Shown piece after piece: positions 1-64,000 of a stretch of DNA of 64,000 bases (positions are counted from its first letter, which is position 1; every line of letters begins with the position of its first letter). The stretch lies in assembly GCF_012927745.1 (NCBI RefSeq), contig NZ_JABBKX010000005.1, positions 1 to 64,000 of the forward strand. The letters are read 5' to 3'. Both the position numbers and the translations under genes were made by a program. Source of the DNA: Neoroseomonas marina. GTDB lineage: Bacteria > Pseudomonadota > Alphaproteobacteria > Acetobacterales > Acetobacteraceae. Below the pieces are notes generated by a model. The model saw only the letters and a program-made list of their open reading frames with translations, was not told the origin of the DNA and made no database searches.

Positions 1-2
1 AT

Positions 3-101
3 GGCCGCCTCGACACCTCCCGCCTGCAGGCCACCTTCGGCGCCTCCCTCCCACCCTGGACCGCCGGCCTCGCTCGAACCCTCGCGGCTCTACCGCCTTG
101 A
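3..101 (+). CDS. rfbD: dTDP-4-dehydrorhamnose reductase, C-terminal fragment
   Basis: Only the last 32 codons are in the window, in frame 3, ending at TGA 99-101. The peptide begins GRLDTSRLQATFG and continues LPPWTAGLARTLAAL. That matches the usual end of RmlD/RfbD proteins, where a short 'SRLDxxKLxxxFG' turn precedes a final helix with a 'W...L...L' pattern. RmlD reduces dTDP-4-keto-L-rhamnose to dTDP-L-rhamnose for surface polysaccharide. The identification rests on this short tail alone, so it is tentative; the upstream sequence would settle it. The overlapping frame starting at base 1 is proline-rich and looks like a shadow. Confidence 0.6.
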   Translation, partial: GRLDTSRLQATFGASLPPWTAGLARTLAALPP

Positions 102-314
102 TCCAGCGACGCTTCATGGCCTGCAGCCATTCGACTGCGGGCCCAAGATCTCCGCGGAAGATCAGTCAGACCTGCGCGCCCCAGGCAATGAAGGCGCTAC
201 ATGCATCACTTCCAATTGAATATCCGCCCGAGGTCTTTCACCTGATGATCTCGCCGATGGAGGATGCGGCGCCCTCTCCGACCCTGGCGCTACATGCGGG
301 GAGGATTGTGTAGC

Positions 315-689
315 GTGCTGGCGTTCCTGATTTGGGGCTTGAGACTGGCGTCGGTCGTCCTCGCCATTAGCGGCGGGGCGAGCCTGTGGCACTCGGCGCC
401 CCCGTCGCTGCCCGCCTTTCAGGCTGCCCTGCGGCTTTCCAGCGAATGCCGCCTGCATGCCATGACCCGGAACGTCCAATCACCCGATTGGATCCGGCGC
501 CAGCATCAGCTGCTCGCGCAGTGCCCGCCGCCGCCGCGGCTCGCCTGGGACGCCGACCTGCGCCTCCGGGGCATCCTGCTGGTGATCGCGGCGACGAATT
601 TCCTGCTCATCGCCGAACTGATCTCCTTCATCGCCCGGCGCCAGCGCCTCGACGATCTCCTGCTGCACGTCCATCGTCCTCAGGACTGA
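315..689 (+). CDS. small two-helix membrane protein, unknown function
   Basis: This is a 124-residue ORF with two clear hydrophobic segments, about residues 1-20 and 85-105. Between them lies a roughly 60-residue stretch with two cysteines (SECRLH, AQCPPP) that would lie outside the membrane. I chose the GTG at 315 because AGGA at 302-305 sits nine bases upstream; an ATG at 294 in the same frame has no visible ribosome-binding site. The topology suggests an inner-membrane protein with a periplasmic loop that could hold a disulphide. I do not recognise a family. It stands alone between rfbD and the convergent nrdB. Coding status is likely but not certain. Confidence 0.4.
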   Translation: MLAFLIWGLRLASVVLAISGGASLWHSAPPSLPAFQAALRLSSECRLHAMTRNVQSPDWIRRQHQLLAQCPPPPRLAWDADLRLRGILLVIAATNFLLIAELISFIARRQRLDDLLLHVHRPQD

Positions 690-780
690 TCGGATCGGGC
701 CGATGGCCCCGGACGGGCCAGGAAGCCCGCCCGGAGCACATTCACCCTCGGCGGCGGCCGGGGGACCGCGCCGCCCGGCG

Positions 781-1842
781 TCAGGGCCGCAGCGGCCCCT
801 TGAAGCTCTCGCTGGCCTCGCTCGTCCAATGATCCCCGATGGAGGAGGTCCACACTTCCTCCCACGTCCCGGCCGTGCTGGCCTTGGAATACTCGGTGGC
901 ACGGTTCTCGAAGAAGTTGGTGTGCTCCACGGCGTTGAGCATCTCGTCGAGCCAGGGCAGCGGATTCTTCTCGATGTTGAACAGCGGCTCGAGGCCCAGC
1001 TGCTGCAAGCGACGATCCGCGATGAAGCGGATGTAGTCCTTGGTCTGCTGGGCATCGAGGCCCTGCACGCCACCGAGCTCGAAGGCGAGATCGATGAAGG
1101 CGTCCTCGTGGTCCACGATCGTCGCGCAGATCAGGTAGAGGTCCCGCCTGAGCTCCTCGGTCCAGATCTCCGGGTTCTCGTGCACGAAGGTACGGAACAG
1201 CCGGATGACGGACAGGCAGTGCAGCGTCTCGTCGCGCACCGACCAGGACACGATCTGCCCCATGCCCTTCATCTTGTTGAAGCGCGGGAAGTTCATGAGG
1301 ATCGCGAAGGAGGCGAAGAGCTGCAGCCCCTCGGTGAAGGCGCCGAAGGCGGCCAGCGTCTTGGCGATCTCGGTCTTGGAATCGACCGAGAAGGTCTGCA
1401 TGTAGTCGTACTTGTCCTTCATCTCCTTGTACTTCAGGAAGGCCGTGTACTCGATCTCCGGCATCCCGATGGTGTCAAGAAGATGGCTATAGGCCGCGAT
1501 GTGCACCGTCTCGATGTTCGAGAAGGCGGACAGCATCATGAGCACTTCCGTCGGCTTGAAGACCTGGGAATAATGCTTCATGTAACAGTTGTTCACCTCG
1601 ACATCGGCCTGGGTGAAGAACCGGAAGATCTGGGTGAGCAGGTTGCGCTCGCCCTCCGTGAGGTTCTTCTGCCAATCCTTCACGTCGTCGGCGAGCGGCA
1701 CTTCCTCGGGCAGCCAGTGGATGCGCTGCTGGGTCAGCCAGGCATCATAGGCCCACGGGTAGCGGAACGGCTTGTAGACGGGGTTCGCGGTCAGCAGGTC
1801 GAACTTCACCGGAAGTTCGTCGGTCGAAATGCCATCGGCCAT
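781..1842 (-). CDS. nrdB: ribonucleoside-diphosphate reductase, beta subunit (class I)
   Basis: This is the small subunit of ribonucleotide reductase; it makes the diiron-tyrosyl radical that starts reduction of NDPs to dNDPs in the large subunit. The protein has 353 residues. The expected iron ligands are all visible: D80, E111 and H114 (ETVH), E171 (FTEG), E205 and H208 (DETLH). The radical tyrosine is Y118, in the E-T-V-H-x-x-x-Y arrangement of the E. coli enzyme. The ATG at 1842 is preceded by a GGGGAT stretch. Its partner nrdA lies about 2.5 kb away on the same strand with two unrelated genes between. Two NrdR-like boxes lie just upstream, so it probably has its own promoter under NrdR control. 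Confidence 0.96.
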   Translation of the reverse strand: MADGISTDELPVKFDLLTANPVYKPFRYPWAYDAWLTQQRIHWLPEEVPLADDVKDWQKNLTEGERNLLTQIFRFFTQADVEVNNCYMKHYSQVFKPTEVLMMLSAFSNIETVHIAAYSHLLDTIGMPEIEYTAFLKYKEMKDKYDYMQTFSVDSKTEIAKTLAAFGAFTEGLQLFASFAILMNFPRFNKMKGMGQIVSWSVRDETLHCLSVIRLFRTFVHENPEIWTEELRRDLYLICATIVDHEDAFIDLAFELGGVQGLDAQQTKDYIRFIADRRLQQLGLEPLFNIEKNPLPWLDEMLNAVEHTNFFENRATEYSKASTAGTWEEVWTSSIGDHWTSEASESFKGPLRP

Positions 1843-1877
1843 GAGCCATCCCCCAGGAACGGTGCGTTGGGCTGATT

Positions 1878-1928
1878 CCTACCATGATTGGTGGGCACAT
1901 CAACGGCCCACCCACAACATCTAGTGGG
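1878..1928. promoter_or_regulatory. tandem NrdR-like boxes upstream of nrdB
   Basis: Two imperfect 18-bp palindromes lie 33 bp apart, start to start: CCTACCATGATTGGTGGG at 1878-1895 and CCCACAACATCTAGTGGG at 1911-1928. The second carries the ACATCTxGTG core known from NrdR boxes of high-GC bacteria. Paired boxes about three helical turns apart are typical of NrdR, the ATP/dATP-sensing repressor of ribonucleotide reductase genes. The same arrangement with the same spacing occurs upstream of nrdA. Calling the factor NrdR is inference; nrdR itself is not in this window. Confidence 0.75.
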
Positions 1929-1960
1929 CTGCGGGTTTGCGGCGCGACTCGCCGCCGCGA

Positions 1961-2929
1961 CTACTCCACCCGGATGCCCGCCTCGCGCGCGATCACGGCA
2001 TTCTCGGCCAGTTCGCGCCGGATGCGGGCATCGAACGGTTCCGGGCCTTCCGCGAGGACGACGCCCCCGGCATCGACGATCCGGCGGCGGATCGCCATGT
2101 CGCGCAGCAGGCCCAAAGTGTCGTTGGCCACCCGGTCGACGATCGGGCGGGGAAGGCCCTTGGGACCGATGAAGCCGTACCAGGGGCTGGTGTCGGGGAT
2201 GCCGAAGCCGGCCTCTTCCAGCGTCGGGACCGAGGGCAGGACCTCGACCCGTTGCGGACCGCCGATCGCGAGCGGGCGAATGCCGCCGTCCCGCGCAAGG
2301 CCGATCGCACCGGACAGGGTGCTGAAGGTGGCCGGCACCCGCCCGGCCATCACTTCCTGCAAGGCAGGCGCAGCGCCGCGGAACGCGACATGGGTGATGT
2401 CGATGCCCGCTTTGCGGCGGAACATCTCGAGCGCGAAGTGCCCCGACGACCCGTTGCCGGAGGAGGCGAAAGCGAGCCCGCCAGGATCACGCCGCGCGGC
2501 CGCGACAAGGTCCGCCACGCTGCGCAGCGGCGAATCCCGCCCGACGAACAGCACGGTCGGCGAGGCGTAGATGTTCACGATCGGCGTAAAGTCGGCGAGC
2601 GTATCGTAGGGCAGCCGCGCATAGACGGCGGCGTTGCTGGCATGCGTGCTGGCGGCAAGAAACAGCGTGTAGCCGTCGGCCGGCGAGCGCGCGACCACCT
2701 CGCTGGCAATCACCTGGCTGGCGCCGGGCCGGTTCTCGATGACGATGGGCTGGCCCCAGAGTCGGCCCAGCGGATCCTGCAGCAGCCGCCCGCCGAAATC
2801 GGTCGGACCGCCGGCGGGGTAGCCGATGATGAGACGCACGGGCTTCTCGGGCCAGGCGACCTGGGCGCGCGCAAGCGGCGCAACGGCGATGGCAGCCCCG
2901 GCAAGGCCGAGGGTCCGGCGTGGCATCAT
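1961..2929 (-). CDS. tripartite tricarboxylate transporter (Bug/TctC) substrate-binding protein
   Basis: This is a 322-residue periplasmic binding protein of the Bug/TctC family, which captures carboxylates or similar small acids for TctAB-type carriers. The N-terminus MMPRRTLGLAGAA...ARAQ is a cleavable signal with an RR pair, possibly Tat. The mature start WPEKPVRLIIGYPAGGPTD and the later IVIENRPGA are family hallmarks. No membrane components (TctA or TctB) are nearby, so it is an orphan receptor, as is common in Burkholderiales and Acetobacteraceae. The ligand cannot be told from sequence. It sits between nrdB and the PAP2 gene on the same strand; the NrdR-like boxes separate it from nrdB. 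Confidence 0.92.
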   Translation of the reverse strand: MMPRRTLGLAGAAIAVAPLARAQVAWPEKPVRLIIGYPAGGPTDFGGRLLQDPLGRLWGQPIVIENRPGASQVIASEVVARSPADGYTLFLAASTHASNAAVYARLPYDTLADFTPIVNIYASPTVLFVGRDSPLRSVADLVAAARRDPGGLAFASSGNGSSGHFALEMFRRKAGIDITHVAFRGAAPALQEVMAGRVPATFSTLSGAIGLARDGGIRPLAIGGPQRVEVLPSVPTLEEAGFGIPDTSPWYGFIGPKGLPRPIVDRVANDTLGLLRDMAIRRRIVDAGGVVLAEGPEPFDARIRRELAENAVIAREAGIRVE

Positions 2930-2984
2930 GCGCGTTGCTTCCTCCCGTGGCCACGGCCCCGTGGGCCGACCGCCTGGGGGAAGA

Positions 2985-4259
2985 CTAACCGCCCACGCCG
3001 GCCGCTGCCATTGCCCCGTTGAGGGCGGGTCGCGTCGGCAAGCGCCCGGGCTGCCGCGACGCGGCCTGATCGACGGTGCGCCAGATCAGATAGGTCAGGA
3101 TGATCGAGGCGTATCCGTCGATCGCGTAGTGCCAGCCCAGATGGATCGACCCGGCCTGCGTCAGCAGCACCATCAGCACGGCCGGAACGGTAAGCCCCCG
3201 GTGCAGGCGGGACATCCAGAGTGCGATCAGCGTCGCCATGGACACGTGCATGCTCGGGAAGGCCGAGATGCCGCTGCCGAATTCCGGCGCGCCCAGCCGA
3301 TGGAGCGTCCACAGATAGGACTGGTAGATGCTGACCACCAGCGGCGGATCCTGATAGCCGCCGATGTAGTCGAGAAGCGGGCGGAACCGCTGCGGGTCGC
3401 CCACCACCCGGTCATAGAAGAGCGGGCCGGCCGAGTAGAACATTCCCGCCAGGACATTTCCGAGGACGATCCAGCACAGGAAGAAGATGACGAAGAACCG
3501 CCGCCGTCGCTGGCCGGCGAAAACCATCGTCAGGACCATGGTCAGCATCGCGACCTGCCAGACGACGTTGTAGAAGGCGTCGATATACCGCGTGTAGGGC
3601 GTCAGGAACGGGTGCAGCAGCCGCCATGGCGGGGTCCCGCCGTGCATCCATTCGCCCAGGTCCGCCAAGGCGATGTCCCAGTCGAAATGCGAGACCTCGG
3701 GCAGCAGGTTCTTGGCCGAGGTGAAGGCGCCGTAGAACAGCGTCACCGAGGTGAAAAGGACGAGGCCCGCGGCGACCCTGGGGCCGCGTGGATGGCCAAG
3801 GAACATCACGAGTCCCGCGATCGGAGATCGCGGTCGCGTGAAAATCGCATAGCCTGTCCCGATGCAGGCCAGCGCCGGCAGGACGAGCCCGGGCAGCACC
3901 ACCATCCATCGTTCCGCGTACATCAGCGGGTCGAATTTCTCGGGGCGGCCAAGGATCTGGGCCGCCAGGAAAACCAGGCCGGCATAGGCGACGACAATGA
4001 GATGCAAGGGGACGTCGGCACGCAGCTCGGCCAGAAGGCACCGCGCGAAGGAACCGGGCAGGACCCGAGCCCCAACAAACGCAACCCCTGACCACGAGCC
4101 GGCACCGCCCCCCCCGGCGGACCGCTTGCCCGAGCATGCGTGGATCGTACACACGATTTTGTGAGCACTACAACCGTAAGTATTGCTCACCCCATCGCGA
4201 TTTGCGCCATACAGCGAGATTCGCGTGATTTTGGCAGCCAAATCAACGCACAGGCACAC
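2985..4259 (-). CDS. PAP2-family membrane phosphatase/phosphotransferase
   Basis: This is an integral membrane protein with about six to eight hydrophobic segments and the PAP2 (type 2 phosphatidic acid phosphatase) signature. The catalytic parts are SAFPSMHVS followed by GWHYAIDGYAS, giving the two histidines and the aspartate of the active site near residues 343 and 385. Such proteins remove or transfer phosphate from lipid phosphates; the layout resembles the Aur1/inositol-phosphoryl-lipid type, but the substrate is unknown. The start is uncertain. The frame opens at GTG 4259, and the first 65 residues or so look non-conserved and poorly coding. GTG 4154 or a TTG near 4008 may be the true start. 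It lies between the Bug gene and nrdA. Confidence 0.8.
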   Translation of the reverse strand: MCLCVDLAAKITRISLYGANRDGVSNTYGCSAHKIVCTIHACSGKRSAGGGGAGSWSGVAFVGARVLPGSFARCLLAELRADVPLHLIVVAYAGLVFLAAQILGRPEKFDPLMYAERWMVVLPGLVLPALACIGTGYAIFTRPRSPIAGLVMFLGHPRGPRVAAGLVLFTSVTLFYGAFTSAKNLLPEVSHFDWDIALADLGEWMHGGTPPWRLLHPFLTPYTRYIDAFYNVVWQVAMLTMVLTMVFAGQRRRRFFVIFFLCWIVLGNVLAGMFYSAGPLFYDRVVGDPQRFRPLLDYIGGYQDPPLVVSIYQSYLWTLHRLGAPEFGSGISAFPSMHVSMATLIALWMSRLHRGLTVPAVLMVLLTQAGSIHLGWHYAIDGYASIILTYLIWRTVDQAASRQPGRLPTRPALNGAMAAAGVGG

Positions 4260-4302
4260 GCATCCGTGATGCCTTCAACCACCATGGGTCCCCTGACACG
4301 AC

Positions 4303-4334
4303 GCGGCCGCCGGGAGGGCACCCCCGGCGGCCGC
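4303..4334. terminator. GC-rich hairpin downstream of nrdA
   Basis: A perfect 12-bp stem (4303-4314 with 4323-4334, GCGGCCGCCGGG/CCCGGCGGCCGC) has an 8-base loop and lies 42 bases beyond the nrdA stop. No T-run follows, so it may be a transcript-stabilising hairpin as much as an intrinsic terminator. Confidence 0.55.
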
Positions 4335-4375
4335 GCTCGTCTCGTGCGCCCGTCAGGCGGGCATGCGCCTTCCCG

Positions 4376-6286
4376 TTACTGGCAGGCCAGGCATTCCTCG
4401 TAGTTGTTGGAATTCCCCGCCGCCTGCGCCGCCGCCACCAGCGGCATCTGCACCGGCACCATGTCGTTGGCCGCCTTCGCCACGCCCAGGGCGGCCTGTG
4501 GGGCCACCTTCTCGCTGATCGTATCGGCGCGCTGGATCGACAGCGAACGGCAGTAGTAGAGCGACTTCACGCCCTTCTTCCACGCGCTCATGTGGATCTG
4601 GTGCAGGTCGCGCTTATGCACATTGGCCGGCAGGAAGAGGTTCACCGACTGCGACTGGCAGATGAAGGGCGTGCGGTCGGCCGCATGCTCGATGACCCAG
4701 CGCTGGTCGAGCTCGAACGCCGTCTTGAACACCGCCTTTTCCTGCTCGCTCAGGAAGTCGAGGTGCTGCACCGAGCCCTTGGTCACGGTGATCGTCGTCC
4801 AGGTCTCGTCGTCGTTGCGCCCGTGCTTGTCCAGCACCTTCGCCAGGTACGGGTTGCGCACGATGAAGGAACCCGACAGCGTCTTGTGGTTGTAGACGTT
4901 GGCTGCGATCGGCTCGATGCCGGGCGACGCGCCGCCGCAGATGATCGAGATCGAGGCCGTCGGCGCGATCGCGATCTTGTGGGAGAAGCGCTCCATGATC
5001 CCGTACTCGGCGGCGTCGGGGCACGGCCCGCGCTCCTCCGCCAGCACGCGGGACGCGACATCCGCCTGGGCGCGGATGTGCTTGAACATCTTCTTGTTCC
5101 ACACCTTCGCGACCACGGACTCGAAGGGCACGTTCATCTTCTGCAGGAAGGAGTGGAAGCCCATCACGCCAAGGCCGACGGAGCGTTCCCGCATCGCGCT
5201 GTACTTCGCCCGCGCCATGGAATCCGGCGCGGTGTCGATGAAGGACTGCAGCACGTTGTCGAGGAAGCGCATGACGTCCGGAATGAAGTCCGGATCGTCC
5301 TTCCACTCGAACCAGGTCTCGCAGTTCAGGGACGACAGGCAGCACACCGCCGTGCGCTCCTGCCCATGCTGGTCGAGCCCCGTCGGCAGCGTGATCTCGG
5401 AGCAGAGGTTCGAGGTCTTCACCTCGAGCCCCGCCAGCTTGTGGTGCGCCGGCTGCGCGCGGTGCACGTGGTCCGAATAGATGATGTAGGGCTCGCCCGT
5501 CTCGATCCGGGCGGTGAGGATGCGGATCCACAGCGCGCGCGCCGAGACCTTGCGCATCACCGCCTGGTCCTTGGGCGAGAGCAGCGCCCATTCCTCGTCA
5601 TTCTCGACCGCGCGCATGAAGGCGTCGGACAGCAGCACGCCGTGATGCAGGTTCAGCGCCTTGCGGTTCGGATCGCCGCCGGTCGGGCGGCGCATCTCGA
5701 GGAATTCCTCGATCTCGGGGTGGTGCACCGGCAGGTAGCAGGCGGCCGAGCCGCGCCGCAGCGACCCCTGGGAGATCGCGAGCGTCAGGCTGTCCATCAC
5801 CCGGATGAAGGGGATGACGCCCGAGGTCTTGCCGTTCTTGCCGACCTTCTCGCCGATGCCGCGCAGATTGCCCCAGTAGGACCCGATGCCCCCGCCCTTG
5901 GCCGCGAGCCAGACATTCTCGTTCCACAGGCCGACGATGCCCTCGAGGCTGTCCGAGGCCTCGTTCAGGAAGCAGGAGATCGGCAGGCCGCGGGTCGTGC
6001 CGCCATTCGACAGCACGGGCGTCGCCGGCATGAACCAGAGACGCGAGATGTAGTCGTAGATCCGCTGCGCATGGGCCGCGTCGTCGCCGTAGGCCGAGGC
6101 CACGCGGGCGAAGAGGTCCTGGTAGGACTCGCCCGGCAGCAGGTAGCGGTCATCGAGCGTCGCCTTGCCGAAATCGGTCAGCAGCGCGTCGCGCGAACGA
6201 TCGATACGGACCTGGCCATGGCCCTCGAGCTGGACTGCGTCGAACACTGAAGAACCCCCCGGATAACTCATCCCCTGGACCGGCAT
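4376..6286 (-). CDS. nrdA: ribonucleoside-diphosphate reductase, alpha subunit (class I)
   Basis: This is the large catalytic subunit of class I ribonucleotide reductase. It has 636 residues, shorter than the roughly 760 of E. coli NrdA, because the N-terminal ATP-cone (overall-activity site) is absent. Active-site parts are visible: C105 (PISC), the NLCSE motif with thiyl-radical C295 and E297, C315/C316 as the partner cysteine region, the radical-transfer pair Y577-Y578, and the C-terminal redox cysteines C632 and C635 (CLAC). ATG 6286 was kept; a second ATG five codons in is possible. Lacking the cone, the enzyme should not be shut off by dATP at that site, which makes transcriptional control through the upstream NrdR-like boxes more important. 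Confidence 0.96.
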   Translation of the reverse strand: MPVQGMSYPGGSSVFDAVQLEGHGQVRIDRSRDALLTDFGKATLDDRYLLPGESYQDLFARVASAYGDDAAHAQRIYDYISRLWFMPATPVLSNGGTTRGLPISCFLNEASDSLEGIVGLWNENVWLAAKGGGIGSYWGNLRGIGEKVGKNGKTSGVIPFIRVMDSLTLAISQGSLRRGSAACYLPVHHPEIEEFLEMRRPTGGDPNRKALNLHHGVLLSDAFMRAVENDEEWALLSPKDQAVMRKVSARALWIRILTARIETGEPYIIYSDHVHRAQPAHHKLAGLEVKTSNLCSEITLPTGLDQHGQERTAVCCLSSLNCETWFEWKDDPDFIPDVMRFLDNVLQSFIDTAPDSMARAKYSAMRERSVGLGVMGFHSFLQKMNVPFESVVAKVWNKKMFKHIRAQADVASRVLAEERGPCPDAAEYGIMERFSHKIAIAPTASISIICGGASPGIEPIAANVYNHKTLSGSFIVRNPYLAKVLDKHGRNDDETWTTITVTKGSVQHLDFLSEQEKAVFKTAFELDQRWVIEHAADRTPFICQSQSVNLFLPANVHKRDLHQIHMSAWKKGVKSLYYCRSLSIQRADTISEKVAPQAALGVAKAANDMVPVQMPLVAAAQAAGNSNNYEECLACQ

Positions 6287-6307
6287 CCTGCCGCCCAGGG
6301 GCCATCA

Positions 6308-6356
6308 GACACAAGATGTAGTCTTGCCACAGTCCCGCCACCACCACATGGGGTGG
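6308..6356. promoter_or_regulatory. tandem NrdR-like boxes upstream of nrdA
   Basis: GACACAAGATGTAGTC at 6308-6323, read on the minus strand as GACTACATCTTGTGTC, carries the ACTACATCTTGTGT core of NrdR boxes. CCACCACATGGGGTGG at 6341-6356 is a second, perfectly spaced palindrome 33 bp away. Both lie 22-70 bases upstream of the nrdA start, where a repressor would block transcription. The pair matches the one in front of nrdB in spacing and core sequence. Confidence 0.78.
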
Positions 6357-6517
6357 CAAAGAGACCCCTTGCCAAGAGTCCCGACTTTGTCACAGGGCGA
6401 TACATGTTCCCGTTTCGTTCATGATTCCGCGCAGAGCCGCGGGACGCAAGTCCAGACTTTTCCACAGCTTCGAAGCGCCGCACTCTGGGCACCGACACGT
6501 CCGCCGGAGCCCCGACC

Positions 6518-7495
6518 ATGATCCGTCTGCCCCGCCGCAGCCTCCTCGCCACGCCACTCGCCGGCCTCGCCGCCCCGGCGCTGGCGCAGTCACCCTGGCC
6601 GACCCGACCGGTGCGGATCGTCGTCCCGTTCGGGACCGGCGGCGGAACGGATGTCACCACCCGCCTGCTCGCCCCAAAGATGGCCGAGATCCTCGGCCAG
6701 CCCGTGGTGATCGAGAACCGGCCCGGCGCCGGCGGCGTGGTCGGCACCGACTACGTCGCGAAACTGCCCCCGAACGGAGAGGCCTTCGTCCTCTCGACCC
6801 TCTCGCCCATCGCGCTCGCCCGCGGCCTGCCGGCCCCCCTCCCCTTCGACGCGCGGCGGGACCTGGTGGCCGTGGCGCCGACCGTCTTCGTACCGATCGC
6901 GCTCGCGGTGACGACGCGCAACTTCGCCCCGCGCACGGCGGCCGAGTTCGTGGCGACCATGAAGGCGGCGCCGAACCGCTACCAGTACGGCTCCTCGGGC
7001 ATCGGGACATCGGGGCACATCGCCTCGGCCTCCTTCTGCATCCGCACCGGAACCGAGGCGGTCCACGTCCCCTATCGCGGCGGCGGCCAGGTCTTCGCCG
7101 CCCTGACCTCGGGCGAGATCCAGTTCTGCTGCGACATCCCCTCCCTGCTGAAGGGCATGCATGAGGGTGGGCAGGCGCGAGTCCTCTTCGTCGCGACAGA
7201 GCAACGCTCCTCGCTGCTGCCCGAGGTGCCGACCGCGGTCGAGGCAGGCATCACCGGCTACAAGGCCTATTCCTGGTACGGCTTCTTCGCCCCCGCCGGC
7301 ACGCCGCAGCCGATCGTCGACCGCATGGCCGCGGCGACCGAGCAGGCGTTGTCCGATCCGGCCATCGCCGGCCGCTTCGAGGACATGGGCACCCCCGCGA
7401 TGCGCGGCTACACGCCCGCCCGCTTCGCCCAGTACGTCCGCGACGAGATCGCCTTCTGGGAACCCGAGGTCCGGGGCCTCGGCATCACGGAGTAG
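6518..7495 (+). CDS. tripartite tricarboxylate transporter (Bug/TctC) substrate-binding protein
   Basis: This is the second Bug/TctC receptor in the window, with 325 residues. Its signal MIRLPRRSLLATPLAG...ALAQ contains an RR pair and is followed by the family start WPTRPVRIVVPFGTGGGTD, then VVIENRPGAGG. It is divergent from nrdA, the two starts being 231 bases apart. Its end overlaps the end of the convergent FAD dehydrogenase by 11 bases. No TctA or TctB gene is nearby. It could serve uptake of a substrate handled by the neighbouring flavoprotein, but nothing in the sequence proves that. Residues lining the ligand site cannot be assigned to a compound by eye. Confidence 0.92.
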   Translation: MIRLPRRSLLATPLAGLAAPALAQSPWPTRPVRIVVPFGTGGGTDVTTRLLAPKMAEILGQPVVIENRPGAGGVVGTDYVAKLPPNGEAFVLSTLSPIALARGLPAPLPFDARRDLVAVAPTVFVPIALAVTTRNFAPRTAAEFVATMKAAPNRYQYGSSGIGTSGHIASASFCIRTGTEAVHVPYRGGGQVFAALTSGEIQFCCDIPSLLKGMHEGGQARVLFVATEQRSSLLPEVPTAVEAGITGYKAYSWYGFFAPAGTPQPIVDRMAAATEQALSDPAIAGRFEDMGTPAMRGYTPARFAQYVRDEIAFWEPEVRGLGITE

Positions 7496-9113
7496 GCCCG
7501 AGGTTCCGCTGGGCGAGGCGCATCCCCGCGATGTAGCCCCAGGCCATGTTCGGCCCGATCGTCGTGCCCGTGCCGACGTTGCGCGTCCCGATCGGGTTCG
7601 CCATCGCGATCCCAGCCGCGAACAGGCCGGGGATGACGCTGCCGTCGGGGCGCAGCACCTCGGCGCGCTCATTGGTCCGCGCACCGCCCTTGGTGCCGAG
7701 GATCGAGCGGTTGAACGGCATGGCGAGGAAGGCGGGCCGGGCGATCGGCTCGATCCCCGCGCGGCGGCGCTTGTCGCCCGCCGCGGCCGGGTCCGGGCGC
7801 GCGGGGCGGCCGAATTCCTCGTCCGCGCCGGCGATGGCGGCGGCGTTGAAGCGCGCGACGCTGTCCGCCAGCGCCGCCTCCGGCACGCCGATCTGCGCTG
7901 CGAGTCCCGCAAGGTCCGCCGCCTGGCGCAGCCAGCCCGGATCGGCCCGCGCGGCCCAGCGCGCCGGCGGCAGCCGATCCAGCAGCACCGAATCGCTGAT
8001 CACCCAGCAGGGCAGGTGCACGGGCTCCCCGGTCGCGGGGTCGCGGCGGTCGATCTGCTCGCCGATGTTGAAGGTGAGCTCGTTCACGAAGCGCCGGCCA
8101 TGCCGGTTCACCAGCATGGCGTTGGGTTCGGTGTGGAAGGGCACCGGCTGGGCCAGCACCTTGCCCTGGTAGCGCACGGGGATCGACGGCGTGATCGTCG
8201 CCTGGTCCATGCGCGCGAGCGCCGCGCCCGCCGCCTCGGCCATGCGCTGCCCGTCGCCGTCATGGGCGTCGGGGCTGCCGAGGTAATCCACCGGCCCGGG
8301 GAAGTGCCGCGCCATCAGCCTCGAATCCCATTCGAATCCGCCGGTCGCGATCACCACGCCGCGCCGGGCCGTCCAGCTCTCCCGCCGCCCCTTCCGTTCC
8401 ACCGTCGCGCCGGTGACGGCACCCGTCGCATCCTGCGTCAGCGCCACAGCCCGCGCGCCGAGCACGACATGCACCCCCGCATCGAGGCATCCCCGCAGCA
8501 GCCCGGTGACCAGCGCCGTCCCCTTCCCCCGCGCATTGGTGAGGAACCGCCAGACCAGCTGCGGCCAGAGCGACAGCGCCGTGCGGTAGGGCTTGTGATA
8601 GAGGTCGGTCGTCACCGCCTCGTGGTAGGTGAAGATCTCCGGGATGGTGGATCTCCGGATGCGGAAGGCGAAGCGCCCCGCCCGCCAGCGGCTGAGCGGC
8701 AGCGGCGACATCATCCGCCCCTGCGCCTTGGCCCCGGGCAGCGTCCGCAGCGGATCGGGTTCCGGCGTCAGCGCGAATTTCAGCGGCGTGCGCGCCTCCA
8801 CGAAGCGCAGCATGTCGGGGGCGGCGCGCACGAAGGCCTCCCACAGCGGCGCCTCGGTCTCGGCCCAGCCCTCCGGCGCGCCGGCGCGAATATAGGTCAG
8901 CGCCTCCTCGACGCTGTCCGCGATGCCGGCGGCCGCCGCGAGGTGGTTCGCCGGGATCCAGGTGCCCGCGCCGGACATCGCCGTGGTGCCGCCGACCCGG
9001 TCGGTCTTTTCCAGCACCACGACCGACAGCCCCTGCGCCGCCGCCGTCAGCGCCGCGACCAGCCCCGCCGAGCCCGAGCCGAGAACGAGCACATCCGTCG
9101 CGAATTCCGCCAT
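7485..9113 (-). CDS. FAD-dependent dehydrogenase of the fumarate reductase / ketosteroid dehydrogenase type
   Basis: This is a 542-residue flavoprotein. The N-terminal dinucleotide fold is DVLVLGSGSAGLVAAL (residues 7-22), followed by VVVLEKTDRVGGTTAMSG, the usual FAD-binding start of the fumarate reductase/KstD group. The C-terminal GTRNVGTGTTIGPNMAWG closes the FAD site. Such enzymes oxidise or reduce C-C bonds next to a carbonyl; the substrate here is unknown. ATG 9113 was chosen because the FAD motif follows within ten residues. An upstream extension to 9215 has no family resemblance and would overlap the divergent VOC gene. There is no signal peptide, so it is cytoplasmic. Confidence 0.88.
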   Translation of the reverse strand: MAEFATDVLVLGSGSAGLVAALTAAAQGLSVVVLEKTDRVGGTTAMSGAGTWIPANHLAAAAGIADSVEEALTYIRAGAPEGWAETEAPLWEAFVRAAPDMLRFVEARTPLKFALTPEPDPLRTLPGAKAQGRMMSPLPLSRWRAGRFAFRIRRSTIPEIFTYHEAVTTDLYHKPYRTALSLWPQLVWRFLTNARGKGTALVTGLLRGCLDAGVHVVLGARAVALTQDATGAVTGATVERKGRRESWTARRGVVIATGGFEWDSRLMARHFPGPVDYLGSPDAHDGDGQRMAEAAGAALARMDQATITPSIPVRYQGKVLAQPVPFHTEPNAMLVNRHGRRFVNELTFNIGEQIDRRDPATGEPVHLPCWVISDSVLLDRLPPARWAARADPGWLRQAADLAGLAAQIGVPEAALADSVARFNAAAIAGADEEFGRPARPDPAAAGDKRRRAGIEPIARPAFLAMPFNRSILGTKGGARTNERAEVLRPDGSVIPGLFAAGIAMANPIGTRNVGTGTTIGPNMAWGYIAGMRLAQRNLGPTP

Positions 9114-9202
9114 TGCCCCCGCCGATGGTGATGATCCGACCATTCCATTGGCACCGGATCGGCCGCGGCGCCAGATAGGCAGCACGGAAGGACACCCCAG
9201 CC

Positions 9203-9718
9203 ATGCCCGACACAATGCCCCAGCCCGCCGCCACCCGCCCCGCGATCCACCCCGGGACGCGCATCGGCCATGTCCACCTCAAGGTCGCCGATCTCGAGCG
9301 CGCCCTCGCCTTCTGGCGCGACGTCATCGGACTCGAGGAACAGCAGCGCTACGGGGACCAGGCCGTCTTCCTCTCGGCCGGCGGCTATCACCACCACATC
9401 GCGCTCAACACCTGGGAGAGCAAGGGCGGCGCCTGGCCGCCGCCGGGCACGACGGGGCTGTTCCACGTCGCGCTGGTCTACCCGGACCGCAAGGCGCTGG
9501 CCCAGGCGCTGCTGCGGCTGCTCGAAGCCGGATGGCCGCTCGAAGGCGCCTCCGACCACGGCGTGTCGGAAGCGCTCTACCTGCGCGATCCGGACGGCAA
9601 CGGCGTCGAGCTCTACCGCGACCGCCCCGAAGCCGAGTGGCCGCGCGACGCGGAAGGGAAGCTCGCGATGGTGACGCGCCGGCTCGACCTCAACGCCCTG
9701 CTGGCCGAGGCGAACTGA
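9203..9718 (+). CDS. VOC-family protein (glyoxalase / extradiol dioxygenase fold)
   Basis: This 171-residue protein has two beta-alpha-beta-beta-beta modules of the vicinal oxygen chelate fold: GHVHLKVADLERALAFW near residue 22 and GLFHVALVYPDRKALAQAL near residue 86. Likely metal ligands are H25, the histidine of FHVAL, and the glutamate of NGVELYRDRP. It resembles CatE-like predicted ring-cleaving enzymes more than glyoxalase I, but the reaction is not known. It is divergently arranged with the FAD dehydrogenase, 89 bases between starts, and the two may share a catabolic role. Weak SD-like GGAAGGA lies upstream. Confidence 0.82.
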   Translation: MPDTMPQPAATRPAIHPGTRIGHVHLKVADLERALAFWRDVIGLEEQQRYGDQAVFLSAGGYHHHIALNTWESKGGAWPPPGTTGLFHVALVYPDRKALAQALLRLLEAGWPLEGASDHGVSEALYLRDPDGNGVELYRDRPEAEWPRDAEGKLAMVTRRLDLNALLAEAN

Positions 9719-9796
9719 CGCGGATCCCCCCTCGCCAGGGCGGCGACGGGCGCTTTATGCTCACGTAACGTTTCCGTCAGCGTTGCCACGACCCGC

Positions 9797-10405
9797 ATGC
9801 CTCGCCTGCCCTGGCCCCTGGTGGGGCGCCGTTCTGTCCTCGCCGCGCCGCTCCTCCTCGCGGATTGCGCCACCGGCATCGGTGAGCCGCTGCCCGGCCC
9901 GCCGCGCGCGCGCGTGGTTCTGTTCCGCGGCATCGCCGAGATCTCCACCGGCCTCGACGACTTCGCCCGGCACCTGCGGGATGCCGGCTACAGCGCCTCG
10001 GTCCACAGCCACCTCGCCGGGGACCAGGTGGCCGAGCGGCTGCTGACCCTCGCGCGGCAGAACCGGCTGCCGCGGCCGCTGTGCATCGGCGGGCATTCGC
10101 TCGGCGCTGACACCGCGATCGACCTTTGCGGGGAGCTCTACGCCGCGCGGCTGGTGACCGACGGCCTCTTCACCCTCGACCCCGTGCTGGTCGGCACGGT
10201 GCCGCCCGGGCCGCGGCGGGTGACGAATTTCTACCAGGCGGGCAACGGCTTCGGCCGGCCGCTGGCGCCGCGACCGGGCTTCGACGGCGCGATCGAGAAC
10301 ATCAACCTCGCGGAGGTCCCGCGCCTCGGCCATTTCAACATGGATGCGAGCGCGCGGATCCAGCACGACATCGTCGATCGGATCAACGCGCTGCGGCGCG
10401 CCTAG
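9797..10405 (+). CDS. alpha/beta-hydrolase-fold lipoprotein, lipase-like
   Basis: This 202-residue protein has a nucleophile elbow GGHSLGAD (serine 101), typical of lipases and esterases of the alpha/beta-hydrolase fold. A likely acid is in FTLDPV near residue 128, and H175 in GHFNMD is a candidate catalytic histidine. The N-terminus has an RR pair and a hydrophobic stretch ending LLLADC, so cysteine 24 may be a lipoprotein lipidation site. The substrate is unknown. The stop codon overlaps the end of the convergent uup gene by four bases. The same short form occurs as an uncharacterised family in relatives, by my recollection rather than a search. Confidence 0.7.
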   Translation: MPRLPWPLVGRRSVLAAPLLLADCATGIGEPLPGPPRARVVLFRGIAEISTGLDDFARHLRDAGYSASVHSHLAGDQVAERLLTLARQNRLPRPLCIGGHSLGADTAIDLCGELYAARLVTDGLFTLDPVLVGTVPPGPRRVTNFYQAGNGFGRPLAPRPGFDGAIENINLAEVPRLGHFNMDASARIQHDIVDRINALRRA

Positions 10406-12210
10406 CCGGCTTCCTCGCGCAGCATCTCGAGTTCCAGCCAGCGTTCCTCGGCCGCGGAGAGGGCCGCCTGCGCGGCTGCCAGCGCCTCGGTCGCCTTGGC
10501 GAAGCCCGCGGGATCGCGCGCGTAGAAGCCGCCATCCGCGACCCTGGCGTCGAGCGTCGCGATCTCCTTGCCCAGCGCCTCCATGCGTGCCGGCAGCGTC
10601 TTGAGCTCGTGCTGCTCCTTCGCGTTCATGCGCACGCGCTTCGGGGGCGGCGGCGCGGCGCGCTCGGCCTTCAGCGTAGCGGCGGGCTTCGCGGCGGCCT
10701 CGGCCGCGCGGGCCTGCACGCCGTGGCCGCGCTGCGCGACCATGTCGGAATAGCCGCCGGCATATTCCTGCCAGCGCCCCTCCCCTTCCCAGGCGATGAC
10801 GCTGGTCACCGTGCGGTCGAGGAAATCGCGGTCATGGCTGACCAGGATAACCGTGCCGGCATACTCCGCGACGAGTTCCTGCAGCAGGTCCAGCGTCTCG
10901 AGGTCGAGGTCGTTGGTCGGCTCGTCCAGCACCAGCAGGTTCGACGGCCTGGCGAAGGCGCGCGCCAGCATCAGCCGTCCGCGCTCCCCGCCGGACAAGG
11001 CCAGGAGCGGCGTGCGCGCCTGCTCCGGCGTGAAGAGGAAGTCCTTCATGTAGCCGATGACGTGGCGCGGCTGGCCGTTGACGTGCACCTGGTCGCCGCG
11101 GCCCTCGGTCAGCGCCTCGGACAGCGTGATCGTGGGGTCGAGGCTCGCGCGCCGCTGGTCGAGCCCGACCATCTCGAGCCCGGTGCCGAGCCGCACCTCC
11201 CCCGCATCCGGTGCCAGCACGCCGATCAGCATGTTGAGCAGCGTCGTCTTGCCGGCCCCGTTCGGCCCGACGATGCCGATGCGGTCGCCGCGGATGATGC
11301 GCGTGGAAAAGTCCCGGACCACGAAACGCTCGCCGAAGGCCTTGGCGATGCCGTCCGCGGCGATGACGAGGTTGCCCGACCCCGCCGCCTCGGCCGCCGC
11401 CATCGTCACCCGTCCCGGCGCGGTCACGCGTTCCCGCCGCTTCGCGCGCAGCGTGTGCAGGTTCTCGAGCCGGCGGACATTGCGCTTGCGCCGGGCGGTG
11501 ACGCCGTAGCGCAGCCAGTGCTCCTCGCGGACGATCTTGCGGGCGAGCTTGTGCGCCTCGCGCTCCTCGTCCTCCAGCACCTGGTCGCGCCATTCCTCGA
11601 AATGCGCGAAGCCGCGTTCCAGGCGCCGCGTATTGCCGCGATCGAGCCAGACCATGGCGCGTGACAGCCGCTCGAGGAACCGCCGGTCGTGGCTGATCAG
11701 CACCAGCGCGGAATCGAGGGCGGCGAGCTCGCCTTCCAGCCATTCGATCGCGGGCAGGTCGAGATGGTTGGTCGGCTCGTCCAGCAGCAGGATGTCCGGC
11801 GACGGCGCCAGCGCGCGGGCCAGCGCGGCGCGGCGGGTCTCGCCGCCCGATAGCGCGGCGGGCTTCTCGGCCCCGGTCATGCCGAGCTGCTCGAGCAGGT
11901 AGCGCGCGCGATAGGGATCGTCCGCCGGCCCGAGCCCCGCCTGCACATAGGCCATGACGTTGGGGAAGGCCGAGAGATCGGGTTCCTGCTCCAGGTAGCG
12001 CAGGGTCGCCCCCGGCTGGACGAAGCGGGTGCCGCCCTCGGCCTCGATGAGGCCGGCGGCGACCTTCAGCAGGGTGGACTTGCCCGATCCGTTGCGCCCG
12101 ACCAGCGCCAGCCGCTCGCCGGGCGCGACGGACAGCGCCGCGCCCTCCAGCAGGCGGGTGCTGCCGAAGCCGTGGTGGATATCGGTGAGAAGCAACAGGG
12201 GCGGCGCCAT
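10402..12210 (-). CDS. uup: ABC-F family ATPase, Uup type
   Basis: This 602-residue soluble protein has two ATP-binding cassettes and no membrane segment. Cassette 1 has GRNGSGKS (38-45), signature LSGGETRRAAL and LLLDEPTNHLDL; cassette 2 has GPNGAGKTTLLN, LSGGERGRLML and VLDEPTNDLDLE. A charged linker with the ABC-F 'LARKIVREEHWLRYG' character joins them. The last 80 residues or so (KEQHELKTLPARMEAL...) form the coiled coil that marks Uup within the family. ABC-F proteins act on ribosomes; Uup is also linked to DNA transposon excision and to ribosome assembly in E. coli. ATG 12210 was chosen. It is convergent with the lipase-like gene and may be co-transcribed with the EamA transporter 32 bases upstream. 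Confidence 0.93.
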   Translation of the reverse strand: MAPPLLLLTDIHHGFGSTRLLEGAALSVAPGERLALVGRNGSGKSTLLKVAAGLIEAEGGTRFVQPGATLRYLEQEPDLSAFPNVMAYVQAGLGPADDPYRARYLLEQLGMTGAEKPAALSGGETRRAALARALAPSPDILLLDEPTNHLDLPAIEWLEGELAALDSALVLISHDRRFLERLSRAMVWLDRGNTRRLERGFAHFEEWRDQVLEDEEREAHKLARKIVREEHWLRYGVTARRKRNVRRLENLHTLRAKRRERVTAPGRVTMAAAEAAGSGNLVIAADGIAKAFGERFVVRDFSTRIIRGDRIGIVGPNGAGKTTLLNMLIGVLAPDAGEVRLGTGLEMVGLDQRRASLDPTITLSEALTEGRGDQVHVNGQPRHVIGYMKDFLFTPEQARTPLLALSGGERGRLMLARAFARPSNLLVLDEPTNDLDLETLDLLQELVAEYAGTVILVSHDRDFLDRTVTSVIAWEGEGRWQEYAGGYSDMVAQRGHGVQARAAEAAAKPAATLKAERAAPPPPKRVRMNAKEQHELKTLPARMEALGKEIATLDARVADGGFYARDPAGFAKATEALAAAQAALSAAEERWLELEMLREEAG

Positions 12211-12242
12211 GCGGCGTTACCTCGCCGCCCGCGCCGTCCGGG

Positions 12243-13166
12243 TCAACCTGCCCGCGCCACCGATCGGGCCAGCCAGGCCAGGATACGCCCGTCGATCAGC
12301 GCCAGGCCGGCCCCGATCAGCGCCATGCCGGCGACGTGCCGCGGTTCCAGCGTCTCGTCCAGGATCAGCATGCCGAGCACGATGGCGCTGACCGGCACCA
12401 GGAAGGTCACGAGCAGCAGGTTCACCGCGCCCGCCAGCGCCAGGATCCGGAAATACAGGACATAGGCGACCGCGGTGCAGAGGATGGCGAGGCCGACCAG
12501 GGCCCCGAGCGCCGCCGCCGAGGGCAGCGGCCGCTGCCAGGGCGCGTCTGCCGCCATGGCAAGGGGCACCATCAGCGCCGCCGCAACGGTCAACTGGCCG
12601 AGCGCCGCGTGCACCGGCATCACACCCACCCGGGCGAGCCGGCGGCCGAAGACCCCGGCGCAGGCATAGGACAGGGTCGCCGCCAGCATCGCGACGGTCG
12701 CCGGCAGCGAAGCGGTGGTCCCGCGCAGGACATCGAGGCCGCTCATCGCCGCGACGCCGGCGAAGCCCAGCAGCGCGCCGCCGAGCCGCGCCGGCGTGAT
12801 CCGCTCCTCCCGCACCGCGAGATGCGCCACCAGCACGCCCCAGAGCGGCGTCGTCGCATTCAGGATCGCCGCCAGGCCCGAGGGCAGGGTCTGCTGCGCC
12901 CAGACGATCAGCGAGAACGGCACCGCGTTGTTGAGCAGCCCCATGGCCGCGACCGCCGACCAGGCCGGAAGGCCGCGCGGCGGCGCGATGCCGAGCATCG
13001 GCAGGGCCACCCAGAGCATCGCCGCCGCCAGCCCCACCCGCGCGGCGACGATGGTGAGCGGAGGAACCTCCGTCACCGCGACGCCGACGAAGAAGAACGA
13101 CCCGCCCCACAGGACGGAGAGCAGCAGCAGGAGCAGCCAGGCGATTCTCGACATGCGGGACGACAT
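12243..13166 (-). CDS. EamA-family drug/metabolite transporter
   Basis: This 307-residue protein has ten predicted membrane helices in two repeated EamA halves; the second half begins near GTTASLPATVAMLAA. The glycine/proline-rich turns WGGSFFFVGVAV and LWGVLVAHL fit the family. These permeases export amino acids, nucleosides or other metabolites; the substrate cannot be inferred. ATG 13166 lets translation start MSSRMSRIAW; a second ATG four codons later is possible. It lies just upstream of uup on the same strand and just downstream of purA (68 bases). Confidence 0.9.
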   Translation of the reverse strand: MSSRMSRIAWLLLLLLSVLWGGSFFFVGVAVTEVPPLTIVAARVGLAAAMLWVALPMLGIAPPRGLPAWSAVAAMGLLNNAVPFSLIVWAQQTLPSGLAAILNATTPLWGVLVAHLAVREERITPARLGGALLGFAGVAAMSGLDVLRGTTASLPATVAMLAATLSYACAGVFGRRLARVGVMPVHAALGQLTVAAALMVPLAMAADAPWQRPLPSAAALGALVGLAILCTAVAYVLYFRILALAGAVNLLLVTFLVPVSAIVLGMLILDETLEPRHVAGMALIGAGLALIDGRILAWLARSVARAG

Positions 13167-13234
13167 CGCATGTCACCTGCGCACCGGACACTCCGCCCGT
13201 TGCGCCGGTGCGGCAGGCGCGCGCCGCCGCCGCC

Positions 13235-14524
<1,290 letters not shown>

Positions 14525-14528
14525 GAGG

Positions 14529-15668
14529 TCAGTCCTTCGTCACGACGGGGACGGGTGCGCCGTCCCTCAGTTCATGGGTGCAGCGCAGGCGCTGCGGCGT
14601 GTCATCGGGCGCGAGGGCCGCCACGGTGGCGAAGCCCTCGGCCCGGAAGGCGGCACCGTCGGCACCGACCGGAAGGAAAAGCCGCGGCTTGGGCGCCATC
14701 ACCGGCGCCGCGCGCAGCACGGCGTCGGGATAGAGCGACATGCCCGTCGCCGGCTCGTCGTTCTGCGAGACGTAGCGCCCGCCGCGGGCGAGCTCGCCCG
14801 ACATGCCCGGCCCGTAGATCGTGAAGGCGACCCCGGTGTGATAGCGGAAGCCGCGGAACTCCACCGGGTCGAGCGTGATCCGCAGCCCCGGCGCGCGGGC
14901 GGCGATCGCGGCCAGCACGGCGGCCGCATTCTCGGCGATGGCCTGGGCGGATTCGGGCAGCGCCGCGGCCTCGAGCGCAGCAAGCGCGCCGTCCGCCGGC
15001 CCGGTTGCCGCCATCAGGCCGGGCAGCACGGCGAGCGCGGCGTCCTGCCCCTGCACCAGCGCGGCGACGGCGGCGCTGTCCTTGCGATCGAGGGCGCGGG
15101 CGAGCCGCGTCCGGAGCACCGGGTCGACACCCGCGGCGTCGAGCAGCGCCGGCACCATGGTCGGCAGCGTCACGTCCAGGCTGACACCCGCGACCCCGAC
15201 GGCGGCCAACGCCTCGACCGCGACGACGGCGATCTCGCCATCCGCGGCCGGGGCCGCCCCGCCGATCAGTTCAACGCCGACCTGGGGCAATTGCCGCGAC
15301 GGCGCCAGTTGCGTCCCGCGGACCCGCAGCACCTGGCCGGCGTAGCACAGCCGAAGGGGCCGCGCCTGGGCGCCGAGCCTGGTCGCGGCGATGCGCGCGA
15401 CCTGCGGCGTGGTGTCCGCGCGCAGACCCATCATGCGTTGGCTGACCGGGTCCATCAGGCGGAAGGTCTGCTCGGCGACCGCAGCCCCGGACCCGGCGAG
15501 GAGGCTGTCCTCGAATTCGAGCAGCGGGGGCTTCACCCGCTCGTAGCCGTGGGAGGCGAAGACGCCCATCATCGCCTCGACCAGCGCGGCCTCGCGCTCG
15601 GCGTCGGGCGGCAGCAGGTCGGCAAGGCCCGCGGGCAGCAGGGCCGGATTGGGCAGGTCGTCGGTCAT
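14529..15668 (-). CDS. hisZ: ATP phosphoribosyltransferase regulatory subunit
   Basis: HisZ is a catalytically dead relative of histidyl-tRNA synthetase. It assembles with the short HisG and gives it histidine feedback control at the first step of histidine synthesis. The 379-residue protein has class II synthetase features: [18 protein letters not shown], the motif-2-like [24 protein letters not shown], and a late [11 protein letters not shown] 15668 ([11 protein letters not shown]) was chosen because the fold starts right after it; the frame stays open far upstream without family similarity. hisG is not in this window. It is the first gene of a hisZ-purA operon. Confidence 0.93.
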
Positions 15669-15815
15669 GGCCGGCGGAGGGTGTGACAGGCGCGGCGGGC
15701 CGGGGCAACCCCCGCCCGCGGCAGGGCGCGCATGCCGAATCCGGACAATTCGCCGCACTTCCCGCCCGTGCTCCGGACCGACAGAATAGGCCCGCTGACG
15801 AAAGGAGATGCGATC

Positions 15816-16391
15816 ATGCGGCGTCGGACCCTGATGGCGGGCGCGACCCTGCTGGCCCTGGCGGCCTGCGCCGAAGTCGCGGGGCCGCCCGACTTCTCCT
15901 TCGGCGGCCAGGGCTTCCAGATCGACAACACCCGGCTGAACCTCGCCTATGCCGAGCGCAACCTCGGCGACATGAGCCGCTTCCGCGGCCAGCCCGCCGA
16001 AGCCGCCGCCGCCCTGGCCCAGTTCGAGGCCGCGGTCAGCGGCATGCGCAATCCGGACAACAATATCACCGTGACGCAGGTCGAGGCCGAACTGATCGCC
16101 AAGGCGATCCGGACCGAACGCGAAGCCCTCGGCATCCCGCTCTCCATTCCGCCCGGAGAGGTCGCGGCCGCCCTTGCAGATGCGGTGCCGCCGCTGGTCT
16201 CGGGCGACCAGGCCGGCATCCAGGCCGCCCTGTCGAACCACATTTTCACCTTCGGCCCGGCGCAGACGCTCGCGCGCCTGTCGAACCTGCCGCCGATGCC
16301 GGAACTGGAATCGGTCGCCCCGCTGCTGGCGACCTCGGCCGCCAGCGAGTGGAACCCCGGCGGGACCTTCGTCGTGCCCCACCGGCGCTGA
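15816..16391 (+). CDS. small predicted lipoprotein, unknown function
   Basis: This 191-residue secreted protein has the N-terminus MRRRTLMAGATLLALAAC, which ends in a lipobox with cysteine 18. ATG 15816 was chosen because AAAGGAG (15802-15808) sits at ideal distance; the ORF extends upstream without a ribosome-binding site. The mature part is mostly helical (NLAYAERNLGDMSRFRGQ, then repeated Ala-rich helices) with a phrase NNITVTQVEAELIAKAIRTE. I know of no named domain. It stands alone, divergent from hisZ and convergent with serA, and it is probably anchored in an envelope membrane. Confidence 0.7.
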   Translation: MRRRTLMAGATLLALAACAEVAGPPDFSFGGQGFQIDNTRLNLAYAERNLGDMSRFRGQPAEAAAALAQFEAAVSGMRNPDNNITVTQVEAELIAKAIRTEREALGIPLSIPPGEVAAALADAVPPLVSGDQAGIQAALSNHIFTFGPAQTLARLSNLPPMPELESVAPLLATSAASEWNPGGTFVVPHRR

Positions 16392-16402
16392 GACGCCCTT
16401 CC

Positions 16403-16426
16403 GGAACGCGCCGTCCGGCGCATTCC
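16403..16426. terminator. hairpin between convergent lipoprotein gene and serA
   Basis: GGAACGCGCC (16403-16412) can pair with GGCGCATTCC (16417-16426) apart from one mismatch, and the loop is four bases. It sits exactly between two convergent stop codons and could end both transcripts. It has no T-run. Confidence 0.45.
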
Positions 16427-16442
16427 GAGGTCCGGCGCCGGA

Positions 16443-18029
16443 TCAGAACGCCAGCGGCGTCGCCTGCACCACCAGCGGCAACCCCCGGATCCCGGACAGC
16501 ACGGTGTCCGGGATCGGGCCGTCGAGCCCGACCAGGCAGATCGCATCGCCCCCCGGCGCGGCGCGGCCGAGGTGGAAGGTCGCGATGTTGATCCCGGCAT
16601 CGGCGAGCGCCATGCCGAAGCGCCCGATGAAGCCCGGCTTGTCCTGATTCGTGACGTAGAGCATGTGCGGGGCGAAGTCGGCCTCGACCGAGATGCCCTT
16701 GATCTCCACCAGGCGCGCCTTGTTCTCGGCGAGCAGCGTGCCGGCGATCGACTTCTCGTAGCGGTCGGTCACCACCGTCAGGCGCACCAGCGTCTGGTAT
16801 TCGCCACTGCGCTCGACGGTCGTCTCCGCCACGTCGATGCCGCGCTGCTTCGCGAGCACCGGGGCATTGACCATGTTCACCGCGCCCATCAGCGGCGTCA
16901 GCACGCCGGCGAGCGCCGCGGCCGTCAGCGGCCGGCGGTTCAGTTCCGCCGCATGGCCTTCGTACTCGACCCGGATCGCCTTGATCGCGCCGTCCTGCGC
17001 CGCCGTCAGCTGCCCGGCCATGCCGCCGAGCAGCCGCACCAGCTCCATGTAGGGCTTGAGGCGGGGGGCTTCCTCCGCCGTCACGCTCGGCATGTTGATG
17101 GCGTTGGACACGGCGCCGGTCAGCAGGAAGTCCGCCATCTGGTCCGCCACCTGCAGGGCGACGTTCTCCTGCGCCTCGGCCGTCGCGGCCCCCAGGTGCG
17201 GGGTGCAGACGACGTTCTCGAGGCCGAAGAGCGGGCTGTCGGTCGCGGGCTCCGTCTCGAACACGTCGAGCGCGGCGCCGGCGAGGTGCCCGGACTTCAG
17301 TGCGTCGAACAGCGCGGCCTCATCCACCAGCCCGCCGCGCGCGCAGTTGATCAGCCGTGCGCCGGACTTCATGCGCGCGATGTTCTCGCGCGAGAGGATG
17401 TTCTTGGTCTGCTCCGTCAATGGCGTGTGCAGCGTGACGAAGTCGGCGCGGTGCAGCAGGTCGTGCAGTTCGACCTTCTCCACGCCGAGCTCGACGGCGC
17501 GCTTCTCCGACAGGAAGGGGTCGAAGGCGACGACCTTCATCTTCAGCCCCACCGCGCGGTCCGCGACGATGGAACCGATGTTGCCGCAACCGATCAGGCC
17601 GAGCGTCTTGCCGAACAGCTCGACGCCCATGAAGCGGTTCTTCTCCCACGTCCCGGCCTTGGTGGAGGTGGAGGCCTCCGGGATCTGCCGGGCGAGCGCG
17701 AACATCATCGCGATGGCGTGCTCGGCCGTGGTGATGGCGTTGCCGAAGGGCGTGTTCATCACCACGACGCCGCGCGCGGTCGCGGAGGTGACGTCCACAT
17801 TGTCAACGCCGATCCCGGCACGGCCGACCACCTTGAGGTTCGGCGCGGCTTCCATCAGCTCGCGCGTGACCTTGGTGGCGGACCGCACCGCGAGCCCGTC
17901 ATAGGCGCCGATGATCTCGCGGATCTCGGCGGGCTTGAGGCCCGGCTTGAAGTCCACCTCGATGCCGCGGTCCTTGAAGATCTGGACGGCAGCCGGCGAC
18001 AGCTTATCGGAAATGAGAACCTTCGGCAT
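16443..18029 (-). CDS. serA: D-3-phosphoglycerate dehydrogenase
   Basis: SerA oxidises 3-phosphoglycerate to 3-phosphohydroxypyruvate with NAD, the committed step of serine synthesis. It has 528 residues, the long form. An N-terminal D-isomer dehydrogenase pair has the Rossmann motif GLIGCGNIGS near 146, catalytic arginine in NCARGGLVDE, glutamate in FETEPA and histidine in PHLGAAT. An intervening ASB domain follows, and a final ACT domain of about 75 residues (ISVEADFAPHMLYVTNQDKPGFIG...) is where serine feedback normally binds. It starts three bases after serC ends, forming a serC-serA operon that covers steps one and two of the pathway. Confidence 0.97.
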   Translation of the reverse strand: MPKVLISDKLSPAAVQIFKDRGIEVDFKPGLKPAEIREIIGAYDGLAVRSATKVTRELMEAAPNLKVVGRAGIGVDNVDVTSATARGVVVMNTPFGNAITTAEHAIAMMFALARQIPEASTSTKAGTWEKNRFMGVELFGKTLGLIGCGNIGSIVADRAVGLKMKVVAFDPFLSEKRAVELGVEKVELHDLLHRADFVTLHTPLTEQTKNILSRENIARMKSGARLINCARGGLVDEAALFDALKSGHLAGAALDVFETEPATDSPLFGLENVVCTPHLGAATAEAQENVALQVADQMADFLLTGAVSNAINMPSVTAEEAPRLKPYMELVRLLGGMAGQLTAAQDGAIKAIRVEYEGHAAELNRRPLTAAALAGVLTPLMGAVNMVNAPVLAKQRGIDVAETTVERSGEYQTLVRLTVVTDRYEKSIAGTLLAENKARLVEIKGISVEADFAPHMLYVTNQDKPGFIGRFGMALADAGINIATFHLGRAAPGGDAICLVGLDGPIPDTVLSGIRGLPLVVQATPLAF

Positions 18030-18032
18030 CGG

Positions 18033-19208
18033 TCAGGCCACCACCACGTCGGATTCAACGGTGGCGAGCGCCCAGTCGAGCCAGGGCAGCAGCGCCTCGA
18101 TGTCGGAGGTCTCGACGGTCGCGCCGCCCCAGATGCGCAGGCCCGGAGGCGCGTCGCGATAGGCGCCGGCGTCGAGTGCGACGCCTTCCTTCTCGAGCAG
18201 GCTCGCGATCTTCTTCGCCGTGGCCGCCTGGGCATCCGCGCCCATGACGGTGAACCACGGCGCGGTGATCTTGAGGCAGATCGAAGTGCAGGACCGCGTC
18301 GCCGCGTCTTCCGCGAGGAAATCGTAGCCCGGCTTCGTCGCGACCCAGCGCGCGATGGCGGCGAGGTTCGCCTCCGACCGCGCGACCAGGCCCTTCAGCC
18401 CGCCGATGCTCTCGGCCCACTTCAGCCCGTCGATCGCGTCCTCGACGCAGAGCATGGACGGCGTGTTGATCGTCTCGCCCTTGAAGATGCCCTCGTTGAG
18501 CTTCCCGCCCTTGGTCATGCGGAAGATCTTCGGCAGCGGGCGATCGGGGCTGAAGGATTCCAGCCGCGCCACCGCGCGCGGGGACAGCGCGAGCATGCCG
18601 TGCGCGGCTTCCCCGCCCAGCACCTTCTGCCAGGACCAGGTCACGACATCGAGCTTGTTCCACGGCAGGTCCATCGCGAAGGCCGCCGAGGTCGCGTCGC
18701 AGATCGCGAGCCCTTCCCGCGCATCGCTGATGAAGTCCGCATTCGGCAGCCGCACGCCAGAGGTCGTGCCGTTCCACACGAAGACCACGTCGCGCGCCGG
18801 ATCGACCTGCGCGACGTCGGGCAGCCTGCCGTAGGGTGCCTCGATGATCCGCGCGTCCTTCAGCTTCAGCTGCTTGGCGACATCCGTCGCCCATTCCTTC
18901 GAGAAGGATTCCCACACCAGCACGTCGACGCCGCGCGCGCCGAGCATCGACCACAGCGCCATCTCCACCGCGCCGGTGTCCGACGCCGGCACGATGCCGA
19001 GCTTCCAGTCCGCCGGCATGCCGAGCACGGCCTTGGACCGCTCGATCACCTCGTTGAGGCGCGCCTTCGGATCCTTCGCGCGATGGCTGCGCCCGAGCAG
19101 AGCGGCGTCCAGCGCGGCCAGCGTCCAGCCAGGACGCTTCGCACAGGGACCGGATGAAAATGCGGGGTTGGCCGGACGGACCTCCGGCTTGGGGGTGGCG
19201 ATCGCCAT
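18033..19208 (-). CDS. serC: phosphoserine aminotransferase
   Basis: SerC is a PLP enzyme that converts 3-phosphohydroxypyruvate and glutamate to O-phosphoserine. It has 391 residues and begins close to the conserved substrate loop [12 protein letters not shown]. The PLP lysine is in [14 protein letters not shown], with the conserved [14 protein letters not shown] ahead of it. The sequence is of the archaeal/alphaproteobacterial SerC group rather than the E. coli type, judging by the longer N-terminus. It is the first gene of the serC-serA operon, with no further gene between it and the oppositely placed region upstream. Confidence 0.95.
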
Positions 19209-19292
19209 GATGCAGCTCCCTCTCAGAAGCGAATGCGCCCCGGTGGGGGGGCGTGGCCCGGGCGGAGGGTTACGCCCGGTGGCCGTGTCCGA

Positions 19293-20105
19293 TCAAGCCT
19301 TGATCGACAGGGCGATGATCGAGGCCATCGGATCGGTGGATTGCGCGGCGGACGCCGCCGCGGCCTTGTCTGCCGCCGCGATCAGGTAGCGTTCGGCCAG
19401 TTTCCGCACCGCCCGGCCGTCCTGCAGGCTGTCGATCTTCAGCCGGGACGACACGGCGCGCCCCTGCGCTTCCACCGATTGGATCGCGATCTGGTCGGGC
19501 AGCCCGAGCGCCCCGGTCACCACCCGCCGCAGCACCGGGTCCCCGAGAACGTCGTAGACGTCCGAGGCGGTCTTCGCGGATTCGAGGAAATACAGCGCGT
19601 CCGACAACCCCGCCTGCTGGTCGTCCAGGCCCGAGCGGTACTGGTACTTCAGGTAGGCATTGGTCAGCCGGTCGACCATCGCGGGGTCGCGCAGGCCATT
19701 GAGCCCCGTCTTGTAGACCCCGAGCGTCTCCGCCGCCGCCTGCCAGGTGCTGCCGAGCGCCGCGGCCAGTCCCTTCTTGTCGGACGGGTCCGACAGCAGC
19801 GCGCGGCGCACCATGCCGGCGTTGCCCTCCTGCCCCGCCAGGCCCAGCGCCGGCAGGACGACCTTCAGGATGCGCGGGTCCTGCAGCGCCTTCTCGATGC
19901 TGCCGGCCTTGTCGAGCGCGGTGCGGAACTGCGCCAGGGCGGACAGCGTGACCGGGTCCTTCTTCTCCTGAGCGATGCCCTTGGCCTCGGCGCCATCGGC
20001 CGTCGCCCGCCGCAGCGCCGGAATGGCCTGCGCCGCACCGCCCGAAGCGGTGCTGGACGCCGGCACGCCGAACAGCGACTGCACCTGAGCGAGCGACAGG
20101 ACCAT
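19293..20105 (-). CDS. DUF1217 protein, flagellum-associated family
   Basis: This 270-residue, alanine-rich, helical cytoplasmic protein has the pattern of DUF1217: repeats of 'DPRILKVVLPALGL', 'LSDPSDKKGLAAAL', 'TNAYLKYQYRSGL' and 'DVLGDPVLRRVV'. In alphaproteobacteria, DUF1217 proteins are usually encoded within or near flagellar gene clusters and are thought to work with basal-body rod proteins. Their biochemical role is unsettled. No other flagellar gene is in this window, so the copy is detached from its usual neighbours. It lies between serC and thiD, same strand, with 34 bases to thiD. Confidence 0.75.
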   Translation of the reverse strand: MVLSLAQVQSLFGVPASSTASGGAAQAIPALRRATADGAEAKGIAQEKKDPVTLSALAQFRTALDKAGSIEKALQDPRILKVVLPALGLAGQEGNAGMVRRALLSDPSDKKGLAAALGSTWQAAAETLGVYKTGLNGLRDPAMVDRLTNAYLKYQYRSGLDDQQAGLSDALYFLESAKTASDVYDVLGDPVLRRVVTGALGLPDQIAIQSVEAQGRAVSSRLKIDSLQDGRAVRKLAERYLIAAADKAAAASAAQSTDPMASIIALSIKA

Positions 20106-20139
20106 GTCCCATCCTGCCGCCGCGAGGGTGAAGCCGTGG

Positions 20140-20949
20140 TTAACCAGGGATGCGCGAGGGATCGACCGTCACGCCGTGATCCAGCGGCCCGTGCCCCGCG
20201 CCAAAGCCCGGCGCGGCCGCGATCGCCGCCTGCACATAGGCCCGCGCGCGGACCACGGCACCCCGCAGCGACAGCCCCTGCGCCAGCCCCGCCGCGATCG
20301 CGCTTGCCAGCGTGCAGCCCGTCCCATGCGTGTGCCGTGTCGCGATGCGCGGGGAGACGAACTCCTCCGCCCCGTCCGCCGTCACCAGCAGGTCGGTCAC
20401 GACATCGCCCTCGAGATGCCCGCCCTTCAGCAGCACCGCCGGCACGCCGAGGCCGCGCAGCGCCGCCGCCGCCTCCCGCATGCCCGGCACGTCGCGGATC
20501 GGCCGGCCGACCAGGACCTCGGCCTCCGGCAGATTGGGCGTGATCACCGTCGCGAGCGGCAGCAGCCGCGCCTTCAGCGTCTCCACCGCGGCCGGCGCCA
20601 GCAGCGGATGCCCGCCCTTGGCCACCATCACCGGGTCGGCCACCAGCGGCACGCCCGTCGCACGCGCGGCGATCTCCTCGCACACCGCCTCGATCACCGG
20701 GACGTCGTGCAGCATGCCCGTCTTCAGCGCATCGGCGCCGAGATCATCCAGCACCACCGCGATCTGCTGGCGGATGAAGTCGATCGGCACGCCCGCCACG
20801 CCATGCACGCCCAGCGTGTTCTGCGCCGTCAGCGCGGTGATCGCCGTCATGGCGAAGCCGCCCAGCGCGGTCACCGCCTTGATGTCGGCCTGGATGCCGG
20901 CGCCGCCGCCGGAATCGCTGCCGGCGATGATGAGGACTCGTCCCTTCAT
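20140..20949 (-). CDS. thiD: hydroxymethylpyrimidine / phosphomethylpyrimidine kinase
   Basis: ThiD phosphorylates the pyrimidine half of thiamine twice, to HMP-PP. It has 269 residues and a ribokinase-like fold: N-terminal AGSDSGGGAGIQADIKA binds HMP, and the late HGTGCTLASAIAAGLAQG is the anion hole and ATP site with catalytic cysteine and aspartate-like region. LKGGHLEGD precedes it. The thiamine partner thiE lies 27 kb away in the same window. I saw no TPP riboswitch in the 120 bases upstream; instead there is a palindromic repeat. Confidence 0.95.
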   Translation of the reverse strand: MKGRVLIIAGSDSGGGAGIQADIKAVTALGGFAMTAITALTAQNTLGVHGVAGVPIDFIRQQIAVVLDDLGADALKTGMLHDVPVIEAVCEEIAARATGVPLVADPVMVAKGGHPLLAPAAVETLKARLLPLATVITPNLPEAEVLVGRPIRDVPGMREAAAALRGLGVPAVLLKGGHLEGDVVTDLLVTADGAEEFVSPRIATRHTHGTGCTLASAIAAGLAQGLSLRGAVVRARAYVQAAIAAAPGFGAGHGPLDHGVTVDPSRIPG

Positions 20950-20963
20950 GGTCGCTCCGTAAG

Positions 20964-20993
20964 TCGGGGGGAGAAGGGAACTTCTCCCCCCGA
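20964..20993. repeat. palindromic intergenic repeat (family D), hairpin
   Basis: TCGGGGGGAGAAG (20964-20976) and its reverse complement (20981-20993) form a perfect 13-bp stem with a GGAA loop, followed by a C/T-rich tail with CCTTCTTTGG. The same layout, with the same pyrimidine tail, recurs at 38067-38115. A second weak palindrome, AGGAGG-CAAAT-CCTCC, lies near 21049-21065. It sits between glmM and thiD and may act as a terminator or mRNA-end hairpin. Confidence 0.6.
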
Positions 20994-21071
20994 TCCCCCC
21001 TCAACCTTCTTTGGAATCTGGCGACTGACAGCGGCGGGCGGGGCCAAGAGGAGGCAAATCCTCCCCCGACC

Positions 21072-22451
21072 TCACGCCCTGGCCTTCGCCCGGATCGTCT
21101 CCGCCAGCCGCGCCACCGTCGCCTCGACCAGCGCCTCTTGCTCGGCTTCCGCCATGACGCGGATCACCGGCTCCGTCCCGCTGGCGCGGATCAGCACGCG
21201 CCCGCGCGCGCCGAGCGCCGCCTCCTCCGCCGCGATCGCCGCCTTCACGCCCTCGTCGTGCAGCGGCGAGGGGCCGGCATAGCGCACATTCACCAGACGC
21301 TGCGGCAGCGGCCTGAAGCAGCGCAGGGCCTCGCTCGCCGGGCGCTTCTCCTCCACCAGCACGGTCAGCACCTGCAGCGCCGCGATCAGCCCGTCACCCG
21401 TCGTGCCGAAATCCGGCATGATCATGTGGCCGGACTGCTCGCCGCCGAGGTTGCAGCCTTCCTCGCGCATCCGCTCGCCGACATAGCGGTCGCCGACCGA
21501 CGTGCGCAGCAGCTTCAAGCCGCGCTGCCCGAGGAACCGCTCGAGCCCCATGTTCGACATCACCGTCGCGACGACGGCGCCGCCGCGCAGCCTCCCCTGC
21601 GCGTGCCAGGACCGCGCCACCAGGGCGAGGATCTGGTCCCCGTCGATCACCTGGCCCGCCTCGTCCACCAGCACCAGGCGGTCCGCATCGCCATCCAGCG
21701 CGATGCCGATATCCGCCCGTCGTTCCTGCACCAGCGCCGCGAGCTGCCCTGGCGCGGTCGAACCGACGCCCTTGTTGATGTTGAACCCGTCCGGCGCGAC
21801 GCCGATCGGCACCACCTCGGCGCCCAGTTCCCACAGCACGGTCGGCGCCACCTTGTAGGCGGCGCCATTCGCGCAATCGACGACGATGCGCAGCCCCTCG
21901 AGCGTCAGGCCGCGATGAAAGGAAGACTTCGCTGCCTCGATATAACGACCTGGCGCGTCCTCGAGCCGACTGGCGCGGCCGAGCCGCGACGGCGGCACCA
22001 GCGCGGCGGCGAGGTCGCCGGCCATCAGCGCCTCGATCTCCATCTCCTGCTCATCGGTCAGCTTGAGACCGTCCGGGCCGAAGAGCTTGATGCCGTTATC
22101 CTCGTACGGATTGTGCGACGCGCTGATCATCACGCCGAGATCCGCGCGCAGCGAACGCGTCAGCAGCGCGATCGCGGGCGTCGGCAACGGACCGACCAGC
22201 ACCACGTCCATCCCCGCGCCGACGAAGCCCGCGGTCAGCGCCGGTTCCAGCATGTAGCCCGACAGCCGCGTATCCTTGCCGATCACCACCCTGTGACGAT
22301 GCGCGCCGCGATTGAAGTACCGCCCTGCCGCCTGGCCGAGGCGCAACGCCGTCGCCGCATCCATCGGGGCCTTGTTGGCGGTGCCGCGGATGCCGTCCGT
22401 GCCGAACAGGCGGCGGGCGGGGGCAGGCGGCGTCGGGGAGTCCTTGGGCAT
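21072..22451 (-). CDS. glmM: phosphoglucosamine mutase
   Basis: GlmM converts glucosamine-6-phosphate to glucosamine-1-phosphate on the way to UDP-GlcNAc, peptidoglycan and lipopolysaccharide. With the ATG at 22451 it has 459 residues. Key parts are [11 protein letters not shown] near residue 16, the phosphoserine loop [12 protein letters not shown] with serine 112, the metal loop DGDADR, and the C-terminal phosphate-binding [15 protein letters not shown] 22460, three codons earlier, is an alternative start. It is divergent from the MBL-fold gene and follows folP on the same strand, but with that gene lying between. Confidence 0.95.
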
Positions 22452-22571
22452 GGCGTCCATCCTCTGCCCCTTCCCTACAGCGCGCGGGAGGGCCGCGTCC
22501 ATGCGCCGGTTTGGCGCGGCGCGCCGCCCATGCTCTGCTTCCGGCCGAGGAAAGATGGAGTGAACGCGCCC

Positions 22572-23471
22572 ATGGCCAGCCCGCCCACCGCCCAGGTCCC
22601 CGCCATCCACCACCGCCGCGTGGGGGACATCGCCCTGACCGTGGTGAGCGACGGCTTCCTCGAGGGCTCGATGGCCGTGCTGCAGAACATCTCGGTGGAA
22701 GACTCGTCGGAGATGCTCCGCGCCGTCTTCCGTCCGGTGCCACGGCGAACCTCGCTCAACTGCTTCATCATCCACGGACCCGACGGCCGGGTGGCGCTGA
22801 TCGACACCGGCGCCGGGACGCATATGCAGAAGACCTCCGGGCAACTGCCGAGGAACCTGGCCGCCGCCGGCATCGCACTGGGGGATGTCGACACGATCCT
22901 CCTGACGCACATGCATCCGGACCATTCCAACGGCCTCGCCACGGCCGACTGGAACGCCGCCTTCCCCAAGGCCGAACTCGCGATGCACGCGGCCGAGTAC
23001 GCCTATTGGACCAGCGCGGACGCCGAGGCCGAGGTCGCCCGATCCGGCCAGGGCGTGCCGACCGGCGGGGCCTACTTCCCGATGGCGAAGCGCCAGATGG
23101 CCCCCTACGCCGACCGCATGCGCTTCTTCGCCCATGGGCAGGAGGTCTTCCCCGGCGTCACCGCCATGCACTTCCCCGGCCACACGCCCGGGCATTGCGG
23201 CTTCCTGATCGCCTCGGGCGGGCAGTCCCTGCTGATCTGGGGCGACATCGTCCATCTGCCCGAGGTGCAGGTGCCGCGCCCCGAGGTGACGATCCTGTTC
23301 GACGTCGACCCGCCCCAGGCCGCCGCGACGCGCCGGCGCGTCTTCGACATGGTCGCGACCGAGAAGACCCACATCGCGGGCATGCACCTGCACTTCCCGG
23401 CCACCGCCCATCTCGCGCGGGACGGCGGGACCTATCGGCTCTACCCGGAGGCCTGGACGCAGGTGCTGTAG
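22572..23471 (+). CDS. MBL-fold metallohydrolase
   Basis: This 299-residue metallo-beta-lactamase-fold hydrolase has the zinc motif [10 protein letters not shown] (H113, H115, D117, H118), then a histidine in [10 protein letters not shown], then the bridging aspartate in WGDIVHL. The closing histidine is probably in AGMHLHFP. The shape is close to quorum-quenching lactonases and alkylsulfatase-like proteins, but the substrate cannot be assigned. No signal peptide is obvious. ATG 22572 is used; GTG 22560 in the same frame has a better-placed AGGAAAG and may be the real start. It stands alone in its orientation between glmM and folP. Confidence 0.85.
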
Positions 23472-23543
23472 GCGCCAGAGCCGTTCCCGTTCACCACGGC
23501 TCACGGCAACGTCTCCAGGCATTTGCTTTCGCAAGGATCTTCA

Positions 23544-23571
23544 CCCGATCAGGTGATTCCACCTGATCGGG
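23544..23571. repeat. palindromic intergenic repeat (family B), bidirectional hairpin
   Basis: CCCGATCAGGTG (23544-23555) pairs perfectly with 23560-23571 around a four-base loop. The hairpin and about 65 bases before it, from CGTTCCCGTTC onward, recur at 51529-51607. Both copies lie between convergent genes, so a bidirectional terminator or REP-like role is likely. Confidence 0.7.
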
Positions 23572-23578
23572 ATCTGCT

Positions 23579-24619
23579 CTACGCCGGCGCGCGGCCGACG
23601 GCGCAGGCGCGCCAGACGGCGAGCGCCTGCACGGTCTCCGCGACATCGTGCACGCGCAGCACGGACGCCCCCCGCGCCGCGCCGGCCAATGCGGCGGCGA
23701 CGCTGCCCGGCACGCGCTTGCCCGCTTCCTCGACGCCCGAGAGCGTGCCGATGAAGCGCTTGCGCGATGCGCCCAGCACAACGCGACACCCGAGGGATGC
23801 GATCAGCGGCAGCCGGTCGATCAGCGCCAGGTTGTGGTCGATCGTCTTGCCGAAGCCGATGCCGGGATCGACCGCGATGCGCCCGCGCGGGATGCCCGCC
23901 GCCTCGCAGGCGGCGACGCGCTCGGCGAGGAAGTCCGTCACCTGCACCGCCACGTCGTCATAGGTCGCGAGCGACTGCATGGTCGCCGGATCGTCGCCCG
24001 GCATGTGCATCAGGATGACGGGGACATGCGATCCACGGACGACGGCGAGTGCCTCGACATCGTGGCGCAGGGCGGAGATGTCGTTGATGACCTCCGCTCC
24101 GGCCTCGAGGGCCGCACGCATCGTCGCGCCGTTCCGCGTATCGATGCTGACCGGCGCCGCCTTGGCGAGTTCGCGCACGACCGGGATGATTCGGGCGATC
24201 TCCTCCTCGGCGGTCACGGCCGACGCGCCGGGCCGTGTCGACTCGCCGCCGATGTCGAGGATGTCGGCGCCCGCTTCCAGCATCGCGTGGCCTGCGTCGA
24301 TCGCGACCTTGGTGTCGAAGTGCACGCCGCCATCGGAGAAACTGTCCGGCGTGACGTTCACCACGCCCATCACCAGCGGCCCGTCCATGGTCAGGCCCGC
24401 GAAGGGTGCGGGGCGCTGGGCGATCGCGTGCATCGCCTCGTGCCAATCCTCCGGCACTTCGCGGATGGGACCGACGCCGAGATCCTCGCCATCCTCGATC
24501 AGGCGGACGAAGGCGAAGGCGATGTCGCCGCCCTGCAGCGGCAGGGCGAAGCCCTCGCGCAGCGCATGGAAGGCGACAGGTCCGGTGATGAGGCCGAGAG
24601 GTTCGACGTAGCGGGGCAT
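23579..24619 (-). CDS. folP: dihydropteroate synthase
   Basis: FolP condenses pABA with hydroxymethyl-dihydropterin pyrophosphate in folate synthesis and is the sulphonamide target. It has 346 residues, about 70 longer than E. coli FolP because of an N-terminal extension of some 95 residues before MGVVNVTPDSFSDGG. Conserved loops follow: DIGGESTRPGA, EVINDISALR, and late GASRKRFIG. The extension (PRYVEPLGLITGP...) is seen in other alphaproteobacterial FolPs. ATG 24619 was chosen; the longer frame runs into an intergenic repeat. It follows ftsH by about 160 bases. Confidence 0.94.
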   Translation of the reverse strand: MPRYVEPLGLITGPVAFHALREGFALPLQGGDIAFAFVRLIEDGEDLGVGPIREVPEDWHEAMHAIAQRPAPFAGLTMDGPLVMGVVNVTPDSFSDGGVHFDTKVAIDAGHAMLEAGADILDIGGESTRPGASAVTAEEEIARIIPVVRELAKAAPVSIDTRNGATMRAALEAGAEVINDISALRHDVEALAVVRGSHVPVILMHMPGDDPATMQSLATYDDVAVQVTDFLAERVAACEAAGIPRGRIAVDPGIGFGKTIDHNLALIDRLPLIASLGCRVVLGASRKRFIGTLSGVEEAGKRVPGSVAAALAGAARGASVLRVHDVAETVQALAVWRACAVGRAPA

Positions 24620-24622
24620 CGT

Positions 24623-24769
24623 AGGGGCTCCGCCCCTCCGGACCACCCCGGCACGGGGCGTCCCGGACGGGATCAAATGAAAAGGGGCGCGCCCGGCATA
24701 GCGCGCCCCGTATCGGTGTCCAGAGGCCTTTCGGCCTCGGGCGGGGTGGTCCGGAGGGGCGGCACCCCT
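24623..24769. repeat. paired inverted intergenic repeat (family C) between ftsH and folP
   Basis: The segment 24623-24650 (AGGGGCTCCGCCCCTCCGG...) is the near-perfect reverse complement of 24742-24769. Between the arms lie a GGGGCGCGCC/GCGCGCCCC hairpin and GAGGCC-TTTC-GGCCTC at 24723-24738. The whole block can fold into one long structure. The GGCC-TTTC-GGCC (or GAAA) hairpin and the GGGGCGGCxCCCC palindrome are shared with copies at 35511, 54760 and 59912. Confidence 0.7.
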
Positions 24770-24779
24770 CCGGGACCGT

Positions 24780-26705
24780 TCAGGTCGCCGGCGCCGCCCC
24801 CGGGTTGAGCCCCGGCGGCCGCGGCGTCGTCGCACGCCCCGCGGACGGCACGCTGCCGCGCCCCGCGTTCACCGGCTCGTCCGGCCGGTTGCGCACCACC
24901 GGCTCGCCGCGGATCACCTGCTTGATCTCGTCGCCCGACAGCGTCTCGTGCTCGAGCAAGCCCTTCGCCAGCAGGTGCAGCTCGTCCATGTGCTCGGACA
25001 GGATGTGCTTCGCCCGGGCATAGGCGCCGTCGATGATGGCGCGGATCTCCGCGTCGATCTTCTGGGCCGTGGCTTCCGAGAGATTCTTCGTCTGCGTCAC
25101 GGAGTGCCCGAGGAAGACCTCCTGGCTGTTGTCGCCGTAGGCGATCATGCCGATCACTTCGGACATGCCCCATTCGGTGACCATCATGCGCGCCTGGTTG
25201 GTCGCCATCTTGATGTCGCCGGACGCGCCGTTCGACACCTTGTCCGGCCCGAAGATCAGTTCCTCGGCCACGCGCCCGCCCATCGCCATGGCGAGCTCGG
25301 ACTTCAGCTTGGACTTGTGCTTGGAATAGCGGTCGCCTTCCGGCAGCGACATCACCAGGCCCAGCGCGCGGCCGCGCGGGATGATGGTCGCCTTGTGGAC
25401 CGGGTCGCACTCGGGCTCATGCATCGCGACCAGCGCGTGGCCGGCCTCGTGATAGGCGGTCATGCGCTTCTCGGCGTCGGACATGACCAGCGAGCGGCGC
25501 TCGCTGCCCATCAGCACCTTGTCCTTCGCCGCCTCGAACTCATGCATGCCGACGGTGCGCCGGCCGGTGCGCGCGGCGAGCAGCGCCGCCTCGTTCACCA
25601 GGTTGGCGAGGTCCGCACCGGAGAAGCCCGGCGTGCCGCGCGCGATCACCTTCGGGTCCACGTCGGAGGCCAGCGGCACCTTGCGCATGTGCACGCGCAG
25701 GATCTTCTCGCGCCCCTGCACGTCCGGGTTCGGCACCACGACCTGCCGGTCGAAGCGGCCCGGGCGCAGCAGCGCGGGGTCCAGCACGTCCGGACGGTTC
25801 GTCGCGGCGATGATGATGACGCCCTCGTTGGATTCGAAGCCGTCCATCTCGACGAGCATCTGGTTCAGCGTCTGCTCGCGCTCGTCGTTGCCGCCACCGA
25901 GGCCGGCGCCGCGATGGCGGCCGACCGCGTCGATCTCGTCGATGAAGATGATGCAGGGGGCGTTCTTCTTGCCCTGCTCGAACATGTCGCGCACGCGCGA
26001 CGCGCCGACGCCCACGAACATCTCGACGAAGTCGGAACCCGAGATCGTGAAGAAGGGCACGTTCGCCTCACCGGCGATCGAGCGCGCCAGCAGCGTCTTG
26101 CCGGTGCCCGGCGGGCCGACCAGCAGCACGCCCTTCGGAATCTTGCCGCCCAGGCGCTGGAACTTCTGCGGGTCGCGCAGGAAGTCCACGATCTCCTCGA
26201 GCTCGGCCTTGGCCTCGTCGATGCCGGCGACGTCGTCGAAGGTGACGCGACCCTGCTTTTCCGTCAGCAGCTTGGCCTTGGACTTGCCGAAGCCCATGGC
26301 GCGACCGCCGCCGCCCTGCATCTGGCGCATGAAGAAGATCCAGACGCCGATCAGCAGCAGCATCGGGAACCAGGACATCAGGTAGTGGATGAGCGGATTG
26401 ACGTCGCTCTCCTCGGGCCGGGCCACCACGCGCACGTTCTTGTCGGTCAGCCGGCTGATCAACTGTGGATCTTCCGGCGTGTAGGTCTGGAAGGTGCGGC
26501 CGTCGCTCAGCGTGCCCGACAGGGTGCGTCCCTGGATCGAGACCTCCCGCACATGGCCGCCGTTCACCTCGTTGAGGAAATCCGAGTAGGCGACCTGCTG
26601 CGCGCCCACCCGTCCCGTGCCCGAAGGCTGGAAGAGGTTGAACAGCGCCACGAGCAGCAGGGCGACGATCACCCAGAGCGCCAGGTTCCGGCCGAAATTG
26701 TTCAC
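24780..26705 (-). CDS. ftsH: ATP-dependent zinc metalloprotease FtsH
   Basis: FtsH is a membrane-anchored AAA+ protease that extracts and degrades membrane proteins and short-lived regulators. It has 641 residues: a transmembrane helix at 8-24, a periplasmic domain to about 108, a second helix at 109-126, Walker A GPPGTGKT (197-204), Walker [10 protein letters not shown] (252-260), second-region-of-homology arginines in RPGRFDR, and the zinc site HEAGH (419-423). The tail is proline-rich. The start is GTG 26705. It follows tilS by 85 bases, the usual alphaproteobacterial order tilS-ftsH. Confidence 0.97.
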
Positions 26706-26790
26706 GTGCGGTTGTCCGTCTCCGTGCCGGTCGGAAAGTCCCTCCGGCGTTCTGCACTAAACATAGGATCGGTTGACCACGCTTGAATGG

Positions 26791-28002
26791 TCAGCCGGAA
26801 AACTCCGCGCCAGCACCCGCCGCCGGGGCATAGGCCACGGCGAAGGGCGCGCAGTCGGCAGATGAAGGATAGTCCAGCAGCGGCACGGCGGCCAGCATGC
26901 CGTGCGGATCCCGGACTGCCGGAAGGGCCTGGAGCACCGCGGCGGGCAGACGATCGCGCCTGCCCAGTTTCCGCGCCTCTCCCCCAAGCGCCCCGAACCG
27001 CCATCCCGCGCGCCCCGGCCCGGTCATCCGGTAGCGGCCATCCCAGACGCCGCCGCGGATCGCCGGGACCTCGGGCGCCATCGTTCCCGGGTCGCGGACG
27101 AGCAGCCACCGCCCCCCCGATGCGGGCCGCAGCCAGGCGCCGGCGAGCGTCCCATGGCCCCGTGCCATCAGCGCCGCCACGGCCGCGGCCGGCGGCCGGA
27201 AGGACCCGCCCCCCACCATGGCCACCAGGCGCCCCAAGGCCGCCCGGGCCACCGGGTCGGTCCCGAGACCGCTCGGGTCGATCGCCGCGAAACCCTCGGG
27301 CCGGATCTCGGCGGCCAGGGCCAGCCGGCCCGCGACCGCGGCATCGAGGCGCCCCCGCCGCGCGGCGAAGGCGTCGGCCGCAGCGGCCAGGGCCGCGATC
27401 CCGGGCCCCTCGCCCGCCGGATCGTCGAGCACCCGACGCAGCCGGACCCGGGTGAAGCGGGGGTCGCGATTGCTGGGATCCCGCACGGCCGGAATGCCCG
27501 CCGCCGCCAGCACCGCCTCGAGCCGCGCCGGGGCGAGGCCGAGGAGCGGCCGCAGCACCAGCACCGCGCCGCCATCCCGTACCGGGGCCATGCCCGCCAG
27601 ACCCTCCGGCCCGCTGCCCCGCAGGGCCCGGAACAGCAGCGTCTCCGCCTGATCCGCGCGGTGATGGCCGAGCAGCAGCCAAGGCCGCCCGTCCGCGGCC
27701 GCCGCCTGCGACAGCGCCGCCAGGCGCGCCGCCCGCGCCCGCGCCTGCAGCCCGGTTCCCACGGACAGGCCCAGCCGCAGCACCCGCGCTTCGATGCCGC
27801 GGCCGGCGAGCAGCGCCGCCACCCCCGCGGCCTCGGTGCCGCTGTCCGGGCGCAATCCGTGATCGGCGATCAGCGCGAGCAGGCTGCCGCCCCTCGCCCG
27901 CGCCCATGCATCGGCCAACACCGCCAGCGCCAGGCTATGCGGCCCACCCGAGACGCCGGCGGCGACGCGCGGCGCGACCCCGAAGGGTCCGAGCGGCGCC
28001 AT
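26791..28002 (-). CDS. tilS: tRNA(Ile)-lysidine synthetase
   Basis: TilS adds lysine to C34 of the CAU-anticodon isoleucine tRNA so that it reads AUA. The 403-residue protein has an N-terminal PP-loop ATPase: VSGGPHSLAL at residues 17-26, then ADHGLRPDSG, GHHRADQAET and DPSNRDPRFTRVRLR. The family motif is normally SGGxDS; here the aspartate position is histidine 22, an unusual change. The C-terminal tRNA-binding region is present but weakly conserved. ATG 28002 is used. The frame reads on upstream (LTQAEFAGL) in a way that looks like real TilS N-terminal sequence, so a non-ATG start near CTG 28029 is possible. It lies between cpoB and ftsH. Confidence 0.88.
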   Translation of the reverse strand: MAPLGPFGVAPRVAAGVSGGPHSLALAVLADAWARARGGSLLALIADHGLRPDSGTEAAGVAALLAGRGIEARVLRLGLSVGTGLQARARAARLAALSQAAAADGRPWLLLGHHRADQAETLLFRALRGSGPEGLAGMAPVRDGGAVLVLRPLLGLAPARLEAVLAAAGIPAVRDPSNRDPRFTRVRLRRVLDDPAGEGPGIAALAAAADAFAARRGRLDAAVAGRLALAAEIRPEGFAAIDPSGLGTDPVARAALGRLVAMVGGGSFRPPAAAVAALMARGHGTLAGAWLRPASGGRWLLVRDPGTMAPEVPAIRGGVWDGRYRMTGPGRAGWRFGALGGEARKLGRRDRLPAAVLQALPAVRDPHGMLAAVPLLDYPSSADCAPFAVAYAPAAGAGAEFSG

Positions 28003-28053
28003 CAGCCCCGCGAACTCGGCCTGTGTCAGCCCCCCGCTATCCCCATCGGGCGG

Positions 28054-28920
28054 TCAGCGGCACTGGCCGCGGCGGCGCGCATCCGTGATGCGCTGGGCCA
28101 GCTGCGGCGTGACGCGGGGAAATTCCGAGGCGAGCTGGTCGAGCGTGTCGCAGGCCTCGCGTCGCGCCCCGAACCCCAGGAAGGAATTCGACAGGCCGAG
28201 CAACGCCTCAGGCGCGCGGGACGACTGCCGGTTCCGGCGATAGGCCTCGTCGAAGGCGAGCGCGGCGTTCTGGTATTGCCGCCGGCCGAGCAGCGCCTCG
28301 CCCAGCAGGATGTTGGCATCCTGCGTACGCGGGCCGGGGCGGGCGGTGGTCACCTCGCGCGCGGCGGCCTCGGCGCCGGCGAAGTCGCCGCGCGCGAGCG
28401 CGGCCTGGCCGTCGGCGATGGCCCGTTCAGCGGGTCGCGGCCCGGTTGCCGGAGGGTTGGCCTGAGCGGCCGCCGGAGGCTGCGGGGCCGGGGCCTGAGC
28501 GGCCGCCGGCCCCTGCGGAGGGCGCGGGGCAGCCGCCCGGCCACCCCCTTCCAGCTGCTGCAGGCGGAAATCCATGTCGCCGCGGAGCTTCTCCACATCC
28601 TCGGACAGCCGGCGATTGGCGTTCTCGGCGACGTCGAGCTGCCCCCGCATGCGGCGGACCTGCTCCTCGAGCTCGCCCACCCGGGCGAGGAGCTGCTGCA
28701 CCAGATCGCCCGGCGCGGCCGCGCCACCGCGCGGCGGGGCAATCGGGACCGGCGCCGCCGCGCCCCCGCCGCGCCGCAGCGCATCGAGGTCGCGGCGCAG
28801 CTCCAGGATCTGGTTCTGCAGCGCGATGCCCTCGCGGCTGTCCATCTGCGCCGCCGCCGGGGTGGCGGCGAGCAACGGCAGGGCCGCCACGGTGGCGAGG
28901 ATGGAAAGGCGAGGCATCAT
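28054..28920 (-). CDS. cpoB: cell division coordinator CpoB (YbgF), Tol-Pal system
   Basis: This 288-residue periplasmic protein is encoded last in the Tol-Pal operon. It has a signal peptide MMPRLSILATVAAL...AAAQ, then a coiled coil with heptads (QNQILELRRDLDALRR, later RVGELEEQVRRMRGQL), a proline/alanine-rich linker at about 125-165, and a C-terminal TPR module starting near ERAIADGQAALARGDF. CpoB links peptidoglycan synthesis to Tol-driven outer-membrane constriction. ATG 28920 begins the signal peptide; the frame opens further upstream without likeness. Its stop is followed in frame by tilS sequence. Confidence 0.9.
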   Translation of the reverse strand: MMPRLSILATVAALPLLAATPAAAQMDSREGIALQNQILELRRDLDALRRGGGAAAPVPIAPPRGGAAAPGDLVQQLLARVGELEEQVRRMRGQLDVAENANRRLSEDVEKLRGDMDFRLQQLEGGGRAAAPRPPQGPAAAQAPAPQPPAAAQANPPATGPRPAERAIADGQAALARGDFAGAEAAAREVTTARPGPRTQDANILLGEALLGRRQYQNAALAFDEAYRRNRQSSRAPEALLGLSNSFLGFGARREACDTLDQLASEFPRVTPQLAQRITDARRRGQCR

Positions 28921-28963
28921 GGCAACGCGGCGGCCCGGCGCGGGTCCGGGCCGCCCCTTCCGC

Positions 28964-29425
28964 TTACTGGACGACGGTGACGGCGCGGCGGTTCTGCGCC
29001 CAGGCGGACTCATCCGAGCCGAGCGCGGCCGGACGGTCCTTGCCGTACGAGATGGTCGTGATGCGCGCGCCGTTCACGCCCGAGGCAACCAGGCCATCGC
29101 GGGCCGCATTGGCGCGGCGCTGACCCAGGGCGAGGTTGTACTCGCGCGTGCCGCGCTCGTCGGCGTGGCCTTCGACCTGCACGCGCGTGTCCGAGAACCG
29201 GCCCATCCATTCGGCCTGGCGCTGCAGCACCGCGCGCTGGTCGGCGCGGATCACCGAACTGTCGAAGTCGAAGAAGACGCGGTCGCCGACATTGGCCACC
29301 AGGTCCTCCTGGCTGCCCGGGCGGATCGTGCCGGCCCCGCCGCCCGTCGCCGAAGCGTTCTGGTCGGTGTTGGAGCAGGCGGCGAGCAGCGCGAGGGCGG
29401 CGACGCCAAGAAGACGGGTCTTCAT
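28964..29425 (-). CDS. pal: peptidoglycan-associated lipoprotein Pal
   Basis: Pal is the outer-membrane lipoprotein that binds peptidoglycan and TolB. It has 153 residues: a signal with lipobox LLAAC (cysteine 17), then an OmpA-like domain FFDFDSSVIRADQRAVL, VQVEGHADERGTREYN and LGQRRANAARDGL, whose Asp and Arg bind meso-diaminopimelate. ATG 29425 was chosen because the lipobox follows at the right distance; the ORF extends upstream without similarity. It is placed between tolB and cpoB. Confidence 0.97.
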   Translation of the reverse strand: MKTRLLGVAALALLAACSNTDQNASATGGGAGTIRPGSQEDLVANVGDRVFFDFDSSVIRADQRAVLQRQAEWMGRFSDTRVQVEGHADERGTREYNLALGQRRANAARDGLVASGVNGARITTISYGKDRPAALGSDESAWAQNRRAVTVVQ

Positions 29426-29617
29426 CGGGGGGATCTCCTGGAAGTCGAAAGGAACAAGGCCGGCAAAGCACCGGCGGATGGCAGGGTCAAGGCAGAACGC
29501 CTCCGAGAGGGTCCGGAACGGCCGGCAAAGTGCCCGCCCACGGCCGTCGCATCCGGAACGAAGCACATGGAGGGCCCGCTGGGTGCGCAGGCCGGCGCCA
29601 CAGTCTCAAACGGCATC

Positions 29618-30994
29618 TCAGGACAGCAACGGCGACCAGGCCGGATCGGTTGCGTCGGTCGGCGTCGGGATCGGCCTCTCGTTGAATCCGGCGATGTCGA
29701 TCGACACGATGCGGGCGGAATAGCCGCCGCCGCGGGAATCCGACCGGCTTTCCCGGTAGAACATCAGCACGCGGCCGTTGGGTGCGAAGGTCGGGCCTTC
29801 CATCTGCCAGCCTTCGGACAGGATGCGCTCGCCCGACCCGTCAGGGCGCATGACGCCGATGGCGAAGCCCCCGCCTCCGCCGAAGCGGGTGAAGGCGATG
29901 AGGTCGCCGCGCGGCGACCAGACCGGCGTCGCGTAGCGACCCCGGCCGAAGGAAATGCGCCGGACGTTCCCGCCGCCGGCGTCCATCACGTAAAGTTGCT
30001 GGTCGCCGCCGCGGTCCGAGTTGAAGACGATCTGCGTCCCGTCGGGCGAGAAGCAGGGCGAGACGTCGAGCCCGCCGCCCGAGGTCAGCTGCCGTTCCCG
30101 GCGCGAACCGAGATCGACGAGGTAGATGTTCGCATCCCCGCCCCGCGTCGCGGAGAGCACCACCGACCGCCCGTCGGGCGAGAAGCGCGGCGACAGCGTC
30201 ATGCCCGGGAAGTTCCCGAGGACCTGTTGCGACCCGGAATCGAGGTCGAACAGCACGACGCGCGGCTGGCCGCGGTCCTGGTAGGACATGAAGGCGATGC
30301 GCCGCTGCGTCGGATGGAAGCGCGGCGTGAGCGCGGCGAAGCGCCCATCGGTCAGGAAGCGGTTGTTCTCCCCGTCCTGGTCCATGATGGCGAGCCGCCG
30401 GGTGCGTCGGTCGCGCGGGCCGGTTTCGCTGACATAGACGACCTGGGTGTTGAAATAGCCCTTCTCGCCCAGTAGCCGCTCATAGATGGCGTCGGCGATC
30501 ATGTGGGCGATGGCGCGCCAGTTGGCGGCCGGCGCGGTGAAGGCGGTGCCCTGCAGCTGCGCCTCGGGCAGGACGTCCCACAGGCGGAATTCCACCCGCA
30601 GGCCGCCGCCCTGTTCCAGCACGCGGCCGGTGACCAGGGCCTGGGCCCCGATGACGCGCCAATCCTGGAAGCGTGGCGTCTGCGCCGCGGCTTCGGCCGT
30701 CTGGATGAAGGCCTGGCGATCGACGGGGCGGAACAGCCCCGAATTGCGCAGGTCGTTCTGGATGACGCGCGCGATGTCGCGCCCGACCCGCGCGCCGTCG
30801 CCGGTGCCGGCAAGATCGGGGATGGCGACCGGGATCGGATCCGTCCGCGCGCGGGTGATGTCGATGACGGCACCCTGCGGCTGCTGGGCGGACGCCGGCA
30901 GCGGCGTCGCGAAGATGCCCGGGGCGACCAGGCCGGCGCCTGCGCCCATCAGCACCAGGCGGCGCGTCGGCGCGAAGGGGGAGTCAGGGTTCAT
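29618..30994 (-). CDS. tolB: Tol-Pal system translocation protein TolB
   Basis: TolB is the periplasmic beta-propeller that switches between TolA and Pal. The protein has 458 residues, a signal peptide with RR (TRRLVLMGAGAGLVAPG, ending ASAQ), an N-terminal alpha/beta domain (ITRARTDPIPVAIPDLAG), and six blades each with a DxxG or SPDG turn, for example RFSPDGRSVV, CFSPDGTQIVF and VWSPRGDLIAF. Its ATG shares four bases (ATGA) with the tolA stop. About 190 bases without a gene separate it from pal. Confidence 0.95.
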   Translation of the reverse strand: MNPDSPFAPTRRLVLMGAGAGLVAPGIFATPLPASAQQPQGAVIDITRARTDPIPVAIPDLAGTGDGARVGRDIARVIQNDLRNSGLFRPVDRQAFIQTAEAAAQTPRFQDWRVIGAQALVTGRVLEQGGGLRVEFRLWDVLPEAQLQGTAFTAPAANWRAIAHMIADAIYERLLGEKGYFNTQVVYVSETGPRDRRTRRLAIMDQDGENNRFLTDGRFAALTPRFHPTQRRIAFMSYQDRGQPRVVLFDLDSGSQQVLGNFPGMTLSPRFSPDGRSVVLSATRGGDANIYLVDLGSRRERQLTSGGGLDVSPCFSPDGTQIVFNSDRGGDQQLYVMDAGGGNVRRISFGRGRYATPVWSPRGDLIAFTRFGGGGGFAIGVMRPDGSGERILSEGWQMEGPTFAPNGRVLMFYRESRSDSRGGGYSARIVSIDIAGFNERPIPTPTDATDPAWSPLLS

Positions 30995-32022
30995 CTCACG
31001 AGGCCCCTCGGATTGAAGCGGAAGATCGACGCCATGACGGTGCCGTACTTGCTGGGTGGGACGCGAAGTGGGTTGCACTGCGGCGACATAAGGGCGCGGC
31101 GCGCGGATTCGTAGACCGAGCGCGCCCTCGGGTCCGATGGCAACGCGCCAGACGGCACGACGTTGCGCACCACCCCCTGGCTGTCGAGCTGCACGCGCAG
31201 CTCCACCACGATCTGGTCGAGGCCGAGCATCCCCCGGTCGACGTTCCAGCATTCCGAGATCTGCTCGGCGAGGCCGCGGATCTCGCCCTGGGTCAACGCG
31301 GCGGTGCCCGTCGGGCTCCCGCCGCCCTGCTGCGGGCTGCCGGACGGGTTGGGCCGCGCGGTCGGCGCGCGGTCCTGCTGCTGCGTGGTGCGCAGCCGCT
31401 CGAGCGTGTTCAGCACCGAATTGCTGCGCTCCTGCGGCCGCTGGACGGGCGGCGTCTGGCCCGTGCCGGCCTGCTCGGACGGCTCGGGCGGCGGCGGCAC
31501 CGGGGGCGGCGGCAGGGGCAGCGGCGGCGTCGGGCGCGGCGGCGCGGCGGCCTGCTGCTGCGGCGGCTGCGGCGTGGGCGGCGGCGGGGTCTGCTGCGTC
31601 TGGCGCGGCGCCGGCGTGGGTTCGGGTGTCGGCGCCGGCGGCGGCGCGGGCGGGGACGGCGTCGGCGGCGTCGGGCTCGGCGGCGCGGGCGACGGCGACG
31701 GCGCCGGCGGCGGAGGGGGCGGCGGCGGCGGCGGTTCGGGCGGCGTGTTGCGCGGCGGCTCGGGCGCCGGGGGTTCCGGCGTCGGCGGGCGCGGTTCGGC
31801 CTGCGGGGTGGGTGGTGCCGGGATCGGCGCGGGCACGTCCGCCTGGGCGAGCAGCGGCGGCCCGGGCGAGACGAGCTCGACCGCGATGCCCTGCTCCTCG
31901 GGCTCCGGGATCGGACGCGCAAGCACGAACAGCGCCCCGATGCCGAGCACCAGCGCATGCAGGCCGGCGGAGATGCCGGCCCAACGGTTCAGGCGGGAAT
32001 CGTCGCGGGAGGGCTCGTACAC
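30991..32022 (-). CDS. tolA: TolA-like energy-transducing protein with proline-rich spacer
   Basis: TolA joins the TolQR motor in the inner membrane to TolB/Pal. This 343-residue version has a short cytoplasmic start, one membrane helix at about 15-37, a spacer of roughly 160 residues made mostly of Pro with Ala, Thr, Ser and Gln, and a C-terminal domain of about 95 residues with ISECWNVDRGM...VVELRVQLDSQG and a late FRFNPRG. In E. coli the spacer is a long helix; here it is TonB-like polyproline. The start is GTG 32022. It lies between tolR and tolB, overlapping tolB by four bases. Confidence 0.88.
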   Translation of the reverse strand: MYEPSRDDSRLNRWAGISAGLHALVLGIGALFVLARPIPEPEEQGIAVELVSPGPPLLAQADVPAPIPAPPTPQAEPRPPTPEPPAPEPPRNTPPEPPPPPPPPPPAPSPSPAPPSPTPPTPSPPAPPPAPTPEPTPAPRQTQQTPPPPTPQPPQQQAAAPPRPTPPLPLPPPPVPPPPEPSEQAGTGQTPPVQRPQERSNSVLNTLERLRTTQQQDRAPTARPNPSGSPQQGGGSPTGTAALTQGEIRGLAEQISECWNVDRGMLGLDQIVVELRVQLDSQGVVRNVVPSGALPSDPRARSVYESARRALMSPQCNPLRVPPSKYGTVMASIFRFNPRGLVR

Positions 32023-32038
32023 CCCTCCGTCTCCTTCC

Positions 32039-32563
32039 TCAGCCGCGCGGCTGGCCGCCCTGCGGGCGCGCCGGCGGGGCGGCGGGACGCTGCGGCGCCC
32101 CGGACGGGCGGGCGGCGGCGGGCTGGCCGGAGGGCTGTTCGGCGAGCAGCGCGACGCGGGTGAAGCCGGCGCTCGAGATGATCCCCATCACCTCCATGAC
32201 GCGGCCATAGGCGATGGCCCGGTCGCCACGGACGAAGATGCGGCGTTCCGGCTGGCCCTGGGGCTGCTGGCCGATGATGGCGCGCAGGCGCGGCACCAGG
32301 TCCTCCGCCGTCACCTCGGTCTCCTGCAGGAAGATCTTGCCTTCCGGGTTGACCGTGATGGTGAGCGGCTCGGTTTCCTGGTTGAGCGGCGTCGCCGCCG
32401 TGCGCGGCAGGTCGACCGGCACGCCGACCGTCATCAGCGGGGCCGCGACCATGAAGATGATCAGCAGCACGAGCATCACGTCGACCAGCGGCGTGACGTT
32501 GATTTCCGCCATCGGGCGGTAGCGCGACCTGCGGTCGCGCCCGCCGATCAGGGACCCGGCCAT
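32039..32563 (-). CDS. tolR: biopolymer transport protein TolR (ExbD family)
   Basis: TolR is the stator partner of TolQ. The 174-residue protein has a single membrane helix after EINVTPLVDVM; aspartate 28 is the conserved proton-path residue. A periplasmic domain follows (VDLPRTAATPL, KIFLQETEVTAEDL, IFVRGDRAIAYGRVMEVM). The last 30 residues or so are a Pro/Ala/Gln tail not usual in TolR. It starts eight bases after the tolQ stop and is 16 bases upstream of tolA. Confidence 0.95.
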   Translation of the reverse strand: MAGSLIGGRDRRSRYRPMAEINVTPLVDVMLVLLIIFMVAAPLMTVGVPVDLPRTAATPLNQETEPLTITVNPEGKIFLQETEVTAEDLVPRLRAIIGQQPQGQPERRIFVRGDRAIAYGRVMEVMGIISSAGFTRVALLAEQPSGQPAAARPSGAPQRPAAPPARPQGGQPRG

Positions 32564-32570
32564 GATCGGG

Positions 32571-33314
32571 CTATTCCGCCGCGGAGGCGGCAGGCGCCGC
32601 CGCGTCGTTGGCCGCCGTCTCGGTCTGGCGGGACAGGATCGCGCCGAACTCGGTCGCGAAGGATTCCAGCCGCGCGCCGAACCGCGCGAGATCGGTGTTC
32701 AGCTTGTTGTAGGCGAGCACCGCCGGAATGGCGGCCACCAGGCCGATCGCGGTGGCGAACAGCGCTTCGGCGATGCCGGGGGCGACGACCGCGAGGTTGG
32801 TGTTCTGCATCCCCGCGATGGCGGTGAAGGAATTCATGATGCCCCACACCGTGCCGAACAGGCCGATGAAGGGCGCGACCGACCCGACCGAGGCCAGGAA
32901 GACCATCCAGCGCTCGAGCCGTTCCATCTCGCGCCCGATGGTGACCGACATCGCGCGCTCGACGCGTTCCTTGGCACCGCCGAGCAGCGCGGCCTTGCCC
33001 GTGCTGCGGCGCCATTCGCGCATCGCGGCGCCGAAGACGGCGGCCATCGGATTGGTCGGCTCCTCGCCTTCGCGGGCATAGAGGTCGTCGAGGCTGCCGC
33101 CCGACCAGAACCGATCCTCGAAGGCGTCGGCGGCCTTGTTGGCGCGGCGGATGCTCGTCACCTTGTCGAAGACGATCGCCCAGACCCAGATGCTGGCGAG
33201 CAGCAGGCCGATCATGACCAGCTTCACGATCCAGTCGGCCTGGAGGAAGAGCCCCCAGAGCGAGATGTCGTGGGCTGCCTGCCCGAGTGCCTGAGCGGTG
33301 ACGTTACCGTTCAC
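32571..33314 (-). CDS. tolQ: Tol-Pal system motor protein TolQ
   Basis: TolQ is the proton-driven stator protein of the Tol complex. It has 247 residues and three membrane helices: about 25-47, then SVGSVAPFIGLFGTVWGIM near 145, then EALFATAIGLVAAIPAVLAYN near 185. The GLFGTVWG and A-T-A-G-L-x-A-I-P motifs define the MotA/TolQ/ExbB family. The start is GTG 33314. It is the first tol gene, 69 bases after ybgC, and runs into tolR. Confidence 0.96.
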   Translation of the reverse strand: MNGNVTAQALGQAAHDISLWGLFLQADWIVKLVMIGLLLASIWVWAIVFDKVTSIRRANKAADAFEDRFWSGGSLDDLYAREGEEPTNPMAAVFGAAMREWRRSTGKAALLGGAKERVERAMSVTIGREMERLERWMVFLASVGSVAPFIGLFGTVWGIMNSFTAIAGMQNTNLAVVAPGIAEALFATAIGLVAAIPAVLAYNKLNTDLARFGARLESFATEFGAILSRQTETAANDAAAPAASAAE

Positions 33315-33383
33315 GCCGAGTCTCCTTTCCCGTCCCCGCCGGGGACGATCGCGGCCGCGGCCGCCTTCAACGAATACGGGGGC

Positions 33384-33851
33384 TCAGCCCGGCGCCTCGA
33401 CGCGGACCAGCCCCTTGAGCACCGTCCGCCAGGGTTCGGGCAGCGGCACGGGCTTCAGACTGTCCTGGTCGACCGATACGAGGCCGACCTTCAGCAAAGC
33501 GAGCCGTTCGCCCGGTGCGCCCTGCCCTTCCGCCCCTCGGACGGTCTGGTCAAGCACGATCTGGGCGCCGGTGACCCGGCGGACGGCCGTCTCCACCACC
33601 ACGGCATCGTCCAGGCGGGCGGGCCGCCAATACTCCACTTCGATGCGCCGCACCACGAGCAGGGCGCGATGACGTTCTATCATCAGATTGTGTGGCAACC
33701 CAATGGCACGCAAGGATTCTGTCCGGGCGCGCTCCGCCCAGTGCAGATACCGGGCGTGATAGGCCATGCCGCCCGCATCCGTATCCTCGAAATACACCCT
33801 GAGGTTGTATCGATGGATGCCATCCCCCGCATCCGGTTCGGCCGCGCTCAC
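33384..33851 (-). CDS. ybgC: Tol-Pal-associated acyl-CoA thioesterase YbgC
   Basis: This 155-residue hot-dog-fold thioesterase hydrolyses acyl-CoA and is always found next to tolQ. The hallmark [20 protein letters not shown] (residues 18-37) holds the catalytic Asp and the Tyr/His pair. ERARTESLR follows. The start is GTG 33851, whose GTGA overlaps the ruvB stop by four bases, so it is translated from the ruv transcript. The physiological substrate is debated; a link to phospholipid synthesis at the septum is known in other bacteria. Confidence 0.93.
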
Positions 33852-34882
33852 GAATCTGTGTCCCGCAAGAGGTCCAGCTGGGCGACCATCGACGCCGGCG
33901 GCGCCAGGCCGAGATGCCGCCAGCCCCGTTCCCCGAGCATCCGCCCCCGCGGGGTCCGCAGCACCAGGCCTTCCTGGATCAGGTAGGGCTCGACCACTTC
34001 CTCGAGCGTGTCGCGCCCTTCGGCCAGGGCCGCGGCCAGCGTCTCGATCCCGACCGGCCCGCCGCCATGGTGTTCGGCGATGCGCCGCAGGTAGCGGTGG
34101 TCCATGGCATCAAGGCCGAGTTCATCGACCTCGAGCCGCTTCAGCGCGGCATCGGCCATGGCGCGGTCGGCGACGCGGTTCTCGACCATCGCGAAGTCGC
34201 GCACGCGGCGCAGCAGGCGGCCGGCGATGCGCGGCGTTCCGCGCGACCGCTTGGCGATCTCCATCGCCCCGTCCTCGGACAGCGCGAAACCGAGCTTCCG
34301 CGCCCCGCGCGTGACGATGCCGTGCAGTTCCTCGGCGGTGTAGAACACCAGGCGCAGCGGGATGCCGAAGCGGTCGCGCAGCGGCGTGGCCAGCAGCCCC
34401 GCGCGCGTCGTCGCCCCGATCAGCGTGAAGGGCGGGATGTCGATGCGCACCGTCCGCGCCGCCGGCCCCTCGCCGATGATCAGGTCGAGGCAGAAATCCT
34501 CCATCGCGGGATAGAGCGTCTCCTCGATCGCCGGCTGCAGGCGATGGATCTCATCGACGAACAGCACGTCGCGCGGCTGCAAATTGGTCAGGATCGCCGC
34601 GAGGTCGCCGGACCGCTGCAGCACCGGCCCGGAGGTCGCGCGGAAGCCGACGCCCAGTTCCCGCGCAACGATCTGCGCGAGCGTCGTCTTGCCGAGGCCC
34701 GGCGGCCCGTGGAACAGCACGTGGTCCATCGGTTCGGCCCGCGCCTTCGCCGCCGCGATGAACACTGCGAGGTTCTCCCGCAGGCTCGCCTGGCCGGTGA
34801 AGTCGGCCAGGGTCTGCGGGCGCAGCGCGTGCTCGCCGTAATCGTCGTCCTGCTTGTCCGGCGAGGTGAGCCGCTCGCTCAT
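33848..34882 (-). CDS. ruvB: Holliday junction branch migration helicase RuvB
   Basis: RuvB is the AAA+ ring motor that drives branch migration with RuvA. It has 344 residues: [12 protein letters not shown] near the N-terminus, Walker [13 protein letters not shown], sensor-like [17 protein letters not shown] with the arginine finger region, and a C-terminal winged helix ending [19 protein letters not shown]. Its ATG shares four bases with the ruvA stop, and its stop overlaps the ybgC start, giving tight translational coupling through ruvA-ruvB-ybgC. Confidence 0.97.
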
Positions 34883-35496
34883 CGCGCCATCTCCTTCAGG
34901 CCCTCGCGGATCAGCGCGTCGAGCGTCGCGGCCTCACCCAGGCGTTTCGCCACGCGCGCGATGGCGGTCACGGCCTGGGGCTGCTTCCAGCCGAGATTGA
35001 CCAGGGCGGAGACGGCATCGGCTTCCGCGCCGCGTTCGGGGGCGGCGGCGGGCAGCGCGCCCTCCCCGTCCGCCTCGGGCGTCGCGCGGCCCACGGCCCA
35101 TTTCTGCATCGCGGGTTCGTCCACGATGCGGTTCGCCGTCGCCGCGCCCAGGCCCTTCACCTCGGACAGCCGCTTGCGTTCCTTGCCCGCGATCGCGCGC
35201 GCCAGGCCATCGGGCGTCAGCGAGGAGAGCACGATCAGCGCCTTCTGCGGGCCGACTGTCTTTACTTCGATGAGCGCGCGGAAGGCCTCGCGCTCGGCGA
35301 CGTCGGCGAAGCCATAGAGCGTGATCGCGTCCTGGCTGACGCGCGTCTCGACCAGCAGCCGCTGCGCGCCCTCGCGCCCCGCGAGCGCATCGAGCGTCTT
35401 GCGCGAGCACGACAGCAGGTAGCCCACGCCGTTCACGTCGAAAACGCAGCCGCCCTCATGCGTGGACTCCACGCGCCCTTTCAGCGCACCGATCAT
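34879..35496 (-). CDS. ruvA: Holliday junction branch migration protein RuvA
   Basis: RuvA is the tetrameric junction-binding platform for RuvB. The 205-residue protein has an OB-fold N-terminus [16 protein letters not shown], two helix-hairpin-helix segments ([16 protein letters not shown] and [14 protein letters not shown]), an acid-free linker, and a C-terminal RuvB-contact domain ([19 protein letters not shown]). ATG 35496 was chosen; the longer reading frame runs into an intergenic repeat. A repeat block of about 115 bases separates it from ruvC. Confidence 0.96.
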
Positions 35497-35510
35497 CGCG
35501 CCAGCCCCCA

Positions 35511-35596
35511 CCAAAGGCCGAAAGGCCTTTGGAAGCCGGTTTGCAAAGGCCTTTCGGCCTTTGCCGGGGTGGCTTGGAGGGGCAGCGCCCCTCCAA
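35511..35596. repeat. paired palindromic repeat (family C) between ruvC and ruvA
   Basis: Three consecutive perfect hairpins lie here: 35511-35532 (CCAAAGGCC-GA-AAGG...), 35543-35564 (GCAAAGGCC-TT-TCGG...) and 35574-35596 (TTGGAGGGGC-AGC-GCCCCTCCAA). The first two are inverted copies of one another. The block is the same repeat family as at 24623, 54760 and 59912. Confidence 0.75.
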
Positions 35597-35611
35597 CGAC
35601 GCGCCGCACGA

Positions 35612-36130
35612 TCATGCCGGCTGATACCCCCGTGCCAGCGCCCGCTTCGACTGCCGGTGATGCGCGTGGCAGATCGCCACCGCCAGCGCGTCCGCAGCAT
35701 CGGCGCGCCTGAAGGTCACGCCGGGCAGCAGGTGCTTCACCATCGCCTGCACCTGTTCCTTCGCCGCATGCCCGTTGCCCACCACCGCGCGCTTCACTTC
35801 CATCGCGCCGTATTGCGCGACCGCGAGGCCCGCAAGCGCCGGCGCCAGCACCACGACGCCGCGCGCCTGGCCGAGCTTCAGCGCGGAATCCGGGTTGCGC
35901 GCGACATAGGTGTTCTCGACTGCGGCTTCCTCCGGCGCGTGCAGGTCGATCACGGCGGCAAGGCCGCGGTGCAGCGCGAGCAGGCGGTCGGGCAGATCCT
36001 CGGCGGGCGTGGTGGACACGACACCCTCGGCCACGAAGCGCAGCCGGAAGCCGTCATGCTCGATCAGCCCCCAGCCGGTGTGCTGGAGGCCGGGGTCGAG
36101 GCCCAGGATGCGAATCGGCCGGCGCGACAT
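35612..36130 (-). CDS. ruvC: Holliday junction resolvase RuvC
   Basis: RuvC cuts Holliday junctions symmetrically. It has 172 residues with an RNase-H-like fold. Catalytic acids appear in ILGLDPGLQHTGWG (aspartate near 11), in VENTYVARNPDSALKLGQARG (glutamate near 70), and in DAADALAVAICHAHH near the C-terminus. ATG 36130 is clear. It is first in the ruvC-ruvA-ruvB order, but the palindromic repeat between ruvC and ruvA may reduce read-through. Confidence 0.96.
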   Translation of the reverse strand: MSRRPIRILGLDPGLQHTGWGLIEHDGFRLRFVAEGVVSTTPAEDLPDRLLALHRGLAAVIDLHAPEEAAVENTYVARNPDSALKLGQARGVVVLAPALAGLAVAQYGAMEVKRAVVGNGHAAKEQVQAMVKHLLPGVTFRRADAADALAVAICHAHHRQSKRALARGYQPA

Positions 36131-36169
36131 GCGGCGCGGTTCTACCAGAAGCCGCCCGGCCCTGCCCGC

Positions 36170-36550
36170 TTACCCGGCCAAATGCTGCCAGGCGGCCCAT
36201 CCGGCGGCGAGACCGAGCAGCGCCCAGACCGCGACGATGAAAGCCGCCCCCGCCCGGCTCACCGGCCGCGCCGCCGCGGCCTCGGCCCGCGCCCGGCATT
36301 CGGCCATGACGTCCCTCGGCACCAGCGCCACCACCGCGAGAATGCCGAGCGGCACCAGGATGACGTCGTCCAGATAGCCCAGCACCGGAATGACATCCGG
36401 GATCAGGTCGATGGGTGACAGCGCATAGGCCGCGACGGCCAGCGCCAACGCCCGCGCATACCAGGGCGTGCGCGGGTCGCGTGCCGCGAGCCAGACGGCC
36501 AGCACGTCCCGCTTGATGACCCGCGCCCAGCCCTTCAGCCGCGCGAGCAT
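36170..36550 (-). CDS. DUF1232 (YkvA-like) membrane protein
   Basis: This 126-residue protein has the DUF1232 core: ARALALAVAAYALSPIDLIP, then DVIPVLGYLDDVILVPLG, a hydrophobic re-entrant-like segment with the strongly conserved SPIDLIPD and GYLDD. A second hydrophobic segment at the C-terminus (GAAFIVAVWALLGLAAG) anchors it. The function of the family is unknown. It lies between yebC and ruvC on the same strand, six bases after the yebC stop region, so it is probably co-transcribed with both. Confidence 0.85.
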   Translation of the reverse strand: MLARLKGWARVIKRDVLAVWLAARDPRTPWYARALALAVAAYALSPIDLIPDVIPVLGYLDDVILVPLGILAVVALVPRDVMAECRARAEAAAARPVSRAGAAFIVAVWALLGLAAGWAAWQHLAG

Positions 36551-36556
36551 CGCGCT

Positions 36557-37309
36557 TCAGGCGGCCGAGAGCCGTTCCGCCGCCGCCTCGTCGACCTCGA
36601 AATTGGCGTAGACGTTCTGGACGTCGTCATTGTCGTCCAGCGCGTCGACGAGCTTGAGCACCTCGCGTGCCTTCTCCTCGTCGAGGTCGACGGTCGTGGA
36701 CGGCCACCATTCCAGCTTCGCCGCCTCGGCCTGGCCGAAGGTCGCCTCGAGCGCATCGCGCACCGCGGCGAAATCCTCGACCGAGCAGGACACCTCATGC
36801 CCTTCCGCGTCGGATTCCACATCCTCGGCGCCGGCCTCGATGGCCGCTTCCAGCATGGCGTCGGCGGAAGCCGCATCCGGCTTGTAGCGCAGCACGCCCT
36901 TGCGCTCGAACTGGAAGGCGACCGAGTTGGTCTCCCCCAGCGCGCCGCCGTTCTTGTTGAAGATCGACCGCAGGTCGCCGCCGGTGCGGTTGCGGTTGTC
37001 GGTCAGCGCCTCGACGATGATGGCGATGCCATGGGGGCCGTAGCCCTCGTAGCGGACCTCCTGGTAGTCCTCGCCCTGCCCGGCGCTGCTGGCACGCTTG
37101 ATGGCGCGGTCGATGGTGTCGCGGGTCATGTTGGCGACCAGCGCCGCCTTCACCGCCGCCCGAAGCCGCGGGTTCATCGCCGGGTCCGGGATGCCCATCT
37201 TGGCGGAGACCGTGATCTCGCGGATCAGCTTGCCGAAGGCCTGGGCCCGCTTGGCGCCCTGGGTCGCCTTGCGGTGCATGACGTTCTTCGCGTGCGAATG
37301 GCCGGCCAT
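36557..37309 (-). CDS. yebC: YebC/PmpR family regulatory protein
   Basis: This 250-residue protein of the TACO1/YebC family starts [19 protein letters not shown], the fixed N-terminus of the family. Later it has [40 protein letters not shown] and the C-terminal [16 protein letters not shown]. Members act as transcription factors in some bacteria, and more recent work links the family to translation of polyproline stretches. That is interesting beside EF-P, TolA and other Pro-rich proteins here, but the role in this organism is inference. It is located just upstream of ruvC, its usual place. Confidence 0.95.
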
Positions 37310-37426
37310 GGCCGCCTCTCTCTCGAAAATCGGTGATGTCGGATCGGCCGCGCTTCTACCCGCCGCCCGCCGCCCCGGGCAAGCACGGGCTGGCCGGACG
37401 GTGCGCAACCGGGCCAGACTGGCCCC

Positions 37427-38059
37427 ATGGACACGCAGACCCCCGCCGACCCCTTCGCCGTCACCACCGAGGCCCGCCTGAGGGACCTCTACGACCAGCC
37501 GCTGGAAGGCCCGCTCAAGAAGGTGGCCTACCGGATGGAGGCGACCGCCCGCGCCTGGATCGCGGCCTCCCCCTTCTGCATCATCTCGACCGTCGGGTCC
37601 CGCGGGGTGCATGCCACCCCGCGCGGGGACGCGCCGGGCTTCGTGGCGGTCGAGCCGGACGGCTCGCTCGTCATCCCCGACCGGCGGGGCAACAACCGGC
37701 TCGATGCCCTGCGCGACATCCTCGAGGACAATCGCGTCTCGGTGATCTTCTTCGTCCCCGGCGCGTCCGAGGTGCTGCGCGTGCACGGCACGGCGCGCAT
37801 CACGGCCGACCCGGCGCTGACCTCCCGCTTCGTCGAACGCGGCAAGACGCCGACGACCGTGCTGGTCGTGACCGTCACCGAACTCTTCATGCAATGCGCC
37901 AAGTCGATCATGCGGTCGCGGCTGTGGGACGGGAAGGCACGGCCCGAGGGGCTGCCGACCATGGGCCAGCTGATCGCGTCCCATCGCGGGGACGGGCAGG
38001 TGGACGCCTCGGCCTATGACCGGGACGCACCGGAACGGCTGAAGCAGACGATGTACTGA
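37427..38059 (+). CDS. PPOX-class FMN-binding flavoprotein (MSMEG_1061-like)
   Basis: This 210-residue protein of the pyridoxamine 5'-phosphate oxidase-like split-barrel fold contains [22 protein letters not shown], the FMN-binding strand, then [20 protein letters not shown] and [17 protein letters not shown]. This pattern matches the MSMEG_1061 group of FMN-dependent PPOX proteins, whose substrates are unknown. It is divergent from yebC with 117 bases between starts, and ends at a palindromic repeat facing the convergent SDR gene. Confidence 0.85.
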
Positions 38060-38066
38060 CGAAAGG

Positions 38067-38090
38067 TCGGGGGAGGAGAACCTCCCCCGA
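38067..38090. repeat. palindromic intergenic repeat (family D), hairpin
   Basis: TCGGGGGAGG (38067-38076) pairs perfectly with 38081-38090 around AGAA, and the pyrimidine tail TCCCCCTCCCTTCTTTGGG follows. The same hairpin-plus-tail layout is at 20964. Here it lies between two convergent genes, fitting a terminator. Confidence 0.6.
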
Positions 38091-38121
38091 ATCCCCCTCC
38101 CTTCTTTGGGAACCGGGGAGC

Positions 38122-38919
38122 TTACAAAAGGCCGCGCGCGATGCCGCCGTCGACATTCACCGTCTGGCCGGTGACGTAGGAGGCACGGGGGCTCGAGAGC
38201 CACACCACCATCGCGGCGATCTCCTCCGGATTGCCGAAGCGGCCCAGCGGGATCTCGTGCGCGAATTCCGCGATCACGTCCTCGGCGGTGACGTTGCGCT
38301 CCGCGGCCAGCTTCGCGGCGCGGTCGGTCCACAGCCTGGTCAGCGTGCGCCCGGGCGCGACGCAGTTCACCCGGATGCCCTCGGCCGCATACTCGCCGGC
38401 CAGTGTCTTGGTCAGGCCGAGCAGGCCCGCCTTGTGCACATTCGACACGATCTGGTTCGGATAGGGCATGCGCGACGCCGCGGCGCCGAGCAGCACCACC
38501 GACGGCGCGCGCCCCTTGCGCAGCAGCGGCAGCGCCGCGCGCACCACGCGCACCGCAGACAGCACGTTGAAGGTGTAGTTGCCGATCCAGTCCGCGTCGC
38601 TCAGCGCCTCGAAGCCCGACCGGATGGACCCGCCCACCGCATCCACCACGGCATCGAGCGCCTCCCAGCGCGCCGCGACCTCCGCCAGCAGCGCCTCCGC
38701 CGCACCGTCCTGCGTGATGTCGGCGACCGCGGTCGCGGGCCGGCGCCCGGTCGCGGCCGCGGCCGCGATGCGATCCGCCGCCGCGGCGATGCCCGCCGCG
38801 TCGCGGGAGGCCATGACGACCTCCGCCCCTTCCGCCGCCAGCGCCTCGGCCGTCGCGAAGCCGATCCCCGCGGAGGCGCCGACCACGAGCACCCGCCGCC
38901 CACCGAAGCCCAGATCCAT
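38122..38919 (-). CDS. short-chain dehydrogenase/reductase family protein, atypical active site
   Basis: This 265-residue Rossmann protein has the cofactor loop [15 protein letters not shown] (13-27), basic residue R39 after the second strand suggesting NADP preference, and a C-terminal [34 protein letters not shown] typical of SDRs. The usual catalytic YxxxK reads SNVHK (159-163): the lysine is kept, but the tyrosine position is serine. It may therefore be a non-classical SDR with a changed mechanism or a binding role. The N-terminal T of TGxxxGIG is also changed, to A. It stands between the PPOX gene and the LLM monooxygenase; the latter is 70 bases upstream on the same strand. Confidence 0.85.
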
Positions 38920-38989
38920 CCCTACCCCCTTGGAACGCGTTCCCGCGCGTCCCTAGCAGGCGGACGGCGATCCGGCCACGCGCCGCGGC

Positions 38990-40336
38990 CTATTCGGCCG
39001 CCCGCGCAGCCCCCGCGAAGAAACGGTTCTCCGGTCGCGGCAGGCCGAGATGCTCCCGCAGCGTCGTGCCCTCGTACTCGGTGCGGAAGATGCCCCGCCG
39101 CTGCAGTTCCGGCACCACCTGGTCGACGAACTCGTCGAGCCCGCCCGGCACGTAGGGGAACATCACGTTGAAGCCGTCGCAGGCGCCGGTCTCGAGCCAT
39201 TCCTGCATCTCGTCGGCGATGGTCCGCGGCGTGCCGACGATGGCGGCCCCGCCATAGCCGCCGAGGCGCTGCGCCAGTTGCCGCACCGTGAGGTTCTCGC
39301 GCCGCGCGATGGCGATGGCGCGCTCGCGTCCGCTCTTGCTGTGCTCGGTCTCGGGGATGTCGGGCAGCGGCCCGTCCGGGTCGAAGGCGCGGGCATCGAC
39401 GCCGAGCGCGATGGACAGCGAGCCGATCGCGCTCTCGTAGTGCACCAGGCCGTCGAGCGTCGCGCGCTTCGCCTTCGCGGCCTCGACGGTGTCGCCGACG
39501 ACGACAAGCGCGCCGGGCAGGATCTTGATGTGGTCGGGGTTGCGCCCGACCGCGGCCGCACGGGCCTTCACATCGTCATAGAAGGCGCGCGCATCGGCGA
39601 TCGGCCCGCCGGCGGCGAAGACCATCTCCGCCGTCTCGGCCGCGAGCTGCCGCCCGGCATCGGAGGCACCCGCCTGCACGATCAGCGGCCAGCCCTGCAC
39701 GGGCCGCGCGACGTTGAGCGGCCCGCGCACCTTCAACTCCGGCCCCACATGGTTCAGCACGTGCATCTTTGCGGGATCCCAGAAGATCCCGCTCTCCGCG
39801 TCGCGGATGAAGGCGTCGTCGGCGAAGCTGTCCCACAGCCCGGTGACGACGTCGTAGAATTCGCGCGCGCGCTTGTAGCGCTCGCCATGGGCCATGTGCT
39901 CGTCATGGCCGAAGTTCAGCGCGGCGTCGGGGTTCGCGGTCGTCACCACGTTCCACCCCGCCCGTCCGTTCGAGATGTGGTCGAGCGAGGCGAACTTCCG
40001 CGCCACGTGGTACGGGTCGTTGTAGGTGGTCGACGCGGTGGCGATCAGCCCGATGCGCTCGGTCACCGCGGCGAGCGCGGGCAGCAGCGTCAGCGGGTCG
40101 AAGGAAGTGACGGTGTGGCTCCGCCGCAGCGCCTCGATCGGCATGTTCAGCAGCGCCAGGTGGTCGGCCATGAAGAAGGCGTCGAACTTCCCGGCTTCCA
40201 GCTTCTGGATGAGAGTCTTGAGCCTCGGGAAGGAGAAGTTCGCATCCGGCCAGGCGCCGGGATAGCGCCAGGCGCCCGTATGGATCGACACGGGGCGCAT
40301 GAAGGCGCCGAGATGCAGGCGACGCGGTGCAGGCAT
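38990..40336 (-). CDS. NtaA/DmoA-family FMN-dependent monooxygenase
   Basis: This 448-residue bacterial luciferase-like TIM barrel of the NtaA/SnaA/DszA/DmoA group uses FMNH2 supplied by a separate reductase. Signature parts are LHLGAFMRPVSIHTGAWRYPG at the start, KFDAFFMADHLALL, GRAGWNVVTTANPDAALNFG and the late GTPRTIADEMQEWLETGACDGFNV. Substrates of the group include nitrilotriacetate, EDTA, dimethyl sulphide and dibenzothiophene sulphone; the one here is unknown. No flavin reductase gene is adjacent. ATG 40336 gives a clean start. Confidence 0.92.
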   Translation of the reverse strand: MPAPRRLHLGAFMRPVSIHTGAWRYPGAWPDANFSFPRLKTLIQKLEAGKFDAFFMADHLALLNMPIEALRRSHTVTSFDPLTLLPALAAVTERIGLIATASTTYNDPYHVARKFASLDHISNGRAGWNVVTTANPDAALNFGHDEHMAHGERYKRAREFYDVVTGLWDSFADDAFIRDAESGIFWDPAKMHVLNHVGPELKVRGPLNVARPVQGWPLIVQAGASDAGRQLAAETAEMVFAAGGPIADARAFYDDVKARAAAVGRNPDHIKILPGALVVVGDTVEAAKAKRATLDGLVHYESAIGSLSIALGVDARAFDPDGPLPDIPETEHSKSGRERAIAIARRENLTVRQLAQRLGGYGGAAIVGTPRTIADEMQEWLETGACDGFNVMFPYVPGGLDEFVDQVVPELQRRGIFRTEYEGTTLREHLGLPRPENRFFAGAARAAE

Positions 40337-40439
40337 GGGATGCTCCGGACCAGGCGCGCGGCGTGGCGGCGCCTGACAAGGTGGCTTCGACGTGGCCGCT
40401 TAGATCGTGACGCGCCGGGCCCGGAGCAAGGCGCCGCCC

Positions 40440-42203
40440 CTAGTCCTGGAACTCCATCCAGAGCTCATGGCCCGCGGCCGTGACCCGCATGCCGTGCTCG
40501 CTCGTCTCGCGCAGCGCGAGCCACAGCGCCGTCATCTCGAGAGCGTCGCCACCCGCCTCGATATCCTCGGTGCGCGGCCGTCGCGCCGGCTTCGGCAAGG
40601 GCGCCCCGGTGAAGGCGACGGCAATGCGCACCCGCTCCTCGAGCTGCGTCGCCGTGACCACCGCCTCCTGCAGGCCCCGGCCCGCGAGAAGATCGCAGGA
40701 CTCCATCAGCGCGTGGTGCATCTTGCGCACCGTCTCGGGCCGCAGGCCCCACGCGCCGCCCATCTGCGCGGTGCGGTCGTCCAGCAGGTCCCCCGCACGG
40801 GCATCGAGCCGCACCGGGAAGGTCTCGACGCGCTTGACCAGCGGCAGCGTGACCAGGTTCGCCAGGAAGGCCGCGAGGCCACCGACCGCGAGCGGCGCGG
40901 CGAGAGCGGGCATCGCCGCCGCGAAGAAGGCCGGCGCCACCAGCGCCGAGAGCCCCGCGGAAAGGCCAAGCCCTGCCACCACCGTCCGCCGGGCATCGAG
41001 CTTGCGGATGACCATCATCTCGCTGCCCTGCGCCATCATGAAGCAGGCGACGTAGAGCAGCATCGCCGCCTGCACCGGCGCCGGCACCAGCACGAACAGC
41101 GCGACGAGCTTGGGCGAGAAGGCGAGCAGGAACAGGATCCCCGCCCCCGCGAGCGCGATGGTCCGCGCGAAGGTACGCGTCGCGATGGCGAGTCCGACCG
41201 AGGCCGAGGACACCGCGGACGGCATGCCGCCCATGAGCCCGGCGAAGGCCGCCGCGACGCCGTGCGCGAGCAGGCCGCGCCGCAGCGGTCCCGGGTCCGG
41301 CCGGGTCCAGTCGCCGTCCACCGCGCGCTGGAAGGCGACGAGCGAGCCGAGCAGCGCGGCGATCGCCGCGACCGTGCACAGCAGGAAGGAAACGACGAGC
41401 GTCGGATCGAAGGCGATGCCGCCATGCGCGCCGGGTCGTGGCAAGGCGAACCACGGCGCGGCTTCCAGCAGTTCCGACGCGCCCGGCGTCGCCATGCCCG
41501 CGGCGAGCGCGCCCGCGGCGCCGGCAAGCGCGCCGACCAGCACGGCGTAGCGCGCGAAGCGCCAACGCAAGACGCCGACGACCACCATCACGAAGAAGCA
41601 GCCGAACATGACCAGCATGCGCGGCAGCGCCTCCCAGGGCCGCGCCGCGTCGGCGCCCGCCATGGCGAGGATGCTCGGCAGCACCGAGGCGCCGATCAGG
41701 AAGACGATGACGCCCATCACCTCGGTGGGGAGCAGCGCGGAGAGCCGGCGCACGGCGGGCGCGACCGCCATGGTGACGATGCCGACCATGATCACCATGG
41801 TCGAGGCCTCGGCGAGGCTCGCGCCGAGCTGCGCCGCCAGCAGCATGGGCGCGAGCATGACGATCGAAGGAATGCCCGGTATCGGGTAGCCGGAGCCGAG
41901 CGGCCCGCGCGTCAGCGCCTGCAGCGCGGTCGCCACCGCCACCGAGATCAGCGACAGGCAGAGGAAGTTCGTCGCCTCGAGCGGGCCGGCGCCGAAGGCG
42001 GTCGCGACCATGCCGGGCAGCAGGAAGTAGATCGACTGGATGGCGATCTGCTGCAAAGCGAGGGCGAAGGTCTGCGCCGGCGGCGGCCGGTCCTCGAGGC
42101 CGAGCACGACGTCGGGCACATGGCCCGGCACACGGTCGCCCGATCGGCCGAAGGCGGCCGCGAATCCCCCGAACAGGCCGGGACGCTCCGGCATCGCCCT
42201 CAT
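40440..42203 (-). CDS. NCS2 (uracil/xanthine) permease-family protein with extra C-terminal domain
   Basis: This 587-residue protein has about 12-14 hydrophobic segments filling residues 40-450 in the nucleobase:cation symporter-2 pattern: FALALQQIAIQSIYFLLPG, then SGYPIPGIPS, and a late PAPVQAAMLLYVACFMM. The last 110 residues or so (RPETVRKMHHALMESCDLL, then VRIAVAFTG, EMTALWLALRETSEHGMRV, ending ELWMEFQD) are soluble and not part of the classic family. They look like a degraded histidine-kinase-type ATPase fold. The ATG at 42203 overlaps the previous gene's stop by four bases (ATGA). Substrate unknown, purine or pyrimidine likely. Confidence 0.85.
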   Translation of the reverse strand: MRAMPERPGLFGGFAAAFGRSGDRVPGHVPDVVLGLEDRPPPAQTFALALQQIAIQSIYFLLPGMVATAFGAGPLEATNFLCLSLISVAVATALQALTRGPLGSGYPIPGIPSIVMLAPMLLAAQLGASLAEASTMVIMVGIVTMAVAPAVRRLSALLPTEVMGVIVFLIGASVLPSILAMAGADAARPWEALPRMLVMFGCFFVMVVVGVLRWRFARYAVLVGALAGAAGALAAGMATPGASELLEAAPWFALPRPGAHGGIAFDPTLVVSFLLCTVAAIAALLGSLVAFQRAVDGDWTRPDPGPLRRGLLAHGVAAAFAGLMGGMPSAVSSASVGLAIATRTFARTIALAGAGILFLLAFSPKLVALFVLVPAPVQAAMLLYVACFMMAQGSEMMVIRKLDARRTVVAGLGLSAGLSALVAPAFFAAAMPALAAPLAVGGLAAFLANLVTLPLVKRVETFPVRLDARAGDLLDDRTAQMGGAWGLRPETVRKMHHALMESCDLLAGRGLQEAVVTATQLEERVRIAVAFTGAPLPKPARRPRTEDIEAGGDALEMTALWLALRETSEHGMRVTAAGHELWMEFQD

Positions 42204-43021
42204 GCGACGGGTCGTTCGGGCGCGAGCGAGCCGCCCATGCGCAGCGGCGCGACGCGGCGCGCGAGGCCGGTGGCGTCGTCGGTTTCCACGAACAATCCGC
42301 AGATCGTCGCCTCGCCTTCCGCCGGCGCCAGGCGTTCCGCCGGCACCTTGCGCCAGAAGCGGATCGACGCACCGCCCTTCTGCATGCCGATGACGCTGTC
42401 GTAGTCGCCGCACATGCCGGCATCGCTCTGGAAGGCCGTGCCACCGGGCAGGATCCGCGCATCGGCGGTCGGCACATGGGTGTGGGTGCCGATGACGAGT
42501 GAGGCGCGCCCGTCGAAGGAATGCCCCATGGCCTGCTTCTCGGACGTCGCCTCGGCGTGGACGTCGACGATCGCGGCCTGCACGCTGCCCTGCGCGCCGA
42601 GGGTATGCTTCGCGAGTTCCGCCTGCACGGCACGGAAGGGGTCGTCGAGGAGTTCCATGAACAGCCGGCCCATCGCCTGCACGACCAGGACCCGCCGGCC
42701 GCCGCGCAGGTCGATCACCGCCGCACCGCGCCCGGGCGTGCCGGGCGGGTAGTTGAGCGGGCGGACGATGCGCGGCTCCTCCTCCATGTAGGGGATGATT
42801 TCCTTGCGGTCCCACGCATGGTTGCCGAGGGTGATCGCATCCGCCCCGGCGGCGAACAGGGCACGCGCCATGTCCGGCGCAAGGCCGAAGCCATGCGAGG
42901 CGTTCTCCGCGTTCACCACCACCAGGTCGAGGGCGAGGTCGCGCCGCAGTCCGGGCAGCGCCGCCGTGACCGCGTCCCGCCCGGATCGGCCCACCACGTC
43001 GCCGAGAAAGAGAATCCTCAA
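42200..43021 (-). CDS. TIGR00282/YmdB-family metallophosphoesterase
   Basis: This 273-residue binuclear metal phosphoesterase has metal ligands in ILFLGDVVGRSGRD (Asp8), VVNAENASHGFG, TLGNHAWDRKE, DVHAEATSEK and GTHTHVPTAD, the full YmdB set. YmdB of Bacillus cleaves 2',3'-cyclic nucleotides and affects motility and biofilm; the alphaproteobacterial role is untested. The start is TTG 43021, which overlaps the ygfA stop TGA by three bases (TTGA), so it is coupled to ygfA. Its own stop overlaps the permease start, making ygfA-ymdB-permease one operon. Confidence 0.92.
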   Translation of the reverse strand: MRILFLGDVVGRSGRDAVTAALPGLRRDLALDLVVVNAENASHGFGLAPDMARALFAAGADAITLGNHAWDRKEIIPYMEEEPRIVRPLNYPPGTPGRGAAVIDLRGGRRVLVVQAMGRLFMELLDDPFRAVQAELAKHTLGAQGSVQAAIVDVHAEATSEKQAMGHSFDGRASLVIGTHTHVPTADARILPGGTAFQSDAGMCGDYDSVIGMQKGGASIRFWRKVPAERLAPAEGEATICGLFVETDDATGLARRVAPLRMGGSLAPERPVA

Positions 43022-43617
43022 CTCGCCCCCGCGCAGTTCACCACGCCCTGTTCCGTCGCCACCCTGCGGAGCCGAACGTCGGTGGGCCCCGCCGGCACGC
43101 CGGGCGGGTCATGCATTTCCTGCGCGGCATAGGCAACCCCGATCGCGACCGCGTGAGGCCAGGCCGCCAGCGTCCGGTCGTAGTACCCGCCGCCGTAGCC
43201 GAGCCGCCGCCCGGCCCGGTCGAAGGCGAGCAGGGGCACGAGGAGCCAGTCCGGCGTGACCTCCTCGCCGCCGGCGGGCTGCCGCGTGCCCATCGGGCCG
43301 GCGGCCAGCGGATCGCCCGGCTGCCAGCGGCGGAAGTGCAGCGGCTGTCCGCGCCGGGGCGTCACCGGCAGGCACAGCGGCTGGCCGCGCGCGTGCAGGG
43401 CCTCGAGCAACGGCCGCACGTCGATCTCGGGCCCCATCGGCCAGAAGGCTGCGACGAGGGCGCCGGGCGGCGGCGGGCAGTCGCGGAGGACGACGGCGGC
43501 GAGCGCCTCCCCCTTCCCCGCCGGATCGACGGCGGCCCGGCGCGCGAGGGCGCCCCGCCGCGCCTCGGCCTTCAGTTCTGCCAGGAGAACGTCGCAATAG
43601 GGCGCGCTGTCGCTCAT
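43018..43617 (-). CDS. ygfA: 5-formyltetrahydrofolate cyclo-ligase
   Basis: This enzyme converts 5-formyl-THF to 5,10-methenyl-THF with ATP. It has 199 residues: an N-terminal basic stretch for ATP phosphate (KAEARRGALARRAAV), a PMGPEIDVRPLLEALHARG substrate region, and the family signature RLGYGGGYYDRTLA near the C-terminus. Its place downstream of zapA and the 6S RNA gene on the same strand is the classic proteobacterial arrangement. Between the 6S terminator and this start lie 280 bases of palindromic repeats, so it probably has its own promoter. The ATG is at 43617. Confidence 0.93.
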   Translation of the reverse strand: MSDSAPYCDVLLAELKAEARRGALARRAAVDPAGKGEALAAVVLRDCPPPPGALVAAFWPMGPEIDVRPLLEALHARGQPLCLPVTPRRGQPLHFRRWQPGDPLAAGPMGTRQPAGGEEVTPDWLLVPLLAFDRAGRRLGYGGGYYDRTLAAWPHAVAIGVAYAAQEMHDPPGVPAGPTDVRLRRVATEQGVVNCAGAS

Positions 43618-43685
43618 GCGCCGAGGTCAGCGCGTTCCGGCCTCCGGCGCAACCGGCCCCATCAGTCGGCCTCGGCGCGCCAGTT

Positions 43686-43871
43686 CACGGCGCGCAAGCC
43701 AAGCCCGCGGATGCCGGCGCCGGCGCTTGAGGCACGAAAACAACGGCCCGAGGCCCTGCCTCGGGCCGGGAGCGCGAAGCGCGACCGCGCCCAACCCGCC
43801 TGCCGCGCCGGGCGATCCAGCACACGGCGCGCGAGCCAAGCCGGCGGATGCCGGCGCCGGCGTCTGAGGCA
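43686..43871 (-). repeat. composite dispersed repeat (family A): two 49-bp units around a hairpin
   Basis: Two 49-bp units, 43686-43734 and 43823-43871, are nearly identical. On the minus strand each begins TGCCTCA and ends GCGCGCCGTG. Between them lie GGGCGCGGTCGCGC and a hairpin with stem 43744-43754/43758-43768 (CGGCCCGAGGC). The same unit plus hairpin recurs on the plus strand at 57184-57311 and 62634-62770. The 325-base space between ygfA and the 6S gene holds only this repeat and the 6S terminator. Confidence 0.8.
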
Positions 43872-43894
43872 GAAGACGACTCCGGCGTTTGAGG

Positions 43895-43940
43895 CAAAAA
43901 ACAACACGCCCCCCGAGGCCAGGCCTCGGGGGGCGTGTTG
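43895..43940 (-). terminator. intrinsic terminator of the 6S RNA gene
   Basis: Read on the minus strand, a perfect 19-bp stem (43922-43940 with 43902-43920; CAACACGCCCCCCGAGGCC) closes a one-base loop and is followed by a run of six T (43896-43901 as A on plus). It begins three bases after the 6S RNA closing stem ends. This is the strongest rho-independent terminator in the window. Confidence 0.92.
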
Positions 43941-43942
43941 GA

Positions 43943-44110
43943 ATCGAGTGCGGAGCCGCCCTGGCCGCTGGCGTCTCATCCTCCCAAGGCCTGCTAATGC
44001 AGGTGGGCGCCGGGTACCCGAACCACGGTCCGGACAGAGCCAGCTCCCGGAGGATGCTTATTGGCCCTGGGGATGAAGTGCCTGGCGCGCCGGGCAGCCC
44101 CGCTTCCGAT
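43943..44110 (-). ncRNA. ssrS: 6S RNA
   Basis: This is a 6S-type RNA, the regulator that binds the housekeeping RNA polymerase as a promoter mimic. On the minus strand, the first 19 bases from 44110 (ATCGGAAGCGGGGCTGCCC) pair with the last 19 (GGGCGGCTCCGCACTCGAT) to form the closing stem. Inside, GGCACTTCATCC pairs with GGATGAGACGCC. Then comes an unpaired central segment CCCCAGGGCCAATAAGC, similar to CCCCTGAGCCGATA of E. coli 6S. It lies between zapA and ygfA, the conserved site, and ends at a strong terminator. The ends are set from the stem and are accurate to a few bases. Confidence 0.88.
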
Positions 44111-44112
44111 AC

Positions 44113-44457
44113 CTAGGCGCCCTCAAGGGTCGCGGCAATGGCCTCGATGGCCTCGGCGATGCGCCCCAGGCGTTCCGCCAGGGCGGTGTCTGGGACCGGG
44201 GCCGCGGCGGGCGGTGCCGCCACCGCCCCGCCGGCCTTGAGCGCGGCGATCTCGGCCTGCAGGTCGCCGGTCTCGTCGGCAAGTTGCAGGGCGGCGAGGA
44301 GCAGCATGCGCGTCTCACCGAACTGCATGCCCATGGCCTTGAGCGTGCCGATGCGCTTGTCGACCTCGGCGGCCATGTTCGTGAGGTGGCGCTCCTGCCC
44401 GTCCTGGCAGGCGACGGGGTGGGAATAGCCGCCGACGCGGACCGTGACCTGGGCCAT
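44113..44457 (-). CDS. zapA: cell division protein ZapA
   Basis: ZapA bundles FtsZ filaments at mid-cell. The 114-residue protein starts AQVTVRVGGYSHPVACQDGQE, the ZapA N-terminal beta strands, followed by HLTNMAAEVDKRIGTLKAMG and a long helix LLLAALQLADETGDLQAEIAALKA that dimerises as a coiled coil. A Pro/Ala linker and a second helix end the protein. ATG 44457 overlaps the stop of the upstream small gene (TGATG), so both are translated together. The 6S RNA gene follows three bases after the stop. Confidence 0.93.
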   Translation of the reverse strand: MAQVTVRVGGYSHPVACQDGQERHLTNMAAEVDKRIGTLKAMGMQFGETRMLLLAALQLADETGDLQAEIAALKAGGAVAAPPAAAPVPDTALAERLGRIAEAIEAIAATLEGA

Positions 44458-44678
44458 CAGCTCTCCTCGCCCAGCACGCCGCGCAGCCGCGCGATCGTCT
44501 CGTCGAGGCGGGCCGCCAGCGCGGCGACCGCCTCCGGATCGACGCCGGACGCCGGCAGCGCGGCGGATGGCTCGGCGGCCGGCGACGCGGGACGGGCTGC
44601 CATCGCACGGCCCAGCCGCGCGACCGCCGATTCCAGCCGCAGCGTGGCCTCGGCCACCGGATCCACCGCTTCGTTCAT
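44457..44678 (-). CDS. small helical protein upstream of zapA
   Basis: This 73-residue protein, MNEAVDPVAEATLRLESAV..., consists of two heptad-rich helices (RLESAVARLGRAM and VAALAARLDETIARLRGVL) joined by a Pro/Ala stretch. Its stop overlaps the zapA start by one base (TGATG). Small coiled-coil proteins in this place are common in alphaproteobacteria (DUF4164-like) and may pair with ZapA, but that is inference from position. ATG 44678 was chosen; another start six codons upstream at 44696 is possible. Confidence 0.65.
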   Translation of the reverse strand: MNEAVDPVAEATLRLESAVARLGRAMAARPASPAAEPSAALPASGVDPEAVAALAARLDETIARLRGVLGEES

Positions 44679-44768
44679 CCGACCCCTGGGTTCCACCGTT
44701 CCCTTGCCCCGCGGAACACCGCAGGATGACCGGGAAAGCCTTGGCAGAGAGGGACCTCGGGGTCAACG

Positions 44769-45227
44769 GTGACGCAGCGTGTCAGCAGGCCGGCGGTCAC
44801 GGTCCACGCGCTCGCGCACGCCGAAGCGGCGTTGACGGCGGCGGGACCGGCGGGGGTGGCCCTGATCTCGGCGCCGGGCGCCGCGGGCTTTCTCGGCCCG
44901 GCCTGGTTCCTCGCCCTGGCGGCGGAAGCGGGCCGGCGACACCCCGGCGCGGCATGGGATGCGGTGCTGGACTGCGCCGACGCGGCCGGAACCGCGCTCG
45001 CGGCGATCCGGGCCGGGGCGCGCTGCCTGGTCCTGGCGGCCGATGCCACGGGCTTCGCCGCCGTTGCGGGCGCGGCGGCGGAAGCGGGCGTCGTCCTGCT
45101 GCCCTCCCGCCCCCCCTCCCTGGACCTCGCGCGGCTCGACCTGCGGCGCCGCGCGGGCGCCGCGCGGCTGGCGGCCTGGCTCGCCATGGAAGCGCCACAG
45201 GGATCGCCGACACCCCGGGCCCCGTGA
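44769..45227 (+). CDS. conserved-looking alpha/beta protein, unknown function
   Basis: This 152-residue cytoplasmic protein starts at GTG 44769. It is alanine-rich with alternating strands and helices: GVALISAPGAAGFLGPAWF, WDAVLDCADAAGTALAAIRAG, RCLVLAADATGFAAVAGAAAEAGVVLL. That rhythm suggests a small TIM-barrel-like or Rossmann-like fold of about half a barrel. I recognise no catalytic motif. It is divergent from the zapA group and lies 66 bases before the aldolase gene; the same strand and spacing allow co-transcription. Coding is well supported by frame and length. Confidence 0.65.
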   Translation: MTQRVSRPAVTVHALAHAEAALTAAGPAGVALISAPGAAGFLGPAWFLALAAEAGRRHPGAAWDAVLDCADAAGTALAAIRAGARCLVLAADATGFAAVAGAAAEAGVVLLPSRPPSLDLARLDLRRRAGAARLAAWLAMEAPQGSPTPRAP

Positions 45228-45293
45228 CAGGGCGCATCGCCTGCGGTATCGCGCGCTGCGCTAGACTTAAGGCCCCGAAGGAAGGACGCCACG

Positions 45294-46214
45294 ATGAAGC
45301 TGACCCGCCGCGTGAAGGAAATCCTCTCCTGGTACGAGAGCGACAACCCCGGGACGAAGGCCAATCTCGCCCGCATCCTGATGGAGGGGAAGCTCGGCGG
45401 CACCGGCCGGATGGTGATCCTGCCGGTCGACCAGGGCTTCGAGCACGGCCCGGCCCGCTCCTTCGCGCCGAACCCGGCCGCCTATGACCCGCACTACCAT
45501 TTCGAGCTGGCGATCGAGGCGGGGCTGAACGCCTATGCCGCGCCGCTCGGCATGATCGAGGCCGGGGCGGCGACCTTCGCCGGCTCCATCCCGACGATCC
45601 TGAAGGTGAATTCGTCGAACAGCCTGTCCACCACGAAGGACCAGGCGGTGACGGCGACCGTCTCCGACGCGCTGCGCCTCGGCTGCTCGGCGATCGGCTT
45701 CACCATCTACCCGTCCTCCGAATACCAGTTCGAGATGATGGAGGAGCTGCGCGAGCTCGCCGAGGAAGCGAAGGCCGCCGGCCTCGCCGTCGTCGTGTGG
45801 TCCTACCCGCGCGGCCCGATGCTCGATAAGACCGGCGAGACGGCCTACGACATCTGCGCCTATGCCGCGCACATGGCCGCCCTGCTCGGCGCCCACATCA
45901 TCAAGGTGAAGCCGCCGACCGACGCGCTGTCGCTGGACGCTGCCAAGAAGGTCTACATCGATCGCAAGATCGACGGCTCGGACCTCGCGACGCGGATCAA
46001 GCACATCGTGCAGTCCTGCTTCAACGGCCGCCGCCTGGTTGTCTTCTCGGGCGGCGAGGCGAAGGGCACCGACGCGCTGCTCGCCGAGGTGAAGGCAATC
46101 CATGCCGGCGGCGGCAACGGCTCGATCGTCGGCCGCAACGCCTTCCAGCGCCCGAAGGACGAGGCGCTGAAGCTGCTCGCCGCGATGATCGAGGTCTACA
46201 AGTCCAAGCCGTAA
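45294..46214 (+). CDS. fbaB: class I fructose-bisphosphate aldolase (DhnA/FbaB type)
   Basis: This aldolase cleaves or forms fructose 1,6-bisphosphate through a Schiff base. It has 306 residues and a (beta-alpha)8 barrel of the DhnA group rather than the metal-dependent class II: ILPVDQGFEHGPARSFAPN near 42-60, the probable Schiff-base lysine 204 in HIIKVKPPTD, and phosphate-binding VFSGGEAKGTD and SIVGRNAFQRP. GAAGGA precedes ATG 45294. It serves glycolysis or gluconeogenesis. A strong hairpin follows the stop. Confidence 0.92.
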   Translation: MKLTRRVKEILSWYESDNPGTKANLARILMEGKLGGTGRMVILPVDQGFEHGPARSFAPNPAAYDPHYHFELAIEAGLNAYAAPLGMIEAGAATFAGSIPTILKVNSSNSLSTTKDQAVTATVSDALRLGCSAIGFTIYPSSEYQFEMMEELRELAEEAKAAGLAVVVWSYPRGPMLDKTGETAYDICAYAAHMAALLGAHIIKVKPPTDALSLDAAKKVYIDRKIDGSDLATRIKHIVQSCFNGRRLVVFSGGEAKGTDALLAEVKAIHAGGGNGSIVGRNAFQRPKDEALKLLAAMIEVYKSKP

Positions 46215-46235
46215 GACCGGCCCGGGACCGATCGC

Positions 46236-46269
46236 AACGCCGCCGCGGGGGATGCCCCGCGGCGGCGTT
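46236..46269. terminator. strong hairpin between convergent aldolase and acetyltransferase genes
   Basis: AACGCCGCCGCGGGG (46236-46250) pairs perfectly with 46255-46269 around GATG. It lies 21 bases after the aldolase stop and six bases before the convergent gene's stop, so it probably ends transcription from both sides. No long T-run is present. Confidence 0.75.
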
Positions 46270-46275
46270 CGTCGT

Positions 46276-46917
46276 TCAGGACCCCCGACCGTCGACGCGT
46301 TCCTGCCAATGGCGATGCAGCATCCCGACATCGCCGGCGGTCAGCAGGGGCATGGCGTCCCGCAGCTGCGCATCGGTCCAGCCCCACCACTGCATCGCGA
46401 GCAGCATGGCGCGATCGGCTTCCCCGAAGCGGTGGCGGATCACCTTCGCCGGATTGCCGGCCACGATCGCGTAGGGTTCGACATCCCGGGTCACCACCGC
46501 GCGCGCACCGATGACGGCCCCGTGCCCGATCCGGATGCCCGGCATGACCATCGCTTCCGCGCCGATCCAGACATCGTGCCCGATGACCGTGTCGCCCGCC
46601 GGACGATAACCGTCCGCCGCGCCGGCGAAGGCGGGTTCGTCCGGCACGTAGTGGAAGGGAAAGGTGCTGATCCAGTCGAGCCGATGGCCCTGGTTGCCGG
46701 CCATGACGAAGCTCGCGCCCGTGCCGATCGAACAGAAGCTTCCGATGACGAGCCGGTCCGCGCCGTCATGCGGCAGGACGTAGCGCGCGCAATCCTCGAA
46801 GCCGTGGCCGTGGTAGTAGCCGGAATAGTAGCTGTGGCGCCCGACCACGATGTTCGGGTGGGTCACCTGGCGCGACAGGGGAATGCCCTTGAACGGGCTC
46901 TCGAAGACATTGTGCAT
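46276..46917 (-). CDS. CatB/Vat-related O-acetyltransferase (left-handed beta-helix)
   Basis: This 213-residue acetyl-CoA-dependent transferase of the xenobiotic acetyltransferase group has hexapeptide repeats near 54-65 ([14 protein letters not shown]) and 110-145 ([32 protein letters not shown]), and the catalytic-loop histidine in [10 protein letters not shown]. The Vat/CatB ending [16 protein letters not shown]-like sequence is present ([15 protein letters not shown]). Some relatives inactivate chloramphenicol or streptogramins, but most chromosomal ones have unknown acceptors, so resistance should not be assumed. It is convergent with the aldolase. Confidence 0.9.
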
Positions 46918-47115
46918 GAGGAACTCGCCCCCTGACGCTCCGTCGTCTCGACGGCCGGCGTCAGGTCATGAAGGAAGGCCGCCTGCGAGCCGATGATGGG
47001 TCGCCGGATCTCAGGATCCTCGCGCCACGGGCGCGGGACCGGCTCAGGTGGTACTCGGGGCGGCCTTCATGCGGCGGCGAGTCTCGATGGAGCCGCCGCG
47101 GCGGTCAAGCGGGCG

Positions 47116-47532
47116 TCACGCCTTCCAGGGATCGTAGGTCCCGAAATCCCACAGATATCCCCCCGGGTCCCGCGCGACGTATTCCCGCGATCCGTAATCG
47201 CGATCGAGCGGCCCCTCCAGAATATCGGCGCCCGCGGCGCGCGCCTTGGCGCAATGCGCGTCGACATCCTTGACGATGACGTAGATGCACTCCGTCACCC
47301 CGCCGATCTGGTTCGGCAGGCGCATATCGAAGAAGGCGCGGTCGGCGCCGCCCAGCATCACCATGCCGCGATGCTCGCCCTCGCCATAGGACAGCTCGGC
47401 ATGGATCACCCCGCCGTCGGGCCCCGGCACCACCAGCTTCTCGACGAAGCCGAACGCCTCGGTCAGAAAGCGGATCGCGGCCTTAGGGTCGGCATAGCGC
47501 AGACAGGGGATCACGGCGGATGAGTGCGGCAT
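47116..47532 (-). CDS. VOC-family protein (PhnB/glyoxalase-like)
   Basis: This 138-residue single-domain VOC protein has [21 protein letters not shown] at the start, then [19 protein letters not shown], and a C-terminal [20 protein letters not shown] where the glutamate metal ligand is replaced by aspartate or lost. Such proteins include antibiotic-binding and predicted lactoylglutathione-lyase-like members; I cannot assign a reaction. Its 5' end overlaps the divergent thiE start by 13 bases, so the two promoters lie inside each other's coding sequence. The 200 bases beyond its stop, to the CatB-like gene, hold nothing that I recognise. Confidence 0.85.
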
Positions 47533-48170
47533 CTCGGGACAGCTCCTCGGCAGGCTGCCGACTCTACCTGATCACGCCCCCACGGTTCGCGGTCACGCGA
47601 TTTCGTGAAGACCTCGCCGCCGCCCTCGATGCCGGCGACGTGGCCTGCCTGCAGCTGCGGCTGAAGGATGCCACGCCCGACGACGTCAAGCGCGCGACCG
47701 AAACGCTGATGCCCGTCTGCCACGCGCGCGACGTCGCCTTCATCCTGAACGACGATGCCGGGCTCGCCCATGCGCTCGGCTGCGACGGCGCGCATCTGGG
47801 CCAGACGGATGGCGACCATGCCGGGGCGCGCAGGCTGCTCGAGGGCAGGATCCTCGGCATCACCTGCCACGCCTCCCGGCACCTCGCGATGGAAGCGGGC
47901 GAGCTCGGTGCCGACTATGTCGCCTTCGGCGCCTTCTTCCCGACCGACACGAAGGAGGTCGTGCACCACGCGGCGCCCGAGATCCTCGAATGGTGGTCGC
48001 AGATGATGGAGATCCCCTGCGTCGCGATCGGCGGCATCACGGCGGAGAACTGCGGCCCGCTGGTCCGCGCCGGGGCGGATTTCCTCGCCGTGGTGGGCGC
48101 GGTGTGGAACCACGCCGACGGCCCCGAGGCCGGCGTGCGCGCCATGAATGCGGCGATCGGAGCGGCCTGA
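47520..48170 (+). CDS. thiE: thiamine phosphate synthase
   Basis: ThiE joins HMP-PP and thiazole phosphate to make thiamine phosphate. It has 216 residues and a TIM barrel: CRLYLITPP at the start, [13 protein letters not shown] binding the pyrophosphate, [39 protein letters not shown], and [29 protein letters not shown]. The conserved 'GPxFxT.TK' loop reads [12 protein letters not shown] 47520 overlaps the start of the divergent VOC gene. Its pathway partner thiD is at 20.1 kb. No TPP riboswitch is seen, and the overlap leaves no leader for one. Confidence 0.93.
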
Positions 48171-48176
48171 CGCCGC

Positions 48177-49811
48177 CTACAGCGTCCAGCCCCCGACATC
48201 GGCGAGGAACACCTCCGTCCCCGCCCCGACCGACACCAACGACGTGGTGATCAGCACATGGCTCGCCCAGGCCGGCGCCTCCTGCGGGGCGGTCGCGGTG
48301 TGGTCGAGGGCCCGGCTGTTGAACCGCACCTCCCGCCAGTCGGCGAGTTCGGCCGCCGCGGCGGGGGACTGCACCTCGCCCCAGAACTGCGTGTCGCCGA
48401 ACCGCGTGACGCCATGGGCATCGGTGGCGAGCGCCCGACCCCAATGGATCTGGAACCAGATCGGGCCGAGCGGCCCCGGTCCATCGACGCGATACCACAG
48501 CGCGGCCCCGAAGCCCTGGCCCGGACGGATCGGCGCGGCGACGGAGAAGGTGAAATCGGTGCCGCCGCCGACCTCCTTGAGGATGCGCAGGCAACGCGAC
48601 CCGCTGCGCGGGCGGGCGGTGGACAGCGCTGCCTCCCCGCGCGCGCTATTCCAGCGGATCAGGTGGGCCGTTTCACGCTGCGTGCCGTCGCCGCCGACCC
48701 AGCAGGGCAGCGTCAGCGTCTCCCCGCTGAAGCGGCCGGCATCGCCGAACACGTTGTGGCGCCGGTCATCCTTGGTGATGGCCGGGACGTGGCGGTTGCC
48801 CTGCCCGGCCATGCCGTCGATCAGGATGCTGCCCTCCCCGCCCGCCAGCGCGCCGCTCGCTGTGCGCCAGTTCCAGGCGAAGCAGTCGCGCAGGACGATT
48901 CGCGCCTGGCGATCGCGCGCCATGAACATGAAGCGGTTGCGGTTGCCCTGCGCGAAGTCGACGCCGGAGATCTGGATGCCGCCGCCCTGCAGCAGCAGGT
49001 TGCCGGCGACCAAGTCGAAGGGGATGTCCTGTTCGGCGGTCGGGCGGTGCTTCTCGAACCAGCAGCCGAAGAACTGGTTCAGCCCCGATCCGACGAACCA
49101 TTGCCGGCAATAGTCGAAGGCGCAGCCCTGGAAGACCGTCATCGCCCCCGCGCGGTTCGCCACGGCGACGTCCGAATTGCCGAGCGTGCAGCCGTAGAAG
49201 GACATGTTCTCGCCGGCATCGTCGTTGCTCGTGAAGGCCAGACAGGTGCGGCAGCCATGCACCTGCAGGCTGAAGGCCTGGCAGAGATAGGTCTTCGCCC
49301 CGTAGTCGATGCCCGTCCCGAATTCCGAGATCGACAGGTTGCGCAGCGTGATCCGGCTCGACCGCGTCTCGGTCGTCGTCGCCATCGCGATGCCGGTGCT
49401 GGGGCTGCGGGATCCGGGGCCGCGCAGGATCAGGCCCTCGATCACCTGCGGTGCCTGGTCGTATTGGGGCGCGTCCGGCGGCGCCGTCACGGTCAGCAGC
49501 GCCGTTCCCGCGGGCAGGCGCCGGCCGTCCAGCACGGCGCGGGCACCGCTGATCGAGACGCGGGTCGGATCGAGCCGCAGCCCCCGATCCACGCGATAGG
49601 TCCGCGCGGCGAGGACCAGGACGCCCCCCTGCGGCCCGAGCGCAGCGATCGCGGCCTGGATGGCCCCTGCGTCGTCGGCCTGTCCGTCGCCGCGGGCGCC
49701 GAAGGCCTCGGCCGTGACGCGGCCCGTGCCGGGTGCCTGGGCAGCCGCGGGCATCGCCGCAAGTGCCAACGGGGCGGCGGCGAACAGGGCACGACGGTCC
49801 GGACCGGCCAT
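48177..49811 (-). CDS. secreted right-handed beta-helix (pectate-lyase-like) protein
   Basis: This 544-residue exported protein has the signal PDRRALFAAAPLALAAMPAAAQ, with an RR pair, possibly Tat. The N-terminal block VTAEAFGARGDGQADDAGAIQAAI is the typical start of the pectate lyase superfamily 3 domain found in polysaccharide lyases and phage tailspikes. Then come many short strand-turn repeats rich in N, G, D and S between about 130 and 330 (for example ITLRNLSISEFGTGIDYG), consistent with a beta-helix. The C-terminal 150 residues look like a separate beta-sandwich. No lyase catalytic residues can be named. The function may be binding or cleavage of a surface glycan. It is convergent with thiE. 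Confidence 0.8.
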   Translation of the reverse strand: MAGPDRRALFAAAPLALAAMPAAAQAPGTGRVTAEAFGARGDGQADDAGAIQAAIAALGPQGGVLVLAARTYRVDRGLRLDPTRVSISGARAVLDGRRLPAGTALLTVTAPPDAPQYDQAPQVIEGLILRGPGSRSPSTGIAMATTTETRSSRITLRNLSISEFGTGIDYGAKTYLCQAFSLQVHGCRTCLAFTSNDDAGENMSFYGCTLGNSDVAVANRAGAMTVFQGCAFDYCRQWFVGSGLNQFFGCWFEKHRPTAEQDIPFDLVAGNLLLQGGGIQISGVDFAQGNRNRFMFMARDRQARIVLRDCFAWNWRTASGALAGGEGSILIDGMAGQGNRHVPAITKDDRRHNVFGDAGRFSGETLTLPCWVGGDGTQRETAHLIRWNSARGEAALSTARPRSGSRCLRILKEVGGGTDFTFSVAAPIRPGQGFGAALWYRVDGPGPLGPIWFQIHWGRALATDAHGVTRFGDTQFWGEVQSPAAAAELADWREVRFNSRALDHTATAPQEAPAWASHVLITTSLVSVGAGTEVFLADVGGWTL

Positions 49812-49909
49812 GCGGCAACTCCCCAGCGAAACCGCGACCATAGGCCGCGCCCCCCGCCGGCCCGGTCTGCAGGAGTCGAAAACTGCTGGGGCGATCGCCT
49901 GGCGATGCT

Positions 49910-50656
49910 ATGGCCAGGATCATGGACGAGACCCGCTTCCACACCCTGCTCCATCGCCCCGGCACGCTGGTCGATGTCGGTGCTCATGACGGGCTGATCA
50001 CCATTCCCCTGGCGCGGCTGCCCCGATCCCGCGTGATCGCCTTCGAACCCCTGCCACCCGCCTTCGCGCGCCTGCAGGCGGCGCTGCGCGGCGCCTTCGG
50101 CGCGGTGCCGCCGCATGTCGACTGCCGCGCCGCGGCGCTCGGCGACAGCGCGGGGGAGATCATGCTCGCGATGCCGGTGCTCGACGGCGTCGCGCAGGAA
50201 CAATGGGCGAGCACCGCGAAGGATTACGCGGCGCATCTCTCCGCGCGCGTGTCCGTCGAGCGCTTCGCGGTGCCGGTCGAACGCCTCGACGATCTCGGCC
50301 TCGCGGACCTCACCGCGATGAAGGTCGATGCGGAGGGCGCCGAATACGAGATCCTGCGCGGCGCGCGCGAGACGCTGCTGCGCTGCCGCCCGGTGATGAC
50401 GCTCGAGATCGAGGAACGCCACCGCGAGGGCAGCACCTGGGCGGTGCCGGCCTATCTCGATGCGCTCGGCTACGAGGTGCTGTTCGAACTGGGCGGGGAA
50501 TGGTTCCCGGTCGCGTCGCTCGACCGCGCGACGATGCAGCGCGCCTCCCCCGATCCTTCGGTGTTCGAGGCGTCCGACCCTTACGTCTTCGTCTTCTACG
50601 CCCTGCCGCGCGAGATCGCGCCGGCCCTCCTGGCGCGCCTCGGGGCAGCGGCGTAA
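49910..50656 (+). CDS. FkbM-family SAM-dependent methyltransferase
   Basis: This 248-residue Rossmann methyltransferase has the SAM motif TLVDVGAHDGLITIPLARL near residue 20, VIAFEPLPPAFARLQAAL as motif II, then DDLGLADLTAMKVDAEGAEYEILRGARETL, the FkbM signature, followed by PVMTLEIEERH. FkbM members methylate hydroxyls of sugars or polyketides. The divergent gene next to it codes for a beta-helix protein, so a glycan substrate is possible but unproven. The start is ATG 49910; a second ATG four codons later (ATGGACGAG) is an alternative. Confidence 0.88.
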   Translation: MARIMDETRFHTLLHRPGTLVDVGAHDGLITIPLARLPRSRVIAFEPLPPAFARLQAALRGAFGAVPPHVDCRAAALGDSAGEIMLAMPVLDGVAQEQWASTAKDYAAHLSARVSVERFAVPVERLDDLGLADLTAMKVDAEGAEYEILRGARETLLRCRPVMTLEIEERHREGSTWAVPAYLDALGYEVLFELGGEWFPVASLDRATMQRASPDPSVFEASDPYVFVFYALPREIAPALLARLGAAA

Positions 50657-50679
50657 CCTCCGCGCAAACGGAGGGAAAC

Positions 50680-51525
50680 ATGTCCATCACTGCGCAGCGC
50701 CTCATCGTCACGCGCGCCTCGGGGTCCTGCGGGGCCGAGGTCTCGGGCCTCGACCTGCGGGACGGGCTCGACGATCGCACCGCCGCCGAATTGCGCGCGA
50801 TCTGGCTCGAACACGGCGTGATCTTCCTGCGCGACGCGGACCTGCCGCCGGCGCGCTTCCTCGACTTCGCGCGGAAGTTCGGCACGCCCGTCGAATACCC
50901 CTTCGTGCGCGGCCTGGACGGCTTCCCGCAGATCACGCCGGTCATCAAGGAACCGCACGAGCGCATCAACTTCGGCGGCGTCTGGCATTCCGACACCGCC
51001 TATCTCGAACGTCCGCCCATGGCGACGATGCTGGTCGCGCGCGAGGTGCCGGCGGCCGGCGGCGACACGCTCTTCGCCGATGCGCGCGCGGCGTACGACG
51101 CGTTGTCGCCGGGCCTGCGCGCGACGCTCGACGGGCTGCGCGCGATCAACTCCTCGAAGAAGGCCGATGCGTCCAAGACGCGTGAGGACCGGCAGAAGGA
51201 ACGCGGCGCGGTGACGAACGCCGAGGTGCTCGAAGCCTCGCATCCCGTGGTCCGCACGCATCCCGAGACGGGGCGCCGCGCGCTCTACGTCAACCTCGGC
51301 CACACCGCGCAGTTCGAGGGCTGGACCGCTGAGGAGTCGAAGGCGCTCCTCGACTACCTGTTCGCCCACATCACCAGGCCGGAATTCACCTGCCGCTTCC
51401 GCTGGGCGCCGGGCTCGCTCGCCTTCTGGGACAACCGCGCGGTGCAGCACTATCCGGTGAACGATTATCACGGCCACCGGCGCGAGATGCATCGCATCAC
51501 GCTGCTCGGGGACGTCCCAGCCTAG
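50680..51525 (+). CDS. TauD/TfdA-family Fe(II)/2-oxoglutarate dioxygenase
   Basis: This 281-residue enzyme has the TauD double-stranded beta-helix. Iron ligands are H103 and D105 (VWHSDTAY) and H257 (VQHYPVNDY), with the 2-oxoglutarate-binding arginine among R267-R272. Family members oxidise taurine, alkyl sulphates, 2,4-D and others; the substrate pocket cannot be assigned. AGGG stands a few bases before ATG 50680, and the gene follows the methyltransferase by 23 bases, so they may be co-transcribed. A family B palindromic repeat ends the unit. Confidence 0.93.
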   Translation: MSITAQRLIVTRASGSCGAEVSGLDLRDGLDDRTAAELRAIWLEHGVIFLRDADLPPARFLDFARKFGTPVEYPFVRGLDGFPQITPVIKEPHERINFGGVWHSDTAYLERPPMATMLVAREVPAAGGDTLFADARAAYDALSPGLRATLDGLRAINSSKKADASKTREDRQKERGAVTNAEVLEASHPVVRTHPETGRRALYVNLGHTAQFEGWTAEESKALLDYLFAHITRPEFTCRFRWAPGSLAFWDNRAVQHYPVNDYHGHRREMHRITLLGDVPA

Positions 51526-51579
51526 GGTCGTTCCCGTTCGCCATGGGTCATGAGACCCTTGTTGTCGCGAGCATCTTCA

Positions 51580-51607
51580 CCCGATCAGGTGATCCCGCCT
51601 GATCGGG
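51580..51607. repeat. palindromic intergenic repeat (family B), bidirectional hairpin
   Basis: CCCGATCAGG (51580-51589) pairs with CCTGATCGGG (51598-51607). The roughly 50 bases before it, beginning CGTTCCCGTTCGCCA, match the corresponding region at 23486-23543. As at the other copy, it separates two convergent genes. Confidence 0.7.
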
Positions 51608-51614
51608 ATCCGCC

Positions 51615-51926
51615 CTAGCGCTCCAGGCTGCGGAGATAGGCCAGCAGGGCATTGATCTCGGGCTGGCTGAAGGACTGTTCGGGCATGTCCGGATGGCCGG
51701 TAACGATGCCTTCGGCCAGCGCCTCGGCGAGGTCGTCGACCGGATAGCGGCGGTGCAGGTCGCGGAAGGCCGGTGCGTTCGGCCGCGGGCTCGCCCCCGT
51801 GCGGCCGACCGCGTGGCAGGACCCGCATCGTTCGGTCGCGAGGCGTTCGCCCTGGGCCACGTCCTGCGCCTCACCCGGCGCGGCGCAGGCGGTGACCAGC
51901 AGAGCGAACACGGCCAGGGCGCGCAT
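51615..51926 (-). CDS. small c-type cytochrome
   Basis: This 103-residue class I cytochrome c has the heme motif CGSCH (C34, C37, H38) and likely axial methionine in GHPDMPEQSF near residue 82. The N-terminus MRALAVFALLVTACAAPGEAQ is a signal; VTAC at cysteine 14 could be a lipobox. ATG 51926 was chosen; the frame opens five codons earlier at a TTG that would overlap the upstream gene. The electron partner is unknown and no oxidase gene is adjacent. It starts two bases after the stop of the coiled-coil gene. Confidence 0.85.
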   Translation of the reverse strand: MRALAVFALLVTACAAPGEAQDVAQGERLATERCGSCHAVGRTGASPRPNAPAFRDLHRRYPVDDLAEALAEGIVTGHPDMPEQSFSQPEINALLAYLRSLER

Positions 51927-51928
51927 CG

Positions 51929-52630
51929 TCACGACCCGCAACTCGTCAGCGCGGCGGTCGCGAAGCCCCGGATTTCCGAGGTCACGCTCAGCGCCAGTTC
52001 CGCATTGCCGAGCACCACCACCTGGCGCTGCGGCAGGCCGGTGAAGGTCTGCGGGTCCTGCCCCGCCACCGTCACGACGACATTCGCCGTACGATTGATC
52101 TCATCCGTCTGGTTCGCCGAACTCACCACGACGCGGACCAGGCCTTCGGCCAGCTCGATGCCGGAACTCTCCGGGATGCGGGGGCCGTAGACGATGGCGA
52201 AGCGGCGGGAGGTGCCGCGCGCCTCGCAGCGGCGCACCGGGGCGGCGTCGCGCAGCACCTGCTCCACGCGCTCGCGCGGGATGCCGGCGGCGATGCGCTG
52301 CTGGGCCAGGGAGAACAGCGCCGCGGCGTCGCCTGCCGGCACGTCCCGCCGGTAGCGCGCCTGCAGCGCGGCGTAGTCCGCGCGGGACTGCCGCAATTCG
52401 CCCTCGAGCTGGCCGTTGCGGGAATTGAGCTCGCGGATCTCGTTGCCCTGGGTCTCGATCCGTTCCTCGAGGCCCGTGACCTCGGCCCGCGCCAGGTCGA
52501 GGCCCGTGCGGTACGACCAGAAGCCCAGGCCCAGGAAGATGGCGAGCCCCGTCACCCACTTCGCCGCCCGCACGGCGAATTGCGCGTTGCGGCGCCTGCG
52601 TTCCCGGCTGCGTCTCGATCCGATCGACAT
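51929..52630 (-). CDS. membrane-anchored coiled-coil protein, unknown function
   Basis: This 233-residue protein starts with a very basic segment (RRSRERRRRNAQF), followed by a transmembrane helix at about 27-45 (VTGLAIFLGLGFWSYRTGL). A coiled coil with clear heptads spans 50-95 (VTGLEERIETQGNEIRELNSR...). The C-terminal part, about 125-233, is beta-rich (FAIVYGPRIPESSGIELAEGLVRVVVSSANQ) with cysteines C134 and C231. The N-in topology would put the coil and C-domain in the periplasm. I do not recognise the family. It is followed two bases later by the cytochrome c gene, an arrangement that suggests one transcript. Confidence 0.75.
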   Translation of the reverse strand: MSIGSRRSRERRRRNAQFAVRAAKWVTGLAIFLGLGFWSYRTGLDLARAEVTGLEERIETQGNEIRELNSRNGQLEGELRQSRADYAALQARYRRDVPAGDAAALFSLAQQRIAAGIPRERVEQVLRDAAPVRRCEARGTSRRFAIVYGPRIPESSGIELAEGLVRVVVSSANQTDEINRTANVVVTVAGQDPQTFTGLPQRQVVVLGNAELALSVTSEIRGFATAALTSCGS

Positions 52631-52702
52631 CGACCCCGTGCTCTAGTTCCGGCCGGGGGCTTATAGACGCGAGGCCACCCGCCAAGGCAACCCGCCCCGG
52701 CG

Positions 52703-53725
52703 TCATGCCAGGGGCAGCCAGAGCACGTCCTCGATCCGCGGCGCGCCCGAGGCGAGCATCGCCAGCCGGTCGAAGCCCAGAGCGATGCCGGCCGTCGGCG
52801 GCAGCCCCTGGTCCAGCGCGGCGAGGAAATCCTCGTCCACCTCCCACCCCTGCTCGCCGGTGATGCGGCGGCGCTCGGCGTTCGCTTCCTCGAAGCGCAG
52901 GCGCTGCTCGGCGGGGTCGGTCAGCTCGTCGAAGGCGTTGGCGAGCTCGATGCCGGCCACGAACAATTCGAAGCGCAGCGCGGCGCGGGGGTCGGCCGGG
53001 TCGCGCCGGGCGAGCGCCGCCTGGGGGGCCGGCCAATGCGTCAGGAAGGTCGCCCGCCCGCGGCCGATCGCGGGTTCCACCCGTTCCAGCAGCAGGCGGA
53101 AGAACAGGTCCTCCCAGCTTTCGTCGGGGCGGGGCGGCAGGCCGGCGGCGGCGGCCGCGGCATGGAGCCGGGCCGCGTCGCCCTCGGTGCCCAGGATGTC
53201 GAGACCATTGCAGTGGCGGCGGAAGGCCTCGGCCATGGTCAGGCGCTCGAAGGGGAGGCGCAGGTCGGTCGCGACGCCCTCATGCGCGACCACCGGCGGG
53301 CAGACTGCGCGGACATAGGCTTCCGTCTCCTCCATCAGCCCCTCGAAGGACAGGCCGGGGCGATACCATTCCAGCATGGTGAATTCGGGGGCGTGGCGGG
53401 CCGAGACCTCCCCGTTCCGCCACACCCGCGCCAGTTCGAAGACCGGCCCTGCCCCGCCCGCCAGCAGCTTCTTGATCGCCAGTTCGGGCGAGGTCCGCAG
53501 CCACAGCCCCCGCCCCTCCCCCGCGCCGAGATGCGGTTCGAAACGGGTGCCGAAGGCGCGGATATGGACCTCGGCGCCCGGTGCGGGGACCAGGCAGGGG
53601 GTCTCGACCTCCCGGTAGCCGCGCCCCGTGAAGAAGGCGCGGGTCGCCGCGACCAGCGCGGCGCGGCGGTCGAGGAAGGGCAGGCGCGCGGCGAGCCGCT
53701 CGGGGCTCCAGGGGGCATTCGGCAT
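52703..53725 (-). CDS. epmA: elongation factor P--(R)-beta-lysine ligase
   Basis: EpmA (PoxA/GenX) is a truncated class II lysyl-tRNA synthetase that attaches beta-lysine to a lysine of EF-P. It has 340 residues: YREVETPCLVPAPGAEVHIRAF, motif 2-like FELARVWRNGEVSARHAPEF, substrate-binding ELFVAGIELANAFDELTDP, and motif 3 GIALGFDRLAML. The anticodon-binding domain of true LysRS is missing, as expected. ATG 53725 follows a frame that would otherwise overlap the divergent epmB start; the two starts are only 35 bases apart. Its partners epmB and efp are in the same region. Confidence 0.94.
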   Translation of the reverse strand: MPNAPWSPERLAARLPFLDRRAALVAATRAFFTGRGYREVETPCLVPAPGAEVHIRAFGTRFEPHLGAGEGRGLWLRTSPELAIKKLLAGGAGPVFELARVWRNGEVSARHAPEFTMLEWYRPGLSFEGLMEETEAYVRAVCPPVVAHEGVATDLRLPFERLTMAEAFRRHCNGLDILGTEGDAARLHAAAAAAGLPPRPDESWEDLFFRLLLERVEPAIGRGRATFLTHWPAPQAALARRDPADPRAALRFELFVAGIELANAFDELTDPAEQRLRFEEANAERRRITGEQGWEVDEDFLAALDQGLPPTAGIALGFDRLAMLASGAPRIEDVLWLPLA

Positions 53726-53760
53726 TGTGCGGACAGGGGCGTTGCAGTAACCGCCCGACC

Positions 53761-54747
53761 ATGCCGGACGGTGACACGACACGCCAGGGACGCACGCTGC
53801 GCAGCGCCCGCGCCCTGCGCGAGGCCGGGCTGATCCCCCCCGCGGCCGAGGCCGCCGCCGCGCGCGTCGCCGAACGGTACGCCATTTCCGTCACGCCCCA
53901 CGTCGCGCGGCTGATCGACCCCGCCGACCCGGCCGACCCCATCGCCCGGCAATACATCCCCGACGCCGCCGAACTGGCGACCGCCCCGCACGAGGTCGAC
54001 GACCCCACCGCCGACGGCCCCTTCACCCCGGTCAAGGGCGTGGTCCACCGATACCCGGACCGGGCGCTGCTGAAGCCGCTGCTCGCCTGCCCCGTCTATT
54101 GCCGCTTCTGCTTCCGGCGCGAGGTGGTGGGCCCCGATGGCGGCCTGCTGACCGAGGCGGAGCTGGACGCCGCGCTGGCCTGGTTCGAAGCCACGCCCGC
54201 GGTGAAGGAGGCGGTGCTGACCGGGGGCGACCCGCTGATGCTCTCGCCCCGCCGGCTCGGCGCGATCCTGGCCCGCCTGGCGGCGGCGGCGCATATCGAG
54301 ACGCTGCGCATCCACACCCGCGTCCCGGTCGCCGACCCGGGGCGCATCGACGCCGCCATGGCGGCGGCGCTGGACCAGGACAAGCCCGTCTTCCTCGCCG
54401 TCCATGCCAACCATGCGCGGGAATTCACGGCCGAGGCGCAGGACGCGCTCGCGCGCCTCGCCCGCGCAGGCGTGCCGCTGCTGGGCCAGACGGTGCTGCT
54501 GCGCGGGGTGAACGACAGCCCCGAAGCGCTCGAGGCGCTGTTCCGCGCCATGATCCGCGCGCGGGTGAAACCGTATTACCTGCACGCGCTGGACCCCGCG
54601 CCGGGGACCGCGCGCTTCGCGGTGCCGGACGAGGACGGGTTGGCCCTGCTGCGCGCGCTGCGCGGGCGGGTGCCGGGGCACGCCATCCCGGACTTCGTGC
54701 GGGAACGCCCGCAGGGCGGGGGGAAGAGGCCGGTCGGGCAGGCGTGA
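53761..54747 (+). CDS. epmB: EF-P beta-lysylation protein / lysine 2,3-aminomutase-like radical SAM enzyme
   Basis: EpmB converts (S)-alpha-lysine to (R)-beta-lysine, the substrate of EpmA. It has 328 residues; the radical SAM cluster is CPVYCRFCF (C110, C114, C117), followed by EAVLTGGDPLMLS and THVPVADPGRID-like sequence (TRVPVADPGRI). The PLP-binding lysine is in RVKPYYLHALD. ATG 53761 was chosen; the frame opens at 53725 but the family starts later. It faces epmA, with efp 1.85 kb downstream beyond a foreign-looking gene, and it ends at a family C hairpin. Confidence 0.94.
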   Translation: MPDGDTTRQGRTLRSARALREAGLIPPAAEAAAARVAERYAISVTPHVARLIDPADPADPIARQYIPDAAELATAPHEVDDPTADGPFTPVKGVVHRYPDRALLKPLLACPVYCRFCFRREVVGPDGGLLTEAELDAALAWFEATPAVKEAVLTGGDPLMLSPRRLGAILARLAAAAHIETLRIHTRVPVADPGRIDAAMAAALDQDKPVFLAVHANHAREFTAEAQDALARLARAGVPLLGQTVLLRGVNDSPEALEALFRAMIRARVKPYYLHALDPAPGTARFAVPDEDGLALLRALRGRVPGHAIPDFVRERPQGGGKRPVGQA

Positions 54748-54759
54748 GGGTGACGCCGC

Positions 54760-54805
54760 GGGGGCGCCGCCCCCGGACCCCCGCCGAGGGCCGAAAGGCC
54801 CTCGG
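54760..54805. repeat. single intergenic palindromic repeat (family C) after epmB
   Basis: Two adjacent hairpins, GGGGGCGCCGCCCCC (54760-54774) and CCGAGGGCC-GA-AAGG... (54784-54805), match one arm of the family C elements at 24623, 35511 and 59912. Here the element is unpaired and lies 13 bases after the epmB stop, a place suited to a terminator. Confidence 0.7.
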
Positions 54806-54879
54806 AACCCGATTTTCCGCCCTTGGGCCATGGGGGCGCTATTTCAGGCGCCAGCGGCGGCGGTTGCCGGCGGAGCTAC

Positions 54880-56590
54880 TATGAAGGTCTCACTAGACTG
54901 CCCTTGTGCAGGGCTGGGACTTACAGGGATGACTTGTGTTTCACTTCATCAATTCGTCAGCCTATTAATGCCAATTGCTCGTTCGATCTGCTTACGAAGA
55001 TTTATCAATCCCCTGTTTTCACTCGGAGTCGTTGGTATAGTAAGAGGTTCAAGGCCATCAAACCCTTCCGCAGCTTCAAGTCTAATGTGTTTGTTGTGAG
55101 ATTTTTCAACGTATCCGTGCTGCCGAAGCAATGACACCAGTTCACTGGCAACACGCCTAGGGTCCTTAGTGGCTCGTTCTAGATCGCGAGATAGCTCGCT
55201 CAGCGCCGGCGCGACGCGAAGTCGTTCGACAACTCGCCCCAAGATCGATTTCGTTCTCCCATCAAGTCCAATTTGATCTGCAATATCTAAAGTCATTTTA
55301 GCAGCAAAACGCAATCTATCAGAAATTTCTCCAAGATATATTTCAGGCCCAAGTTGACGAGCGAAACCCTCCTCTTCAAAATCGCTGTCACTACGCCCAA
55401 CATTAACATCTGCATGAGCACTAATTTGTCGCTCTAACTCTCCGATTTTATCTTGAAGATTTTCAATCTCTTCCAAATAAAGTCGTTCATTTTCTGCGGC
55501 GGTAAGTCTCTTCTTTTCGCGCTCACGATGAGCACGAAGTGCCTGCTCCTGCAGTTCAGTCCAGTCCCAACCAAAGGCTGGCATTTGGCTACGCATACTA
55601 GAAGCCGCCGCCCGAACTGCAACCGATAGATCCTTCCCGCCCTGCATCTGCCATCGCAAATAGTAACGCTTGACTATCCCAGCACCGGGGGCCGAGAGCC
55701 CCAATGTCCCGCCGTAGACGTTTCGCCCGTCGCTTTCATTGCGGAGCCGGAGAGAAAATGCGCGATTTGGCTCGACGACAACATGAGCGACGCCACCCAA
55801 ATCGTATGCTAATTTCTCGATCTCTCTGCGATTCAAAATCCAGCGATTATTATCAGATGCAGAAATATATAAAATAGGAAGCCATCTTGTTGCCTCACCG
55901 AGCGTTATTGCCTTAGCTGTTTCTAAGCTCTTCTTGTTTTCTTTTAGCCAAAACGGCTGATCGGATATTGATAAGAGATTGTCGTTACCACCCCACCCAT
56001 TCTTCAAAAGCGACTTAACGAGGTAAGGTTTGCGCGGGCTTTCCAAATGCGCCCCGGGCGTTCTCGCGAAGCATTGGGTACGAAGACGTACAAGTTCCTG
56101 CGCCCCTACCCCGGCAGAGCGCTTCAGGACACCTTCCGTTCTCCAGAGTCTCCCCTCTTCGTCAGGAAAGTCGTGCCGAAAGCCAACCGCGCTCCAGTCG
56201 TCTCCGTCACGAAGTTCCCGAAGGCGCAATTCTTCTCCAGTCGGGGATCGCAGATGTGCGTTCTCGCCATCCAATTCCGCTTCAGCGCCCAAAGCTAGAA
56301 CTGTGCTGTAAGATGTTCCCTGTAACCAAGCGATCACCTCGGCGACAAAAGCAGCGCGGCTTGATGCCGGCTTCAAAGGAAATTCTGTCGAGAACGGGAG
56401 CATATTGAGAGCATTGGCGCTCGACGCCCGCCGGTCAACGTCGAAGTAAGGAGCGCCGTAGTGACGGGGTGGCAACACCGGTTGCTGCCTTGGAGGCCTA
56501 TCTGCAGCCGCCTAGGATGGAGCCCAGTTGGGTTGCTGATCGCAGTCCGACGTTGTATCGCCCTCGCCTCTCTCACACGAACGCCCGGAC
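54880..56590. other. AT-richer insert between epmB and efp (probable horizontally acquired segment)
   Basis: From about 54880 the sequence abruptly changes from very GC-rich to markedly AT-richer, with runs such as TATTAATGCC and AGAAATATATAAAATAGG that are absent elsewhere. It returns to normal composition just before efp at 56599. The insert holds one gene on the minus strand. No insertion sequence, tRNA or clear direct repeats mark its ends, so it may be a gene exchanged at a hotspot by homologous recombination through its flanks. Confidence 0.8.
54949..56478 (-). CDS. unknown multidomain protein with coiled coil and HicA-like C-terminus; candidate foreign gene
   Basis: This 509-residue protein has codon use and base composition clearly unlike its neighbours. 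N-terminal 30-190 has no motif I know. About 195-275 (PILYISASDNNRWILNRREI, LAYDLGGVAHVVVEP, YGGTLGLSAPG) is a compact alpha/beta domain. Residues 305-355 form a coiled coil. About 445-504 (SLLRQHGYVEKSHNKHIRL, then LTIPTTPSENRGLINLRKQI) resembles HicA/YcfA proteins, including the S-H-x-x-H strand. It has no signal or membrane helix. GTG 56478 is the longest start; ATG 56403 (MLPFSTEF) is an alternative. It lies alone, antisense to epmB and efp. The function is not known; a defence or toxin-like role is a guess from context. Confidence 0.8.
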   Translation of the reverse strand: MLPPRHYGAPYFDVDRRASSANALNMLPFSTEFPLKPASSRAAFVAEVIAWLQGTSYSTVLALGAEAELDGENAHLRSPTGEELRLRELRDGDDWSAVGFRHDFPDEEGRLWRTEGVLKRSAGVGAQELVRLRTQCFARTPGAHLESPRKPYLVKSLLKNGWGGNDNLLSISDQPFWLKENKKSLETAKAITLGEATRWLPILYISASDNNRWILNRREIEKLAYDLGGVAHVVVEPNRAFSLRLRNESDGRNVYGGTLGLSAPGAGIVKRYYLRWQMQGGKDLSVAVRAAASSMRSQMPAFGWDWTELQEQALRAHREREKKRLTAAENERLYLEEIENLQDKIGELERQISAHADVNVGRSDSDFEEEGFARQLGPEIYLGEISDRLRFAAKMTLDIADQIGLDGRTKSILGRVVERLRVAPALSELSRDLERATKDPRRVASELVSLLRQHGYVEKSHNKHIRLEAAEGFDGLEPLTIPTTPSENRGLINLRKQIERAIGINRLTN

Positions 56591-56598
56591 CCGACCTC

Positions 56599-57165
56599 AT
56601 GGCAAAGATGCAAGCCAACCAGATGCGTGCCGGCATGGTCATCGAGTTCGAAGGGGCTCGCTACACCATCCTCAAGCAGAACATCATGATCCCGGGGAAG
56701 GGCGCGGCGGTCATCCAGGTGGAGATGCGCAACGTCAAGACCGGCGCCAAGAAGGACCAGCGCTGGCGGACCGCCGACACGGTCGAGCGCCTGACCACCG
56801 AGGACAAGGAGTTCACCTACTCCTACACCGACGGCACCAACCTGGTGCTGATGGACCCGGAAAGCTTCGAGCAGACCATGGTCCCGCAGGACATCCTCGG
56901 CGACCGCCTGCCCTATCTGCAGGAGAACATGACGGTCAACGTCAAGCTCATCGAGGGCGAGCCCGTCTCGATGGACCTGCCCGAGACCATCGTGCTCGAG
57001 GTGGTGGAAGCCGATCCGGTCGTGAAGGGCCAGACCGCCTCTTCCTCCTACAAGCCGGCGGTGATGTCGAACGGCGTGAAGGTCATGGTGCCCCCCTTCA
57101 TCACGGCGGGCGAGAAGATCGTCGTGAAGACCGCCGACGGGACCTATTACGAACGCGCGAAGTAA
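56599..57165 (+). CDS. efp: elongation factor P
   Basis: EF-P relieves ribosome stalling at consecutive prolines. It has 188 residues and three beta domains. The modified residue is lysine 34 in IPGKGAAV, the position that EpmA and EpmB beta-lysylate; other features are NVKTGAKKDQRWRTADTVE and the C-terminal TAGEKIVVKTADGTYYERAK. ATG 56599 was chosen, although the frame is open upstream. With epmA and epmB close by, the organism has the complete bacterial beta-lysyl-EF-P pathway (the hydroxylase EpmC is not in view). A proline-rich TolA and YebC in the same window give it likely clients and company. Confidence 0.97.
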   Translation: MAKMQANQMRAGMVIEFEGARYTILKQNIMIPGKGAAVIQVEMRNVKTGAKKDQRWRTADTVERLTTEDKEFTYSYTDGTNLVLMDPESFEQTMVPQDILGDRLPYLQENMTVNVKLIEGEPVSMDLPETIVLEVVEADPVVKGQTASSSYKPAVMSNGVKVMVPPFITAGEKIVVKTADGTYYERAK

Positions 57166-57183
57166 GACTTCGCGCGTTCTGAG

Positions 57184-57311
57184 TGCCTCAGGCGCCGGCG
57201 CGCGCGTCCGCGCGCTAGGCTTGCGCGCCGTGGACTGCCGCGCCGGGTGCTACTGACGGTCTGGGCGCGGTCGCGCCTTCGCGCTCCCGGCCCGAGGCAT
57301 TGCCTCGGGCC
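57184..57311 (+). repeat. composite dispersed repeat (family A) with terminator-like hairpin after efp
   Basis: A 49-bp unit at 57184-57232 (TGCCTCAGGCGCC... to GCGCGCCGTG) is followed by GGGCGCGGTCGCGC and a hairpin GGCCCGAGGC/GCCTCGGGCC (57289-57298/57302-57311). A T-containing tail CTTTCGTTTC follows, so the element can act as the efp terminator. Related copies are at 43686-43871 (minus strand) and 62634-62770. It fills most of the 244-base space before suhB. Confidence 0.75.
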
Positions 57312-57409
57312 GCTTTCGTTTCGGTTGCCGCGGGTCCGGGGGGCTGGCCCCCCGTCGCCGCCTCCGCTAACCCTCCATCCGCTCTTTCCCCCGCAAGGTT
57401 CGTCTGATC

Positions 57410-58255
57410 ATGCCGCCCGTCTCGTCGCGTCTTTCGCCTGCCATGCAGGTCGTCACCTCCGCCGTGCGCAAGGCGGGCCGCCGGCTGCTGCGCGACTTCG
57501 GGGAGGTCGAGCAGCTCCAGGTCTCGGTGAAGGGTCCGTCCGACTTCGTGTCCACCGCCGACCTGCGCGCCGAGCAGACGCTGAAGGAGGAGCTGTCCAA
57601 GGCCCGGCCCGCCTTCGGCTTCCTGATGGAGGAATCGGGCGTCAGCGGGAATGAATCCTGGGAATGGCGCTGGGTGGTCGATCCGCTGGACGGCACCACG
57701 AACTTCCTGCACGGCATTCCGCATTGGGCGATCTCGGTCGGGATCGAGAAGCGCATCGACGCCGAGAAGAGCGAGATCATGGCGGGCGTGATCTACAACC
57801 CCGCCTCGGACGAGCTGTTCTGGGCCGAGAAGGGCGTGGGCGCGTTCCTCAACGACCGGCGCCTGCGCGTGTCGGGGCGGAAGGAGATGCGCGAGGCGGT
57901 CTTCGCGACCGGCATTCCCTTCGCCGGCGTGCCGCGCAAGGCGGAGTTCAGTGCGATCCTGCACAAGGTCATGCCGCAGGTGGCGGGCGTGCGGCGCTTC
58001 GGCGCGGCGTCGCTCGACCTGGCCTGGGTGGCGGCCGGCCGGTACGAGGGCTTCTGGGAACTGGGCCTGAAGAAGTGGGACATCGCCGCCGGGCTGCTGA
58101 TGGTGAAGGAGGCCGGCGGCTTCTGGACCGACCCCGAGGGCGGCGATGCGTACGAAACCGGCAATGTGGTGGCCGGCAACGGGGCCCTGCAGCCCAAGCT
58201 GCGGGAGGTGGTGGCCGAGGGCATCGCCGCCGTGAAGGCGCGTCCGGCGGGATGA
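57410..58255 (+). CDS. suhB: inositol monophosphatase family protein
   Basis: This 281-residue Mg-dependent phosphatase of the IMPase fold has metal ligands in FLMEESG and WVVDPLDGTTNFLHGIP, and the C-terminal WELGLKKWDIAAGLLMVKEAGG, both family signatures. It hydrolyses inositol-1-phosphate or related sugar phosphates; SuhB proteins also act in rRNA transcription antitermination in enteric bacteria. ATG 57410 is clear. It is the first of four genes in a row, overlapping the next by four bases (ATGA). Confidence 0.94.
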   Translation: MPPVSSRLSPAMQVVTSAVRKAGRRLLRDFGEVEQLQVSVKGPSDFVSTADLRAEQTLKEELSKARPAFGFLMEESGVSGNESWEWRWVVDPLDGTTNFLHGIPHWAISVGIEKRIDAEKSEIMAGVIYNPASDELFWAEKGVGAFLNDRRLRVSGRKEMREAVFATGIPFAGVPRKAEFSAILHKVMPQVAGVRRFGAASLDLAWVAAGRYEGFWELGLKKWDIAAGLLMVKEAGGFWTDPEGGDAYETGNVVAGNGALQPKLREVVAEGIAAVKARPAG

Positions 58256-58773
58256 GGCGGCGGGCGGTCCTGGCGGGGCTATTCGCGGGCTCGGTCGCGC
58301 GGGCGCAGGACGTGCCGGCCGAGTTGCCGCCCGAGCCGCCGCCCGCCCCGCCCGCGCCGCCGCGCCTGGCCCCCGAGGGCGCGCCGGCCCCGGCGCAGCC
58401 GACGCCGGGCGATCCGTTGCCGACCGGGATGGCGGTCCTGCCGACCGGGGGCGTGCGACTCGTGCTCGAGTCGGCTGCGCTCGACCCGGCGCAGGCGCGG
58501 GCTCTCGAAATCTTGGGCCGCCGGTTGGCGGCGCTGCCGGCCGGGCGCATCACGGTCGAGGCGCAGGTGTCGGCGCCCGCCAACGACGTGTCGGTGGCGC
58601 GGCGGGCCTCGCTTGCGCGGGCGCAGGCGGTGAAGGCGGCGCTGATCGCCGGCGGGCTGCCGGCGACGCGGATCGACCTGCGGCCGCTGGGGCGGTTGCC
58701 GGCGGGCGTCGACCGGGTGGACGTGCTGCCCCCAGGCGTGGCAAGCCCCAATGCGGAGGCGCGGGGGCGATGA
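58252..58773 (+). CDS. periplasmic OmpA-like domain protein
   Basis: This 173-residue protein has a signal peptide (RRRAVLAGLFAGSVARAQ), a proline-rich linker of about 40 residues, and a C-terminal domain with the rhythm of OmpA/MotB C-domains: LVLESAALDPAQARALEILGRRLAALP, ITVEAQVS, RRASLARAQAVKAALIAGGLPATRIDLRPLG. The peptidoglycan-binding Asp and Arg of OmpA are not clearly kept. ATG 58252 overlaps the suhB stop, and its stop overlaps the MotA-like start (ATGA), so three genes are translationally coupled. It is probably a partner of the MotAB-like complex. Confidence 0.75.
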   Translation: MRRRAVLAGLFAGSVARAQDVPAELPPEPPPAPPAPPRLAPEGAPAPAQPTPGDPLPTGMAVLPTGGVRLVLESAALDPAQARALEILGRRLAALPAGRITVEAQVSAPANDVSVARRASLARAQAVKAALIAGGLPATRIDLRPLGRLPAGVDRVDVLPPGVASPNAEARGR

Positions 58774-59906
58774 CGCAACCCAAGGTCTATCTGTGGCGGA
58801 TGCTGGGCTTCCTCGGCGCCGTGGCGATCGTGACCGCCGCGCTGTCGGGGGAATTGGCGCACGCCTTCGCGGCCAACCCCGTGCTGAACGGCGTGATCGT
58901 CGCGGTGCTGCTGTTCGGCATCCTGTGGAACCTGCGCCAGGTGCTCTCCCTGCGGCATGAGGTCGCGTGGATCGAGGGGTTCCGGTCCGTGCGCGGCACG
59001 GGTGAGGAACCGGTGACGCCGCGGTTGCTCGCGCCCATGGCGTCGATGCTGGCGGCGCGGCGGGCGGAGCGGGTGTCGCTCTCGGCGATCGCGCTGCGGT
59101 CGGTGATGGACGGGATCCTGTCGCGGCTGGACGAGAGCCGCGAACTGTCGCGCTACATGACGGGGCTGCTGATCTTCCTCGGCCTGCTCGGGACGTTCTG
59201 GGGGCTGTTGCTGACGATCGGGTCGGTGGCGGACGTGATCGGCAACATGTCGGTCGGGTCGGGCGACCTGAACCAGCTGTTCAACCAGTTGAAGACCGGG
59301 CTCGCGCGGCCGCTGGAAGGCATGGGGACGGCGTTCTCCAGTTCGATGCTCGGCCTCGCCGGCGCGCTGGTGCTGGGGTTCATGGACCTCACCGCGGGGC
59401 AGGCGCAGAACCGCTTCACCAATGAGCTCGAGGAATGGCTCGCGGGGCTGACGCGGCTGTCGTCCTCCGGCGTGCAGGACGCGGACGGGAACGTGCCGGC
59501 TTATGTCTCCGCGCTGCTGGAGCAGACCGCGGAGAACATGGAACGCCTGCAGGCGATCCTCGGGCGCGGGGAGGACGGGCGGGCCGAGACCTCCCGCGCC
59601 CTGGTGACGCTGACCGAGCGCCTGACCGTGCTGACCGAGCAGATGCGCGCCAACAACCGGCTGATGCTGCGGGTCGCGGAGGGCCAGGCGAATCTCGGAC
59701 CCGCGCTGGCCCGCATCGCCGAAGGCGAGGCCATCGGCGGCATGGACGAGGAAACCCGCGGGCACATCCGCAACCTCGACATCCACATCGCGCGCCTGTC
59801 CGAGGACATCGCCCAGGGACGCGCCCAGGCGACCAACGAACTGCGCAACGAGATCAAGGTGCTGACCCGGACGATCGCCGCGATCGCCGAGGAGCAGGCA
59901 CGGTGA
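58770..59906 (+). CDS. MotA/TolQ/ExbB-family proton-channel protein with long C-terminal coil
   Basis: This 378-residue inner-membrane protein has helices at about 11-27, 38-57, 131-151 (GLLIFLGLLGTFWGLLLTI) and 187-206 (AFSSSMLGLAGALVLGFMD). The GLLGTFWGL and T-A-F-S-S-S-x-L-G-L-A-G motifs match the stator family. Residues 215-378 are a helical, coiled-coil tail extending into the cytoplasm. That is unlike flagellar MotA but like ZorA-type and several uncharacterised alphaproteobacterial proteins. The ATG overlaps the previous stop by four bases. It is followed, after a large palindrome, by the MotB-like gene. Likely role: proton-driven work on the envelope; substrate unknown. Confidence 0.82.
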   Translation: MTQPKVYLWRMLGFLGAVAIVTAALSGELAHAFAANPVLNGVIVAVLLFGILWNLRQVLSLRHEVAWIEGFRSVRGTGEEPVTPRLLAPMASMLAARRAERVSLSAIALRSVMDGILSRLDESRELSRYMTGLLIFLGLLGTFWGLLLTIGSVADVIGNMSVGSGDLNQLFNQLKTGLARPLEGMGTAFSSSMLGLAGALVLGFMDLTAGQAQNRFTNELEEWLAGLTRLSSSGVQDADGNVPAYVSALLEQTAENMERLQAILGRGEDGRAETSRALVTLTERLTVLTEQMRANNRLMLRVAEGQANLGPALARIAEGEAIGGMDEETRGHIRNLDIHIARLSEDIAQGRAQATNELRNEIKVLTRTIAAIAEEQAR

Positions 59907-59911
59907 GGGTT

Positions 59912-60126
59912 GCGGACGCGGGAGGGCGCTGCCCTCCCGCACCCACCCGCCAGAGGCCGAAAGGCCTCTGGACACCAGCACATTGGCCGGATGGGAGGAG
60001 GGGCGCAGGCTGCGCGCCGGGCCCGGCGGCCGTTCGGGGCCCCTCCTCCCATCCGGCCAAGTATCGGGTTCCGAGGGCCTTTCGGCCCTCGGCGGGGGGT
60101 CCAGGGGGGCGGCGCCCCCCTGTCCG
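59912..60126. repeat. nested long palindrome between MotA-like and MotB-like genes (family C pair)
   Basis: The outer arms, 59912-59972 and 60069-60126, are inverted copies of the family C element (GGGAGGGC-x-GCCCTCCC and GAGGCC-GA-AAGGCC hairpins). Inside lie perfect 22-bp inverted repeats, 59983-60004 and 60039-60060 (left arm starts TTGGCCGGATGGGAGG). The whole 230-base gap, from 59907 to 60136, is filled by this structure. Confidence 0.85.
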
Positions 60127-60136
60127 CGCCTGACCC

Positions 60137-62071
60137 ATGGCTGGCTCCTCCAACCGACGGCGTGGCCAGGGTGGGCTGGATGCGTGGCCGGGCTATGTGG
60201 ATGCGCTGTCCACGCTGCTCATGGTCATCATCTTCGTGCTGCTGGTCTTCGTGCTCGCGCAGGGATTCCTGTCGGTCGCGCTCGGCTCGCGCGACCGGGC
60301 GCTGGACCGGCTGAACCGGCAGGTCGCGGAGCTGGCGGAGCTGCTCTCGCTGGAACGCGGCCAGGCGGAGGAATTGCGCAGCAACCTGGCGCGCGCGACG
60401 CAGGAACTCGCTTCGGCGGCATCAGTGCGCGATGCGGCGCTGCGCTCGCTGGGGGAGGTGCGCACCGAGCGCGACCGGCTGACGGCGGAACGCGACGCGG
60501 CGCGCGGGGAGCGCGAGCAGCTGGCCGCGCGGCTGGCGGATCTGGGGCTGACGGGGCGCGGCACGGCGGAACGCGTGGCGACGCTGGAACGCCAGCTGGG
60601 CGAGGCGCTGGCGCGGGCGGAGAGCGTCGGCGCGGATGCCGCGCGCACGGCGCGCGACCTGACGGACACGCGTCGCGGCCTCGCCGAGGCCGAGCAGCGG
60701 CGCAGCGCGCTCGAACGCCAGGCGGCGGCGACGGCAACGCAACTGGCCGCGGCGCGGCAGGAGCTCGACCGGCTGCGCGCGGAGGCGATCGCGCTCGACC
60801 AGCAGGTGCGCACCGATCGCGCGACGATCGAGGCGCGGTTGTCGGACCTCGCGCGCATGACGCGGGAGGTGCAGGCGCTGACCGCGCTGCGCGACGAGCT
60901 GGAACGCCAGACGCAGGCCGCCCTGGCCCGCGCGGAGAACGAGGAGCGCGGCCGCCGCGCGGCCGAGCAGTCCTCGGCGCAGATGTCGGCCGCGATGGCG
61001 GAACTCGAGCGTCAGCGCGCGGCGCTCGCGGCCGCCGAGCAGGCCGCGCTGGCGCGGCTCGCGGGCGCCGAGGAGGCGCGCCAGGCCGCGGAGGCCGAGG
61101 CTGCCGAGGCAACCCGCCAGCGCGCCGCCAACGAGGCCGCGGCGCGCGCTGCCGAGGGTCGCGCCGCGGAGGCGGATCGTGCCCGTCAGGTCGCCGAAGG
61201 CGTGGCCGCGCGCATGCAGAACGAGACGGCCGAAGCCTCCCGCCGCCGGGTGGACGCCGAGGCGCAGCTCGCCGCGGCGATCGCCCGCGCCGGCCAGTCC
61301 GATTCCGCCGCCCAGGCGGCGCAGCGGCAGGCCACGGGGGCCGAGCGCGCCGCGCAGGACGCGGCCCGCCGCGCCGGCTTCGCCGAGGAAGCGCGACGTC
61401 TTGCGGAAGCGCAGGCGGCCGAGCACGTGCGGCTCGCCGAAAGCGCGCGGGCCGAGGTCGCGCTGCTGACGCGCCAGATCGAGGGGCTGCGGCGCGAGAT
61501 CTCGCGCCTTGCCGCGGCACTGGACGCCGCCCAGGGCGAGACGCGGGCGCGCGACACGCAGATCGCGCAGCTCGGCGCGCGGCTGAACGCCGCGCTGGCG
61601 GCGCGGGTCGAGGAGTTGCAGCGCTACCGCTCGGACTTCTTCGGCCGGCTGCGCCAGGTGCTGGGCGAACGCCCCGAGGTGCGCATCGTCGGCGACCGCT
61701 TCGTCTTCCAGGGCGAGGTGCTGTTCGCGCCGGCCTCGGCCGAGCTGAGCGAGGCGGGACGGCAGCAGGTGCGCGACCTCGCGCGCGTGCTGCTGGAGGT
61801 GACGCCGCAGATCCCCTCGGAGATCGCCTGGGTGGTGCGCGTCGACGGCCATGCCGACCGATCGCCGATCCGTTCGGCGCGGTATGCGAGCAACTGGGAA
61901 CTGGCGGCCGCGCGCGCGATCGCCGTCGCGCAACTGCTGATCGCCGAAGGGCTGCCCGCCAACCGGGTGGCGGCGACGTCCTTCGGGGACACGCAGCCGC
62001 TCGATACCGGCGATGGGCCCGCGGCCCTCGCCCGCAATCGCCGCATCGAGTTGCGCCTGACGGATCGCTGA
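60137..62071 (+). CDS. MotB/OmpA-family protein with very long coiled coil
   Basis: This 644-residue protein has a short basic N-terminus, then YVDALSTLLMVIIFVLLVFVL. Aspartate 22, just before the single membrane helix, matches the proton-carrying Asp of MotB. Residues 48-510 or so form an alanine/arginine/glutamate-rich coiled coil (repeats like AEARQAAEAEAAEATRQRA). The OmpA domain, residues 516-644, has GEVLFAPASAELSEAGRQQV, VRVDGHADRSP and RNRRIELRLTDR, with peptidoglycan-binding Asp and Arg. Together with the MotA-like gene it should form a proton-driven stator anchored to peptidoglycan through an unusually long rod. It is not a flagellar MotB, judging by length and neighbours. Confidence 0.85.
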   Translation: MAGSSNRRRGQGGLDAWPGYVDALSTLLMVIIFVLLVFVLAQGFLSVALGSRDRALDRLNRQVAELAELLSLERGQAEELRSNLARATQELASAASVRDAALRSLGEVRTERDRLTAERDAARGEREQLAARLADLGLTGRGTAERVATLERQLGEALARAESVGADAARTARDLTDTRRGLAEAEQRRSALERQAAATATQLAAARQELDRLRAEAIALDQQVRTDRATIEARLSDLARMTREVQALTALRDELERQTQAALARAENEERGRRAAEQSSAQMSAAMAELERQRAALAAAEQAALARLAGAEEARQAAEAEAAEATRQRAANEAAARAAEGRAAEADRARQVAEGVAARMQNETAEASRRRVDAEAQLAAAIARAGQSDSAAQAAQRQATGAERAAQDAARRAGFAEEARRLAEAQAAEHVRLAESARAEVALLTRQIEGLRREISRLAAALDAAQGETRARDTQIAQLGARLNAALAARVEELQRYRSDFFGRLRQVLGERPEVRIVGDRFVFQGEVLFAPASAELSEAGRQQVRDLARVLLEVTPQIPSEIAWVVRVDGHADRSPIRSARYASNWELAAARAIAVAQLLIAEGLPANRVAATSFGDTQPLDTGDGPAALARNRRIELRLTDR

Positions 62072-62294
62072 GGCCGCATCGCGCGGCGAGGCGACGGGCG
62101 GCGGCCCCGCCCGGCGTGCCGCCGCCTGCCGGCAATGCCGATCACCCTGCTTGCGGTCGGCGTGGGCCTGGTGCCCTACGATGGGCGGGAGGATGCGGCA
62201 TCGCGCCGCGAACCGCCGCCGCTGCCGGCGATCCTGTCGCAACGCGCGCAGCAGGAACGCGACGGGGTGGTGCTGCCCGCCGCCCCACGGAAGG

Positions 62295-62627
62295 TCAGAT
62301 CAAGCGCGCCTCGAAGGGCGGCATCAGGTCGGGGGCCTCGAACTCCACCACCCAGAGGTCGGGGTCGCGCTTCACCTGGCGGTCGACATAGGCGGTCGCG
62401 ACCTCCTCCTCGACCGGCGCCGGGCCGGTGCCGCGCAACCAGGCTGGGCGACCCTCGGCGTCGCGCGCCTGGGAGAGCACCACGACCCCGTCCCGTCCCC
62501 GCAGCACAGCGAGGATGCCGCCGGAATCGGGGTCCCCCTTGCGCAGCACCGCGGCCGGCCGTCCCGCCATGTCCGACAGCCGGATCGCCATCGAGACCCA
62601 GATGCCTGCCTTGACCTTCGCGTCCAT
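62295..62627 (-). CDS. DUF1491 family protein
   Basis: This 110-residue protein has the DUF1491 pattern known from alphaproteobacteria: KAGIWVSMAIRLSDMAGRPAAVLRKGDPDSGGILAVL, then a WLRGTGPAPVEEEVATAYVDRQV stretch and the C-terminal DPDLWVVEFE. Function unknown. ATG 62627 was chosen; the longer frame reads through a repeat. The 220 bases between it and the MotB-like stop hold a weak plus-strand frame (from 62135) that overlaps this gene and has no family likeness; I regard that as non-coding. Confidence 0.8.
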   Translation of the reverse strand: MDAKVKAGIWVSMAIRLSDMAGRPAAVLRKGDPDSGGILAVLRGRDGVVVLSQARDAEGRPAWLRGTGPAPVEEEVATAYVDRQVKRDPDLWVVEFEAPDLMPPFEARLI

Positions 62628-62633
62628 TGTCCT

Positions 62634-62770
62634 GGCCTCAGGCGCCGGCGCGCGCGTCCGCGCGCTTGGCTGGCGCGCCGTGGGTAGGACCGCCCGGCGC
62701 GGCGGGCGGGGTGGGCGCGGTCGCGCGTCGCGCTCCCGGCCCGCGGCCATGGCCTCGGGCCGCAAGAAGT
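62634..62770 (+). repeat. composite dispersed repeat (family A)
   Basis: The 49-bp unit at 62634-62682 is followed by GGGCGCGGTCGCGC and a degraded hairpin of the CGGCCCG.../CGGGCCG type (near 62727-62765), matching the elements at 43686 and 57184. It occupies the space between the divergent DUF1491 gene and the small ORF at 62878. Confidence 0.7.
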
Positions 62771-62877
62771 TTCGGTCGTTTCGCTTCGGTCGGTGCCATG
62801 CGGCGAAACTCGCATGGCGGGGGCCTTGCCGGAAGGCGCGCGGCGCGCCATTCACGCGGCGCGGCGGAGGTTCCCCC

Positions 62878-63093
62878 ATGAGTGATCGCAAGATGACGGA
62901 CGCGCAGCGCGCCTACGAGGCGAAGCGCGCGGCCAAGGCCGGCATGAGCCTCGACAAGTGGCTCGCCGACAAGGACAGGCGTGCCCAGGCCGAGGCGAAG
63001 GAAGCCGCGGCCGCGGCGGGCCCGCCGGCGGCGGCCGCGAAGAAGCCCGGCTTCTTCGGCCGGCTGCTGGAAAAGGCGCAGAAGCCGCTCTGA
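62878..63093 (+). CDS. small basic helical protein, unknown function
   Basis: This 71-residue, strongly charged protein begins SDRKMTDAQRAYEAKRAAKAG, has MSLDKWLADKDRRAQAEAKE as a second helix, then an Ala/Pro-rich linker and KKPGFFGRLLEKAQKPL, a short amphipathic end that could touch membranes. Similar small proteins occur in other Acetobacteraceae, by memory. ATG 62878 is used; the open frame upstream lies in repeat sequence. It is 19 bases ahead of the next gene and may share its transcript. Confidence 0.6.
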   Translation: MSDRKMTDAQRAYEAKRAAKAGMSLDKWLADKDRRAQAEAKEAAAAAGPPAAAAKKPGFFGRLLEKAQKPL

Positions 63094-63112
63094 CCGGTGT
63101 AGCCTCGCCCCC

Positions 63113-63982
63113 ATGAGGGGCGGGACCGTGGCTCTGCTGGGTGCGCTGGCGCTGGTCGCCGCGCCGGCCCGCGCGCCGGCCTTCGTGCCCGAGGGCACGG
63201 TGATGCTGTTCGCGCCGGGATCGGCCGAGATCAGCCAGGCGGCGCGCGACGCGCTGCTGGCGTTCCTGCGCCCGCCGCGGCCGGCGCCATTTCGCGGGCA
63301 CTGCATCGTCGCCCATGCGGATCGCGGCCCCGATGCCGCGGCGCTGAGCCGGGCGCGCGCCGAGGCGGTCGCCGCCATGATGGGCCGGCAGGGCGTCAGC
63401 CGGGCGGACATCGCGATCGAGGTCCGCGGCGATGCGAGCCCGGCCAGGCTCGCCGCGCCCGGTGCGACGGAACCGATGAACGACCGCGTCGAGCTGGCCC
63501 CCTGCCCCGGCCCGCGCCTGGCGGGCGTTGCCGAGGCGACGGCGATCGCCCTCGATGCGGCCGTGGTGCCGCCCTATGTCGCGGCGCTGACGCCGATGAT
63601 CGCCCGCGCCGTCGGCTGCGCCGCGCCCGACCTGCCGCGCGGCGCGTTGGCGCCGCCGTCCCTCGCCTGCCCGACGGAGGTACCGCCCGCCGCGGTCCCG
63701 GTCGTCACGGTGCTGCGGATGGATGGCTCCCGGCGCGTGGCGGTGACGCTGGAATGGCCAGACGGGATCGGCGCGGCGCCGGACCGGGCCCGGGCGGCGG
63801 CGGGCGCCGTGCTGGACCTGTTCGGCTTCGTGCCGGCGCCGGTGCTCGCGGTGCTGGGAACGGACGCCGGAGCCGCCCGGCGGACAGACTTCACCGCGCC
63901 GGGCTTCCGCGCCGAGGTCGAGGCCGGGCCAGGCGCGTTACGGCGGCTCAGGATCGTGCCGACCCGCGGGGACGGGCCGTAG
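63113..63982 (+). CDS. periplasmic OmpA-like protein, second copy type
   Basis: This 289-residue protein has an Ala-rich signal peptide (GGTVALLGALALVAAPARA). An OmpA-like segment at about 27-130 follows: TVMLFAPGSAEISQAARDALLAFL, then CIVAHADRG and LSRARAEAVAAMMGRQGVSRADIAIEVRG, ending EPMNDRVELAPCP with the conserved N-x-x-V-E-L pattern. The C-terminal 150 residues are unlike OmpA and contain a cysteine pair (C212, C229). Whether it binds peptidoglycan is uncertain. Its stop is 18 bases from the end of the window. Confidence 0.7.
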   Translation: MRGGTVALLGALALVAAPARAPAFVPEGTVMLFAPGSAEISQAARDALLAFLRPPRPAPFRGHCIVAHADRGPDAAALSRARAEAVAAMMGRQGVSRADIAIEVRGDASPARLAAPGATEPMNDRVELAPCPGPRLAGVAEATAIALDAAVVPPYVAALTPMIARAVGCAAPDLPRGALAPPSLACPTEVPPAAVPVVTVLRMDGSRRVAVTLEWPDGIGAAPDRARAAAGAVLDLFGFVPAPVLAVLGTDAGAARRTDFTAPGFRAEVEAGPGALRRLRIVPTRGDGP

Positions 63983-64000
63983 CGCCGCCGCGCCCGGCGC

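Follow-up and report, generated by a model that had tools for sequence, protein, structure and literature searches.

A foreign gene with a HicA-like C-terminal head in the epmB–efp interval of Neoroseomonas marina, probably a cousin of the defence candidate HEC-07

The question raised by this locus is what is encoded by a lone AT-rich gene between epmB and efp in a member of a high-GC genus. The window, i.e. the whole stretch of DNA analysed, comprises the first 64,000 nucleotides of contig NZ_JABBKX010000005.1 of Neoroseomonas marina (assembly GCF_012927745.1). A sequence-only reading of it had proposed a foreign orphan gene with a HicA-like C-terminus, possibly an undescribed single-gene defence or toxin-like system directed at translation.

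The gene and its interval

The neighbouring genes, which we take to be epmB and efp, flank the interval 54748–56598, and, as read before, one long open reading frame is found between them, on the minus strand. The GC content of the gene is 0.503, whereas the contig averages 0.709 (SD 0.036 per kb). Values below 0.52 occur in 7 of 3,405 one-kb windows of the 341,498-base contig, and 54701–56700 is its only segment below 0.55 (1-kb windows), in agreement with the AT-richness noticed earlier. The break in composition placed at about 54880 is matched by the end, at 54873, of similarity to the core DNA of the nearest relative. In a protein search of 99 genomes the gene was present in its own genome only; the low GC within its contig and the absence from the 98 other relatives searched bear out that it is foreign.

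The gene had been read as 509 residues from GTG 56478. The reading frame itself stands, and this length is probably 25 codons too long. In the nearest plasmid homologue, that of Skermanella (52% identity), and in the other full-length members the first codon is the equivalent of ATG 56403, residue 26 of the 509-codon reading, and in several close homologues a stop codon lies directly 5′ of it. Because of these homologue starts, the upstream stop codons and the promoter-like look of the conserved upstream stretch, ATG 56403 is preferred as the probable true start, giving 484 aa. Features are collected in Table 1.

Table 1. Features of the gene and of its interval (window coordinates)
Feature	Position	Strand	Basis
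Whole gene, 484 codons from the probable ATG	54949..56403	-	homologue starts, upstream stops, alignment
N-terminal beta domain, residues 1-115	56059..56403	-	model; HEC-07 N-terminal domain homology (91.6%)
Thioredoxin-like domain without CXXC, about residues 127-274, homologue of the corresponding HEC-07 domain	55582..56025	-	
Long helices / coiled coil, residues 281-332	55408..55563	-	model
Helical segment between coiled coil and head, residues 344-411	55171..55374	-	models
HicA-like head, residues 418-477	54973..55152	-	PADLOC profile; model; fold search
H439, place of HicA's functional histidine	55087..55089	-	model; alignment; PMC3969222 (available text)
TTGACC, -35-like element, exactly 35 bases before ATG	56433..56438	-	upstream comparison
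AATGCT, -10-like hexamer, 17-base spacer, weak match	56410..56415	-	upstream comparison
Variable part of the epmB-efp interval	54873..56598	.	left, end of similarity to nearest relative (L138); right, efp start codon

The interval was compared in 13 of the 35 genomes of the genus, this one among them, that are bridged, a single contig carrying the two flanking genes no more than 15 kb apart; genomes with a flank missing or flanks on different contigs were left out. In all 12 other bridged genomes (L128–L139) the interval measures 2.2–14 kb and holds different AT-rich cargo shortly upstream of efp; an empty site was found in none of them. One protein from each of 10 of these 12 genomes (10 of 19 ORFs, chosen by hand) was scanned with PADLOC, and six matched at 1e-3 or better: a retron reverse transcriptase, an OLD/AriA-type ATPase, PDC-M07A, NsnA, a mad8-like ATPase and, weakly, a TIR effector. 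The remaining four gave no PADLOC match, nor did any of 10 control proteins from the window (every third entry among 30 listed). Pfam searches of 10 of the 19 cargo ORFs added three further genomes, with PIN_8, HARE-HTH and a deoxyribosyltransferase-type protein. The interval is a variable and probably defence-rich hotspot in this genus.

Since the cargo extends near the efp start codon, the region upstream of efp varies among genomes. The link to EF-P that had been drawn from the neighbourhood finds no support at this point: with other cargo in 12 of 12 genomes, efp looks like a landing site only and the neighbourhood incidental.

Some details of the interval were noted separately. One cargo gene (L137:244–1725, genome G010) encodes a transglycosylase domain, has no PADLOC match and does not look like defence. 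Between epmB and cargo the nearest relative (L138, genome G021) has two genes, both named by eye, one for a transporter and a short one that is transposase-like; in the window (54759–54873) the transporter is missing, and the transposase-like gene seems, by eye, reduced to its last codons beside the cargo. An interspersed hairpin motif, GGCCGAAAGGCC, is present 6 times in the 341-kb contig, where base shuffles give 0.05; in the window it lies at 35516, 54789 and 59955, one copy being located at the left edge of the hotspot.

A scattered family in mobile DNA

The gene is no orphan, as relatives are encoded at 37 genome loci and 21 viral-contig loci. Searched with the window protein alone, the genome collection returned 33 pattern matches and no relative; a three-sequence alignment (A1) was required for detection, and its profile found 4 of 398 genomes of the phylum positive, own genome included. 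After removal of partial, frameshifted and duplicate loci, the 37 genome and 21 viral-contig loci yielded an alignment of 37 members (A2), in which the truncated L013 was retained and from whose C-terminal sets it was left out. Identity within the family falls to about 20%, and homologues span Alphaproteobacteria to Firmicutes, many of them lone genes carried by prophages, others by small plasmids. By record title, members belong to Alpha- and Gammaproteobacteria, with single metagenome-assembled genomes of Verrucomicrobiota, Humidesulfovibrio and Defluviitaleaceae also carrying one. The family is under purifying selection, with dN/dS of 0.06–0.18 in 9 of 15 pairs, dS being saturated in the other six, including all three window pairs.

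Close copies occur in 24 of 5426 E. coli genomes, all chromosomal. All six E. coli contexts read are lambdoid prophages in which the gene, on the strand opposite to its neighbours, has ybcN (partial in one) on one side and the ren/P/O genes on the other (ren named in five of six). At 8 of 28 other loci a convergent phage gene lies 13–18 bases from the family gene; of these convergent genes three were scanned, and each is for head decoration, the genes for head protease and portal lying farther out. Eight plasmid records match. In six of them, one from Skermanella and five 5.9-kb plasmids of Klebsiella, the match covers 80% or more of the query, and the one Klebsiella plasmid read was typed as mobilizable ColRNAI. 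Neither the window protein nor the E. coli member had a tblastn match in phage records. Taken with the cargo of the interval, the prophage settings amount to a defence-type context, in line with the earlier reading. A shortened member (L004:11099–11947) was seen on a Citrobacter ColRNAI plasmid, alongside a carbapenemase gene and insertion sequences.

At least six loci (L018, L023, L025, L026, L027, L066) are broken by frameshift, stop or interruption, as expected of genes that are costly or only sometimes useful.

Upstream of the ATG, TTGAC was found in 16 of 24 alphaproteobacterial members, 15 times exactly at −35 and once at −34, and was absent in eight (L002, L011, L013, L020, L022, L028, L029, L031); in most members it is followed by a 17-base spacer and a −10-like hexamer. 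It stands at −35 in all of eight divergent members whose 100 upstream bases have a mean identity of only 0.32, and no offset equalled its conservation in 20,000 shuffles, a figure flattered because these eight were selected for having the motif. Among 18 further sequences, three of them belonging to the 24, the motif was not found at −35. Because TTGAC at this distance, with spacer and hexamer, would place the transcription start on or next to the ATG, we infer for many alphaproteobacterial members a common promoter that predicts a leaderless mRNA.

Protein architecture and proposed function

A structure model of the protein (mean pLDDT 85) shows the alpha/beta domain and the coiled coil predicted from the sequence, and a C-terminal alpha-beta-beta-beta-alpha unit. 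The middle domain has a thioredoxin fold; the CXXC redox motif occurs in none of the 37 members, the window protein has a single Cys, and Tyr, Ser, His, Glu and Asn residues of this domain are invariant in the family. Two other assignments were rejected: a Bet v1/START-type fold for the N-terminal domain (best Foldseek rows at TM by query 0.12–0.17, rmsd mostly 7–10) and a KaiC-type identity (PF06745, E 0.004, below its cut-off, on helices and without Walker A).

The front of the protein is shared with HEC-07. Compared with a profile built from five HEC-07 proteins, the profile of the family matched at 98.6% (E 6.5e-16, 289 columns). With cut profiles the thioredoxin-like parts matched at 97.2% and the N-terminal parts also matched (Table 1); the C-terminal parts did not, so the chassis is common to both and the head differs. 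PADLOC model PDLC04161 matches 22 of the 37 members and PDLC04159 14 (best E 3.9e-15), and on the window protein the HEC-07 models give a partial, low-scoring match of 24 bits over residues 80–218. Searched against 398 genomes, PDLC04161 found nine: four with full-length HEC-07 (L144–L147), one with a more distant HEC-07 protein (L149), two with members of the window gene's family, one with the HEC-07 C-terminus only (L148) and one weak match. A chassis search for more head types matched 4 of 48 genomes, all with HEC-07 proteins already seen, and hence no third type was found. In L148 the HEC-07 C-terminal domain stands behind a different N-terminal part, so the HEC-07 head is mobile too.

The HicA-like C-terminus proposed from the sequence was recovered by two routes, the PADLOC HicA profile and a fold search in which the five best structural rows were all HicA. 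Searches of PDB chains by sequence had no HicA among their hits, whether the query was the whole protein, its HicA segment, a profile of the C-terminus or one of the HicA segment, so the assignment rests on the fold and the PADLOC profile; among PHROGs the head weakly matched two families without names (E 0.009 and 0.014). The functional histidine of Burkholderia pseudomallei HicA is His24, according to the available text of PMC3969222, and its place is the turn joining strands 1 and 2. H439, the first residue of the second strand in the model, is kept in 36 of 37 members, its equivalence to His24 being judged by position, without a printed structural alignment. Position 437, two residues before it and in the place of Gly22, is Asn in 20 members, Gly in 16 and Ser in one. 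A head of HicA type suggests RNA cleavage and translation arrest. As the sequence-only reading had it, the interval holds no HicB-like ORF among those listed at 90 aa or more, and this absence suggests inhibition in cis.

Where the gene sits, how it is distributed among lineages and how its protein is built all fit a mobile defence system of one gene. We give a probability of roughly 0.55 to a one-protein abortive-infection anti-phage system from a mobile family, made of a sensor chassis and an autoinhibited HicA-like RNase head. The N-terminal beta and thioredoxin-like domains would be the sensor chassis common to HEC-07, the coiled coil would probably make a dimer, and the helical segment or the chassis would keep the head inactive, replacing a HicB antitoxin. 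On reading a phage cue the chassis would free the head, and RNA cleavage by the head would then halt translation in the cell under infection. Against the defence reading stand the lack of a counterpart of Gly22 in most members and the canonical prophage HicAB of Pseudomonas putida, which is toxic and gives no defence (PMC12894663, available part).

A HicA head without HicB, carried by 5.9-kb mobilizable plasmids and prophages, might instead be a self-contained toxin–antitoxin or addiction unit, in which the N-terminal part is the cis antitoxin and the whole stabilises prophages and small plasmids; fused HicA–HicB proteins are indeed published (PMC10865869, available part). This is unlikely, as the chassis has its homologue in a defence candidate that ends in a different C-terminal domain, no HicB homology appeared in the scans, and the window copy is chromosomal, among defence-type cargo, with no plasmid or prophage to stabilise.

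The head could also be an RNA-binding module without nuclease, and the protein a regulator or another anti-host or anti-competitor prophage factor, which would agree with the dsRBD-like fold of HicA (PMC3969222, available text), with Gly22 not being kept in most members and with a thioredoxin-like domain lacking a redox motif. The near-invariance of H439 at family identities down to about 20% argues against such a module, which we regard as improbable. A housekeeping or translation-factor accessory gene acting with EF-P or EpmB, for which only the position speaks, is rejected in view of presence in one genome of 99 and of the differing cargo in 12 of 12, and homologues lie elsewhere in phage and plasmid DNA.

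The preferred reading, an abortive-infection protein with a HicA-like head, can be extended, tentatively and with more doubt than belief, to a cross-phylum class of one-protein phage sensors with a beta and redox-dead thioredoxin-like chassis, exchangeable heads, a cue pocket of invariant residues and, in Alphaproteobacteria, leaderless expression. A pocket of the invariant Tyr, Ser, His, Glu and Asn would read the phage cue, the head being HicA here and another in HEC-07, and the fixed promoter would yield a leaderless mRNA that may still be translated when normal initiation fails. The proposal offers a testable mechanism, an antitoxin-less HicA head under control of a sensor chassis, and two places to look for further defence genes, the epmB–efp interval of a high-GC genus and the ybcN–ren/P site of lambdoid prophages.

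Comparison with known systems

In the type II module HicAB, HicA is a small separate protein of 50–100 aa with an adjacent HicB gene, whereas here it is the C-terminal head of a 484-aa protein, with Gly22 replaced by Asn. Closer in plan is class 14, "SMC-HicA", described in the available part of PMC10865869 as a single gene with a C-terminal HicA behind a coiled coil and a proposed defence role. The window protein shares this layout, and its family may overlap with the class. It differs from the published description, in which class 14 consists of SMC proteins, some with NERD, in having no Walker A (a chance-like match occurs in 1 of 37 members) and no NERD match.

Among the DefensePredictor systems of E. 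coli, the available text of PMC13092281 lists one validated system with a HicA mRNA interferase domain, and DS-3, an antitoxin-less one-protein RNase thought to be auto-inhibited. The validated HicA-domain system may or may not be of the same family as the window gene and is the main threat to its novelty. Two PADLOC papers mention neither HEC nor HicA, and no description of this domain combination was found in the literature searched, which left aside supplementary tables, where an earlier one may stand. The label "undescribed" is supported in part, since the chassis belongs with HEC-07 and coiled-coil HicA fusions are published as class 14.

HEC-07 belongs to the set of Hma-embedded candidates described by Payne et al. 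2024 (via PMC12988326), several of which have antiviral activity; the available text of PMC12988326 holds no such statement for HEC-07 itself. Like the window protein, it is a single protein, of about 480–560 aa (PADLOC models PDLC04158–04161), and its coiled-coil region aligns with that of the family. It differs in lacking the family's invariant thioredoxin-like residues, and the window protein does not give the full-length PADLOC match, C-terminal domain included, that marks HEC-07. The comparison links a poorly understood candidate to a family with a recognisable effector. The window gene is probably a relative, overlooked so far, of this known anti-virus candidate.
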